Assembly: GCA_026874595.1 (NCBI GenBank)
Contig: CM049319.1
Coordinates: 14,411,601 to 14,475,600 of the forward strand
Length of the DNA stretch: 64,000 bases
Direction of reading: 5' to 3'
Source: Sipunculus nudus
Lineage: Eukaryota; Annelida; Sipuncula; Golfingiida; Sipunculidae
Positions 1 through 64,000 of this stretch are shown here, one piece after another (position 1 is the stretch's first letter; every line of letters begins with the position of its first letter). Below the pieces are notes generated by a model. The model ran no database searches. It was not told where the DNA came from and saw only the letters and a list, made by a program, of their open reading frames with translations. The position numbers and the translations under genes were made by a program.

Positions 1-840
1 AATAACCAGTGTGTATTCCCCTCTTTCTTGATGGTATTTATATTGAGGTTCAGGTTGTGTGTATCATCCTTTACTCTTTTCAGATATAGGGGATTATACA
101 CATTTTTATAAGTTATTAGTGTCAAGGTCTCAATGTATTTAATGGAAAAAAAATTCTGTACAACTTCATTTAAAGTATGGAAATTCTGATTAATAATGCT
201 TGGTAGCTCCAGAATTATGATTTTGTTTTCTGCAGTTGTGCAAAAGGAGATCTATAATATAAATAGAAATAAAATTCAAATAAATATTAAAGAAATAATC
301 CCAGGAATATTCATTAAATATTGGTATAATAATAGCCTAAAATCTCTTTTTCTTTTTAACATGCAGGCAAATTACGGTTTTGTAATTTAGCCTTGATTTT
401 TCACTATTATGGATTATTAGTATTAAGTATTAGTACATTGTATTTTGTTGCCTCTTGTGGCTGTCAGATGGGCCTCCATCAGAAAGCTCTGTAGACTCTT
501 GTATATCATTAAAGGAGAGCATTTGATCCTTTACATGGTCAGTTTATTTTCATGAGTAAACTGTGTATGTTATCTGTATGTATGAATAGTACCATGTGAA
601 ACCCCACCCAGATAATTAAGACAAATAAAGTGGCCATGGTGTGATTTCCTGATTTCTCCTCAGTCTCACTCACCTGTACCAGGGCTTCAAGTTTACCTGT
701 GTATTCTGTAACTGAGGTATTTGTTTTGTCATTTACATATTTTATTTTGAAGGATTTATTCAGTGTGCCTGATTTCATTGGAACTCGTGGGAGTATATGC
801 AGATTTTTATAGATACCAGGGTAATTTAAATTTATCATTT
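1..840. repeat. Segmental duplication, copy 1 (empty-site copy)
   Basis: This stretch is closely similar to 7149-9300 in the same orientation, from the run GTGTATT..CCTC..TTCTTGATGG through to TTCAGTGTGCC near 765. The second copy carries a 1.2-kb insertion that is absent here (uninterrupted junction at 39-41). It probably continues before the window. Confidence 0.85.
674..768 (-). other. Exon-like unit, copy a of five
   Basis: Open minus-strand segment with residues VNDKTNT at its centre, ending in CAG followed by GTGAGT, a good splice donor. An AG acceptor candidate precedes it. Related units lie at 2085-2170, 6942-7025, 9165-9260 and 9977-10065. It may be a duplicated exon or simply part of a repeat; no host gene is recognised. 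Confidence 0.35.
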
Positions 841-1276
841 TCTTATGTTTTTGTCACGTCTAATGTGAAACTACATCTGTATTATCAATTTCATTATTTC
901 AATGTCTAATATTTCCCATCTTTCTTAATTGGTCATGTTTCATCATAGGCATGATTAGTGTTTTGTATTTACATAGATGAAATACAGTGAAATTGTATAC
1001 ATTTTAATAGAGTTAATATGTACAAAGGCATTAGTTAGTATACTAGGGGTATGGATACTGATCTTTGAGTGGTCCAGAAATATGATTTAGTTATTCTAGG
1101 TATAAAGTGCAGCATTTTTGCAATTATTGAAATACAAATAAAATAAAATTATACAATACCCTGACGAAAAATATTGCTTTAGTAAATTTTGTTTTCACCT
1201 GAGAATAATTTTGTACCAACTAAAGCTATATTTAATCATCATCATATAGTGAACCTAAGTTTAGATCTGTATGATG
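841..1276. other. Intronic sequence, nothing recognised
   Basis: AT-rich sequence inside the first visible PIGA intron. A minus-strand ATTAAA at about 1229 is the only possible poly(A) signal downstream of the gene at 1320-1667. I see no exon. Confidence 0.5.
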
Positions 1277-1300
1277 TGGGTGGCCTTGAAAAAGGCCTTT
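1277..1300 (-). promoter_or_regulatory. Histone-type 3' stem-loop
   Basis: Read on the minus strand, GGCCTTTTTCAAGGCC (1297-1282) forms a 6-bp stem closed by a TTTC tetraloop. It matches all 16 positions of the metazoan histone 3' stem-loop consensus GGYYYUUHUHARRRCC. The 5' flank is AAA and the 3' flank is ACCCA, both typical. It lies 22 nt after the stop codon of the 1320-1667 gene, the usual distance in replication-dependent histone mRNAs. No clear purine-rich downstream element (CAAGAAAGA type) follows. Confidence 0.85.
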
Positions 1301-1319
1301 AGGTTTACAGATGACTGGA

Positions 1320-1667
1320 TCAGTTCCTGTCTGTGGCCGGTACCCCTGCAGTGCTGCCCTCTAGGAACTTGATCTGAGCCTCGAGGAAGTCTGCTCTGGT
1401 TGCTATGGTGTGGGTATACTCATAGAACATGCTCTTAACACTGTCCAGCACACACAGTCGTATTCTCAAGTTGTTACAGGTGGCCATCTGGTGACGGTCG
1501 TTTGCTCGCCTGTAACGTACAGCGAGGTCTCTCTCTGTGCGGTCAAGCAGCATCATGTGATCACACGCTTGGTTGAGCTTGGAGCTTGCGACAACTAACT
1601 CAAACTGGAGATGATCAAGGTCTGTCTTTTTATAAGGGTGGAACCTCTTAGCTGGTGACAGAGACAT
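1320..1667 (-). CDS. Intronless 115-aa protein with histone-style gene architecture
   Basis: A single open frame of 115 residues, from ATG at 1667 to TGA ending at 1320. I do not recognise the family. The protein looks mostly helical: a basic N-terminus (AKRFHPYKK), then two long segments rich in L, M, R, K, D and E (about residues 16-55 and 58-103) that could form a helical hairpin or coiled coil, then a polar tail. It has no histone-fold signature, lysine-rich tail, signal peptide or membrane segment. The flanks define a compact gene: TATATAAA 56 nt upstream, two CCAAT boxes further up, and a histone 3' stem-loop 22 nt past the stop. I infer a replication-dependent, non-polyadenylated mRNA. 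It lies antisense in a PIGA intron. Base composition is more balanced than the surrounding intron, consistent with coding. Confidence 0.8.
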   Translation of the reverse strand: MSLSPAKRFHPYKKTDLDHLQFELVVASSKLNQACDHMMLLDRTERDLAVRYRRANDRHQMATCNNLRIRLCVLDSVKSMFYEYTHTIATRADFLEAQIKFLEGSTAGVPATDRN

Positions 1668-1722
1668 GTTTGTAACATATCAATATCAGGAGGCAATAAT
1701 GAAGACTAGCAAGCAGCTCAGG

Positions 1723-1730
1723 TTTATATA
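1723..1730 (-). promoter_or_regulatory. TATA box of the 115-aa gene
   Basis: TATATAAA on the minus strand, 56 nt before the ATG at 1667. This would place transcription start about 25-30 nt before the ATG and give a very short 5' UTR, as in histone genes. Confidence 0.75.
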
Positions 1731-1759
1731 AGGTGAGCAGATCATCAAACAATGATGAA

Positions 1760-1800
1760 ACAGCCAATCATAGTTCAGGATGAGTGAGCACAGCCAATCA
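1760..1800 (-). promoter_or_regulatory. Pair of CCAAT boxes
   Basis: CAGCCAATCA occurs at 1761-1770 and again at 1791-1800 (ATTGG on the coding strand), 30 bp apart and 31-78 bp upstream of the TATA box. This spacing is typical of NF-Y-driven, S-phase promoters such as those of histone genes. Confidence 0.65.
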
Positions 1801-2084
1801 CCATCAAGTATGTCAAGGCAGAGCCAAGCAGTGCCCAGTTTAGCTACAAGTCTTATCCTCAAACAGGAGGCATATTAGCCTTAAATGGCTGAATAATTTC
1901 TCATTTTCACAAAATTTTGTTGTTTTAAAGAAAATTCATTTGATCTCTCCTCTGGTCAGTTAGGGCCTTTATCCATATGGCTTTGTGCATGTTATCTAAC
2001 AGTGCCCTGCCTTAAGTGAAACCCCACCCACCTCTGTAAGGTAAACACAGCTGTTACTCCTAATTACTCTTTGACCTGACTTCC

Positions 2085-2170
2085 CTGCACCTGGGCTACA
2101 GGTGTGGAGTCTGAACCTGAGATGTGTATTTTGTTATTAACTGTTTCTCTTTTGATGGTGTCCCTTATTT
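2085..2170 (-). other. Exon-like unit, copy c of five
   Basis: Open minus-strand segment with ETVNNK and ISGS motifs, aligned with the other four units. It has an acceptor-like CTGTAG at its start, but the donor is altered (CAG then GGAAGT). The surrounding repeat runs from about 1940 to 2185. Confidence 0.35.
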
Positions 2171-2198
2171 CTACAGAGTTCATGGAGTGTATAGCAAT

Positions 2199-2266
2199 TT
2201 TTAGCTCAGCTGACTGTAAGTCATCTGAGCTATAGTCATGGTCCATTGTCCGTCGTCCGTCCGTCT

Positions 2267-2300
<34 letters not shown>

Positions 2301-5300
2301 CTGTCCGTCTGGATGTCCGTCCGTAAGACTGGCACGTTTCGACACCTTTGGACCTACGAATCTGAATTTCGGCATACAGTTAGATGTCCCCATAATCTCC
2401 TACCATGCCAAAATTTGGGTCAATAGGACTTCGTTCCTTTGAGATATTAAGGAAAAACCTCAATTTTTTATTAGAAATCTATTTTCACATTTCAGGACTG
2501 CCTAATATCAAAACCACTCATCTGGTTTTCTTCATATTTACCATAAATATTCCTCTATATAGTTCCTATGTACATGCCAGATATTAAGTCAGTATTATAT
2601 AATTTAAAAAAGTTATGGGCCCAAACCTAATGGACTTTGTCAAAAAATCAGGAAGATATTTGGTCACTTAAGACCAAAAGTGTTAAAGGTAGGGACTTTT
2701 TTCCAGTAATACAACTTTAATTAATCAAAATTTAATTGTATACCAAAAATTAGATCAAAATTTGTTAAATTTTTTTAAATATTGGCTAAAATATAAAATT
2801 GGTACCTTAAATTTTGCCCAACCTTGGCCATGGCACGTTTTTTTCCTGTTAGTACTGTGGATTTAATTTTCACACCATGTATACATAAGGATTTAATCTG
2901 TTAAAATCTGAAAATTGAAAAAAAAGCTGCAAAATTAGGCTAGTTATTGAATTTTTTTGGAGGCTCTTGTTGTATTCCCTTACATTGTCAAGCAGTCCAC
3001 TTTGATGACTGTAGGTCATTCAGTGCACATCTCTATGCTCCCCAGGCCGTTGACATAATTTTAGATGTCCCCAAAATCTCCTACCATACCGAAAATTGGG
3101 TCATTAGGACTTTGTTCCTTCAAGATATTAAGGAAAAAAAACTCTGTTTTCCATAAAAAAAGCCATTGTTTCACTTCAAGGCTGCCTAATATCAAAACCA
3201 CTGATCTGTTTTTGATCGTATTTAGTATTCACATTCTTTTATACGATTTCTATGAACATACCAAAAATTAGGTCAGTATTGGGTATTATTTTGAAGTTAT
3301 GGGCCAAAACATAATGCAATTTTTTAAAAAATCAGGAAATATATTTACCTAACATGAGAATTGCTGAAGCTAGAGACTTTTTTTCAGGAATATAACTTTA
3401 TTTAATCAAGATTCAATTGTTTACCCAAAATTAGATCTGAATTTTGCAAATTTTTCAAGTTATTAGCATAAATAAAAAATCAATACCTTAAATTTTGTCC
3501 AACTTTGGCACTGTTGATTTAATTTTCCCAGCATATATGCATAAGGATTTAATCTTTTAAAATCTGAACTTTCAAAAGAAATTGTTTGGAATGAATAGCT
3601 TTTATTCATGTTTTCATACACCATGTCAAGTGTTGTTAACATCTAGCCCACCTAGTAGTACAGCCTTCACTTGCATTATGTAACCCACCCCAGGCAGCTT
3701 ACCTTGGCCCAGCTTGGCCACTACTAGCAGGCTTCCCCTCTGCCCTGCACTCATCCCCCCCCCCCCCCCAGCTGGTGCATAAATTAGATGAATGTTATAA
3801 TTTTTCTGTATTTTATTTTATTCGTGAACTTGCTACATTTTAGATCTTGTATTGAACCACCAGGGTTACAATGATTAAAGTGTACATTTAATTGTGTCCA
3901 CAAAGTGGTGTATTGCTGTGAAAGTGTGGAAGTTCATCAGATAAGTAATTCCTTACTTCAAAAGAAAAAAACTTCACCAGGTGTGAAATTGACAATTAAT
4001 TCCAGTAATTAATTAAAACTGGGATAGTAATTAGCACAATGATATTGTTTGTCCCTCATTCAACCAACAGTGTGTATACTTTATTTGAAAAGATGTTTTA
4101 TTTTATCAAATTTACTTTTATTTTATTTTGGTGAATAAAATTAAGCATGTCCTGAAAACTCTAATGTGCAAAACTTTTTAATAGTGATTCAAGGAATATT
4201 CTTGTAGATGCCATGTTGTGGCATTATTTTCTTTTAAAATCAGTTTAAACATTTATGATTTAAAAATAATAAAATATATGTGTATGCATAATATGACCCA
4301 ATGTTTTTTACTCTGTATATATAATGATTGCAACTTTTGCAACAATTCTAATATTTTAACTTATATTTTCAGGTTTTTTAATTAAAAATTTATAAACCTG
4401 TAAATAAAAAAATGATTCAGATAAAAACTTCTTAATGGAAAAAGTGGATCTGCTTAAAAAAATAGGATTATATATAAACTTAAATGCATTATTCTCTTGA
4501 AAGTGAAATAAAGGTATTAGTCCATTCTGTCCACTTGCCTGTCCATCTGTAAATTTTCGTATGCAACACAGTATCTCAAAACTTTTACTGTTTTTCTTCA
4601 TGACAGTCTTGTCAGAGTATTAGTTTGCAATCATATATTTAGAACTTTACTATAACCAAGTAGGAGGGCCCCTTTCCTCTTAGAATTCATATTCTTATAT
4701 AAATGAAAAACATTACAATAGAATATTTCTACATCCACCTTCGTGCTGCCCTCACTTTTCCCTTCTCCGAACCCCATCCCAAAGTCAGCCTCAGTAAGCA
4801 AGAACAAGATGAATCAGATATATTCATACTTTAATATTTTGTATAACAATTCATCCATAGGTACCTATGTACATGCCAGAAATTATGTCAATATTGTGTA
4901 ATATGTAGACATAGTGGGCATCACAATAATGTACCTTGTCAAGACTAAAGAGATATTGTGTCATACAGTCACATATTCATAAATCACTTCATCAGCATAG
5001 TTAATCATAACATCATATCTGTCAAATTGAACGCTTGCAGACTACCATACACTTTAGATCCTTCAACAAATAGCCTTATCATCATTCTACTACTGCTTAT
5101 TACTGCTGTCATTGCATTCATATTTGCTCAAATATATCACAATTTTCAACCCCTCCTAAATAAATAAAAAATAAACCACTTTATTTGACTCTATTAATCC
5201 ATCAGTCAGGTAATTTCATTTATCATTTACTCACATATAACATTACATTACTTTATATTAGCCCAACATGTACATGATATTCATAAGCTTTATTGACTCG

Positions 5301-5385
5301 ATATAGTATCACAGTGGAAGAAACATTTATAGTCCAATCACGATCAGCTGAGCGCCGTGACCCATGGGTCCCTTGTATAAATACA
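2199..5385 (+). mobile_element. Family A tandem-repeat element, copy 1
   Basis: Starts with AGCTCAGCTGACT-GTA-AGTCATCTGAGCT, a hairpin with one mismatch, followed by a TCCG/TCTG microsatellite (2255-2330). Units of about 650 bp follow at about 2400 and 3085, with a degraded third near 4860; each contains ATGTACATGCCAGA-type and GGTCA(A/T)TAGGAC-type runs. The 3' end at 5343-5385 has CAGCTGAGC followed by the near-palindrome TGACCCATGGGTCC. The layout resembles non-autonomous Helentron/pearl-like elements; that class assignment is inference. No transposase is present. Confidence 0.6.
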
Positions 5386-6255
5386 GGTACTCAGCTATTT
5401 AAATTTGGTATTTTTTTTTACATTTTTCACATTTTCTTTTAAATCAGCTCTTTAATTTGATCATTTCAACAGCTAAAGTTCCTTAACCTCTCACGAGATA
5501 ACAGTTATGTATGAATAGTTTACACTATATTGGAAGTTAATGTACATATTGAATAAATCTTTAAAACTGTGAAGGTCTTAGTATATATTTTTTTGACATA
5601 TTAAACTTTCCTTCTCAGCCTCAGTTAGCCCCTGTTTGGATATCCTGATTAATGTCTGATTGGTTATTAAAATATAATACAATTGTTTACATTTATGTTG
5701 CACCATGGTATTTATGCAGTGATTAAATACAGTGTGTTTCAATGTCTCAGTTTTTACCTAAATATTACCTTTATCGTTTACCTGGGGCCAATTAACATGC
5801 ACATATTCTGAAAACTAAGAATGTTTTGTATTAAATGGTTAAAAAAACATAGGGATTTTCCAGTAGTGACCAATTATATAATATTTATCTTAAAAACAAA
5901 ACAATTCGGCCACTAAGCAATCAGTACATTCCATTTTCAACATATTCAGAGCAATAAACATTACGCTCTTTACACAGCACTTTAACTATAGGTCTACTTC
6001 CTATATGGTAAGCCCTGTTTGTTATGACCTCGTATCCTGAATTGCTACACTAGAGGGGAGCACTGTATTTTTGTCCAATTAGATGAGACCTCCTGCTGGA
6101 AGACACAGGCGAGTGAAGAATTTACGGAGCCAATCATGTTCATTTCCTTTTGAGTGACAGCACATAGCCCCGGTAACTGTATGAACAGGCCACAGGCTCA
6201 GACAGAATTGCCGCAGACGTGGTTTACTCAGGGCCTTGGGCAATTAGGATGCCTG
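5386..6255. other. Intronic sequence, nothing recognised
   Basis: AT-rich at first, becoming less so after about 6000. I find no exon or known element. Confidence 0.4.
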
Positions 6256-6259
6256 GTCG

Positions 6260-6505
6260 GTGAGCTGTAATTCAAATGAAACAAAACAACAAAGGCTGCG
6301 TGCACACCTCGCTGGCTGGTTTCAGTTCTGCAGACACCAGACACATGGCTACGCTAACACTGTCATACTGTCAGAATGGAAAAAGATCGATGATGCGAGA
6401 ATGCAGAGGGAGCAATTAAAATTCGAACGTAAACTTGTCTTCAAACAGCGCTTGAAGCGCAGCTATGGGCGGACCCAGGATTCCTGTCGCATGTTTGTTT
6501 CTTAG
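6260..6505 (+). CDS. Unrecognised basic 81-aa open frame
   Basis: An 81-residue frame in a stretch of balanced base composition (about 6000-6660), unlike the AT-rich surroundings. The product is rich in K, R and Q, with a helical stretch around DDARMQREQLKFERK. I see no known domain, nearby TATA box or good poly(A) signal. It could be a small gene, an exon of an unseen transcript, or chance. Confidence is low. Confidence 0.2.
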   Translation: MSCNSNETKQQRLRAHLAGWFQFCRHQTHGYANTVILSEWKKIDDARMQREQLKFERKLVFKQRLKRSYGRTQDSCRMFVS

Positions 6506-6790
6506 CATCTGGTTGGCTGCTTTACACATCATACGCACGTTTTGTTCAGCGGACAACGAACCGCCATCTGGTGTCTAAATATATCATAAACAGGTCAAAG
6601 CTGGCAGCGTGAAAATCAGTTGCTTCTTTAGAAGCGTAAGATTTCGGCTGCCTCGGGAGCATAGATGAACATATGCACTGAAAAGTGCTTCTTTTCTTCA
6701 CTCTTTGACAACAGTTAATTTGAAGTTTAAATGATGAAAATTAAAAAAATGACCAGCTGATATTTCATGTACATTACATGAGGAAACATC
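6506..6790. other. Intronic sequence, nothing recognised
   Basis: No exon, repeat boundary or regulatory site that I can support. Confidence 0.4.
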
Positions 6791-6941
6791 TGGTCTCTCA
6801 CAGGGTCATTCAGATTGCTTTCTGTGTCTTTGACATTGTGTTATTAGATAGCACAGTACCCTGCCTGATGTGAAACTCTGTCAGGTAAACAGAGTACCTG
6901 GTCAAAGTGTAGTCTCCTAATTACTCATTAATCTAACTTGC

Positions 6942-7025
6942 CTGTACCTGGGGTGTACTCCATGTTATTGGAGATGTTTGTTTTTTTTTCATTTACTGTT
7001 TCTCTTGTGATGATGTTCCTTGTTT
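6942..7025 (-). other. Exon-like unit, copy d of five
   Basis: Minus-strand segment with ETVNEKK and TNIS motifs, aligned with the other units. The donor position reads CAG-GCAAGT. A net indel near the end puts its last part out of step with the other copies, so it is probably degraded. Confidence 0.3.
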
Positions 7026-7189
7026 CTCCAGCATTCAAGAAGTAAATATTAAATACTGGTAAATTTAATCAGTGCCCAGCTATTTTAAATTTTGTAATAT
7101 GTTCTTACATGTCCTTAAAAATAACCTCCTACTTTCGTTTTACCATTTCAATAACTAGTGTGTATTACCCTCATTCTTGATGGTATTTA

Positions 7190-8409
7190 CAGTGGAACCC
7201 CGCCTTGCGACCACCCCACAATTACGACCACCCCACAATTACGACCATTTTGCTTGGTCCCGAATTTTTTTTGGTTTATTTATGTTTAAAAATGACTCAA
7301 AATTACGACCACCCCTGAATTCAGAATTACGACCAGATTTCCCGGCCCCAGCGCTAATGCGACCCCGCTAATGCGACCACCGCCGAGAAGTACTGAAACA
7401 ACATTTGTCACGAGTCAATGGCTGCGTCTTGTCACAGGCGCCTTAACGAAAGATCAAAGCGGGTAACAAGGTTTCTTAACCCGAGTGTTAATCTGGTCCC
7501 GCATACCTTCCCGACTTGGTGTCTTCGCTGAGACTCGTTGAGGAGTAGGTTATAGATCAAAGAGCGTAACCATCGGCCTGATTACTTAATGAGCCGGTCT
7601 GACCTGGGGTCAGATGCTAATTGCCCCTCAGTGATCACCTGTATTACAGCTACCCTAAGTGTGGGGTTGCGGGCTTAATATTTCAACTCATCACATATTG
7701 TTCGATCCTCATTGGTAAAATTAAATAACTAGTTAATCCTAAATGTGTTCATACCTTACTGACATTGAGTATTGAGCAGTCAGTAAAATGTATAAAGAAA
7801 GCTTGCATGGGGGGAAATCCCTTACATTAACTTGCCTTTTCTGATAGATCGTTGTCAGTTTATTTCTCTACTGGTTAAGTTTGCATTTAAATTGCTTGCT
7901 GTTATAGGCAACCATGCCTCTGAAAGAGCTCTCCTTGAAGGATAAAGTGGCGTTAATCAAGGTGGCAACACCACGCGCAGTCAGCACCAAATGGCTCAGC
8001 GTTTAGCGTCGAGAAAACTCAAGTGCACGCAATATATACTCAAGCGGAAGGCTAAATATATGACAGCCACGTATTATGTTCAATATGCATTCAGATGGTT
8101 GTAATCGTATTACCTTAGTGTTATTATTTGTTAATCATCAGTCACTACGTATGTGTACAAGTATATTAATTTTCATCATGAATAAATATGTTCAGCTACA
8201 CACACAAAAAAATCATAATAAGGGTCCTCCGCTAAGTAAAATATTTTGTTATAATTCACATTAAAGAGATGTAATAGATAAACTCTGATACACATTAAAT
8301 ATCAGCGTGTTATATGCGACCACGGTAAGAGTTTCACAAATACGACCACCCCCAAATTAAGACCACTTTGCTCAGTCCCCAGGGTGGTCGTAATTGTGGG
8401 GTTCCACTG
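7190..8409 (+). mobile_element. Pogo/Tigger-like DNA transposon, internally deleted
   Basis: A 1220-bp element with ends CAGTGGAACCCC and GGGGTTCCACTG, extended by subterminal ACGACCACC repeats, flanked by a TA duplication (7188-7189, 8410-8411). The duplicate site near position 40 has a single TA and no insertion, which fixes the boundaries. Inside, 7914-8065 holds the broken start of a transposase: LSLKDKVALIK in one frame, then a frame-shifted SQHQMAQRLASRKLK..YILKRKAKY. This resembles the CENP-B/pogo N-terminal helix-turn-helix. There is no DDE domain, so it is non-autonomous. Confidence 0.8.
7914..8065 (+). pseudogene. Frameshifted N-terminus of a pogo-type transposase
   Basis: The first part, from ATG at 7914, reads MPLKELSLKDKVALIK, as in CENP-B-N domains. 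About 20 codons in, the similarity passes to another frame with the expected recognition-helix region ending in ILKRKAKY. A TAG closes the first frame. The catalytic domain is missing. Confidence 0.55.
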
Positions 8410-9164
8410 TATATTGAGGTTCAGGTTGTGTGTATGATACTTTACACTTTTCAGATATATGGGATTGTTCACATTTTTCAAAAGTTATAAATGTCAAGGT
8501 CTCAGTATATTTAATGGAATTAATAAAAACTGTAAACAAAAGTTTGGACATTCTGATTCATAATGCTTGGTAGCACAAAACAATTTTGTTTTCTGCAGTT
8601 GTGCTGCCATTTTGATGCAGTTACTAAAAACAGTATGATGAATTATTATATAGATTTGTGGAATACTTGAGAAAATTAATACAATGATTTTGATATAATA
8701 AGCAACTCTGGTAAAAAAGGAGATATATAATTTGAATATAAAGTTAAATTAAATTAAAATAAATATTAAAGAAATAATACCGGAATTTCATAAAATATTG
8801 GTATCATAATAGCCTTAAAATCTCTTTTTTTCTTTTCGTCATACTGGAAAATTACAGTTTTGTTCTTTAGCACTGATTTTTCACCAGTATGGATTATTAG
8901 TATAAAGCATTTGTACATTGTATTTGGTTGCCTTTTGTGTCTATCAGATGGGCCCTCATCCTCAGAAAGCACTGTTGACTCTTGTATATCATTTAAGGAG
9001 AAAATTTGATCCTTTACTTGGTCAGTTTAGTCCTCTTATCATTAAGAGTTGAATGTGTGTGTTATTTGTGTTTATAATAGTAACCTGTGAAACCCCACCC
9101 AGATAATTAAGATAAACAAAGTGGCCATGGTGTGATTTTCTGATTTCTCATCAGTCTTGATCAC

Positions 9165-9260
9165 CTGTACCAGGGCTTCCGGTGTACCTGTGTAGTCAGT
9201 ACCATAGGTGTTTGTTTTGTCATTAACAGATTTTACTTTGAAAGATTTTTTCAGTGTGCC
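9165..9260 (-). other. Exon-like unit, copy b of five
   Basis: Counterpart of copy a within the segmental duplication, with the VNDKTNTYG motif. The donor position reads CAG-GTGATC, weaker than in copy a, and no acceptor AG is visible at the same place. Confidence 0.35.
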
Positions 9261-9300
9261 CATTTTAATGAATTTAAATGAGTATACAGGAATTTTTATA

Positions 9301-9820
9301 GGTCCTAGGTCCTATTAAAATACAAATTTAAAAAAGTTATACAGGTTTAAATAAGAAAATATGCAGGTTTGATGCCATTATTATAGTTTCTTGGAATTAA
9401 AAAGGCAAAATCTCACAACCCTTACTTAAAATTCACTAAAGGTAAAATTAATCTAGTAAAATATAACCTTTCATCAGGAAGAAGATACATTATATAAATG
9501 AATAAAACAAATTAAAATATAAAAAAAATAATCAGATGAATCAATTATAATTAATATTTGCATTATATGATAAGTATCTCACTATATGTTCTATTTTCAT
9601 TATATTTTCATACTTTTAAGAAAATTGTCAAAAAAGACAATTAATAATTCAGGAGGCTCCAGTTTTCCCCCCACTTCTGCTGAATGGCTTTTCACCTTTA
9701 TATATACAATGTGGTGTAACAGATGTATTATATATGTGAACTTTGGCCTTCACCTTGTAGTCATCATTTGTTTAAAGAGAGCTAAAGAGAGTATGGTATA
9801 GACTTGTTTCAGGAAATTAT
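9301..9820. other. Intronic sequence, nothing recognised
   Basis: Very AT-rich; no exon or element boundary that I can support. Confidence 0.4.
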
Positions 9821-9976
9821 TTGATCTTTCATTTGGTCAGTTTAGGCCTATTTATTTGCAGCTTTGACCTTAAGCAAACAGAACAGTACCCTACCTGCTG
9901 TGAAACCCCAACAACCTGTGTTATGTAACACAGCAGTCACTGTGTGATCTCCTTATTACTCTTTGATCTCACTTAC

Positions 9977-10065
9977 CTGTACCTCGGTTTCAGGTGTGTT
10001 GTTGATTTCACCTGAGATGTTTGTTTTGTCATTAACAGTTTCTTGTTTGAAGGTGTTATTCAGTG
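9977..10065 (-). other. Exon-like unit, copy e of five
   Basis: Open minus-strand segment with ETVNDKTNISGE, ending in GTACAG followed by GTAAGT, an excellent splice donor. Similarity to the copy at 2085-2170 continues about 130 bp past the donor, so the duplicated unit includes flanking non-coding sequence. Confidence 0.4.
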
Positions 10066-10271
10066 TCAAGTATTTCCCATATTATACAGATTAAACACAT
10101 ATAAACTGGTGTACATACTGTAGTATATAATTATGATTATGTATATATTTAATTTTATTCAAGTTTAATATCTGGGAAACCTATATGATTTATATATTCT
10201 TCTAGTATTTTCACTATATATAGTTAAATCAGGATTTTGCTTACCACCTTCATGCATGTTGCAGTGTTTAT

Positions 10272-10532
10272 CAGGGGCAGATCCAAGATTTTGCAATTAT
10301 TTCATTTTTTTAGTAAGTGAATATTTAAATTCATCTATTATGATAGATATATAAAGCCCAAATCCCAATTTGCAATACCTGTTATTGATGACAAGGCAAT
10401 AAGTATTCAGTGCCTTCATCTGCAATTATTAAAATCTAAAGCCATGCATATGTACACACACAATTGTATTTTATTGAATGATATTAAATATATTGTGAAG
10501 CACCCCAGGCCCTCCTCTTGATCTGCCCATTT
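10272..10532. mobile_element. Small element with GGGGCAGATC inverted ends, copy 1
   Basis: The left end CAGGGGCAGATCCAAG is mirrored by CCTCTTGATCTGCCCAT on the right. A related unit lies at 31141-31342. It has the size and layout of a MITE. Confidence 0.45.
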
Positions 10533-11494
10533 TTATTTTCATGTGTATTGCATTGCTTACTTGTGAATGTTAGAAAAATTACACCATATACAGATATACA
10601 GATATACAAAATTATACAGATACAGATGTGTTGGTATACATGTGTGATAATGTTGGTAAACATGTGTGATTTGCACTCTGTTTCAATTTTTGTTCTTTCT
10701 TCAGCAGAAGCAGTTATATACTTTCACTCCCTGATATTTTGTTGGAACATTGCCTTGGTATTAGGGAGTGGATGACAGTTAGATAAAAAATGTATGGGCT
10801 CAGTCTCAGGCCCCTTGTCTTGGTTTCCAATCCTATTGTCCCAGTCTTGGTCTCCACTCCCATGGACAAAGTCTCAGTCTTTCACTAAAATCCCCATTTT
10901 ACCTACTTTTTAGTCTGTTTCATCCCCACATGTCCACCAGTTTTTTGCTATGAATAATGTTATTTGCTACATTTCAAGGGAAAACCTGATAGTGCAGGGT
11001 AGAGGATTAAAGGACCTAATTTTCAAAAAGGTAATTAAATACCTGCCTTATAGCTTATTTAAAAAACAAATATTTAAAATTATGAGAAATCAATCTATAT
11101 TTTACAACATATCAGACCCACTTGTGGTGATCATTGGTCACATGCAAAAATAGCCTATTAGTTGACAGTTACTTATTGGATGATGTCATGTAAATACTCC
11201 ATAAAATATAAGCAGCTAAAACAAAGATGGCTACTCATGCAGGGACACATCATATCTGCCAGATCATTGTGAGGAGAACAAAAAGTTGTGAAACATAAAC
11301 TCAGGTTTTATTGTTAAATTTTTAATTGCTATATTGGGTTGTCACTTCCATATGTAGTTTTTTAGGAAATTATTGACAAATATAAACCTTTAAGAAAATT
11401 ACATGTATTTAAAAAAAATAGGTGGACACTGGTTGATGAAATGGAGTATAATTCACTACTTTGAAGTCCTTAACAAATTCTGTTTTTTTCTCAG
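10533..11494. other. Intronic sequence, nothing recognised
   Basis: Last part of the large first visible PIGA intron. It contains GTCTCAGTCT-type simple repetition near 10800-10890 and ends in a polypyrimidine tract and acceptor TTTCTCAG. Confidence 0.5.
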
Positions 11495-11601
11495 GTGGAG
11501 ATGGTCCCAAGCGTATCCTTCTTGAAGAAGTACGTGAGCGGTATCAGCTTCACGATCGAATTCAGCTGCTAGGACAACTTGAGCACAGTGCCGTTCACAG
11601 T
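11495..11601 (+). CDS. PIGA: PIGA exon (first visible)
   Basis: Acceptor TTTCTCAG and donor GTAAGC. Encodes (G)[16 protein letters not shown]...LEHSAVHS. The first two bases complete a split glycine codon whose first base lies in the preceding exon outside the window. Confidence 0.93.
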
Positions 11602-14600
11602 GTAAGCTTTGATGAATTTGACGCAGCATAGCAGACATAGCCTAGAGTCAGGGTATATGTAACATTATAAAAGTACGGTGGGATCTACCAATCATGAACA
11701 TTTGTAGTTTATAGGGGTCAATGAGTTTATTTCTTTATCTATATTAGGGTAAAATATTTTGTAGGTTGTTTCTCATAGGTCCCATTAAGTGAAAAACCAT
11801 TGATTTCAATTTTTTCTTCTTCCTTATATCTTTATTCTGCCAATTTTCTGTTTGTGCTAGATCTTGAATATGGCTGTTTATCAAAAGCTGAAATTTGAAC
11901 ACAATATAGTCTGCCCATTGCACATTGGCTGCCCATTGTGCAAAGGGTAAAATTCAAAATGTTAATTCTTGTGTATAAGGCAATAAATAATTTAGTTCCT
12001 CTTTACTTGCAAGAGCTTATCCACAGTTATACTCCATTAAGAAGCCTTCGGTCAGCAGCTAAAAACTTACTGGTCGTGCTTTTTACCAAATCATCCTGTG
12101 AACAAATTCAGGCATTCAGTGTTGTTGGCCCGAAACTGTGGAATGACTTACCAGATACTCTAAGAGAAGCCACCAGTCCCTCAGAATTTAAAAGTAAATT
12201 AAAAACATATTTGTTCATGGAAAATTTTTATGCCTAGTCATTTTGTATGATGCTTTATACTATTGATAGTGAAATGTTTGAACATTTTAGTGGAATTATG
12301 AAAGTTTAAGCAGATAATTGATCTATTGATTTTTATATATCTTATTGAATACTGTAAGCTTCTAAATGTAATATTTTAGACAATTGGACTTTTAATTTCA
12401 TATTATTACAATAGTATGTTTAATTATTGCTGATTGTATTCTAGTTATGTAACAGCGTTTTAGAGCATGTATCATCATGGATTTTTCTCTTTATAAAATA
12501 AATAATTATTATTATTATTAGTCCAAGGTCATATATTTGCACCTGATATTTATTTTTGACCTTGACCATATTCTCAAGGCTGTATACTAGACTGTAGCAG
12601 ATTTTCTATTATTTCCCACCTCTGTCCATGTTTGTGCTAGATCTCCAATATGACTGTTTTAAAAAGGCTTCACTTGCCATAGCTTGCGTACATCTACCTT
12701 TCTTATAACTGAAGGATTTTCTTGGTAGAAAGAATATAAAACTACTATTACACAACCGCAGGCCATCCTGTGATCCTACTTTTTCCTAAGTTTTTGTTTT
12801 GGTCCTGTTTTTTAGCTCAGCTGACTGTAAGTCAACTGAGGTATAGGAATGGCGCTTTGTCCATCGTCCGTCTGGTCTTCTGCCGTCTGGTCATCTGTTA
12901 GCAGGGCACAAATTGTAACTGCTGGTCCTAGACACTTCTGAGTGAACATCCAGGGAGGTCAATAAAAAATCTCCTGGGAAACCTGAAATTAGGTCACTGC
13001 GACCTATATCCACCTAGCTACGGGGCTTGTAAATACCCCCCAAATTAATCAAAAATTTGATACAAAACCTCCAATATCTTGATAATTAATGCATGGATTG
13101 TCATGAAACTTGCCTGGAATATTGGCCATGACTAGTTTTGTCAGTTTCCAAAAAGTGGTGGCGCCACCTGTATTTTTTCTAATTTTTACGGATATTTTTC
13201 TATTTTTTTTTTTCTATAAAATAACAACAATCATGTCAGTTTTTCAGCTATGATTCCATCTAGTGTCTCAAAACCTGGTGTGTTTATTGATCACAAGTGG
13301 ATGCCCTATAGTAATCACCCTGTCTGTCTGTCTGTACATCTGTCTGTCTGTCTGTCCCTCCGTCCCTCCACACAAATGTGTTTCAAGATGATAACTCCAG
13401 GTTGGAGAAAGAACCTATATGATATTTGGGTCATGAGGTTAAAGGTCAAGGTCACAAGACTCATTAAAAAAAATTATGGCTGCATTTTAAGCCAAGTTTT
13501 TCATCCCAAACTTTCCATTTTGCACATTTAGCTGACTTGCCAGTATAGGGAGAGCATTAAGGAAATTTGGGGTCACAAGGTAAAAGGTCAAGCTCACAGG
13601 GGCCATCTATACACAAATTAGTTTCCAGATGATAACTCCAGTTTAGTCTGACATATTGGTTTCAAACTTAACTTATATATGGCTCACCACTAAAGTAAGA
13701 ACCCTGTCGATTTAAGGGTCCAAAGGTCAAGGTCACAGGACCCTTTTCTTTAAAATGAATGTGAATGCATTTCAAGCCAAACTTTTCATCATAAACCTTT
13801 CATCTTCAAGATATTACTCACCTGCCAATAGGGGAAGATTCTTTTCGATTTGGGGTCATAGGGTCAGAGGTCAAGGTCACAGGGCCCATCCATTCACAAA
13901 CTAGTTCATGGATGATAATTCTGCTTCTGCGAGACAGATTGGCTAATCCAGCTAATTTTACGAAATCTTTTTCTCTGTGACTTCAGTGTAAGTAATAATA
14001 TAACTGCAGCAAAATATGTATCTCTCATGAAATATATTTTGACTATTAAAATCATATTTCCTTAACTGCAGTACTAAAAAAAAACATCCATCTATAACAG
14101 TTAATGGTGATTTCTGGCCATAAGTAACTTTAAATTGTTGTCACACCATGCAACTCAAAGTGTTTTGCCATCTGTTAAAAAATTCATAAAGATCAGCAGA
14201 TATTCAAACATGCATCATATTGGCCTGTCAAAAATTGAGCTAGAAAAAATTGTAAAATAGTCCACCTTTTTTGTCGAAGCCTGTAAATATGTCAGGCCAA
14301 TGCTTTGGGCCAGAATCACAGACCACTACAGTTCATCTATATACAGAGGCTGCTATTTCTTTTGTTTATTTGCAGGTGCTTGTCCAGGGAGATATCTTCC
14401 TGAACATGTCTCTGACCGAGGCTTTCTGTATTGCTATTGTTGAAGCAGCCTCATGTGGGTAAGTTAATCATAAAGTATCTGTAAAACAGGTTTTCACAAT
14501 ATTAAACCGTCATGAATGTTAAAGATCAAGTTCTTATACACCCATCTTTGACAGGACATATTATGGTTTACTCACCGTCCGTCCGTTAACATTTAGTGTC

Positions 14601-17600
14601 ACCGCGATAATTTCCAGGGCTCTGATTGGTTTTCACAAAACTCACCATTATTACTTACAAATGAAATATCTCACCGGAGTTTGGTTAAAGGCAAAATCCA
14701 TGCATATTTATGAGGTCAGAGGTCGCTGGGCTATGTTGTGGTGCCGCCACAATAACTTATGAGGAATATAATGGATTTGGATAAAACTTGATAAAAATGT
14801 AAATCAATAAAATGTCTTGCCTAAGTTTGATTTCCAGCAAAATCCATGCATAATTAATGATTTCAGAGGCCACCACACTTTGGAGGCACTATTGTGACTT
14901 GCCAAAAATCCTATGGATTTTTATGAAACTCATACATTTACCAATATTTACTAGTACGGTATCCCACCTCAATTAAATTGACACCAAAATCCATGCATAT
15001 TTAATCAGGTCAGAGGTCACCACACTTTGGTGGCACCACTCTGACTTACCAAAATTCTGATGGATTTTCATATAACTCATGAAGTTTCTCACCTGAATTA
15101 CATTATCAGCAAATTCATGCATATTTAATGATGTCAGAGGTCACAAAATATGCAGCAGGCATATTATGCACCCGATGATTTTCGGTGCTCTTGTTTTCTC
15201 AGGCATGACAAGACTTACACTTACCTTTTAATCCTTCCATCAACTACATGCTCCTTTTATTTTACACTAAAGAATTAAAAGTTAAATTGCAGATGCAACC
15301 AATTATTGTATCCCCAGGCAAAGTCGAGGGATATTATGTTTTCATGCTGGTCCCGCCACCACCGCTGCCACCGCCGCCACCGCATATAAATCTTGTTGGC
15401 GTGATAACTCAAAAAATATTTCATCTTTACCAAACTTGGTATATGTATAGATATGGGACGATACCTATTTAAAATGAGGTCATGACCTTTACTAGGAGAG
15501 TGTCCTTGACCTTCAATAGGTCCAATTTTGGGGAAAATCACACAAATTCTTAAATATCTCATGAAATCTTGCATGGATTGATCCCAAAATCAAGTTGCTA
15601 GAAGATCATGGATAGGGTTGTCATGTTCCAGAAACCGGTGGCGCCACCTATTATTCTTTACTTGTTTTCGTGCCTTTTAATACCCCCGAAATTGCCACTT
15701 GACAGTACTGTGAGCACGATAAGTCAAAAACTAATGGACAGATTTTTTTTTATATTATGCATATACATAGATATGGGTTATTGAATGATGTTTATTTAAA
15801 TTGGGGTCATGACCTTTCCTATGAGAGTTGCCTTTACCTTGAATATTCCCAAATTTGGTGAAATTCACACAAAATGTTTAATATCTCAGTAAGGGATACA
15901 TGGAATGATCCAAAAATCAAATTGACCAAAGATCTTGGATAGCTTTGTCTTTTGCAGAAGACAGGTGGCGCCTGTTTTGATGTTAACGCAATAACTTTGT
16001 AGGAATTTGAGGTACAGTCACCAAACCCAAATGTTTGATGCAACTTATCAACGGCTAGGTCAAGTTCCAACATGCATGACCTTGATTCAGTTTTTCAAGA
16101 TCACAGCAGCAATTATGCTAAAATGATATTAGGGCAATAACTCAAAAAGAATTTTTGGTACAGTCACCAAACCTATGGTTTAGATGCATCTTATCAAGGG
16201 CTAGTCCAAGTTCGAATATGGATGACCTTGATGTATTTTTCAAGGTCACAGAGGTGATAACGCTGAAATGATGTTAACTTTAATATCTCACCAAGGGATG
16301 TATGGATTGGTCCAAAAATCAAATTGACATAAGATCTTTGATAGCATTGTGTCTGCAGAAGACAGGTGACGCCACCTTATGTTGTTTTCTTGCTAAATGA
16401 TGTTTAAATGGAATAACTTTGTAAGAATTTGAGGTACAGTCACCAAACCCACAAGTTTGATGCATCTTATCAACAGCTAGGTCAAATTTAAACATGGATG
16501 ACCTTGATACAATTTTCAAGGTCACAGCAGCCATAAGGTTTAAATTAAATAACAGCAATAACTCAACAAAAAATTGTTGGTAAATTCACCAAACTTACAG
16601 GTTAGATGCATCTTATCAAGGGCTGGGGGGGAGGTTAATTGTCATGGGATACTATGGCACCTGCGGTGCCAAGAAATATCTAGTTATTTTTTATCAAGCA
16701 TATACATATTTCATTCACAAAGTAAAGTCCTTTAATTTGTAAAGGTTCTTGAAAAAGTAATTAATGAACTAAGAAGTGTGTAGACAACAAAACCTGTCAA
16801 AGTCAAGGTTAAAATGTTCACATTGTGTCTCGAATATTGAGAATACTAGGAACAGGGGTCTCTTGCATGTTAACTGATATTACTATTTTATTATTGTTAA
16901 TAATATCTTTCATGTTACTGTATTAGCCTCTTTTGTTTGCAAGGGTTTAGAATTTGATATTAAATGAAAAAATAAAACCTTTGTTAATAAGCAACCCAAA
17001 CATGGAGGGCAAGTTAAAAGGCAAAAGCTTGATATTGGAAAAAGTCTTAACTTTGATCTTGTATGTAACCCCCATCCCCCACCCCCATCAAAGATTGCTC
17101 TAATATATGATATCAGATCTTTCAAATCATTTGTGAATAATGTAAAATAATTTCTGCTTGTTCATTGCTCATTGGGATTCCTGTCCAATTGTTATTATTT
17201 TGCCCACATATCTTTGAATACAGTTAATGCATATAATAATGGATTTACCCATGTAGTTTGATGTTATGGTGAGAGCCCTAACCAAATCAATTATAATTGA
17301 TATCATTACTGTTATTGAAATGATAGCTAAGGAAATCTTTTATAAATATCAACTTGATGTCAACCTTGGTGTCAAAGGGTACAGATGTCTTCAAGATTTA
17401 ATTCAGGTAAACACAAGGTTGCCAGTGGTCTGGGAAAAGTTGTGAAAAAAATTTTTTAATGTCAGGGAAAAGTCAAGGAATTTAATTAAAAGTCAGGGAA
17501 TTCTTTGATATTTTGCGAAGTCAGGGAAATTTTAATGGCTATGGCAATTGCAGTTACTTATCAGGTTGAAAGAGTTTGGCAAATACTCTATAACAAATGT

Positions 17601-20600
17601 GGTAAGTTTGCAGATTTAAAAGTCTATGGTCAACGATGCAGAGTATGGATACGCAACATATAAGACCAACAACTGATGATGGTCCAGTCCTTTTTCTGAG
17701 CAGTAACATAAAAAAAAGCAGGATCTGATGTATGATTCTGGTGTTCCATACGTTTTTCCAATGAAATTTTGCATTGGGTTGGCTGTAAAATTATGTTTTC
17801 CAGAGTTGGCTGCTGGCAACCCTGAAGTATGCCTAGTGTCATATCTCACATGTATCAGATGTTTTCCTGTCTGGCCCCTTAGCTTTGCTTTAACCAGATT
17901 GTACTGTATTTTGATGTACTGATATCTACCAATACAAATTCAATATTTGACACCTTACAGTTTACAGGTAGTGAGCACTAAGGTTGGAGGAGTACCTGAA
18001 GTCTTGCCACCTGACCTGATTTACCTGGCAGAACCTAATCCCACAGGTATTAATGTATATTATATGTACTAACTTCTCCTACTCATTCATTAATTGCACT
18101 GGAAGACCAGCTAATTTTTCCCCAAATATGACAGATGGTGATATCATATATCAAAGAGTGGCTAACCTGTTCAACATATCCGTGACAGGTGAACATCTTG
18201 TTGCACAACCCATAGAAATAAATAGTAATAACATGCACAAAAATAATTTGTAAATTAATAAGCAACAGCTACAACAACAGTTTATTTCAAACCCTACTCA
18301 CCACATATTTTATTAACATAATAAAAATTGTTTGTTGGTGCTCTCAGAAGACTGAACATTTTGTGATGTAGGGCTGTATGAGAGGGCCTGAGGCCCCAAT
18401 TCAGAGTATCAACTGCTCCCTTGTAGTTTCCATCAGGCAATGATGCCTTGGAAAATAAGAGTGAAATATCTCAGGATTAAGGTGACAGTATGGGAATTAA
18501 CCCCCCTTAGGACACACTTTGTGTCATTCCTGACACTTCAAGACTAAAATTGTGGTGATGATGCAAAAGTGTCATGTGACTACCATCAACTATAATAAAG
18601 ATGATATTTACCTGTTGGAAGTATTACATATTTGCCCTTCAAATTTTACACACAGATTATTTTCACTGAGTTCTCAGAAGACTAAAATCATGGAGGTGAT
18701 TCATGACAAAAGTGTCATGTGACTACCATCAATTATGATAAAGATGATATTAACCTGTTATCAGATCCTCATCAGATGGATATCCGAATGCCAAAATGTA
18801 ACATTTTGGGAACCCCAAGAATTTGGAAGTATTACATATTTGCCCTTCAAATTTTACACACAGAAGAGTTTTGAGTACTCTTGACCTTGATCTTCATATT
18901 TGCCAAATTCTAGGTTTATTGTGACCCACTTTTGAAGTACTGAAGATTAATTCCTCAAGTTTGACACACCTGTTGATGACCCATTGTTTTGTAAGCCTGT
19001 AAATTATGAGGGCCTTAGAATCAATTTTTTAAGTTTAATTTAATTCTTGATTCACTTTATATTTAAGTAGTAAAGTTTAGACATTTTAATAAATAAAAGC
19101 AGTTCTAGTCTATGTTAGTAAATGTCAGTAAATAAAAGAATAGAAATGTAGCTCTCCCCACTGTCTATCACCACCAAATGTTACTATGCAAATGGATGGC
19201 CCACAAGGGAATGTTTAAAGTACATTTAGGGCACATACACAGTAAATAACTGCATCACCGTGAGTTTTGAGAGTTCACAGAGGATTTTAGGATGCTACAT
19301 GCTAAAATATAATAATTGAAATTAATCAGTTCAGAGGTTAATAATCTATAACAATTTAATAGAGGGCTTGCAATTCAGTTGCATCGAAAAATCAACGCAG
19401 TGAATTGCAAGCCCTCCTTTTTGGGGCCTCTCAAAACAAAGTTTTGTTACTCTGGTATGAGGGTCTTTCAGAGGCTCCAGTGTTTCTCGTTAGTTTGATT
19501 CGGTGTGACCTTTGCTGTTACAGCCCTGCAGGAAGAACTTGAGAAAGCCATCAAGGTCAGGCAGGAAGGTTGTGCGATGAAGGAACAGGACGTACACGAG
19601 CGAGTGAAACTTCTGTACACGTGGCAGAATGTGGCTGCCAGGACAGAGGTGGTGTACGACGGAATCTCACTGGAGGATGAACCTGATATGGCCACCAAAT
19701 TACGCAAGTAAGTAATTGATGACATAACAGGTTATACAAGTAAATTCATAGGATTTAGTTTTGAGCTTAATGTTTTATTTCACATTTGAAAAGTAAATAT
19801 CCGAAGCGCCTCCAAGACATGTTACATTATGATCCCAGGGCAGTGGTAAGTAACCACAGTTTACAATGCTCTGGTCACACGTCTGCTTGTGATAATAATA
19901 TTAATGAATTGACAAAATGGTGTGGTAAAATCCACTCAGATGCATAATGTGTATGATGTAATTTAGAGACTAACAATTCAGTTGAGGGGCATGCTGGCTC
20001 AGTCGACAAACAGGACAGCAATGGCTGATAGAATGTAAAACTTGATCAAGAGATATTTTTCACGTGCAATTCTATGATGGGGCTTTATTTTGGTGTTCCC
20101 ATTGTCTGTCTGTCTTTCAGTCCATTAACTTTTAGTGTTGCCATGATAACTTACGCAGGCTTTGATGTATTTTCATGAACTCAGCATAACTACTTACCAA
20201 CAGGTTATCTCACTTGAGTTAGATTATGGGCAAAATCCACCCATATTGAATAAGGTCAGGAGGTAACTTGGCTACTTTGTTGTGTCGCTGCAATAAATTA
20301 CCTGGAATATGATATTTTTTTTATAAAACTGAACAGAAACATTAACCAATGTAATATCTCATCTAGGTTCTATTCCTTAAGATATAATAAGGGCAACAAT
20401 GGCTGAAAAAAAAATAGTTTCCTCCTTTCCAACATCAAAGGAGACACTTTCTTTGGCTAACACACTTGATTAAAGAAAAATATGTACCTCTTCAAGACAC
20501 ACTTTTTCATTAGTTCAGTGTTGCTAAAATACCATGTAATGAGCGTTAGCATCATGGGCGATTTTAAAACTCAAAGCCAGTCATTCACCTGATATATCTG

Positions 20601-22185
20601 TAGAATGTATGTGTTTTTTTATTGCACTTTGTACATACATATTTATTTATGTATACAGGCTGTTTGTTAAACATTGTACATGTGGTCATGTTTACTAACA
20701 GAACAGCTGTGTCATTGAAGGTGGTTGGTTGCAAATGTGCAGAAATTGAAAGGTCACCATTTGCAAAACTGGTTCATCTGACTCATCACCAGATGGCATT
20801 CTTGAATGTTTTTGGATTCTTCTGGAATGGCCCCCATGTGTCAGAAACAAGTGGATATAAACAAAACAAACAGCCTGTGTACTGTGGGATAATCATTTTT
20901 CTGGTCTATTTTTTATAAATGGTTTAGTGGATTACCTTTAGTAAATGAACATAAGGTATCAGAATAGGCCCCTTTAATTAAGATATATTTTTCTTATATT
21001 TATAGATACCTCCACACAGGGCCTGTAGCTGGACGACTCTTTATGTTCTTTGCTGTACTCAACTATTTCTTCTTATTGGTACTGCAATGGTGGAGGCCAG
21101 CAACGGTAAGCTCCTTAGGCCCCAATAATAAGTACGGTTTATCATTTACAGCCTGTGTTTATTTTCACATCCCTCACCCCTCAGAAAACTAATTTCATTT
21201 TATTTAATTTATCAGCTATGAAAACTAGAATTGCTTTTTGTCAAACTGTCCAAAGATCACCTGTGTTTCTGCAGAAAATATTTATTCATCTGCCTTATCA
21301 TGCAATATGGGTGAGTAAATAAGAGTGCAGTGTTTCTGAGGACATTCAAGTTAGTGTGTCAATGCCGTATTAACACCTGTTGTCTCTGTGGATCACCTGT
21401 TAAAATTTTACTGAAGATGTACTAGAGGATATGATGTACTGTTGATTTTCAGAACTGTTGTAAATGCAATATGGCAACCATGCAGTGATCTTTTAATTCC
21501 TTTTGCATGCCTTATCCAAAGTACCATTCAGGTAATTGCAGTGAAACTTTTACCAAAGATTGACACTATTATTACATAATATCCTGTAATTTTCTATGTG
21601 TTTGTTTTGTAAACTTTCTCTCTTCTAATTATTTATCACCATATTACATTTGAACTAAGCAATATGTTCCTTCATTTAAAAATATTTTGTTAGATATTTT
21701 TAAAGTACTTAGAGAAAGATGCCTTCATCCCTTTACACATACAGTAAAACTTGAAATTATGACCACCAATGGGACCTTGATAAAGTGGTCATATTTTTTA
21801 GGTGCTCATCTAAGCAAGGTCTCGTATAAAGTGCAAAAAAAGAATTGGGACCGTGAACAAATTGTTATAATTTTGAAATAGTCACTAAATAGAGGTGGTC
21901 TTTAGGCATGGGTTTATTGTATATAAATAATTCTCAAATAACAATAGTATAATTTCAAGAGGACTTGCCTGAGACTTATCTTTATTGTAATTGCTATGTG
22001 TAAGCTGATGGAGGTCATGTGATCTGTTGCAGGATATTGAACGGGCAGAAGATTTGTCAGAGGCCTTCAGAGACAAAGCAGCATGGACATCTAGCAATAC
22101 CGCAGCAAATCAAATTACCCACCTCTACAAGAATAAGACTCTCAGAAGCTCAGTGCATAAAAGGAACACACATGCAAACAGTTAA
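11495..22185 (+). CDS. PIGA: PIGA, GPI-GlcNAc transferase catalytic subunit (C-terminal half, six exons)
   Basis: PIGA transfers GlcNAc from UDP-GlcNAc to phosphatidylinositol on the cytosolic face of the ER, the first step of GPI-anchor synthesis, within a multi-subunit complex. Six exons are visible: 11495-11601, 14376-14458, 17961-18046, 19524-19707, 21006-21105 and 22033-22185. They join in one open frame of 237 residues and match the C-terminal half of animal PIGA (about 480 aa). Recognisable parts are [20 protein letters not shown], the GT4 nucleotide-sugar motif EX7E in [23 protein letters not shown], an exon with the [10 protein letters not shown] motif, one hydrophobic membrane anchor ([18 protein letters not shown]), and a short tail. 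All introns are GT/AG. The N-terminal half is not in the first 11.4 kb and must lie upstream. Poly(A) signals follow at 22216 and 22238. Confidence 0.93.
11905..12521 (+). mobile_element. 5'-truncated LINE, 3' end with TTA-type tail
   Basis: The frame 11938-12237, with HWLPI just upstream, matches the C-terminal end of LINE reverse transcriptases: [47 protein letters not shown] and [11 protein letters not shown] 3' UTR and a short (ATT)n tail at about 12495-12520 follow, as expected of a truncated non-LTR insertion. A related copy lies at 31420-31850. It sits in the PIGA intron between the first two visible exons. Confidence 0.75.
12812..13244 (+). mobile_element. Family A element, short copy with one tandem unit
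   Basis: Begins with the family A start TTTTTAGCTCAGCTGACTGTAAGTC, then a GTCCGTC-rich stretch and one unit containing GGCACAAATTGTAAC, GAAACCTGAAATTAGGTC and GGTGGCGCCACC. The 3' terminus is missing or replaced by the next repeat. Confidence 0.6.
13245..13965 (+). repeat. Family D tandem repeat (about 140-bp units)
   Basis: A TCTG/TCCC microsatellite (13318-13370) is followed by about four units, each containing a GGTCAAGGTCAC-type run (13444, 13589 mutated, 13726, 13869) followed by a GGCCCATC- or AGACTC-like run. No coding content. Confidence 0.6.
13966..14375. other. Intron end, nothing recognised
   Basis: AT-rich sequence leading to the branch and polypyrimidine region before the 14376 acceptor. 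Confidence 0.5.
14376..14458 (+). CDS. PIGA: PIGA exon with the EX7E motif
   Basis: Acceptor TTTGCAG and donor GTAAGT. Encodes [20 protein letters not shown] and on to VEAASC plus a split glycine. The two glutamates of the GT4 EX7E motif are intact. Confidence 0.95.
14560..15200 (+). mobile_element. Family B tandem-repeat element, copy 1
   Basis: Starts at a GTCCGTCCGTTAACATTTAG run and carries about four units of 120-150 bp with ATCCATGCATATTTAAT and CAGAGGTCACC-type motifs. It ends in GCATATTATGCACCCGATGATTTTCGGTGC. A partial copy is at 20085-20400 and an inverted copy at 61627-61845. Confidence 0.6.
15309..16690 (+). mobile_element. Family C tandem-repeat element, copy 1
   Basis: Starts with TATCCCCAGGCAAAGTCGAG and a short (CCG/CCA) microsatellite (15352-15382). 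It contains repeated units with ATAACTCAAAAA, CACCAAACC and AGACAGGTGGCGCC-type runs, and ends near ATACTATGGCACCTGCGGTGCC. A second copy is nested in a family A element at 47010-48175. Open frames here on either strand are incidental. Confidence 0.6.
16691..17960. other. PIGA intron, nothing recognised
   Basis: AT-rich intron with a TCAGGGAA(A) direct-repeat patch at 17460-17530. It ends in acceptor CACCTTACAG. Confidence 0.5.
17961..18046 (+). CDS. PIGA: PIGA exon
   Basis: Encodes (G)[20 protein letters not shown] and on to AEPNPT. The conserved VGGVPEVLP loop follows the EX7E helix. Donor GTATTA; ends in phase 1. Confidence 0.95.
18047..19523. other. PIGA intron with a duplicated ~200-bp block
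   Basis: GTGTCATGTGACTACCATCAA and GGAAGTATTACATATTTGCCC each occur twice (18570 and 18713; 18617 and 18822), marking a local duplication between 18490 and 18865. A run like the start of this block recurs inverted near 51110-51185. The rest is unremarkable. Confidence 0.55.
19524..19707 (+). CDS. PIGA: PIGA exon
   Basis: Encodes [15 protein letters not shown] through [20 protein letters not shown] to ATKLR plus a split lysine. This corresponds to the long helix and TW(R/Q)NVA(A/E)RTE signature of PIGA. Donor GTAAGT. Confidence 0.95.
20085..20400 (+). mobile_element. Family B fragment
   Basis: Shares GTCTGTCTTTCAGTCCATTAACTTTTAGTGTTGCCATGATAACTTA with the start of the 14560 element at clear but imperfect similarity, then breaks off. 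Confidence 0.5.
20670..20925 (+). repeat. Family G interspersed repeat, copy 1
   Basis: Similar over about 215 bp to 52240-52445, including GGTTGCA.GT.TGC, GAAAGGTCAC.ATTTGCAAA, AACAAAACAA.CAGCCTGTGT and TTTCTGG.CTATTTTT. Both copies are in introns in the same orientation. Confidence 0.65.
21006..21105 (+). CDS. PIGA: PIGA exon with the membrane anchor
   Basis: Encodes [20 protein letters not shown] and on through [13 protein letters not shown]: the single C-terminal transmembrane helix that fixes PIGA in the ER membrane. Acceptor ATATAG, donor GTAAGC. Confidence 0.94.
21739..21840 (+). repeat. Fragment with pogo-like end
   Basis: ACAGTAAAACTTGAAATTATGACCACC resembles the terminus of the 7190 element (CAGTGGAACCCC..ACGACCACC), followed by AAGTGGTCATA. 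It is a short relic only. Confidence 0.35.
22033..22185 (+). CDS. PIGA: PIGA terminal exon
   Basis: Encodes [20 protein letters not shown] and a basic tail ending HKRNTHANS before TAA at 22183. Acceptor GTTGCAG. The acidic then basic tail matches the variable lumenal end of animal PIGA. Confidence 0.92.
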   Translation, partial: DIERAEDLSEAFRDKAAWTSSNTAANQITHLYKNKTLRSSVHKRNTHANS

Positions 22186-22215
22186 TCCCTAGAGAACCAA
22201 CTTTCTTAAAAAATT

Positions 22216-22243
22216 AATAAAATAGGATATTTAATTCAATAAA
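22216..22243 (+). terminator. PIGA poly(A) signals
   Basis: AATAAA at 22216-22221 and again at 22238-22243, 31-58 nt after the stop. Confidence 0.65.
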
Positions 22244-22599
22244 CTGTGATCTGAAAGAGTTGTTTCTATTAATATTTTGTTATATTTGGTAAACTTGCTT
22301 CGTTATAAAACCATGTGGAGGGATGAGATATGGGCCAGGAAAAGTGCTGTTTTAAATTCTTGAGCAAATACAGATAAAGCAGGATGCACATGGATTGCTT
22401 TGCTTTGGTGGAGGTATCCTCTCTTCATAATGTTATTCTTGTTGTATATGCAATCATGTGGTCTTCCAGACCTGCCAAATCACAGTTTAAAAAGTTATTT
22501 CTCAAGATTTAGAGAACTAATAGTTTTTTTTTGTTTACACTTTTTACGGTTTATTCTTTTTATCAACAGATGTAATGGGACTGGTGTATCACAAACAAA

Positions 22600-22915
22600 T
22601 TATTTCGATGCCAATAAACAATAAATTACATGGTTTTCCCTTCAAAGTAATTTCCCTTAAGTCTAATGAAATTTTCCGTTCTTCTACGCTATGCTTCTAT
22701 GCACTGAAGGATCTTCAGGGATGCCCCTCGGCTCCACCGTAACAGCCCTCTTGATGGCTACCACACCTTCAAAACAGGCCCCCTTGATGATCCCCTTTAG
22801 CTTGAGGGAAAGGAAAAAAATTATATGGAGCAGATTAGGCAAATAGGGAGGTTGTGCCACAAGGGCGATGTTCTTCTGGGCCGGGAACAGCTGGATGCTC
22901 AGGGCGTTTTACCCA
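22600..22915 (-). pseudogene. Mariner transposase C-terminal fragment
   Basis: Minus-strand frames with several stops show the end of a mariner transposase: a PPYLPNL-like copy of the usual PPYSPDL, FFLSLKLKGIIKGACFEGV, AIKRAVTVEPRGIPE, and a degraded YFEGE-type end. Only the last third is present. It lies between PIGA and the dehydrogenase gene. Confidence 0.65.
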
Positions 22916-23450
22916 GACATGAATACGCAAATAAACTCGTCAAGCCCTCTAATAGACAAAACCTGATGATAAGGTCGCATTGTACCAGCTTTTAAAAATA
23001 TCAGCTCATCAAGCCCTGTATTGCTTCCTTTCCTAGATGGGACACTTAATTATCTTTCATTCATATCAGAAGGGGCATCAATGAAATATATTAATAGATA
23101 GAATTATAGGTTTTGGTTCCATGTAAGAGTTCACTATGAAATATTATATCTAAATCTGGTTTAAAATTAACTCATACTTGAAACATAATACCTTATTTTC
23201 TATAAACCTTATTGTCTTACGCAGTTGCCAAACTTTTTCACCTTTACAAATTGATTTTGCATTTCCTTTCAATAATTTAGCGTGTACTGATCACCAGAAC
23301 AACTATTGAGAGCATATGCAGAATCTCTGTTGCTAAAATTTGCCACCTGTTAGCTTGGTTTACACTGACAGGTTGCGTCGACTTTTTGTATAGATTTATT
23401 GCATTTCGATGCATCCTATATGCCTCCTTATGCCCAGTGTTAATGCAGAC
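22916..23450. other. Intergenic, nothing recognised
   Basis: No exon, RNA gene or element boundary that I can support. Confidence 0.4.
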
Positions 23451-23654
23451 TAACGTACCTACTTTGTGACGGGAAAAGACTGTTGAATAAAACAAATTTT
23501 TTTATGATGGTGCAAAGGTCAAATATTTTTAGTTGACACTTACTGTCTTTTCTAACGTACCTACTTTGTGACGGGAAAAGACTGTTGAATAAAACATATT
23601 TTTTTAATGATGGTGCAAAGGTCAAATATTTTTAGTTGACACTTACTGTCTTTG
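23451..23654. repeat. Two tandem copies of a 102-bp unit
   Basis: TAACGTACCTACTTTGTGAC starts at 23451 and again at 23553; the copies are nearly identical, so the duplication is recent. Open frames here simply repeat. Confidence 0.9.
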
Positions 23655-24600
23655 TTAGTTTAATTCCACAGTCTTCATGGCGGGTAGGTATTAGGCCGAT
23701 GCTAGAAACATGTCTTGAGTATTAAGTATTAGCCGTTAGCATCCCCCTAATCATCAGAGATCATATTTTTCAAATATTTGAAAACAATTGGAACATTCCC
23801 CTGTTTTGATGAATGATTAATAATTAAATATAGAAACATTTAATCTAAAACGCAAGTTTAATCTATAATTCATTTTATAAAACAGATACTAGGCATTTTT
23901 AACACACAATCTCTTCTACAATCATCCAAATGTTTCATAAGTAAAATTTAAGAAGAAGGAAATAAGATAAATGTAAAAAAAAAAAAACGGAGATATAAAT
24001 TTTTATGTATTCTAAGATAATATTATTGTTAATTTGCAAGTGCACTTAACAGACCCGATATATAAAACATAACTTGGAAAAAAAAATTTGCTTTAAATTT
24101 TTTAAATCTTCACACCAACGACAAAAAAACCTTATTTGTATATATTTTATGGAATAGAGTATATTATTTGCAATCCAAATACGTAAATATCAAAGAAGAT
24201 TACTTAAAAGTTATCTGAAAGTTTTGAAGCTAAATTGAAACAAGGTAGTTAAAGTTATGTGTTTAAAGATTTTGAAGCTTAACTGAAACAAAGTAGTTTG
24301 ACGACACTTCTATATAACCCAGTCTAGTTAACACATTTACAGTTACATCAAAGTCCATATAGAATAATCATGTACCTCGACATATATAATTCATTATCTC
24401 AGTATATACACATTACACAGAAGTTACAAGTACAGAAATAAAACATAAGAAAAACAAAAGTGTTCCGTGGAATTTTCAGATCGATCTTATACAAGTGAAA
24501 ATACATTGAAAGTGGACAGTTTAACCCAGTCCCAAAGGCGCCCACATTGAGAGGTGCCCATTATTTAGAGGTGCGTACTTTATGATGGAGTCCACTAGGA
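23655..24600. other. Intergenic AT-rich sequence, nothing recognised
   Basis: No coding signal. TTTTGAAGCT.AA.TGAAACAA.GTAGTT occurs twice near 24220-24300. Confidence 0.4.
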
Positions 24601-25375
24601 GAGGCTCCACAAAGTGGCCGGGGCATATATAGTTTTACCCATGTCCGTCATTCCGAAATCAAGCAGTTGTACGGATTTTTTCGCAATGCCTGCAGATATT
24701 GGCCTGATTTATGGTGTGTGGGCAGATAATGACCAGTTTCAGTCAGAGTCCGCGTTTCCGAGTTGACATACTTTTGACTGTATGACGGTACCTGAACTTA
24801 AAATATTTAATAAAAAATAGAAATTTTCATAACAAGTGCACATGTACGGCCTTTTTTTCGCAATGCTTGCCGATATTGACCAAATTTTGGGTGTGTGGGC
24901 GTATAACGACCACTTACAGATCGAGTTCGCATTTTGTCCCGGTTGACCTTCTTTCATTCTGTCCTTCCGTCATTCTAAAATCAAACAGTTGTACGGACAT
25001 TTTTTCCGCAATTCCTGAAGATATTGGCCTCATTTATGGTGTGTAGGCAGATAATAACCAGTTACAGATCGAGTTCGCGTTTCGTCCTGGTTGACTTACT
25101 TTTGACCGTATGACAACTCCTGAACATAGAAAATTTCATGAAAAAATAGAAATCTTCATGATAAATGCACATGTACAGACTTTTTTTCGCAATGCCTGCA
25201 GATATTGGCCTTATTTTTGGTGTGTGGCTGGATAATGACCCAGTTCAGACGGAGTTCACATTTTGTCCTGGTTGACTTACTTTTGACCATAGAAAATTTT
25301 ACAAACTTTAACAAATAAATGCTCCAGGCGGGGGCATTCGTATCGTTCCGACACATCTAATTTTTTCTGTAATTA
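24601..25375. repeat. Tandem-repeat element with four ~180-bp units
   Basis: Four diverged units carry TTTTTTCGCAATGCCTGC, AGATATTGGCC, TGGTGTGTGGGC and TTCGTCCTGGTTGAC-type runs (about 24670, 24850, 25000, 25185). It is bracketed by GGGGCATATATAG and GCGGGGGCATTCG. It has the same layout as the other tandem-bearing families but a different sequence. Confidence 0.6.
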
Positions 25376-25572
25376 AATTCTCAATGTTCTGTATATATAT
25401 TACTGTACCACCAAAATCTGTAAACAGCTCAATATTTTCATATTAAAACAAAAGGTAAATTTATAGGTCTATCTAATTGGTCAGAAAACTTTCATTCCTG
25501 TCCCAGAACTCCTAATGAAACTTTTTTGTTACAAGGCAGTCTGTTAGTAGTATATAGTAATGTGTACCAAAT

Positions 25573-25578
25573 GTTTAT
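25573..25578 (-). terminator. Dehydrogenase poly(A) signal
   Basis: AATAAA on the minus strand about 200 nt after the stop at 25774. Confidence 0.5.
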
Positions 25579-25724
25579 TTTCTAAGGAGAGCAAAAAGTG
25601 GTAAAACTTGCCGACATTTCTTTCATGATAACAGCATACGCAGTACATTACTCTCAGTAATAAATTAATTCTTAAAATCAGTACCGTAATGCAAATAATA
25701 TATTAAGCAAGACGCATTTTCTTT

Positions 25725-25744
25725 TTGTGTGTGTGTGTGTGTGT
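25725..25744. repeat. (GT)n microsatellite
   Basis: Ten GT units in the inferred 3' UTR of the dehydrogenase gene. Confidence 0.9.
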
Positions 25745-25773
25745 TTGGTCACTGATAATCTGACCTTCGTATG

Positions 25774-25881
25774 TCAGATATGACGTACAACACAGCGACC
25801 TCTACCTGACCCCGCGCGCAAAGCATCAAGAACCTCTGGTACGTCTTCTAAATTCACGTGACTCATCGGCGGGCCGCTTAC
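25774..25881 (-). CDS. Dehydrogenase exon 10 (terminal)
   Basis: Residues 339-373, VSGPPMSHVNLEDVPEVLDA to GRGRCVVRHI, then TGA. The L-x-AG-x-x-x-GR-x-V ending is typical of the family. Acceptor TTTTGAAG. Confidence 0.92.
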   Translation of the reverse strand, partial: VSGPPMSHVNLEDVPEVLDALRAGSGRGRCVVRHI

Positions 25882-28650
25882 CTTCAAAATCAAATGATCA
25901 GTTAGAATACAATGTGAAAAGGTACGGTGATTGATTCAGACACACTGCGCAGAGTCATATTCTTAAAAGCACGACTCTGCTGTTAAGGGCTTGTGGGTAA
26001 ATTTAAGAAAATCTTTCCCCACAATGCACTGGAGCCTCTAAATGACCTAGGTATATAAATATGGCGAAGAGGGTAATGTAGTCCGTTAAAATAAGTTGGA
26101 TTTTTTCAAGGCAAATAACATGAACATGAATATATATATATTTTTGTGCATGAAGGACTCAATGGAATAAGTTATTTGCTTACAATATAAATTATTCAAC
26201 TCAGTTTAATAAATTTAATATTTTGTTACATAAAATTTACCCGGAATTTTTCAAATGACCAGGGTAAGATAAACTTTACAGTTTAAAGCGCTTTCGTCAC
26301 GGTAAGCAACATAACATAATTCTTACCTTTCCCTGAGCCACCAGCTCGATCACGTGAGCCATGTCCTCTTTTCTGCCAACCAGCGACCCGGTAATAGTTA
26401 ACATCTGAACCGGAAACTGACTGGACAAGACGGAGTAGGTCCCGGTATAAAGCCCGACACTCACGATGATAGCGCCCTATATTTCAAATAAAATACATAA
26501 ATTACGTTCATGAACCCAAGATTTTATGCTTTATAACTTGAGAGAACATGACTTGTTTTAATACTTGTATCTAATTTCCCCCCCCCCCTTTTTTTTGGTT
26601 GATTAAGTTGATTATTTGAATAAGTAAATACGCTGGTTTTACCTGCGCCACGGAGCCAACTGTCGTTTGTACAGTGATTTCACTTCCTACGAAATCTACC
26701 ACAGCGTGGAAGCCCTCAGGCTCGGCGGCCCTCGTTGCGGCTATGTTCTCCTCCATGGTGGCTGTAAAGGAATTTCTAAACTAATTTGATCCAGAATGGC
26801 ATTTCTGTCCGATTATGCATCATAGATTTTCCTTTAATATTTCAATATCTGGCTCTGTCTGTCTTCTTGTTGCTCTGACTAAGTTGTCTGTCTCTGCCTC
26901 GCCCTTCTTCTTCTATAATTAATCGATACAAATTCACAAAGCTAAACCATCCAACCCCCCCCCCCCCCCCTTCCCGTCTCCGTGTGAAAAGGCTCCTAGA
27001 ATATATTTGCCACGAATCGTACAAGATAACATAGGTTTTTGAATAATTCTAGATATCGAACGTCCTCACCTTTTTTGTCCCATAGAATTGTCTGATCAGC
27101 TCCTGCCTCGAGGGCAGACTGAAACTTGGACTCCTGTGATTAAAATCAAATATAAAAAATACATAGATATATAGACTACTACTCATATTTTTATAAAAAA
27201 AAAAAAAACTCCTTTCTTAAACATTTTTTAAATTCCGTTAGAACAAAGCGTTATATAAATTTAAGCTATACACTTCTCTCGTGAAAAAAAAAACGAATTT
27301 AAATAAAAAAAAATAAACTAATAACACTAAAGGAAGCACGTGCAACCAGAACGTTACATCCTGTGGTAGAATTTATATATTCAAACAAATGTATCAATAA
27401 ATACCAACTGCCTCTCTCTCTGGATAAACTCACTGATATTTCAGCCACATAGACTTTTGTATTAGACGGCATGGTTGCCTTGGCGATCTGGATTCCCCAC
27501 AGACCAAGTCCCCCTGCCCCAACGATCAGCAGCGCCACCTCGTCTATAAAAAATTAACTAATTCTTAAGACTCGAAATTTCGAGCAATCAAGAATGAATG
27601 TCGATCCATTTAAGGAAATATGGAAATATCCATATCATACAATGAAACCTTGGGTAAAAGATTACGCCTAAAAATGTAAATTCAAGGGAAAGAACTAGCA
27701 TGTCCACAATGCTTTTAGCAATATACTGCTTCCAGCTCTTGATGGTATATTAAAATTGGATTAATATATCTGGTACAAGGAAAAGAAGGAAGCTGGGTAA
27801 AATCCTTAAGCAGTGGTTATCCACAGCAGTCATTATAAAATGCTATATCTCCTTCGCTTTAACTGCTGCTTTATTTAGTATGGTTTTCCGGGTTTCACTG
27901 CCAGGTCTAGTACAGTGCATAAATTGTAATCTAACAAATAAGAGAGGAGTTACGCGGGTTTAAAACTAGAAGATGAATGCACAAATGGTTCTTGATCGCA
28001 TTCTTGGACCCGTCGGTCTCGGTCTCGATACGGTCTCAAATCCTATATATGGTCTCGGTCATGGTCTTAGATTTGCAAGTACCGACTAAATTACTGGAAA
28101 GGGTTTATGTTTTTATATATAATATATAGTATATTATATAATAACAACAATAGTGACACCGTGCATGTCACGCCAAGCATTTTCTGCCTTGAAAAATTCT
28201 TACTGGTTTTAAGCAGTAGGAAATACCATTTTATGAATTCCATATGCTTAACTAATAACTCATTACCCATGGAGTTGGCAATCTGTTCCACTGCAAGTTT
28301 TGCCCGCATGATGGCGCTGTAGGCAGTGATACCGCTGCAGGGGATTACAGCCGCCAGATCCATGGGGATGACGTCAGGCACGTGACCCAAAACGCTCAAA
28401 TCTTGTACAGCCAGGTATTCCTGAAAGCTAAGCGTAACAGAATATACATTAATGTATTAATTGAAACCTCGCTTGCACTATACGCTTATACATCAAATAC
28501 AGCCGCGACTACATTTATCTGCAAAATTCCGTTAAATAATATTATGTTTTGAAAATGTATTTTGTTTTTTCATGATAATGTGAAAGTCGACTCAGATAAG
28601 CATAAACACTCGCACACATAAACAGATATACACACAAATATATATATATA

Positions 28651-28681
<31 letters not shown>

Positions 28682-28709
28682 ACATATATATATATTAAAT
28701 ACTAAATAC

Positions 28710-28768
<59 letters not shown>

Positions 28769-31700
28769 GGAACAGAAAGAGACAGAGGGAGAGAGAGAAG
28801 AGAGGGGATGTCCATACGAAATGCAACATATATTGATCCAGTGATGATCACACATATAGTTTCGATGTTAAGCGTTTTTTTATATGAACAAGGGAGTGAG
28901 TGCTAATGTCATGAACATTTATTAAGATATACTTTTGTCTGTGTTCCTTGTTCGACTAGTGAACAATGATGTCCTTCATGCATTATACATACCCGCCCTC
29001 CCAGCCCTCGCCGTAACTGCACAAAAACAAAGACAGGCAGAGAATGTTGTCTCCTCGTTTGCAGTAGACACACTCCCGACAGCCGACCCACGGATATACC
29101 ATCACGTGATCACCGACATTGTACCCGCATCTGTCTACAAATGAACCATCGTGTATAGCTAAAATGTATATCGGAATTTCCTAAACCTAGGGTTTTCAAT
29201 ATGAAGAAAAATTGAAGAGTCCAGGCGCTCAGGCCAAAATTTGGGCGTGTCAATTTTGGAACTTAAATCTGTTTCCAATTTTTAAGTTTTTTTTTTAATT
29301 GTTTATTTTTATTTTACGTCATTGTCGTAGCATTAAATAATTAAATCTGTTGTCATTATATGATTTAACATGGTCAATGTAAGAGTCAGTTGTCAGCACA
29401 GTTTACAAAGTTGATTAGTTTTTTAAGCAGTTGGCAATGTTTAGTGAGTGACTGCTAAAGGAGGCAACTTTTATCCAGTAGGTCCTACAGCCAGATATTT
29501 CGCGCCAAGTCGAATGCCTGAATCCAAAGACCCGAGCGTCCTAGTGAGAATTCCAGCACCCCAGACGCTTACCCCGGCGTTCCATAAAGCCCTGTATAAT
29601 AACCGGTGAATAGAAACCTTTTTTGCACATGCGAAGAAAAAGCCAGACCAGGCTCGGATCAATGAGAAGCTGCCATGGTCTGTGTACGTCCGAAGCTTTG
29701 GAAGCCCGTGAAAGCAAGGTCATGCTATTGTGCAATAGATAACTAACAAATACCGTGTTCAACTGATGCATTTGATAACTAGAAAGTAGTCGGAGACCGC
29801 ATATATATTTCTGCTAGGTGTGAGCTATACAGCTCTTTGTAACAGAACAAAAGTACCTATTACAAGTCAATATTGCTCGACTCTTTGCACGAGTCGATAA
29901 GTTGTTTTTCTAAGCGTCCACCGGGGGCGCAACTATCGTGACAAGTCTGCAGATTCTTGATTTTTATGTGACAATGACGTTGAATTCATAATGGGTAAAT
30001 AAATTATAATCGGTAGTATGTATAAAGATTAACATATACATGTTTGAAATATCAGTTACATCATCACTGTTAGATAACTACAAGTAGGCTATACCAAAGA
30101 CGCTCAGGAATATTTTAATATAATTTTTTTTTTATTTTACATGGATTTTACAATTAGTTATTATTACTAATTTTAGGCACTGTCCATGGCTCGGATGGTG
30201 GCGTTCGGTAGTCTTTCGAGGTGGAGGAAACCGGAGAACCTGGAGAAAACCACCGACCTCAGACGGGCAACTAAGACCCACTATCATAGCCACGCCGGGG
30301 ATCGAACCCGGATCGGTTATTTTTATATCATATGAGTTTTTCTTGCCGCCTACCTTTATCAACGTTGGCTCCAAGCTCGAAAACCTCGCCAGATATCTCA
30401 TGACCTGAAACTCAAATTCATGTTCTTTTTCAACCTTTTACAACAATGTTCAAACATTTCAAAATAGTGTCGTTAGTCCGTCGCAGTCCATTTATAAATA
30501 CATAAATGAGAAACCATTCTTATCAATCAAGTAATCTATTTAAAAACCACTCGGTTTTAATACTTTCACTATGTGACATTTTATATATAACCATAACCCA
30601 TAACTTTATTAAAATTTAATGGTATCACTATTTTTTAAAAAAATGTGTCATACACATTTTTTTCCATAGGACATGTTCGGAATACCCGCGGTATCCGCTA
30701 TAACCAAGATTTTGCATACTACAAGACCTATATGGTTTAATTATATATTAGACTACGACCAGCAAGATGGCTTACCCTACCAGTCCCATATAAATGGTTA
30801 CTGAGTCATGTATTCACGGAAACTTACAGTGCGGTCCTCGTTGAAGGATGTACAGGCACTCTGATGCCTGGCACGCTGGAAGTAGAATCCCTTATATCAC
30901 AAGGCAGAAATGACGCTTCATTTGGTGTCGCAAATTATTTTTTCACAAGTTTCTGAGATTTGAAGGTAAGTAAGTACTTGATTACCTGGGATAACAGGAA
31001 GCTTCAGCGGTGACCGTAAACTTTCCAAAAGTTCCTCTGGAGCATTATCACCAAACACCATGTGTACGTCAGAGTGGCATATCCCCGCATAATGGATCTG
31101 ACAAAATATGTCATTTCTTCATTGAATTGAACTAAAGATGCAGGGGCGGATTCAGGGTTTAAATGGGAGGGGTGTTCAACCCAGGAGGACATAAAAAAAA
31201 TACTGAAAAAAAGGTCCCCATGTCCGGAAAGGGGGGGGGGGGGGGTTCAGGCCATTAAATTTGGTCTAAAACCCTTAAAAAGGTTGCGGGGACAGAGAAA
31301 GGGGGTCCGGACCCCCTGGACCCCCTTGATCCGCTTCTGAGATTGTATTGTTTCAGATTATATTAAGCTTTTCTCTACCTGCAACAGCTGATTTATAAGA
31401 CCGTGCCCTTTACGATGTCGTCCTGTGTACAAAATCGAGTATTCAGTGTATGTTGGCCCGAAACTGTGGGATGACCTACCTGATACTTATAGGGAAGCTG
31501 ACAGTCTCTCAGAATTTAAAAGTATTATTTGTATTATTTAAAGACATATTTTTTCATTGAATATTTTTATACCTAGTCACTTTTATATGCTGTTTAACTT
31601 AATGATAGCGAAAGGGTTGAATTTTTTTTAATGGAATGTTGATATCTTTAATAGGTATTTGTAATACTGGTTTTGTGTCTTATTTAATATCGTAACCATC

Positions 31701-32492
31701 TGAATGAGATATTTTAGCTTATAGATTTTAATTTCATATTCTCATCATAGTACGTATAATTATTGCTGATTGTATTTTAATTATGTAACAGCGCTTTAGA
31801 GTATGTATCATCATGGATTATACACTTTACAAAATAAATTATCACCATGATATTTTATGTTATATTATATTATATTATACAATATTATGTAAATTGTAAA
31901 TGTGTTTTATGTATTTTATATGACATTGATAGAAGCTCACAGTTTCCCAGTTTGTACATTTGTGAGCATCAAAATTGCTGCCTGGCCTGAGATTTAAAAA
32001 CAGTTGCACACCGAAATTTATGTATCAACAATCTTATCAATAAAATGATCTATATAAAAAAAAATTGCAAGTTGTTTAAATTGTGAAATGAATTTTAAAT
32101 GAATAAAATATTATTGAATGAAGCCTGATTACTCTCTTATCAAATAACCGGATTGAATTTGAACTTGAATTAAAAAATACCGAAATTATATTTAATTTGA
32201 ATTGACAAATCTGAAGAGAGCCCAGGTCTGTTCCTGCTAGAAAGATGTGCTACTTATATTGAAGACCGTAATTGCAGTCCTGGAAAAAACATGTTTTTTT
32301 CGGTTTACGAATGTTGGTGGAAATGGAGGTGAGAGTAAGAAAACAGAATTTTTTTTTTAACATTGAAATATCAATTATTTTAATGTGTTTAAAGTCATAA
32401 AACAAGCATACGTCATTCACAATTAACCCGGATTAAATCTCAAGCCCGTTATAGTAAAAATTATATAAGGAACAGACATATACTTCTCCAAG

Positions 32493-32535
<43 letters not shown>

Positions 32536-33414
32536 ATGAATTTGTTTGCCTAACAAAGCAAGTGATTTTCCTTTCAATTTCTCCTATAAGTAAATGTGGC
32601 ATAGGACGGTTGCTAAACAAAAAATAACTGGTCTTAAAAAAAGTAAAAGGAACACAATGGCTGAATATATTTCACCAATTCAATAAGAATTATGGGTTTT
32701 GTCTGCCCCTTTTTCGCCCCTTTTTTTCAAAGAGAGCGTTCGATACATAGTTGGCGTTTAGTATGCATGGGTCTTAATTGCTGAAAATATTAGCGGATTT
32801 TCCCCAATACCGAAATTACCGGAATTTTTTATGTAAATCATGAAAATAGCAGAGGTGCGTTTAACTTTCTTTGCAATAAATATGCAGTAAGTCTAAACTT
32901 AGAGCCTTCTTTGTAAAGAAATTGATAACAAGAGAGTATAGTCAGAGACTCCAAGTAGACCTCCAACAGGGTCCTCATAAAAGTTTCTTGTGGACAACAT
33001 ATAGCATATAATATATGAAGCACGCCATGATATTTGATAGATTGGACCTTGGGTGTTACCCTTAACAAATTTTCATTGAAATCCTTTCATAAATTTAGGG
33101 GAAAGTTGCTAGAAGAAATGCAAATTAACCATCAAAGTATACACATAATCAACCAACCAAAACAAGTGTTGTCTTGGCAAAAGCTTAATAATCACTATCT
33201 TAATCTGTCTTAATCTGTCTTATTAGAAGGCGTATGCGAATATCCATTGAAGGCTTGTCTTTGGGAACATGTTCATTGTATATTTAAATTGCCGAAAAAG
33301 ACGAATTACCTTGATAATGGCGCCCTCTGGCGGCGCCTTTGGAAGGTAGACCGCATTGACTACCAATGGTTTGTCAAATTCTTGAATTTCAAGACGTTTG
33401 TTTTTAGTTGCCAT
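25774..33414 (-). CDS. Zinc-dependent medium-chain alcohol dehydrogenase, ten exons, complete
   Basis: Ten minus-strand exons join without a break into 373 residues, the usual length for this family. Such enzymes oxidise an alcohol with NAD(P); the substrate cannot be read here. Catalytic-zinc ligands are Cys42 (GICHSDVH), His74-Glu75 (GHE) and Cys167 (IPCSGITAY). Structural zinc is bound by Cys108, 111, 114 and 122 in GCRECVYCKRGDNILC. The Rossmann motif GAGGLG is at 199-204, and an acid (Glu225) near the end of the next strand suggests NAD rather than NADP. No signal peptide or membrane segment is seen, so it is likely cytosolic. The start at 33414 has a strong Kozak context (A at -3, G at +4); an in-frame ATG eight codons upstream is less likely. 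Both zinc sites rule out quinone-reductase relatives. It converges on PIGA and diverges from PIFO. Confidence 0.93.
26327..26476 (-). CDS. Dehydrogenase exon 9
   Basis: Residues 289-338 in 50 full codons, from GAIIVSVGLYTG to MAHVIELVAQGK. It forms part of the nucleotide-binding domain (ITGSLVGRKEDM motif). Acceptor AATATAG, donor GTAAGA. Confidence 0.94.
26577..26596. repeat. C-run/T-run in intron
   Basis: About ten C followed by eight T between dehydrogenase exons 8 and 9. Confidence 0.85.
26643..26761 (-). CDS. Dehydrogenase exon 8
   Basis: Completes residue 249 and encodes 250-288, including the AVVDFVGSEITVQT motif (V-x-D-x-VG-x-x-x-T of the Rossmann domain). Acceptor TTTACAG, donor GTAAAA. 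Confidence 0.94.
26956..26971. repeat. C homopolymer
   Basis: Run of about fifteen C in the intron between exons 7 and 8. Confidence 0.9.
27070..27133 (-). CDS. Dehydrogenase exon 7
   Basis: Residues 228-248, ESKFQSALEAGADQTILWDK then K plus a split codon; the A-x-x-AGAD motif is usual here. Acceptor AATCACAG, donor GTGAGG. Confidence 0.93.
27434..27543 (-). CDS. Dehydrogenase exon 6 with the NAD motif
   Basis: Completes residue 191 and encodes 192-227, containing LLIVGAGGLGLWGIQIAKA and VYVAEIS. Acceptor TTATAG, donor GTGAGT. Confidence 0.95.
27544..28266. other. Dehydrogenase intron 5
   Basis: Contains a CGGTCTC-rich patch at 28008-28060. Nothing else is recognised. Confidence 0.5.
28267..28427 (-). 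CDS. Dehydrogenase exon 5
   Basis: Residues 138-190, FQEYLAVQDLSVLG to IPCSGITAYSAIMRAKLAVE, with the third catalytic-zinc cysteine. The in-frame acceptor is GCTTAG at 28428; a stronger-looking TTTCAG 7 nt inside would shift the frame. Confidence 0.92.
28620..28800. repeat. Compound (TA/TG)n and (AG)n microsatellite
   Basis: TATATG and TG repeats to about 28683, then an AG/AGGG run from 28710 to about 28798, in the intron between exons 4 and 5. Open frames across it are artefacts. Confidence 0.95.
28993..29134 (-). CDS. Dehydrogenase exon 4 with the structural zinc site
   Basis: Completes residue 90 and encodes 91-136 plus two bases. Contains YNVGDHVMVYPWVGCRECVY and the fourth zinc cysteine. 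The acceptor giving an open frame is TTTGTAG at 29135; using the ACAG 4 nt downstream would hit a stop within ten codons. Confidence 0.92.
29135..30175. other. Dehydrogenase intron 3, nothing recognised
   Basis: No element boundary or conserved frame that I can support before the SINE-like repeat at 30176. Confidence 0.45.
30176..30313 (-). repeat. SINE-like repeat with a tRNA B box
   Basis: On the minus strand GGGTTCGATCCCCGG matches the Pol III B box (T-arm) of tRNA. It is followed by GGTGGTTTTCTCCAGGTTCTCCGGTTTCC, a run I associate with invertebrate SINEs. The A box is missing where the repeat meets the exon 3 donor region, so it is 5' truncated. Confidence 0.5.
30354..30404 (-). CDS. Dehydrogenase exon 3 (51 nt)
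   Basis: Residues 73-89, GHEISGEVFELGANVDK, carrying the His-Glu ligands of the catalytic zinc. Acceptor GTTTCAG, donor GTAGGC. Confidence 0.94.
30405..30985. other. Dehydrogenase intron 2, nothing recognised
   Basis: No coding signal or element boundary seen. Confidence 0.45.
30986..31097 (-). CDS. Dehydrogenase exon 2
   Basis: Residues 36-72, IHYAGICHSDVHMVFGDNAP to SPLKLPVIP plus a split glycine. Contains the first catalytic-zinc cysteine, Cys42. Acceptor TTGTCAG, donor GTAATC. Confidence 0.95.
31141..31342. mobile_element. Small element with GGGGCGGAT inverted ends, copy 2
   Basis: The left end GCAGGGGCGGATTCAGG mirrors TTGATCCGCTTCTGA on the right. Interior is G-rich (run of about 17 G at 31229) with GGACCCCCTGGACCCCC. 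Related to 10272-10532. Confidence 0.45.
31395..31850 (+). mobile_element. LINE 3'-end fragment, second copy
   Basis: TATGTTGGCCCGAAACTGTGGGATGACCTACC and the 3' UTR run ATGTAACAGCGCTTTAGAGTATGTATCATCATGG match the 11905-12521 LINE. The coding part is short and broken. A TATTATAT-rich tail follows. Confidence 0.65.
31851..33309. other. Rest of dehydrogenase intron 1
   Basis: AT-rich, with a (TA)n(TG)n microsatellite at 32498-32535. No exon seen. Confidence 0.5.
33310..33414 (-). CDS. Dehydrogenase exon 1
   Basis: Residues 1-35, MATKNKRLEIQEFDKPLVVN to PKAPPEGAIIK, ending in phase 0 at donor GTAATT. The codons fit the first strand of the family's catalytic domain. Confidence 0.9.
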
Positions 33415-33429
33415 TGTCGTGCTGCAGAC

Positions 33430-33487
33430 ACAAAACAAACAAACAAATTAACAAACAAACAATATATATATATAAATAAATAAATAA

Positions 33488-33527
<40 letters not shown>
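33430..33527. repeat. (AAAC)n, (AAAT)n and (TA)n microsatellites
   Basis: Runs of ACAAACAA, TAAATAAA and then about 21 TA units just upstream of dehydrogenase exon 1. Confidence 0.95.
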
Positions 33528-33964
33528 TGAATATTTAACTTATAGTATAGCCCAGGTCATAATTCTTTTTTTTTCGGCGTTAACATAAATCAAAGAACAA
33601 ATCTTGCTGTCAGGAATCTCTTGGCTGGTAACTAAAACAATTCAAAATATATGGAAATCATGAGAATATAAGAATATAAAAAATGGTCTATATAGGTAAG
33701 TAAACATCTTATTTTTAAATTGTTTTGTAACATTAAACAATCGCATAAGTGCCGAATACGGTCACTGTCTTAGGCAACCCTCAAGGTAAGTGGTAGTTGA
33801 ATGCAACGACAAGGGCCTGCATAAAAGACAAATTTGACCTTAAACAGTCATTGGTAATGGTTAAATGTGGCTAGCAGAAGATTAAAGCTAGTGAGGTATC
33901 CGTTCATGAATAATACATATCTTACTGATTAAAATTAGAAACTGATAAAGGTAATTTAACCGGC

Positions 33965-35030
33965 ATGGAGCTGTTAGATCTGCAAAAGGCTTTCGACAAA
34001 GTAGATCATAAAATAATGTGTAAAAATATGGAAGCCTTCGCACTAGATGTATCTGTAAGTTGATTTATACCTCATAAATAACAATAGAGTGCAGATTGTT
34101 AATGTAAATTGTTGTACATCAGAGGAGAAAAATGTGACTTTTGGTGTACCACAGGGATCAATTTTGGGGTCACAAATGTTCTTAATGCATGTAAATGATA
34201 CTGAAATGTCTATCAGTTGCAAACTTCTACTATATATTCTGATGACTCAGCATTATTAATCGCAGGTAAAGACAGGTCAGAAATAGAATCAAGGTTAAGT
34301 CGTGAATTAGAGAATGTAAATAAGTGTTTAATTGATATTAAATTATCTTTACACTTAGGCAAAACGGAGGCTCTTTTATTTGGCAGTAAAAGAAATGTGC
34401 ATAATGTAATTCTAAATGTAAATTGTAATGATCTGAAAATAACTTGTAAATATTTGGTTGAATATCTTGGACAAACCTTAGAAAAATCTCTGTCAGATAA
34501 TAATAATGCAAGGGATATTATATCAAAGTGTATAACAAGGTTAAAGTTTATGTACAGGTCTTGATAAACAAACCAGGAAAATACCATGTTACTCTCTAAT
34601 ACAATGCCATTTTGTTTGGGCATGCAGCAGCTGGTATTCATCACTAACAAATAGTTATAAAAAGATATTACAGATATTGCAAAACAAAATGATAAGATTT
34701 GTATTAAATAAGGACAGGTCACGTGTAGGATTTGTTGAATTTTGTGAAGTCAGGTGAACGAATGTGGAAAATCGGGTCACTCAGTTGAGATTAAATCACA
34801 TGTATAACATTGTTAATGGGCATCCATCATTATATCTCCAAGATTAATTTTATAATATAAAATTACCACATAGATATACAATAAGATCGTCACAATATGC
34901 ATTTAAATGACCTAGAGTTGGTGCAGGAGGCAGTCAGAATTTCTTTTTTACAGGTATTAAACTATTGGATTCTTTCCCTGTAGATATTCTTCTAAAAATA
35001 CCAGTGCAAGTTTTAAGAAAGCGACCTGAT
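33965..35030 (+). pseudogene. Decayed LINE reverse transcriptase
   Basis: Broken frames show the order of a non-LTR reverse transcriptase: LLDLQKAFDKVDHKI (33968), GVPQGSILG encoded at 34144 with frame breaks, IYSDDSALLIAGKDRSEIES (34232, the YADD-type active site changed to YSDD), KLSLHLGKTEALLFGSKR, NKMIRFVLNKDRSRVGF, RVTQLRLNHMYNIVNGHPSL, and FFTGIKLLDSFPVDILLK. Multiple stops and indels show it is inactive. The N-terminal endonuclease is absent. It lies between two divergent genes. Confidence 0.8.
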
Positions 35031-36050
35031 GAGTAATATTCAGGCTAAAGAAAATAGTGAACATGTTTTTTTTTAACTTTATATAACAACAACTGTAATA
35101 TGCCTAAGCCTATCTGTCAAGTTTTTTTATTCATTATTCACATATCAAGTTAAGGGTTTTATATGCACTTTCCACTTCTCAGGGCAGTAATTAGTCATAA
35201 CATCAGTGTTTTCATAGTTTATTTCTTTTAGACTGATTGATAATTTTAAGATTTACGTCATATTCTCGCGTACTTTTGAATGTATTTCTTAATATTTGCT
35301 CATCTTCTTTTAATACATTTTATTTTTGTAACTAGTTTAATCTTATTATAATTATGGTCAGTGTGATTACTAGTCAAAATGCATACTGAAGATTTTGTAA
35401 TACTGTGATATATGTTGTTCTATATCAGTAAATAACAAGTTTAAGTTTTTATTTTTTATTCATATACTCCTGTACTTTTAAATGTATTTCTAAGTATTTA
35501 CTTAACTTCTTTTAATATATTATTATCGTTAACTGGTTTAATCTAGTATAATCGTAGTCAGTGTAATTACTAGTCAAATTGTCATATTGGAAATTTATTA
35601 TTATAAATAGTGTAATTTTTTACTAGTTATTAAACAACTAGTCAGTATTTATGTATATTAATTTTATAAATTTATTATACATTTGCTTATCTTTTATATA
35701 AGACAACAACTGTGACAGATCTTTAAATATCCATGCAAATTTAAGGTACCTTTCTCATCAAGGGTACAACTGTATGGTCTCAATTTATGGATTATTTATT
35801 ATTTTAATTTTTAATTTGCTCCTTGCATTTCATCTTGGCAGCTATATACATGGGCTATACCACGGAAATAAGTTTCTTTAAAATTTTTAGTGCTATTTTA
35901 CGTGCACGTGGATATATGTTAAATATGTCATTGTAATTGCTTGTGTATATGCTGATTGCCTTAATCAAATTATCTATCTTTTCAACAATGTAGTATATAT
36001 ATATTTGTTGTATCTATTTTTAAGAGCATTCAAAAAAATATATATTTTGT
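35031..36050. repeat. Probable LINE 3' region with a ~195-bp duplication
   Basis: GTACTTTTGAATGTATTTCT..TATTT..TCA.CTTCTTTTAATA and GTCAGTGTGATTACTAGTCAAA recur at 35270/35473 and 35358/35558, giving two diverged tandem copies. It may be the 3' UTR of the preceding LINE. Confidence 0.5.
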
Positions 36051-37110
36051 TTCATACAACATTGAAATTTGTGCAAACATGAATTAACGATACCTTTGTA
36101 CCACAGTCGTCCCACAGATGTAGTCTAGTTTCGGAGGACCCTGCGGTAGAGTGACAATTGTACCGTTAGCCTTTCAGTTTAACAAACATTAAAAATCACA
36201 TGCCATGTACATGTTAAAACTGCTGACTGGGGTAAAGGTCATTACGGGTTAACCAGAGTCCACCGACATAGTAGAACTGATGAATATCATTATGAACTTT
36301 GATTTTGTGATTTTAAATGAAAACCTATCCCTAACATGATATCAATCCACGATATGTATGAATTGTGGTCTGATGTAACACAGTACAAAGCAATTTTAGT
36401 ATTGCATAGGTAAAACAAGAATCGTCACAGCGCCATCCAGCGTTCATTTGCTGAAACAAAAAAGGCTTGGTTTATTACACGTTATCCAGCATCAAAGTAA
36501 CATACATTTGTTTTTAACATTGTTGGTTTGTATAAATTGTTTCTTTTACATCAAAGTTTTATCAAATTTACTAAAAATTTTTTAACAGATTTTAGTGAAA
36601 TTTTGTGTTGGATTTTGGTAATATCGATATTATCCAACGAACAAACCCAGGGTAGTAGCGTCAATTTATCTGAAGATACAGATGCTACATTGTTGATAAA
36701 TACTTCAGTTTTCGTTAATTTAAAATTTATTGTCGTTATAACTGTTTGTGTAAAATCACAGAAAACTTGGTATCAGTAAAACTCAGCAAACAAATATCAA
36801 ATAAAATGATGCATGTAGGTACATGGTGATGGTATAACGAAAAAAAAGTTTCAGAAGAACCCGAAAGTTGCAGATATAAATGTTGGTTTTTGTTATGAAG
36901 TTTAAACCTCATATTAGGCCGTTGATAGGCTACCTCTTGAACAGCTTTGGGCCATATAGTGTGATAATATTTGGATAATCGCCAAATTTCAATAGGCACC
37001 TACTGGTGGAACAGACTATCGTAAATATAAAATAGTTTGGATACCGGGTACTTTCAGAGTAGGTTATTCGTGTTATACTTCTTAAATTTTCCAGCCTACT
37101 TTATCGTCTG
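36051..37110. other. Intergenic, nothing recognised
   Basis: No conserved frame; AT-rich between the LINE and the PIFO promoter region. Confidence 0.4.
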
Positions 37111-37122
37111 ACTAAAGGCGTG

Positions 37123-37134
37123 TGTAAACAAACA
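37123..37134 (+). promoter_or_regulatory. Forkhead (FOXJ1-type) site
   Basis: TGTAAACAAACA, a textbook FOX core (RTAAACA), 356 nt upstream of the PIFO ATG. A second, inverted core (TGTTTAC) is at 37420-37426. FOXJ1 is the main activator of motile-cilium genes in animals; the link here is inference. Confidence 0.45.
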
Positions 37135-37371
37135 GGTTGTTGGACTGAACGTCTGGTCATTTCTTCGTATGTCGGATGGTGCTGCCATCTACCAGTGTCC
37201 AAAGGAACTATTCGTTGTTTTGTCCTGTGCATTCATACTACGTATATTTACGGCGAAAACATAATAAAATAAGCAGGCTGTTTGGTTACCAATAGGAGTA
37301 TAGAAACATGTCAACCTAAGTCGTGGATTTGAAGCCGTGTTAAATTTTACGACAACCGACCCGATTACGGC

Positions 37372-37385
37372 GTATCCTGGGCAAC
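37372..37385 (+). promoter_or_regulatory. RFX X-box candidate
   Basis: GTATCCTGGGCAAC fits the X-box consensus RTHNYYWTRRNRAC at 13 of 14 positions. It lies 105 nt before the PIFO start codon, within the usual window for RFX-regulated ciliary genes. CTTCCGG (ETS-type) follows at about 37396. Confidence 0.5.
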
Positions 37386-37489
37386 GCGGGTCAACTTCCG
37401 GCCACCCCAGACGGCAGATTGTTTACTCTGTTGCTTTCATTTAGCGTTTGGCATCCTATCTGTCACCAGATCAAACCATCGATATCACA

Positions 37490-37496
37490 ATGGAAG
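37490..37496 (+). CDS. PIFO: PIFO exon 1, coding part
   Basis: ATGGAAG followed by donor GTATGT. Joined to 50615 it reads MEVEKPSKVSFG in frame. ACA before the ATG and G after it give a good start context. An unseen first exon elsewhere in the 13-kb intron cannot be excluded. Confidence 0.6.
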
Positions 37497-40400
37497 GTAT
37501 GTATAGTTTTCTTTCTCCATCTTTCGAATGATAATTCTTTGGAGACATGTTAATGGCACAGTGAGTTTATTCTTGAGCGAAACCAGGTTCTCAAATTGCC
37601 AATGGGTAAACTCAATGACTGAGATTTTAATGAAGTTTATAACTGCATTGTATGCGGCGATATCCAGGATCCTGGATACCGCCGTATAAAATGCTTCAGA
37701 GTAAACTGGAGAATTTAAAACCCTTGTCGGGAAAAAATCATGTAAAATCAAATATTGCGTTTATGACAAGGAAACTTGAGTAATCTAAGGAAGATATAGT
37801 ACTTTAATCTAATGACCAAGAAGTTCAGCTAAATATTGTTTTTTTATTTAATGTAAACAAGACTTTTAAAACTTTGCAACCCTGGCACTTGAAACTGTCT
37901 CAGAATCTGAAACAATTTTGTACAATGAACTGCTTTACCTTTGCTTGCTGAGCCAACATCGCCCATTACCACAGGTTGCACAGGCTGATGGGGAAAAACC
38001 CAGAGCAGACACCATTCCCTGTGTATAATCTTGTATAGGGACAATATATTCTTCTTATCATAATTAAGGGTGGACAAACACTGTCTTAGTGGTATGTTAT
38101 ATGCACATTTGATAAGATAATCTTTATTTCATAACTAAAAACAATATTGTCAGACCAAATTTAGGCATTTTATTGCCATGTGGAAAGTCTCCAGTTTTCT
38201 TAAATCATCTTCTAGGGCTCTCGCACAGCGTAGCTTAGTAAGAGATCACTAGCGCTAGGGTTATGAAGTTTATATATAAGATTCCATTATTTTGTTTAGA
38301 AGCAGCAGTATAATAATCAGTTGATCTATATGCTAATGTGTTCAGAATCGGGACTACATGTCTGCTTGGTCAAAACTGGTAATGCATAGGTTGTTTCCTT
38401 AAAAATCCAAAGGCCATCTAATCATATTTTCCTCAGGAATTCCCTTCTTAAATTTTGCTCATTCCTGAAATTCTTTTTATAAATTAGTACAGGGTGATCA
38501 GTCTGGAGACCCCAAGGTTCCCCACCTAAGGCGGAACGTGAGGGTGGCAGCCCCAAGTGCCCCCAAACTTACTTTAAATTTTGCTGTTCAAATACAAATG
38601 GTTTCCATTTTACTCAAGATTTGGTGCTTCACTTGTAGCTATAATTATTTAAGGAAAGCAAAATCATCAAAGGCCATTATCTCATCTTCACAGCCATTAG
38701 TCAGTGGCATGTTGGACTTCTTTACAAGAGATTGTAGGGGCAATCGGTTATCATACTGTCAACTTTCCTATTATCGCGATACCACGATATTTTTTTGTTC
38801 ACTATTTTGGTTCACAAGCAAGCCCCTTGAGGTTCAAAATAAATTTATTTCAAAGAATCACATTTATTTTTATAAACCACATGTATTTGAATACACGCGT
38901 GTAGGTGGAACCGTGTGCTTACATACTTCAGGATTAGTCGGAAATATCCGCGTGTAGGTGAAACCGTGTGCTTACAGACTTCGGGATTAGTCTGAAAAGT
39001 CCAGAAGTAGCAGGATGAATCAGAGAGGACAAAAGCTTGAGAATTCCAGGAGAAAATAACATTATAATTGAAGAGCAGTAAATACACATATTTATGCTTT
39101 TATTGCATGGAACGAAAATGTCAACATAAAAGTGTCACAACTGAATCGAACATTCCATACGGGTTGCATATTTTTCTATAAAAAATTAGGATGGTATATT
39201 TAGCCATGATTGGTATGACACGCTCTCCGAAAATTTGCCGGGATTCTCCGGCTCTTATGTAGCTAATGGAAACCGATGGAAAGTTCTGACAAGCGTGATT
39301 AGACGATGGGGGCAGGACTTCCCGCGCCTCAAGCTTGCACACTTGCAGGACCTTCATGCAACTTACATCACTTAATGAGTCATTCTGTGGTACTGGCACA
39401 ATAGGTGTAAACGATATTAATACTTAACCCCTTGTATAAAGTCAAGACTTTAAAGGTGGTTGTTATAAATATCATTATTGATGGCTTATTAATGCCATTA
39501 TATATAATTAAATATATGGCAATATCACGGTATATCACGATAAAATTTGAATCATGAATCATGATATCAAAAACCCGTATCGTCCCAACACTAATCTGAT
39601 TTCATCATAACTTGTGGAAATTAACATCCAGTTTAAATCAAAACAACACCAGATATAATTTCATATATATATATCCAGTTCATCTAACTGAACTTTTTTA
39701 TTCTACTAGATTATATACCTGTAAAGCTCTGTACCTTAGAGCACTTTTGCAGGGGTTTCTTGCAGAATCAATGATAGATGTAATATATTTTTATATACAG
39801 TCCGACCTGTCTGAACAACCACTTGTAAAATGTGGGCAACTACAGATTATGACCACTGCATATCAGTCCTTTTCGAAATTCTGTTACATTATCTATAGAT
39901 AAAACCTTGAAATACGACCAACTGGCTATTACAGATTACAGGCAGTTTTTCCTGGCCAAAGTGATATATTGACCTGCTTAATGCAGGCACTTGTTGAGCT
40001 ACTCACAGACCAGTTGGTTGATTGACCATGCGTGACTTGCACTGGTGGTTGTTTGATAGGACCCTGGGCTGACCCAGGGCCCGGAGCCCCAGCTAGGCCA
40101 CGTGAATGGCTCACATGACCACACATGAATGGAGGTCCTCCAAAGTTAATCTTTGACCTTTGCCACTGTAGTTTGTCAGTTATCCATTCAGTGTTTCATG
40201 AAAGCCATTATTAAAAAAAGAGTGGCTATTTTATGATATTCCTATGAAACAAGTGATGTTAGTAACCAATGACATCTGCATTTTGAGTCTTTCTTATGGG
40301 GGTTTGTAGCTGACAACGCAGTTTTTAGCTCAGCTGACTGTAAGTCATCTGAGCTATAGCTATCACTCTTTGTCCGTCTGTCCGTCCTTCTGTCCGTTAA

Positions 40401-43400
40401 CCTGGCACAAATCGTAACCGCTGGACATAGAATCTTGTAACTTTACATTCTGAGAGGTCCATGAAAAATCTCCTTGGAAACCAGAAATTAGGTCTCTGTT
40501 ACCCATATCCTTCGAGCTATGGGGCCCCAAAGCATCCCCCCCCCCCCCCAGAATAGTAAAAAATTTCATACAAAAACTTCAATTTCTCATTAACTACATC
40601 ACTGATGGTCATTATTTTTTGCATACATATTGATCATGAGATGTTTCATCAGAGTCTGCAGACTGGTGGCGCCACCTGTATTTTTCCATTTTTTACGAAT
40701 TGTTTTCTCTATTTTTGAGAACTTTAAAAATGTGAACATCTGTCAACAGGGCACAAATTGTAAAGACTGGACCTAGAATCTTCATTCCTCACACAGTGAG
40801 AGACCTATAAAAAGTCTCCATGGAAACCTGAAATAAGGTCTCTGTTACCCATATCCTTCAAGCTATAGGAAGTATCCCTCAGAATAATGGAAAATTTGAT
40901 TCAAAAGCTGAAGTATCTGAACAACTAATGCAGAGATCACCATGATTCTTTGCATGGATATTGACCATTAAGTGTTTTAATTAGTTTCTGCAGACTGATG
41001 GAACCACCTGTATTTTTTTTAAGGTTTATGCATTTTTTCTCTATTTTTGAGACCTTTGAGGATGCTGTCATCTGTTAACGTGGCACAAATTGTAACAACA
41101 GGACCTAGAATCTTCATTCTTGTCATGCAAGGAGGCCCATGAAAAGAGTCTGTGGAAACCTGAAATTAGGTCTCTGTTACCCATATGAACCACCTGTATT
41201 TTTTTAAAGATTATGCATTTTTTCTCTATTTTTGAGATGTATAAATACAGTCACAATCTTGGCCTGTTGGTTAATCTGTTTGATGCTTCAGTTGAATGGG
41301 TATATACTACCATTCAGATAATAAAATTTCCTTTGGTGAATCTCTTCCCAGTCAGCTGAGCGTCATGACCCATGGGTCACTTGTTTTTATAACACGAGGT
41401 TTATAGAAAGCGCATAGTTATTAAAAATGTTCCATTAGGGAAATAAGTAGCTGCTCCCTGGTTGTGAATGTGGCCTCCACCCTGAAATCCTGACAGCCAT
41501 AATAGTTCTGAGAACTAGAGAATATATAAGATTGTTCGAAATCACCCAACCCGGTGAAATATTTCATTTTTCTTGAGACCTCATCTTATGTAAAAGAAAC
41601 CCTGTATAATTAACATCAAAGGTCTAGATTCTTGTTTTTAATAGTAAAACCCTCATTAAATTTACAAACAAAAGTCCACCTGAATACGCCATTGGTTTCC
41701 GCGTCTTCAAATAATATTTTCTTCTATTTCAGTATTATTGCATTTTGTTTTAATGTTTTGTCGCTCTGTATGTAAACATTGACAGAAATGAATAAAATAA
41801 GAGTCTTTTAAACATGTAAACATGGCAGGCCTACCAATATGCATACTTCGAACGGTGTCATTCCTGATTGCTGAAAACCGGAATGCCGACTACCACCATG
41901 CCGATTCCTTTTTGTCGAAACGCCGGTTTGCCGACTATGTCAATACAACTGTAAAATGAAGGTGGTTTCGGGATATGATGTTTGAAATGCATGCTAATGA
42001 TTAAATTTCATTATGTTGTATGCAGAATATGAGGAAATAGTTGTATCTCAGGCTGGAATTTGAAGGTGCAAAGCAGGACTGACTCGGCAATAGCCTGGGC
42101 GGGCCCTAGTCCATACATGGACCTCTATGTCCTATGTAACATAGGGCGGGCCCATGCGTCATGGCCGCCTGACTTCACCCTCGCCCGGCAGTCGGCAAGT
42201 CGGCTGAAGAATAGCTTCTTTTGGTCAAGCAAATTCAATTAAAAAAAACGTGAACAGTGTTGAAAATATATGCTGTTTTCCTATATGGATGCATGAGCAT
42301 AATACTATATACATATGGTAACACCTGATCGACGGATCGTTAAACGGCAAATATCAAATAGCTAATGCTTCTGTGTTTCATGTGATGTTTTATGACATTT
42401 GTATGAGCATTTGTATGCGTATTGAACCAATGAAACTGTCAATAAAAAAATTAAAAATGATGCACATCTTGGAATTTTTGCCCTCTCCGCATTAAAAAAC
42501 ATTAGGATATAAAAGTGTAAAGTTTAATTTTCAGATAAAAACAGCAATCGGATTTTGGATGTGAATCAAACATAAATCCACTGTTCGATTGTATTTTATA
42601 TCGATATTTTGTTTTGTCGCCCCGTATTATCAGAAAGATTAGAAATGACCATGAAGGGTGTAAAATGGGAAGAAATAACTGCATGCTCCATGAAACGATT
42701 TTAGTTGACACAATTAGACAATTTGAAACACCCAATGAACATCAAAAGGGAACATTTTGTTACGGTGGTTTCTTGTTAATTAATGGATCAATGGGATTAC
42801 GAGTAACCGTGACCAATCGACTGTTGTAACAACACCAGAGTAACGGACTCATTGTGAGAAATTGGTATCTATGTTCACTGAAGGGCAACAATATGAGAAG
42901 GAGAAAAAATATTGAGAAAGAGAAATAACATTTTGAAAGAGAGCTAGACTAATATAACATCATAGTTTAGAGAGAGATCAATATGTTATTATGAGAGAGA
43001 TAGAGAGAGCGATCAGTAAAATATTATGAGAGAGAGACTAATATAATATTATAAATTATTACAGCAGATGGCAATTCTTGCGTGTATAAAATTGTGTCGC
43101 ATGATGATGATTTACTTGTACATATCAGTAAATTAATTCAGCAGACGGCGATTCTTGCGTGTATAAAATGTGCCACATGATGATGATTTACTTGTTCATA
43201 TCAGTAAATTATTTTTGCAGACGGTGATTTTTGCGTATTTATTTTTGCCTATTTATTCCCATGATTGCACATATACCATGTATATATATATACAATGTAT
43301 ATATATTATACTCTTCCATACAATAAATAAACATCCACATTCTTCATTCATATTCATTATAATTCAATTCCAATTGTATTATAATACACATTAATACTTA

Positions 43401-43452
43401 TATATTCCTCGCTAACAAATGTACATTCAATATTATGAATAATGTTATCTCC

Positions 43453-43484
<32 letters not shown>

Positions 43485-46400
43485 TAATATGTACACAACA
43501 TAATCTCTCTTGTATAAAATATAGAATTATATACATCTTTCTTTAAAATATTTTTTGTGTCCTCTCTAACAAATAATACGTATTATTTTTATCGCGATCT
43601 TTCTCTTTTAGAATATTACTTTGAATTCTCTCTGTCATAAAATCATATTGATCTCTCTCTCTTATAAAATTATATTGATATCTCTATCTGTTTTTCTCTC
43701 TCTCATATAATGTAACTTTGATTTCGATCTCTCTCAATCTCAAAATTGCTCTCATGAAATAAGAAATATGCATCGGAAAAGGATGAGTAAATAATTGTTC
43801 CCCTTCAGTGAACATGGCTATCGGCTACATTTGATAAATCAGTTACCCCGGTGTTGTTTCAACAACTAACAGGTCACGGTTACTCCTAATTACCATCCCA
43901 TTGATCCCCTAATTAAGTAGAAACCCCGATATCAAAATGTTTCATTTTGATGTCCATAGACTGTGTTGGAATACATGGACCGCTAAAATATATTCATTGT
44001 ACAGATACTATTAATTTTAAAAATGTTGTATCTCATAATATTATATATCTTCATGGTACTATGGAACGCTTAAATAATATATCGAACTAAAATACAACTG
44101 AACAGTGTGTTATGTTTGTGACACATCCAGTAGCCGACCGTTGATTATTAACTGAAGATCCCAAGATTATCCGTAAACAGAATAGTTCAGTTGATTCAGA
44201 AATTTTAATTGAAATGTATCAGTAATAGAAGAGTGCTGATTAATGTGCATTTCAATATTCATCACTTAATACTGCAGTGTGCAGTTTTTAGCTCAGCTGA
44301 CTGAAAGTCATCTGAGCTATAGCGATCACTCTTTGTCCGTCGTCCGTCTGTCCGTCTGTCCGTCCGTTAACCAGGCACAAATCGTAACCGCTGGACCTAG
44401 AACCTTGTAACTTGGGATTCTGAGAGGTCCATAAAAAATCTCCTTGGAAACCAGAAATTAGGTCTCTGTTACCCATATCCTTTGAGCTATGGGGCCCCAA
44501 AGTACCCCCCAGAAAAGTCAAAAATTTCATACAAAAACTTCAATATCTCATTAACTACTTGACTGATGGTCATGATTTTTGGCATACATATTGATCATGA
44601 GATGTTACATCACTTCCTGAAGACTGGTGGCGCCACCAGTATTTTTCGATTTTTTACGAATTTTTTTCTCTATTTTTGAGACCTTTAAAAATGTGAACAT
44701 CTGTTAACAAGGCACAAATCATAAAGACTGGACTTAGAATCTTCATTCTTGACACACTGAGAGGTCCATGAAAAACCTCCTTGGAAACCAGAAATTAGGT
44801 CTCTGTTACCCATATCCTTTGAGCTATCGGGCCCCAATATACCCCCCAGAATAGTAAAAAATTTCATACAAAAACTTCAATATCTCAATAACTACATCAC
44901 TGATGGTCTTCATTTTTGGCATACATATTGATCATGAGATGTTCGATCAGTTCCTGCAGACTGGTGGCGCCACCTGTACTGTTTGATTTTTTACGATTTT
45001 TTCCTCTATTTTTGAGACCTTTGAGGATGCTGTCATCTGTTAGCGTGGCACAAATCGTAACGACTGGACCTAGAATCTTCATTTTCAACAGACTGAGAGA
45101 CCTATGAAAAGTCTCCATGGAAACCAGAAATTAGGTCTCTGTTACCCATATCCTACGAGCTATGGGGCCCAAAATTACCCCCCAGAATAGTCAAAAATTT
45201 CATACAAAAACTTCAATATCTCATTAACTACATCACTGATGGTTATGATTTTCGACATACATATTGATCATGAGATGTTTCATCAGTTTGTGCAGACTGG
45301 TGGCGCCATCTGTATTTTTCAATGTTCACAAATTGTTTTCTCCATTTTTGAGACCTTTAAGGATGTAGTTATCTGTCAACAGGGTACAAATCGTAACGAC
45401 TGGACCTAGAATCTTCGTTCTTGACACACAGGGAGACCCATGATAAGTCTCCATGGAAACCTGAAATTTGGTCTCTGTTACCCATATCCTTCGAGCTATG
45501 TGGCCCCAAAGTACCCCCCAGAAAAGTCAAAAATTTCATACAAAAACTTCAATATCTCATTAACTACTTGACTGATGGTCATGATTTTTGGCATACATAT
45601 TGATTATGAGACGTTACATCACTTCCTGCAGACTGGTGGCGCCATCTGTATTTTTCGATTTTTTACGAATTTTTTTCTCTATTTTTGAGACCTTTAAAAA
45701 TGTGAACATCTGTTAACAAGGCACAAATCATAAAGACTGGACTAAGAAAACTTAATTCTTGACACACTGAGAGGTCCATGAAAAACCTCCTTGGAAACCA
45801 GAAATTAGGTCTCTGTTACCCATATCCTTTGAGCTATCGGGCCCCAAAGTACCCCCCAGAATAGTAAAAAATTTCATACAAAAACTTCAATATCTCAATA
45901 ACTACATCACTGATGGTCTTCATTTTTGGCATACATATTGATCATGAGATGTTTGATCAGTTCCTGCAGACTGGTGGCGCCACCTGTACTGTTTGATTTT
46001 TTACAATTTTTTCCTCTATTTTTGAGACCTTTGAGGATGCTGTCATCTGTTAACGTGGCACAAATCGTAACGACTAGACCTAGAATCTTCATTTTCAACA
46101 GACTGAGAGACCTATGAAAAGTCTCCATGGAAACCAGAAATTAGGTCTCTGTTACCCATATCCTACGAGCTATGGGGCCCAAAATTACCCCCCAGAATAG
46201 TCAAAAATTTCATACAAAAACTTCAATATCTCATTAACTACATCACTGATGGTCATGATTTTCGACATACATATTGATCATGAGATGTTTCATCAGTTTG
46301 TGCAGACTGGTGGCGCCACCTGTATTTTTCAATGTTCACGAATTGTTTTCTCCATTTTTGAGACCTTTAAGGATGTAGTTATCTGTCAACAAGGTACAAA

Positions 46401-49400
46401 TCGTAACGACTGGACCTAGAATCTCCGTTCTTGACACACAGGGAGACCCATGATAAGTCTCCATGGAAACCTGAAATTTGGTCTCTGTTACCCATATCCT
46501 TTGAGCTATGGCACTCCAAAGTACAGCTCAGAATAATGGAAAATTTGATACAAAAGCTAAAGTATCTGAACAACTAATGCAGAGATAACCATAATTGTTT
46601 GCATGGATATTGATCATGGAGTGTTTCATAAGTTTCTGCAGACTGGTGGCACCACCTGTATTTGTTCGTTTTTTTTTACGAAATTTTTCTGTATTTTTGA
46701 GACCTTTAAAGATATGAACATCTGTTAACAGGGCACAAATCATAAAAACTGGACCAAGAATCTTCATTCTTGACACACAGGGAGACCCATGAAAAGTCTC
46801 CATGGAAACTTGAAATTAGGTCTCTGTTACCCATATTCTTTAAGCTGTATGGGTCCAAAATACCCCCCCCCCATGAATAATGGAAAATTTGATACAAAAA
46901 CTGCAGTATTTCAATAACTACAACACTGATGGTCATGATTTTCGGCATACATATTGATCATGAGCTGTTCCATCAGTTTCTGCAGACTGGGTGTGCCACC
47001 TGTATTTTTGTATCCGCCAAAACGAAGTTTTGCGGATACTATGTTTTTGACCGAGTTCCTCAGCCGTGGCGGCGTTCGTTTCCAGAGAGCTCCTCAGAGA
47101 CTAATGGACCGATTTTTCCCAAACTTACACCTATTATCGGGTCACATTTGAACTGGTGCCTAACCAATTTGCATTGACCTCTGACCTTTCCTCTCTATCC
47201 AGTGTCCATTTGTGGGTCTGTTTCCACTCATAAACCCTCATATCTCGGGAACCGTTTGACCGATCAGGAAATAAAATTGATACAAATGTAGCCCTTGGAT
47301 TGCTTTATAACATACACAAAAAATGGTGGCCCCACCTGTAACCATGTTTGCACAGTGTCCATCTGTTCATCTGCCTTGGGTTAAAATCACTCATATCTCT
47401 GCAGTGAATTGACTAATTCACCTGAAATTCATCATGTGTATACATCCAGGATAGCTTTCTTGATTTTATGACAGGTGGCGCCACCTATGTTCACGTTCAC
47501 GCTGATGACATCCAAGCTTATATCTCGGGAACCGTTTGACCGATCAGGAAATAAAATTTATACAAATGTAGCCCTTTGATAGCTCTGTAACATACACAAA
47601 AAATGGTGGCGCCACCTGTAACAATGTTTGCACAGCGTCTGTCTGTTAGTCTGCCGTGGCCTAAAATTACTCATTTCTCTGTAGTGATTCGACATAACTG
47701 CCTAAAATTTTGCAGGTTTATACATCGTGGACAGCTTTCTTGATTTTATGACAGGTGGCGCCACCTACATTCTAGTTAACGCTGGACACATCCAAGCTCA
47801 TATCTCAGGAACCATTTGACCAATAGGGCCAAAATTGTGCATGTGTTTAGATCTCACATAGGTCTTTATCATACAAAAAACTGGAGGGGTTACCTGCAAA
47901 GATTTTTGCACGGTGTTTGTCTGTTTGTCTGCCATGGGCAAAAATCGCTCATATACATGTAGTGGTTTGACTTTTCTGCCTAAAATTTTGCAGGTGTATA
48001 CAACTTGGACAGATTTCAGGATTTGTGGTAGGTGGCACAACCTACATACACATTTAGGCTGCAGACATCCATGCTAATATGCAACATACCTCACTCTATT
48101 TCCCCTTGCCACTCAATCCATGCCTCACTATCCGATTTTGGCAGATACATGTAGTCACTTGTCGGTTACCCGTATTCTAGTTTTAAAAGTTTACACATTT
48201 TTCTCTATTTTTGAGATATATAAATACAGACTAAATCTTGGCCTGTTGGTTAATCTGTTTGATGCTTCAGTTGAATGGGTATATACTACCATTCTGGTGA
48301 TAAAATTTCCTTTTGTGAATCTCTTCCCAGTCAGCTGAGCGTCATGACCCATGGGTCACTTGTTTTTATTTGTAAATATCCAACAGAACCATTTTCACGC
48401 CCGCTCTAATTAAAATAAAAATATACAATTAAGGATTTCGTTCCACGATCAGTCTAACATTCCTTTTACATATATTGTCTTATCGTATTTGTGCTTCCAC
48501 AAAGAAAACACAAGGTAAAATGACCATTAATATCGGTTTAATTTGTCTGAGGAAGCCTGCCTTTCTCATGTTGACCTGGCTGTGTATTGTCAGCCGACTT
48601 GCCGACTGCCGGGCGTGGGTGCAGTCGGTCGGCCATGACGCATGGGCCCGCCAGGCGATTGCCGAGTCCTGCTTTGCACCTTCAAATTCCAGCCTGAGAT
48701 ACAACTATTTCCTCCTGTTCAACATACAACATTATGAATTTTAGTAATTAGCATGTATTTCATGCATTATATCCCCAAACCATCTTCATATTACAGTTGT
48801 ATTGACATAGTCGGCAAACTGGCGTTTCGGCAAAAAGGAATCGGCATGGTGGTAGTTGGCATTCCGGTATTCGGCAATCCGGCATGCCGGCAACCCACTT
48901 CGAACATACATATCATCTCAATTTGTGCAGGTCCTAAATTTTTCAGAATCTGTCTAATACGACCACCTGTCTGTTATGACCAATTGTGCCCAATCCCATG
49001 GGTGGTTGCCATTAGACAGGTTCAACTATATTTATTGATGTAATATATATGTATATATAAATATAGTTTGGATAGTTTTGCTTTGTGACTATGAATTTTT
49101 TTTTCAATTGCAGCTGAAGGTTTGTACATTTGGCCAGTTGTTTGTTCAGAATTCTTTTCCTTTATTATTTTGTTGTTGTAAACCCTTCCCTAATGGCACA
49201 ATCCTTTTCAATCAGACACAACCATGTCTATATCATAATTAATTCACATGAGACCTGTCCGGACAGATCAAATCATGAAATCTTCATGTGCAATTAATTA
49301 TGAAGGTTTTTGTTTAACTAATGAGTGTTTTTTAAATAACACACTTTATTCCGTCTCATATGCTGCCATCATGAGTTGCCAACTTTTGTCTATCATCTGT

Positions 49401-52400
49401 GTGTTCTTTCTTTTAATAAAACTAATATGAAATCCAAACTGTAGTCCATTTTTTTTCAAACTTAATAGGTGACAGTTAAAGTTGATGTTGGCAGTGCACA
49501 TTTTCAATCAATTTTGTCTGATCAATGTTGATGGAACATTAAATAATAAATATCAACAGATTTAGAGATTCATGCATGATGGACCTGGGAATCTTTTCTT
49601 ACAGTTTCTTCAATCATGAAATTATCTGGAAATAACAGTTTTGTAACAATTGGGCTGGATACTGCCTTTGATTTTTGTATTGCAGAATTTTTAATTTTTA
49701 TATTTGGTAGCATATTGTGACACAAAATTGGATATTTTCATTGTATATGTTTATAGGATACAATCATTTTGTGTGTATTCTGGTAATAATATGATAATTA
49801 ATTCAATAACATATTTATCTAATTACTACCATTTTTAAATACAGTTAACACAGATCAGTTTATTTATTTCACACAGAAAATATTTATAACCAATCAGTCA
49901 TCAACCATACTTGCACATGTGGGGACTAACCTTCGATCTTATGGTTTAACAAACCTAGTTGACCATTGCCTAATATATGACTTATGGTGTTTGAAGACAC
50001 AGTGGCAGTTACCATGGGATTTCAGTCTTTCACTGATCCTAATCCATTTAAACATTTGCATTATGAACAGAAACCTTATTTTTATGGCATAAATAGCTTT
50101 CAGTAATGTTTAACAAAGTATTTGAAATATCAATATATGCATGATATGCCTTATTGCAATATTCCAAATGTCTATACCAGTAATATCATGCTTTTTTTTT
50201 GTGATTGCCTTGGCATGAGATAATCTTCAATCCCTAGACATTTATAATGAACTTGCAGTTAAACAGAACATATACTCTAACTGTTTATTGAAGGTGCTCA
50301 TACGAGTAGTAAATTTATTCTGAACAGGGATATTGTCTAAAGTGTTATGTAACATGTAAAACTGCTGAACCCATGTTGACTTAGATCTTTCAATCATATA
50401 AAAACAAGATTGATCATGTCATACATTGATTCAATACTGACATTTATTTTATATCATCATTGCATAAAGGTATCAGTGTTTTAGAGTATGCATATAATTG
50501 ATTTTACACTTAGGCCCCAGCCGCCACACATATAAATCCATTGAACAATCATTTTTTTGTATGGCCTTAATATAATAAATGATTTTTATTGTTATTATTT
50601 ATTTTCTTCTGCAGTGGAAAAGCCATCTAAAGTGTCCTTTGGTACAACCCTGGACAGAGAAATCTTTCCGTCACATGTTCCACCAACCAGGTTTGGAAAT
50701 GACTTAACCCCGATCAGAGGGGCACCAAATCGTGGACCAGGCTGTTACGATAATGAAGAGGTAAGCATGTAGGATATTCCATATACCCTTAAATAGATAC
50801 ACCCCTCCTACCCTTTAAGTGGACTTGCCCATTTAAGGCTGGTTAATAAATTAGGTGGCCCAATGAGCCAGGGAGGAGGATGGAATCACTTGCTTAGGTA
50901 GCAGGTCTAGGGTGTGGACCCCACCCTATGGCTCTGAGGTGAGTCACTTAGGTGGTTGTCAGGGTCTCTGCATATAAGGATATTGAAGATGTTAAGCACC
51001 AGCAAAGTTGAGTAACCTGCAACCTCCACAACTTTAGAAAAGCGCATACCCCATTAAATGGCAGTGTAATGTTTTGGCATATAAATGATAATCATTCCTA
51101 ATTGAGAAAGACCTAAAAAATGCTAGTTATTGGTCTTGAAGTGTCGGGAATGATGCCAAGTGTGTCCTAAGGGGGGGGGGGGTCATAAATCCTAAGGAAC
51201 TCTGTATTCATTATATCTGAAATACCTAACTAGGAGTGGATTCAGCATGATACTGATCATAATAGAGTATTCATTAGGTTGTTTACAGCTTTTAGTCTCA
51301 CTGTATAGTTGATCTTTTTCTTAATAAGGGCTTCTTATCTTCACTTTTGTCAAATCTTTAAAACACTTGCTGATGATTGGATTTTGGAAAATACATGAAA
51401 TTTGTAATAAAAGCATATATGCCAAGGTAAAAAAAAAGGTAAAAGTTTTTTATCAATATTTTATATCTTCATTTGATTGCAAAAACTTTGATTCATTGAT
51501 ATCTAAACTCATACAAGATTAAACATTGTGTGCATTTGTATTTCCTTCTCAGCAAATTTTCATTTTTTAGGACTAGCTGAGAGGGAAAGATGTTTTGTTT
51601 AATGTTTCCTACTGTGCATCTGTAATTTTACTTTAATGCTTGTTGCAGGTTAGTAACTTCTGGTACCACGTCAAGAACAAAGTCACCAGCCAAAAAGGTT
51701 ACTCCCTTGGAGCAAGAACAGGTTCAAGGTTCCAGAGAGAGTATGCTGTAAGTATTATTTTATGTGTGCACTGTTAATCAAAATCAAATTCTGTTCTGAA
51801 AGGATAGTTTTTTTATAGCCTATAATTAACACTTGGTGTTGAAAGAGGTTAGATAAGATAAAATAAGCCTTTCTTCGTCATGCAAGACATGAAATTCAGT
51901 TTGCAAGCATTTGCAGCACATGTATAGATACCAACAGGTATTGTACATGAATCAAGTACAGACTTTACAGCACATCACAGATAATTATTGCACATCACTG
52001 GCATTATATTAAGTAGATCATGAAAGCAGTAAAAATGATGCATTATTATTAAAGCTTCCAATTCACTTACCTTTTGAAAAAGAACATATGTGATTTTTGG
52101 CATCCTCTGTGAATATATTAGTGATCTTAGAGTAATTCTTGTAATGAAAAGTTCTTATAACGCCTCCATGAAGGATGTATAAACTAGTTTATCAACAACC
52201 TGTTTGTAAACACAGCAATGTTAACAAATGGTAAAAACATGTAACCTTAGGTGGTAGGTTGCATGTATGCGGAGGTAGAAAGGTCACTTGTTTTGCAAAG
52301 CTCTGGCTTTTCAAACTTGCCGCCAGATGCCCTTGTTAAATATGTTTTGATTATTTTGGTGGGCCTCCACAAATTATATAAACAAAACAAGCAGCCTGTG

Positions 52401-55400
52401 TGCAGTGATATCCACGTTTTCTGGCCTATTTTTAGTTTATAAATGTCAGAGGTGATCAGCCCCTTTAAGCTCCTTGTCAGGATTTCAGTTTTTTCTGCAC
52501 AGGGCATGGAATAATACAAATTGTGTGACCTGTCATAAAAATATTGAACAAATTCTGTACAGATCATGTCTGAAAGATATGCTATGCCATTGCTTCAAAA
52601 TAGTGAATAGCATCTTATTGATTAGTGTTGTTTTCATATCTTTCAAAACGACAAAAAAAGATTGAAATTTGCAATACATACTGAGGACACATTAACTATA
52701 GCTTTACAAGCACCTGTCAATATAAGTCTTGAAACTTGTATGAAAGCAGCACGCACACAAACCCTTTTAATAAATATTCTATACTCCTGCTCTTTTTAAA
52801 TGTTTTAATACTTTTCTCCTGCAAGTCTTATACTATTTTTCATAGAATCCACAGTGCCAGCACTAGAAATGATGATATGTTTGATATATTAAAGGTCTCT
52901 GTAACACTTATTCAAAGGTGCCCATTTTTTACTGGGTATTTTAGATATATATGAAATACAGTGTTCTCTCCTTGAAATATTATAATTTCTGCCAAGATTT
53001 CACTCTGAAACCATTTCCTTTAGACTGTACACAGTAGAAATATATTTGCACTGGGCACAATCAGTTGCACAAAATAAAACATAAACAAAGCTTTCTGCTC
53101 TACTGTTATGAATAGACCAGCATCAAGAAATATGTTTGACCTGGATTAATGGATGACAAGTTTATCTTTCTTAGATTGCAATTTTTATGCATGAACAGAA
53201 TGGTACCTCCAGTCTACTCTTATCAAATAAGAGGTCATATTACGCTCCTCCCTCCCCCCCCCCCCCCCCCCCCCGACATTGTACTCACTTTGTCAACCTA
53301 TTATGACATTAGGCTATTTTAACATAGCCATGCTCCAGTCACCAGCAAAACATATACCACCTCATCAAGGAAGACCCCACTGCCATATTGTTGTTACATA
53401 TTTTTGCTCACATCCCACCACATACCAGCACACTGGCCTATGCATGAAGGGTTCCAGTCCGGTGTGTTGTCAGACTAAACATAATGTAACAACATTGGCT
53501 CTAGGACTGTCCTTACTGGGCTGATATCTATTTTGGTGGTGACAGGAACATGGCTACGCGCTTTAAGTGGCTGATTTAAAAAATGACTTCCATGAGGGAT
53601 AATATATGACAGTTGTAGAGGTAATTTCTGCATGTCAAACTGATGATTTGGTGATTTAGAAAGAATATGATGAACTTGTTGCCATGGAAATGTTTAATAA
53701 AAAAACCCAAAACAGTTAAAGAAAAAAACGAATTAAGGTTTTATCATATATTATTTCAATTCTAAGGCAATTGGAAAATGGTAAATATCAGCAAAAAATC
53801 ATAGTCTCAAAGGATTAAAGGGACTCCAGATGATTAACTGTGTCAAATTAACATACTACATGCAGAGAAGCCTGGCTGCACAATAACTGCACATTATATC
53901 TTTTATTAACATGTGTTGATTTAAATTTCAGTTCCTGACCCCAGCACCCACAGCCTATCAGACAGGCTGCACAGACCCGATCGAGTTCACACCAGCATAC
54001 AAGCCTTTCAGTGCTGCCGCTGCCAGATTCCCTGTCTACAGGAGAGACGTCGAAGAAGTAACACCAGGGTGAGAACTGACAACCTGTCAATCAAATCTTC
54101 ATCCCACCCCTCAGCACTGTAGAACCTGGGTAGACCCACTCTTGTCCTTAATTATTGTGGCTTTAGTTATCATTGCTCTGGAATTTTGTCTTTTCCCTTG
54201 GTTATTGTTCCTAAGAAAACAATAGTAACAGTTGCCAAAGGATTTAACAATAGTTCCTCAGTTGCTGTTTCCAAGGTACAAATATTAATGAGAATCTCTG
54301 TGATAGTAGTTTTTATTTTAACTCCATGTTTGATTTTAGATACCGGGACCTATTTGTCCTCTTAAAGAACCTAACAAAAACATTACTGGCAATTTCCCCA
54401 AAAAGAACATGTCAACTAGTGTTAATTTTTACAAGTTGTGCCGTTAACACCAATAGTGGACAGAAATTTGGGTGAAATATTATATCCAACCTGTGAATAA
54501 CTAATGTATTTAACCTTTGAATAATTAGTATCTCTGGAATTTTAGTTAAAAGCATTCCTGTTTTACCAACTCTTGCATTGGAAGAGGTCCAGGTGACTTC
54601 AGCCGGGTTTGTCAAGGACAGCATTTCCATGGGCTGAGTTCATCTGCTTGAAGGCATAGTTTCTGACAATTTATATGAAAATATGGAAAACTACACCCCT
54701 TATGACACATTTAAAAGTTTCTCAGACACTTCCAGACCAAATATGGTCATTTCTTAGGTTTTTCCACAGAAGAGTTGAGTGATTTTCGATACACTTTTAT
54801 TACAGAGCTGGAACATATGAACACGACACAACCCGAAACAGGAAGGTCACATGGCATCAAACATTCGGCAGTCAGCCCATCAACCTACCCTCCGTCAAAC
54901 AACACAGTACGATCTCCAGTAACACAGAAAAGGTAGGATCCCTGACCAAGCTCAAAGCATGGTGTCAATCACTGCTGTCATTTTATACCACTGTTTCTGA
55001 CCAGTGTACATAAACAATTAGTGTAACTAAATAGTTTTGGGTCCATGAATCTGAAAGTTTATGGGCAGTTATGACTAATGTACATGTATCTTGCTAGATT
55101 AGATGAAAAGAAATTCACATGGAATGTATAGATTTGTGTTTGTCTGTATGCGTGTGTTCATTCAGCTAAGTCATATATATGTATATATATATGTTTGTGT
55201 GTGTGTGTGTACTTATAAAATCTCAACGTTACTCCATGTCAGTATTGACCTACTCTGTCCACTACTGAAATTACAATTAACGAAGAATTGGTAATATATA
55301 TAATATATATATATACATGTTTAAATATGTATATATATTGTTGTGCTATTCTAATTTCTGCACTATTTAATTATCCAGTTTTCTTGTTCTTTTCAGTTGT

Positions 55401-55465
55401 TGAGCACCAAAGAAGAGAAAAAATACCAGCGTCGCTTGGCATACTTGAAACTCTACTACCAATAA
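37490..55465 (+). CDS. PIFO: Protein pitchfork (PIFO/CIMAP3), six exons, complete
   Basis: Pitchfork is a small cilium-associated protein linked to ciliary disassembly and to targeting at the basal body. Exons 37490-37496, 50615-50760, 51649-51747, 53932-54068, 54806-54932 and 55397-55465 join in one frame of 194 residues; the human protein is 191. Conserved blocks are FPSHVPPTRFGN, TPIRGAPNRGPGCYDNEE (the GPG-x-Y repeat of microtubule inner proteins), KGYSLGARTGSRF, ARFPVYRRD, PGAGTYEH, KVTWHQTFGS and the C-terminal RRLAYLKLYYQ. There are no membrane segments or signal peptide. The coding start is a 7-nt piece (ATGGAAG) with a good Kozak context, followed by a 13-kb intron; that first exon is the least certain part. 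RFX and FOX sites upstream fit a ciliary gene. Confidence 0.9.
37497..38885. other. PIFO intron 1, first part
   Basis: No exon recognised. Frames on either strand are short and unsupported. Confidence 0.45.
38894..39003. repeat. Two tandem copies of a ~53-bp unit
   Basis: CGCGTGTAGGTGGAACCGTGTGCTTACA..CTTC.GGATTAGTC occurs at about 38896 and 38949 with few differences. Confidence 0.8.
39004..40320. other. PIFO intron 1; relic of a DNA element
   Basis: CAGTCCGACCTGTCTGAACAACC (39799) with TACGACCAACTGG (39913) resembles degraded pogo/Tigger-type ends; similar runs occur at 48955-49025. The rest is unassigned. Confidence 0.35.
40322..41390 (+). mobile_element. Family A element, copy with both termini
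   Basis: The 5' hairpin AGCTCAGCTGACT-GTA-AGTCATCTGAGCT is followed by GTCCGTCTGTCC repeats and three units of about 335 bp. Each unit has GGCACAAATYGTAAC, GGAAACCWGAAATTAGGTC, GTTACCCATATCC and, in two of the three, a TGGTGGCGCCACC-like run. A unique 3' part then ends in CAGTCAGCTGAGCGTCATG and the palindrome TGACCCATGGGTCA. GCTCAGCTGACTG and CAGTCAGCTGAGC are exact inverted termini. Confidence 0.8.
41391..41854. other. PIFO intron 1, nothing recognised
   Basis: No coding signal or clear repeat between the family A element and the long inverted repeat. Confidence 0.45.
41855..42215 (+). repeat. Long inverted repeat, left arm
   Basis: Its reverse complement matches 48597-48905 over about 340 bp, including ACTACCACCATGCCGATTCC, GCCGACTATGTCAATACAAC and CTCAGGCTGGAATTTGAAGG. 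This arm carries an extra ~37-nt segment flanked by GGGCGGGCCC on both sides (42098-42155). Confidence 0.85.
42739..43955. mobile_element. Foldback (hairpin) element
   Basis: 42739-43030 pairs with the reverse complement of about 43450-43955. The outer arms share GGATCAATGGGAT, AGTAACCGTGACC, GTTCACTGAAGGG and TTAATTA; the inner arms are AG-rich on the left and CT-rich on the right. The loop contains two to three ~80-bp tandem units (GCAGA.GG.GATTCTTGCGTGT.TAAAA) at 43062, 43140 and 43216. No protein is encoded. Confidence 0.65.
44283..48366 (+). mobile_element. Family A element, longest copy, with a nested insertion
   Basis: Same 5' hairpin and GTCCGTC microsatellite as the 40322 copy, then about eight tandem units of ~335 bp (starting near 44370, 44705, 45048, 45385, 45720, 46058, 46393 and 46732). 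Adjacent pairs are nearly identical at two-unit spacing (44700-45500 versus 45720-46500), so the array grew by duplicating blocks of three units. It is interrupted at 47010-48175 by a family C element, then resumes with the 3' part and ends in CAGTCAGCTGAGC and TGACCCATGGGTCA. Confidence 0.8.
47010..48175 (+). mobile_element. Family C element nested in the family A array
   Basis: Starts with the hairpin TATCCGCCAAAAC-GAA-GTTTTGCGGATA and ends near TATCCGATTTTGGCAGATAC. Three units of about 250-280 bp carry ATATCTCGGGAACCGTTTGA, ATACACAAAAAATGGTGGC and ACAGGTGGCGCCACCTA-type runs. Family A sequence is continuous across it when compared with the 40322 copy. Confidence 0.7.
48597..48905 (-). repeat. 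Long inverted repeat, right arm
   Basis: Reverse complement of 41855-42215, lacking the 37-nt segment seen there. The arms enclose about 6.4 kb containing the foldback and family A elements. Confidence 0.85.
48906..50614. other. PIFO intron 1, last part
   Basis: TCTAATACGACCACCTGTCTGTTATGACC (48955) and its mirror GGTGGTTGCCATTAGACAGG form a small DNA-element relic. The rest is AT-rich, ending in acceptor TCTTCTGCAG. Confidence 0.45.
50615..50760 (+). CDS. PIFO: PIFO exon 2
   Basis: Residues 3-51. Contains KVSFGTTLDREIFPSHVPPT, then TPIRGAPNRGPGCYDNEE, the most diagnostic block of pitchfork. Donor GTAAGC. Confidence 0.95.
50761..51648. other. PIFO intron 2
   Basis: Contains a G-run (about 51170-51182) next to an inverted match to the 18490-18545 repeat (AGTGTCGGGAATGATGCCAAG). 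No exon. Confidence 0.5.
51649..51747 (+). CDS. PIFO: PIFO exon 3
   Basis: 33 full codons, residues 52-84: VSNFWYHVKNKVTSQ then KGYSLGARTGSRFQREYA. KGY(S/T)LGART is conserved in pitchfork. Acceptor TGTTGCAG, donor GTAAGT. Confidence 0.95.
52240..52460 (+). repeat. Family G interspersed repeat, copy 2
   Basis: Matches 20670-20925 (GGTAGGTTGCATGTATGC, GAAAGGTCAC, AACAAAACAAGCAGCCTGTG). The open frames here belong to this repeat. Confidence 0.65.
52461..53931. other. PIFO intron 3, last part
   Basis: Has a C homopolymer of about 23 at 53251-53275. No exon recognised. Confidence 0.5.
53932..54068 (+). CDS. PIFO: PIFO exon 4
   Basis: Residues 85-129 plus two bases: FLTPAPTAYQTG to YKPFSAAAARFPVYRRDVEE and TPG. 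The APF.V...RF..Y pattern is shared with human pitchfork. Acceptor AATTTCAG, donor GTGAGA. Confidence 0.94.
54069..54805. other. PIFO intron 4
   Basis: No exon or element recognised. Confidence 0.5.
54806..54932 (+). CDS. PIFO: PIFO exon 5
   Basis: Completes Gly130 and encodes 131-172: AGTYEHDTTRNRKVTWHQTF, GSQPINLPSV and the NTEK end. The PG-x-G-x-Y motif spans the exon 4/5 junction. Confidence 0.94.
55150..55345. repeat. TA/TG-rich microsatellite patches
   Basis: TATATGTATATATATATG with (GT)n at 55173-55211, and TA runs at 55293-55342, in PIFO intron 5. Confidence 0.9.
55397..55465 (+). CDS. PIFO: PIFO exon 6 (terminal)
   Basis: LLSTKEEKKYQRRLAYLKLY then YQ and TAA at 55463. The RR(L/V)AYL(K/S)LYY ending is the C-terminal signature of pitchfork. 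Acceptor CTTTTCAG. Confidence 0.95.
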   Translation: MLSTKEEKKYQRRLAYLKLYYQ

Positions 55466-57472
55466 TGCAGTGTATCATCTCAAATAGTTTCTAGATATCT
55501 TATTAATCTCAGACATGTGTCAGTTTTAGTATATCTCTTATTATCACATTTTATGTCACTGAAAAACAGTTCCATTTTAGAGCTCCTGTTCTAATGTGTA
55601 AGTAATATATTGACATCTCCTGTGTGATGACTCGGGGGAAGGGGGGGGGGGGGGTTGTCACTATTAAGATAGGATTAGTCCTGTGTGGTCGGTCGACAGG
55701 TAAAATTTTTTTTTTTGTAGAAATGTATGGGTTAAGAGTTTTTCCCTTTGTATGGCTTCCATAAGACTTTTGTTTATATTTTTTATACTCAGAATTTGAA
55801 CCATCGCACCCTCACTAAGCTTAATTTAAAAATCTTTAAAAGACGAATAAAAGATAACAAATTTTTAAAATAAATCTCCTGAATGCAGCCTAGTTCACAC
55901 AGTAGGTTAAAACATGTGACCATTTTTTGTATACTGCTAGTACTTGCTATATTATTCTGAAAAATAATAAAACTTTCAACACTGCCTCCTAAGGGGCAAC
56001 TGTAAATGATAGTAATATCAGGGATGTAATAGACGTAGCACACTTATGTCGTCATATACTAAAATAATAAAGAAAGTGGTTGTCATGGCATTGTGACAAC
56101 AGGATGGTTGTTAAATGGGAAGAGCATTAAGCTTTTTTACACTTCTAAATTGGAACTCTGGTAGAAACTGAAAATATTATGGTACTCGAGGCTACTGCAT
56201 GTTTACAGACATGTAGAAACACTCCCAGTTAGAAAATTGATTGCTGTCAGCATACTTTTATATGTCTGGGCAAGTCGAATCAATGTTTTAGTTAATCATT
56301 AAATGCTGTTATCTCACTCTATCATAAATGACATAAAACAACACATTTCTGTGTTACCACACTAGAATGGTGTGTCAGTGTTATGAGACTGATTGACGTA
56401 TAAATAGCTGTATAGACCAAATAAGATGAGTTGGAATGAAACACCAGCTTTGTAGAACTTTAAATTTCATTACCAGGGACTCACAAGATCATGTACCCTA
56501 GAAGGATGTTGTTATCATTAAATGTATTAATATATAATTTGTCTTTAGAATCCCGTGTCTATGTGTATTTATATGATTTTCTTTTTTTACAGTTTACTTG
56601 TGAATTATACATATTATCCAAAGATATTTTCTCATCACTAAGATTAATGTAGGACTGCTTCTTTGTACAACCAATGTACTTGTAATTTTATTAAACTTGT
56701 GCCAAAAAGTGCAAAGTCTAGGTATCCTAACCCCTTCACCTCCGTATATACTACAAAACCCACATAACCAATTGGGCCTATTATATGATCTGCCTGTTTT
56801 TGTCACTAAACGCAGTAAAATGATAGCCATGCAACAAGGATGACCAGATATAGTCTTGAAGGACTGCGTCTGTGTGTTTCTTTTATACATTTAAAATAAA
56901 TTTTCCATCATGAATTTCTCAGTTATAATATAATTTATAATTCTTAATCAAGCACCTGCAGTGCAGCAAAATGAAAAGTCAAATTTACTCATTTATGATT
57001 TTACTTCAATAAACAAAACAAAAGCATGAACATACAATGTGTGTATGTTAATTTAAAAAAATGAATGAAAAAAGGAGTAACATTCAAATATTAATTGGTC
57101 TTGCCGGAGAACATGGAAGCAGTGTCCGTTTGACTGAATATTACATAGATGCCTTATTTTAAGAAATCTAGGAATTGGATCCCATTGTAGTTCAGAGGTT
57201 CTTAAGCAAAGAACATAGCTCAGCAGTATTAATATTAATGCCAAATGTTAGTTTAATATGGTCTGTTAACTGATAATTTGTCAGTAACGTTTATGCCTTC
57301 ATATTCATACAGCAGTTTGTGGTTCACAGACAGCTTTACATGTATGTAATAAGTTTTATTAATGACTGAATATAGTTATAGTTTCAATTTCATTATTAAT
57401 TTCAATAAACCGATTTTACAACCATATAATACAGGAAATGGAAAATAATAAAACTGCTTGATTATATGATTG

Positions 57473-57474
<2 letters not shown>
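55466..57474. other. PIFO 3' UTR and intergenic
   Basis: AATAAA at 55846-55851 and later ones could end the PIFO mRNA. A G-run of about 15 is at 55638-55654. No other gene is seen. Confidence 0.5.

Positions 57475-57561
<87 letters not shown>
57475..57561. repeat. (TA)n microsatellite
   Basis: About 43 TA units, interrupted once by CG near 57527. Confidence 0.97.
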
Positions 57562-57564
<3 letters not shown>

Positions 57565-58890
57565 CCTGATGTAAAATCATTGACTGTGATACATTTTAGT
57601 TCCAAATGAATTTTTATGGTGGAACGTTTATTTACGTTGCGACCAGATCACTTGTTTTGTAACTGTACATGATGCAAATAAACGAAAAATATTTGATCAC
57701 AGACTTTGTGTTTCTTCATCAGTTCCTTACTGTGAAAGTTTTTCGGGACTCCCCCTTCGCCAAAGAAGTCTTATGGAGGTAATCTTTGTGCTTTTGTAAT
57801 AAGATATCACATCTGCCCGTAAGCATTCGTCCCTAGGGCACTAGGTTCTTCCAGCGGGGGATCCGATAAGCAGGGTAGAAAGCCGAGAGGAAGGCAGTTG
57901 GGGTACAGGCCAGTGAAGGAGACGGAAAGAGTTCAGCAACGGCAAAGCTAGTAGCCAGCAACCCTCAGTTTCTATCCAAATTCGCTTCCTTGGGACTGGC
58001 AGTATACCGATCTTTGGCATAGTAAAACAATTTGGACAGTGTTTTTTGTGTTTTAGTCGGGGTAACTCAGCTGTCAAATTTGCTCTCGCTGTGCCGCAAC
58101 CCTTGGAACATGTACTGCCGTGTCGTGGATCATGTAACTTAATTTACGGCTCTCAGACCGACTCATTTCAACAAAGCTGGTACTGAGTTACATTTGTCGG
58201 TATATGGAATCACATTTTATATTATGTATTTTAGTTGTGAACATAAGCCTAAATACTTTAACCTTGGCAAAATAATCCTAACTGATGCGCCGACACTGGT
58301 GAGCTGAAACTGAATTTCTTTTGTATAGAATATTTGAGAGAGCAATTTCCAATCAGTATATGCTATAGCATGTCATATACTGAATTATCCCGGCGTTTAA
58401 ATAAAAAGGCACTTTGTTAACTTTGTTAGAAAATTTTGTTATTATGCATATTCATACAACCGGATTTTTTTTTCAATTGTCGTCATATGGTTTTCAGATT
58501 GTTGTTGACGAGATAAATAGATCAAGATGTACATAAAGCTTGCAGATAGCTTAATCCTTGGCGTAATGTTTCATCCAACAAGATATCTATCTTTCTATCT
58601 ATCTATCTATATATATATATTCTCATCAGTAACCGACCAGTCCTTGAACACAGGCCGTTTAGAGGGTATACCCCTCTCTGGATTTGTTAGATCACTAGGG
58701 TAATAGAAATGCACTAAGTCCTTAACTTTTAATTCAATTGTTTGTAAAAGCCTTCTTCCTCTGTTCGGCTGTAATGCGCATGCGGCGTAGTCAGTAAATG
58801 GTTTGGTAAATCAAGAGTCTTGTGTGGTCACTTTTTAGAATCTTCGAATGTGCAAAATGACAATACAGATTTACATGAAGAGTTTAAACC
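57562..58890. other. Intergenic between PIFO and the decarboxylase gene
   Basis: 57700-58180 is less AT-rich but has no recognisable frame. An (ATCT)n(AT)n microsatellite lies at 58584-58620. A minus-strand ATTAAA at 58728-58733 may serve the decarboxylase gene. Confidence 0.45.
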
Positions 58891-59070
58891 CTAAAGGTCA
58901 TGTCCCAATCGATCTATTTCATCAATCACGAAATCCATGTCTTCATGAGTGACGGCCGGATTTTTAATGACCAGTCGGAAAAAGTTGACCCAGTTTCTAG
59001 ATCGGATGGGTTGGAAGCCAATCATCAGGGACCCTTTCATAACCATGCGGCGTTTTATCTCGGGAGCGAT
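58891..59070 (-). CDS. Decarboxylase terminal exon
   Basis: 59 residues plus TAG: IAPEIKRRMVMKGSLMIGFQ, NWVNFFRLVIKNPAV and HEDMDFVIDEIDRLGHDL. NFFR and the RLGxDL end are conserved in CSAD, GADL1 and GAD. The SRNW loop is one residue longer than in the vertebrate relatives. Confidence 0.94.
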   Translation of the reverse strand: MAPEIKRRMVMKGSLMIGFQPIRSRNWVNFFRLVIKNPAVTHEDMDFVIDEIDRLGHDL

Positions 59071-61290
59071 CTATGGAAGAAATATGCAGGGTAAATAAAT
59101 TTATAAAAAAAAAAATATACATCATTTATACACAAAAATAGATTATTCCTTGGAAAACAAAGCGAACTTTTCAGAAGGTTTCATCTAGTTTTATAAGTAC
59201 ATGTAAATAATATAAATAAAAAATATAACAATAAAATTATCAAAACATTTATCTGTCTCAATATTTATCTGGATACATTTTGGTGACGCCCAATAGTAGT
59301 ATCAAGTGAAATGAAGAGTGACCAAGATAAAAAACACACAGGGGAATCCTACCGTATGAAGATCTTTTTGCCACTCGGGCGTTTCCGGCTTTCCTCGGAG
59401 TCTCTTCGGTATATACCAGAAACAAATGTTGGCATAGTCAAACTGAAATCATAAATTAACAGCTAGAGTAATTAACCACAGCAGTGGCAGTCTCCGCGTA
59501 TTTCACGGGCAGGTACTGAAGTCTCTACTGGGGCTGTAACATGACATCCGTTTACTGATACAACGCAATATAAATATTGGTATCATAATATGCTTATGTA
59601 TCGGTATGTTGATGATATTTTTGCAAGCAAAGGAAAAAAAACATCAAACATTTAATACCAATAGTCTCTCAATTCCATATGAGACATCTGCATGTAACCC
59701 GTAACGATTTACCGGTGCGTTGATATACCGTGATACAAAGTAAAATCTCGTATCGGGATCATCAAATATCTATGCATCGCTATGTTGGCGTTATATACTG
59801 TGGTTGGCTTCTTATTCGCGGGGTTGAATTGTCGCGATTTCCAATTCTTCAGTGTTTCACGAGGGCTTAATTTCGCGATCTTGCCCTACATTAACTTGCA
59901 CAATTACATAACCATTATTATACAAATAACCAAGCATGCATGCAAAATTAAAAATTTATTACGGGGACCTAAGGAAACACAGAGTAAGTGGAAAATATTC
60001 TTCAATGGTAGTAAATATACTATAATTCGAAATTATCACATTTTCAGTCTTTGATTTACGGCTAACATGAAAATTTATTAATATTGCAGTATCAGTCATA
60101 TATTACTATAGCAAAAATGGCTGTTCACCTGTTTAGAAGAGGAGTCACATTCACGAAGGTTTTAATTTCGCGATAATTTTCCATTCGCGAACATCGGGAA
60201 CTCGAAACATTCGTGAACAAAAAGCCAACGACAGTGGTATACTGTACGTCACAGTTAAACCATAATAGCATGCTTTCGTACCTAAAGGTCTGGTAAACAT
60301 GAAATCTCTAAAAAAGCATCATTAATTCCGCATTCCACATACCGTGAATATGGAAACTCGGTTTAACATTGCTTTATGTTCATAAGAGAGTCACGTGACT
60401 ATACCTCAGGTAAACAGAGTCTAAAGCCTTCCCGATGACGCAGCTGTTCCGTGATATACCTTGCATTGTCCATGGCTGTGTCGACCACGTGACTCATACC
60501 AAGGTCACCACGTGATTTCCATAGCAACCAGAGTTTTAAAGCATCCCCTTTGCGTCCACACTGGATGGTTTTATCTCCTGGTTAATGGAATATAATAATT
60601 TTACAAGACTGTATAATAAGAGACATTTTTAGACATGTCCTCACATGTATGGTTTTATAGTTAACGGAAACATTAATTGGTTTATCAAATGTAATTATGG
60701 TTTGCTATGGGTATGTGGTTTAATGTTATAGTATTTTCTAGATATCTCAATACAAATTTATAATACATTTTATATAACACTAGGCGATATGTTAACAGTA
60801 TATTGATTTAATCATAAAATTTTCAGAAGTAAAAGTAAATATGTAAAATCGGAAAATCTAGCCAAATAATGGTTTTTGTTCGAAGAATTAATTGCGAGTG
60901 GCATTCATAATTGTAAAGGCTTAAAGATAAATAATGACAAAAGTTTTTTTCGAGTGACCCTTTGCCAGATTTCTTTCCATGGTGTTTTCTATTCTGTGGT
61001 TCTTGTGCAACCATTTATGACGTTCTAGTTATATGTAAAACATCTTACATTTGAAAAGCTCGCTCTTGTCAATAAAATGCATTTTATTGTGGAAAGCAAC
61101 AATCAGTATGTAGTTCAGATAATACTGACCTATGTCATAGTTGGTGTCGTAGTATTTGTCGTTTTGGAACAAATATTCTGCTTTGGATGAGAAGGTTCTC
61201 GTCAACAAGTCCTTGTGTTTGACAAATAGCGCCCCACATTGTAGGGAAGCCCCCAGCATCTTGTGAAAATCCCACAGCAGAGAGTCACTC
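58891..61290 (-). CDS. PLP-dependent decarboxylase, CSAD/GADL1 type (last four exons)
   Basis: Exons 61290-61130, 60577-60405, 59442-59353 and 59070-58891 join into one frame of 200 residues ending in TAG. They match the C-terminal 40% of group II decarboxylases, closest by eye to GADL1 and CSAD, which decarboxylate aspartate or cysteine sulfinate to beta-alanine or hypotaurine. Blocks are the PLP lysine in WDFHKML, LQCGALFV, AEYLFQNDKYYD, DKTIQCGRKGDALKLWLLWK, REGF, YANICFWYIP, MVMKGSLMIGFQP and EDMDFVIDEIDRLG. The residues before the lysine are unusual: WDFHK instead of the family's WNPHK. The N-terminal exons are not found before the window end. GAD itself is less likely because of the LRGK and KGSLMIG blocks. 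Confidence 0.9.
59353..59442 (-). CDS. Decarboxylase exon
   Basis: Thirty codons: FDYANICFWYIPKRLRGKPE then TPEWQKDLHT. N(V/I)CFW(F/Y)(V/I)P is a family signature. Acceptor ATTTCAG, donor GTAGGA. Confidence 0.94.
59443..60404. other. Decarboxylase intron containing a MITE
   Basis: Apart from the element at 59797-60235, no feature is recognised. Confidence 0.5.
59797..60235. mobile_element. MITE with ACTGT.GTTGGCTT ends
   Basis: ACTGTGGTTGGCTTCTTATTCGCG at the left is mirrored by the reverse complement ACTGTCGTTGGCTTTTTGTTCACG at the right (4 mismatches in 24). The subterminal parts repeat TTCGCGA-type motifs. About 440 bp, no coding capacity. Confidence 0.7.
60405..60577 (-). CDS. Decarboxylase exon
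   Basis: Completes a split Gly and encodes DKTIQCGRKGDALKLWLLWK, SRGDLGMSHVVDTAM, ARYITEQLRHREGF and RLCLPE. QCGR and LKLW are hallmarks of the family. Donor GTATAG. Confidence 0.94.
60578..61129. other. Decarboxylase intron, nothing recognised
   Basis: AT-rich; the minus-strand frames here are short and unsupported. Confidence 0.5.
61130..61290 (-). CDS. Decarboxylase exon with the PLP lysine
   Basis: Encodes SDSLLWDFHKMLGASLQCGA, LFVKHKDLL, FSSKAEYLFQNDKYYDTNYD and I plus a split codon. The lysine of HKML forms the Schiff base with PLP. Acceptor CATCTAG, donor GTCAGT. Confidence 0.93.
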
Positions 61291-61626
61291 CTAGATGTAT
61301 AGGAATAAAAGTGTAAAGTTATCATTCAAGGGTATTAAAAGTTGTAATTCAAATTTTAAGGACTTTTTTGACCAAATTTGTTCAAACTTTCCATGGTGAC
61401 CAGGAAGTATGTCTGGCAGACATATCAATTTTAAATGTTTAAATTCAGATGTTTGAGTACAGAGTTAAATTACAGGAGTGCCAGTGGCCGGTCTCAAAAT
61501 CTTGAACTTCCATATAAAGCTATCAATGATGAATAATCATGGAAAATATCAAGGCACCCTATGCTTAGATTATTGAGAAATTTGTCATTTTTTATCATTT
61601 TTTATTCAAAATGGAGTAGGTGAAAC

Positions 61627-61850
61627 AAGAGCACCGCAAATGGTGCATAATACGCCCGCGGCATATCTTGTGAACTCTGACCTCATTAAACATGGGTGAA
61701 TTTTGCCGAAATTGTAATCCATATAATCTGTATCGGACGAGATAATCTGTTTGTAAGTAAATCCATGAAAGCCCCGGTAAGTTATCGCGGCGACGCTGAA
61801 CGTTAACCGAGGCACGTACAGAGGGACGGACGAACCCTGGGTATAACATA
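61627..61850 (-). mobile_element. Family B element, inverted copy
   Basis: Reverse complement of the 14560 element's ends: AGAGCACCGCAAATGGTGCATAATACGCC at one side and CGTTAACCG..GGACGGACGAACC at the other, enclosing one unit. In the intron upstream of the visible decarboxylase exons. Confidence 0.6.
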
Positions 61851-61861
61851 TTACGTTATAA

Positions 61862-63400
61862 AACAAGTGATCCATTGGTCATGATGCTCAGATGAATTTG
61901 ACATGTATACAGGTGATGCATGTTTTTATAATTGATGTTATGATCTGGTCAAATATATTTGTTAAGGAACCTTGAACATTGGGTAGAATGATTTCCAGAG
62001 TGCACAAAATCATGTTCTATGCCCATAATCTTTAGAAAATAGGTAACAGCAAGAAGATTTTAGAAGGAACTCATCAGATGCCAAGTTAGAAGTTTCTACG
62101 TCAAACTGCTGTGACTTTTAGGGTACTCAAATCATGTATTTCACACAGTTCACAGAATATAGGTCACAATGACCTTATTTTGGATGTCAAAGGAGACATT
62201 ACAATGACCTCCCTTCATATTCAGAATGATATTTCATTTCTAGAGCCAATACTTAAGGTTTTATGACCCCTTTCTGGGTGCTCAAAATTAGGTTTTCTGC
62301 TTATAGCTCAAATAATACAGGTCACATTGACCTAATTTCAGGATTTCAAAGCAATTGCAAAGGACCTTCCCGGATGTCATATTTGAAGGTCTAGGGCCAA
62401 CATTACAGTTTGGTGCCTTGCCTGACTGTCTGGGTGCTAATATTCATATTTTTGGCCATCTGCTTGCAGAATATAGGTCACCATGACCTACCTTCAGGTG
62501 TCAAAGGAGATTTAGCTAGAAACTCCTTAGATGTTGTGTTCTAAGATTCAAGGCCTGACAGTTCCAAGTCTTGCCCTGTCTGACTGTCAGGTTGTTAAAA
62601 ATCATGTTTTTGGCCAGTCGCTCGCAGAATATAGGTCATCATGACCTGATATTAGGTTTCCAAGAAAATTTGCCCAAGACTTCCCTGGGTATTACATAAG
62701 AAGATTTTAGGGCTAACGGGTTCAATTTGTGCACATCTGACTTCCAGGGTGCTCAAATCAGGTTTTTTTCTATAGCTCACTAAATATAGGTTACAGTGAC
62801 CGAATTTTATATTTCCAAGGACATTTACCAAGGACTTCCCTGATACATCAGAAGATCCTAGACAAAATGGATACCAGTTGTGCTCATTCTGACTGTCTGG
62901 GTGCTCAAAATCAGGTTTTCGGCAAAAAGCTCGCAGAATATAAGTCACCATGACCTAGTTTCAGGTTTATGAGGAGTTTTTGCCAAAGACCTCCCTGGAT
63001 GTACAGTTGAAGTTTCCAGGTCTAATGGTTAAAATTTAAGACTATCTGACTTTCAGGGTGCTCAATTCATATTTTTTTCCTTTAGCTCACAGAATATAGG
63101 TCACGGTGGCCTAATTTCATGTTTCCAGGGACATTTATCCAGGACCTTCCTGAATGTCACATTAGAAGATTCTACACCAAATGGATACAACGTGTGCCTT
63201 GTGTGTCTCTCTGGGTGCTCAAAATTATGTTTTCGGCAAGTATCTCGCAGAAAATAGGTCACCATGACATCATTTCGGGTTACTGAGGAGAATTGTCCAG
63301 GACCTTCCTGGATGTACAATTAAAAGTTTCAAGGTCTAATGGTTACGGTTTGTGCCCTGTTATCGTCCACACTGCTTCATTTCAAGGCCTCAAAAATAAA
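61862..63400 (-). mobile_element. Family A-related element with eight ~157-bp units
   Basis: The end ACAAGTGATCCATTGGTCATGATGCTCAGATGA is the reverse complement of a family A-type 3' end. Eight units follow at about 157-bp spacing, each with GCTCGCAGAATATAGGTCACCATGACCT-like and GACTGTCTGGGTGCTCAAAAT-like runs. Minus-strand frames across it are incidental. Confidence 0.65.
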
Positions 63401-64000
63401 GAAAAACATGCGTAAAAATATTTAAAAAAAAACGGTCGCGCTCAAAACATAATCGTAAATGTGATTTGTACAAAACTTTGTCGATACCTTGAGAGTACTA
63501 CTCTGACAAGTTTATTAACTTTTGTGGTCAATCTGTTAATATTAATAAAGGTCATTTGCATAATTATGTAAATCAGCCATATGTAAATTTGTCAATTTTA
63601 TCAAATTCTCAAGTCTATCCATCACATGTTTGAACAAGTAGCACTTTTTAAATGATGACATGATTCTAATGAATACTAATGAACATCTTTTGCCTATTTA
63701 TAACTAATTTGCATGTTTATGCCTGTTTTGCATATTAATTACCTTCCTACATGTATTCCTTGCCACTTTGATAAGTTAAGTTCTGCTGGGCGGATCAGGC
63801 TATAACTTCATATGTGTACTTACAAAGTATCAGGTAACACCTGATTAGATTTTGAGAGTCGTCTCAACAGTTCAATTATGCTAATCAGCTTAACGAGCAG
63901 TTTTCTTTGCGCTTGCCCTCATAAAATAACCGTAAATGTGATCATACTTTCAGGTACGGTAAATAGGGTGGCGCCCCCTGCCCACTCCCCTGCATCTCAC
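63401..64000. other. Window end, nothing recognised
   Basis: AT-rich sequence in the decarboxylase intron. No upstream exon of that gene is found before the window ends. Confidence 0.45.

Follow-up and report, generated by a model that had tools for sequence, protein, structure and literature searches.

The minus strand of the window, by which we mean the whole 64-kb stretch of DNA analysed, carries a 115-codon open reading frame (ORF; 1320..1667) set within the anatomy of a replication-dependent histone gene, an assignment supported by the sequence elements and their spacing; the encoded protein shows no detectable similarity to histones and is predicted to form a helical hairpin. Animals normally reserve this promoter layout and 3' hairpin for histone genes; a gene ending in the stem-loop is familiar, and what is new is the non-histone product. 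We consider the chances evenly balanced that the locus is an intronless, lineage-specific non-histone gene which uses the replication-dependent histone expression programme. Read along the minus strand, on which all of its elements lie, the locus consists of two inverted CCAAT boxes, the TATA box TATATAAA, an initiator-like TTCATT, the ATG (1667), the stop codon (1320), the stem-loop and ACCCA, in that order.

An earlier note on this DNA had described two CCAAT boxes flanking the gene; two are indeed present, although both lie upstream of it and are inverted relative to it. The distal box (1794..1798; ATTGG on the gene's strand, within GATTGGCTG) and the proximal box (1764..1768; ATTGG), 30 bp apart, sit in the window's only two occurrences of CAGCCAATC (1798 and 1768), and the reverse complement of this sequence is absent from the plus strand. 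CCAAT and TATA boxes are included among human core histone motifs in PMC1794435. The TATA box reported previously was recovered as TATATAAA at 1723..1730, with the ATG 63 nt downstream, and TTCATT (1698..1703) has its A, the presumed transcription start, at position 1700, the TATA box beginning 30 bp away. A transcript running from about 1700 to 1277 would be 424 nt long, made up of a putative 33-nt 5' UTR (1668..1700), the 348-nt coding sequence and a 3' UTR of 43 nt; an mRNA of this size with short UTRs has the format of a replication-dependent histone mRNA. Among the 108 ORFs of at least 50 aa that begin with ATG in the window, 11 had a suitably placed TATA box, 4 had two CCAAT boxes and 1 had the hairpin; the 115-aa ORF was the sole one to combine all three (1/108), by promoter and hairpin criteria that were chosen after the gene had been seen.

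The stem-loop was evaluated with cmscan against Rfam, which bore out its histone-type identity narrowly: RF00032 (Histone3) matched over its full length at 1257..1302 on the minus strand with 35.3 bits and an E of 1.5e-6, a small margin of 1.3 bits over the gathering score of 34. This was the sole Rfam match at the gathering threshold in the 64-kb window, and more permissive settings produced no second RF00032 match at E<=1 within it. Histone stem-loop cores follow the consensus GGYYYUHHUHARRRCC; the core GGCCTTTTTCAAGGCC (1282..1297) agrees with this consensus at 16/16 positions, begins 22 nt after the stop codon and is followed by ACCCA (1277..1281), the same counts as had been reported previously. 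The consensus core occurs once in the window versus a mean of 0.07 in 100 shuffles (at least one match in 5/100), and the core together with its AAA and ACCCA flanks, likewise present once, appeared in 0/100 shuffles. A looser definition of the hairpin also gave a single occurrence, which by itself is not significant (mean of 0.65 in 40 simulated windows). The 26-nt hairpin RNA folded into a 6-bp stem and a 4-nt loop at -9.0 kcal/mol (z -2.53), a stability equalled in 4/200 shuffles.

Between the promoter elements and the hairpin lies a single open frame, intronless as judged from the letters, where a 115-aa minus-strand gene had been proposed. Its G+C content of 0.506 was reached by 0/1274 sampled 348-bp windows (mean 0.355), and its third-position G+C is 0.59. 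These compositional values, the 1/108 count and the confidence of the AlphaFold2 prediction described below argue for the ORF as a gene; its length proves nothing and is by itself not significant, because similar or longer open frames occur in the window (other stop-to-stop frames of 119-178 codons). A Fickett-type coding score was given no weight: the 119-codon stop-to-stop version of the frame ranked 1/55 (1.15), but the part from ATG to stop scored 0.996, under the second and third frames (1.08 and 1.01), and a frame shift did not reduce it.

In order to gain insight into the product (pI 8.9), its structure was predicted with AlphaFold2 without an alignment, yielding a two-helix hairpin (helices 14-57 and 61-105, of 44-45 residues) much as had been guessed from the sequence. 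The five models had pLDDT values of 84.4, 83.7, 57.0, 36.5 and 31.2, three of them poor; a control 115-residue open frame from the window gave 40.6 versus 84.4 for the ORF, a comparison that involves one control only and in which helical sequences are easier to predict. The earlier statement that no histone fold is apparent held up: there was no Pfam histone match, nothing was found at E<=10 among PDB sequences, alignment scores to five histones fell within the range of shuffles (p 0.22-0.99), and reading of all six frames by eye revealed no histone-like stretch in 1200-1800. On these negative results a histone origin of the coding part was rejected. The only Pfam line for the protein, DUF6284 (13.8 bits versus a cut-off of 27.4, E 0.061), was taken as chance; ESCRT-III, prefoldin, ING and other helical-hairpin families gave no Pfam match above cut-off, no family did, and the fold matches were generic. 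VIA-align and Foldseek retrieved many unrelated hairpins, with identities of 5-19% among the best 50 of each program; no histone was among the best 50 matches listed by either, and none of the Foldseek matches listed reached E<=0.001. Solved antiparallel hairpins (a BBSome subunit, the designed TMHC2_E, prefoldin, the Rad50 hook, CHMP3 and p85 iSH2) display the same common arrangement, with no relationship shown.

Searches for homologues were likewise negative. A mainly prokaryotic, viral and metagenomic protein collection with little animal sequence returned 2 candidates, and an X-padded search, which admits longer proteins, returned 143 from a collection poor in animals; none of either set was at E<=10. 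Pattern matches to the protein in viral contigs (12) and in a mainly non-animal collection of genome contigs (33) were not confirmed, and NCBIfam and PHROGs gave no match. Histone-hairpin patterns were found 0 times in the genome contigs and 0 times in the viral contigs, indicating that these collections contain little animal histone DNA. Since the collections are mainly prokaryotic, viral and metagenomic, the absence of homologues says little about animals; it does mean that there is no evidence of selection on the ORF.

The gene occupies a block (821..1928) whose flanks are duplicated at 8410-9309 and 9811-10056, while the gene itself is not. By BLAST, 39-241 and 242-820 align with 8410-8604 and 8715-9309 at ~82% identity, and 1929-2161 aligns with 9811-10056 at 73%. 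No counterpart of the promoter, coding part or 3' part rose above shuffles at 9310-9810, and a decayed gene copy there was rejected, since in local alignment 51 of 200 shuffles did as well as the promoter joined to the 5' UTR, 199 as well as the coding part, 32 as well as the 3' part and 82 as well as the promoter by itself. The only BLAST match between the gene block and 9310-9810 was an AT-rich stretch of 31 nt downstream of the gene (1125-1155 to 9313-9343, E 0.01). We reasoned from this gene-less paralogous segment that one copy acquired the gene or the other lost it. The ORF is present once in the window (its best match elsewhere has an E of 1.2). Replication-dependent histone genes usually, although not always, occur in clusters; no further convincing histone gene was found in the window (best tblastn E 0.22 in 64 kb, the gene lying 1.3 kb from the window edge). 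Eleven inverted-repeat pairs were found in 200-2600, counted with no chance control; the arms enclosing the gene were either only 12-14 nt long or matched at only 73% over 30 nt, and none qualified as a clear terminal repeat.

The earlier note had also held that this arrangement is normally restricted to histones. Among the literature matches listed, drawn from a library with few subscription papers, none described a histone stem-loop on a protein-coding gene other than a histone gene. The hairpin itself has a published exception: root-knot nematode Cg-1/Tm1-HH transposons have a histone hairpin, without obvious coding capacity, and before Cg-1 the hairpin was known solely from histone transcripts, according to PMC3169594. 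Those elements resemble the present locus in having the hairpin outside histone genes and differ from it in that theirs lies between terminal inverted repeats, whereas here there are an ORF and a promoter and no clear terminal repeats. Metazoan replication-dependent histone genes are alike in their small intronless ORF, CCAAT and TATA boxes, short UTRs and a hairpin with ACCCA soon after the stop; unlike them, the present gene has a product without detectable histone similarity, no purine-rich downstream motif and no convincing histone gene as a neighbour in the window.

The weak point of histone-type processing lies past the stem. The major cleavage, as cited in PMC6303110, is 5 nt past the stem, which would place SLBP-directed cleavage here after ACCCA. 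No purine-rich U7-type motif is visible downstream, six downstream-element motifs, which may not match this species' U7, gave 0 occurrences in the 82 nt past the stem, and 45 nt past it there is an ATTAAA (1231..1236, minus strand) that could serve as a fallback poly(A) signal. These features favour a real gene with mostly polyadenylated mRNA, for which the hairpin would be a vestige or a minor alternative 3' end. Neither the missing motif nor ATTAAA is decisive, because in the bivalve Lucina purine-rich elements were detected near the hairpin in some histone genes only (PMC6210712) and poly(A) signals also follow genuine histone hairpins, in both human and Drosophila (PMC1924863); moreover, ATTAAA is generally expected to be common by chance in AT-rich DNA, and the stem and both flanks match the consensus, which leaves a mostly polyadenylated mRNA distinctly unlikely. 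A chance open frame next to chance promoter-like and hairpin-like sequences would be compatible with frames of such length elsewhere in the window and with the frequency of the loosely defined hairpin in simulated windows, but the Rfam E-value, the single ORF among 108 with all three features and the flanked hairpin in none of 100 shuffles make coincidence improbable. Least probable of all is a histone diverged beyond family recognition, for which the histone-gene shell itself speaks; the protein has no Pfam histone match, aligns with five histones at the level of shuffles and is predicted to form two helices of 44-45 residues, which is not the histone fold.

The duplicated surroundings bear on two further explanations. 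A stray histone unit (orphon) may have retained promoter and stem-loop around a coding part that was exchanged or arose anew, in which case expression may be histone-like and the product young, perhaps without a selected function. A complete histone shell around a coding part without detectable relatives, in a block that one of the two paralogous segments lacks, is consistent with such a capture, but no sampled part of the window is as rich in G+C as the ORF, its best predicted fold is confident, and no remnant of a histone frame was found by alignment with five histones or by eye in six frames; we regard this origin as unlikely, if still of appreciable weight. The same duplicated flanks, only one copy of which encloses the gene block, together with the nematode Tm1-HH precedent (PMC3169594), could point to a histone hairpin carried by a mobile element or a duplicated repeat. 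The short or poor enclosing inverted repeats, the lack of a second ORF copy in the window and the gene-like order of promoter, ORF and hairpin speak against this, and we hold it to be improbable.

The non-histone gene under histone-type control, our preferred reading, draws on the RF00032 match, a strict core with flanks rarer than chance, the CCAAT/CCAAT/TATA/initiator series at histone-like spacing, the unique combination in 1/108 ORFs, a local G+C peak, a pLDDT of 84.4 versus 40.6 and the lack of histone similarity. Against it stand the 1.3-bit Rfam margin, the missing motif in 82 nt, ATTAAA, the three poor models, the lack of a homologue in the collections searched, the gene-less paralogous segment and the lack of another convincing histone gene in the window. 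From its anatomy, the gene may be under control of the histone type: RNA polymerase II would initiate close to 1700 at a CCAAT/CCAAT/TATA promoter of the NF-Y and TBP type, a short pre-mRNA would be made, and SLBP would bind the hairpin, with cleavage after ACCCA and expression timed to S phase. The small, slightly basic protein would form a coiled-coil hairpin that probably associates with itself; it may act in chromatin or replication and may be needed in proportion to new DNA or be stored in oocytes. We give somewhat less than an even chance to the further reading that this is a first member of an SLBP regulon beyond histones, namely a non-histone mRNA with a stem-loop end, processed by SLBP, lacking poly(A), coupled to replication and coding for a helical hairpin protein of a new kind, associated with chromatin or replication. 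If so, the complete layout around a non-histone gene would be a break with the histone-only rule, the histone programme could be borrowed for another protein made in proportion to DNA, and the locus would make it possible to test directly which elements of the shell are enough to couple expression to replication.

Several other features of the window were recorded. Near both edges of the gene block, 829-854 and 1895-1920 form a 26-nt direct repeat (77% identical) that is AT-rich and possibly due to chance. A module of ~130-190 bp is present in five diverged minus-strand copies (631-766, 2016-2188, 6850-7043, 9085-9257 and 9898-10066), with the histone-type gene between two of them; BLAST pairs are 64-73% identical, higher inside the 242-820/8715-9309 duplication, and in several copies one frame encodes much the same peptide (around VNDKTN), with stops in some, as a repeated exon or a decayed repeat might. 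Tandem arrays lie at 44366-47009, 47240-48080, 24644-25283 and 62270-63355, with periods of ~336, 280, 329 and 158-314 bp, respectively. An open frame at 28094-28456 (minus strand), possibly an exon, has a weak match to zinc alcohol dehydrogenase (best PDB sequence, E 0.025) and no Pfam match at E<=0.01. By eye, 11899-12234 and 34205-34561 (both plus strand) resemble pieces of LINE-type reverse transcriptase ORFs; the former has no Pfam match at E<=0.01 and the latter a sub-threshold match to HTH_61 (E 0.0018).
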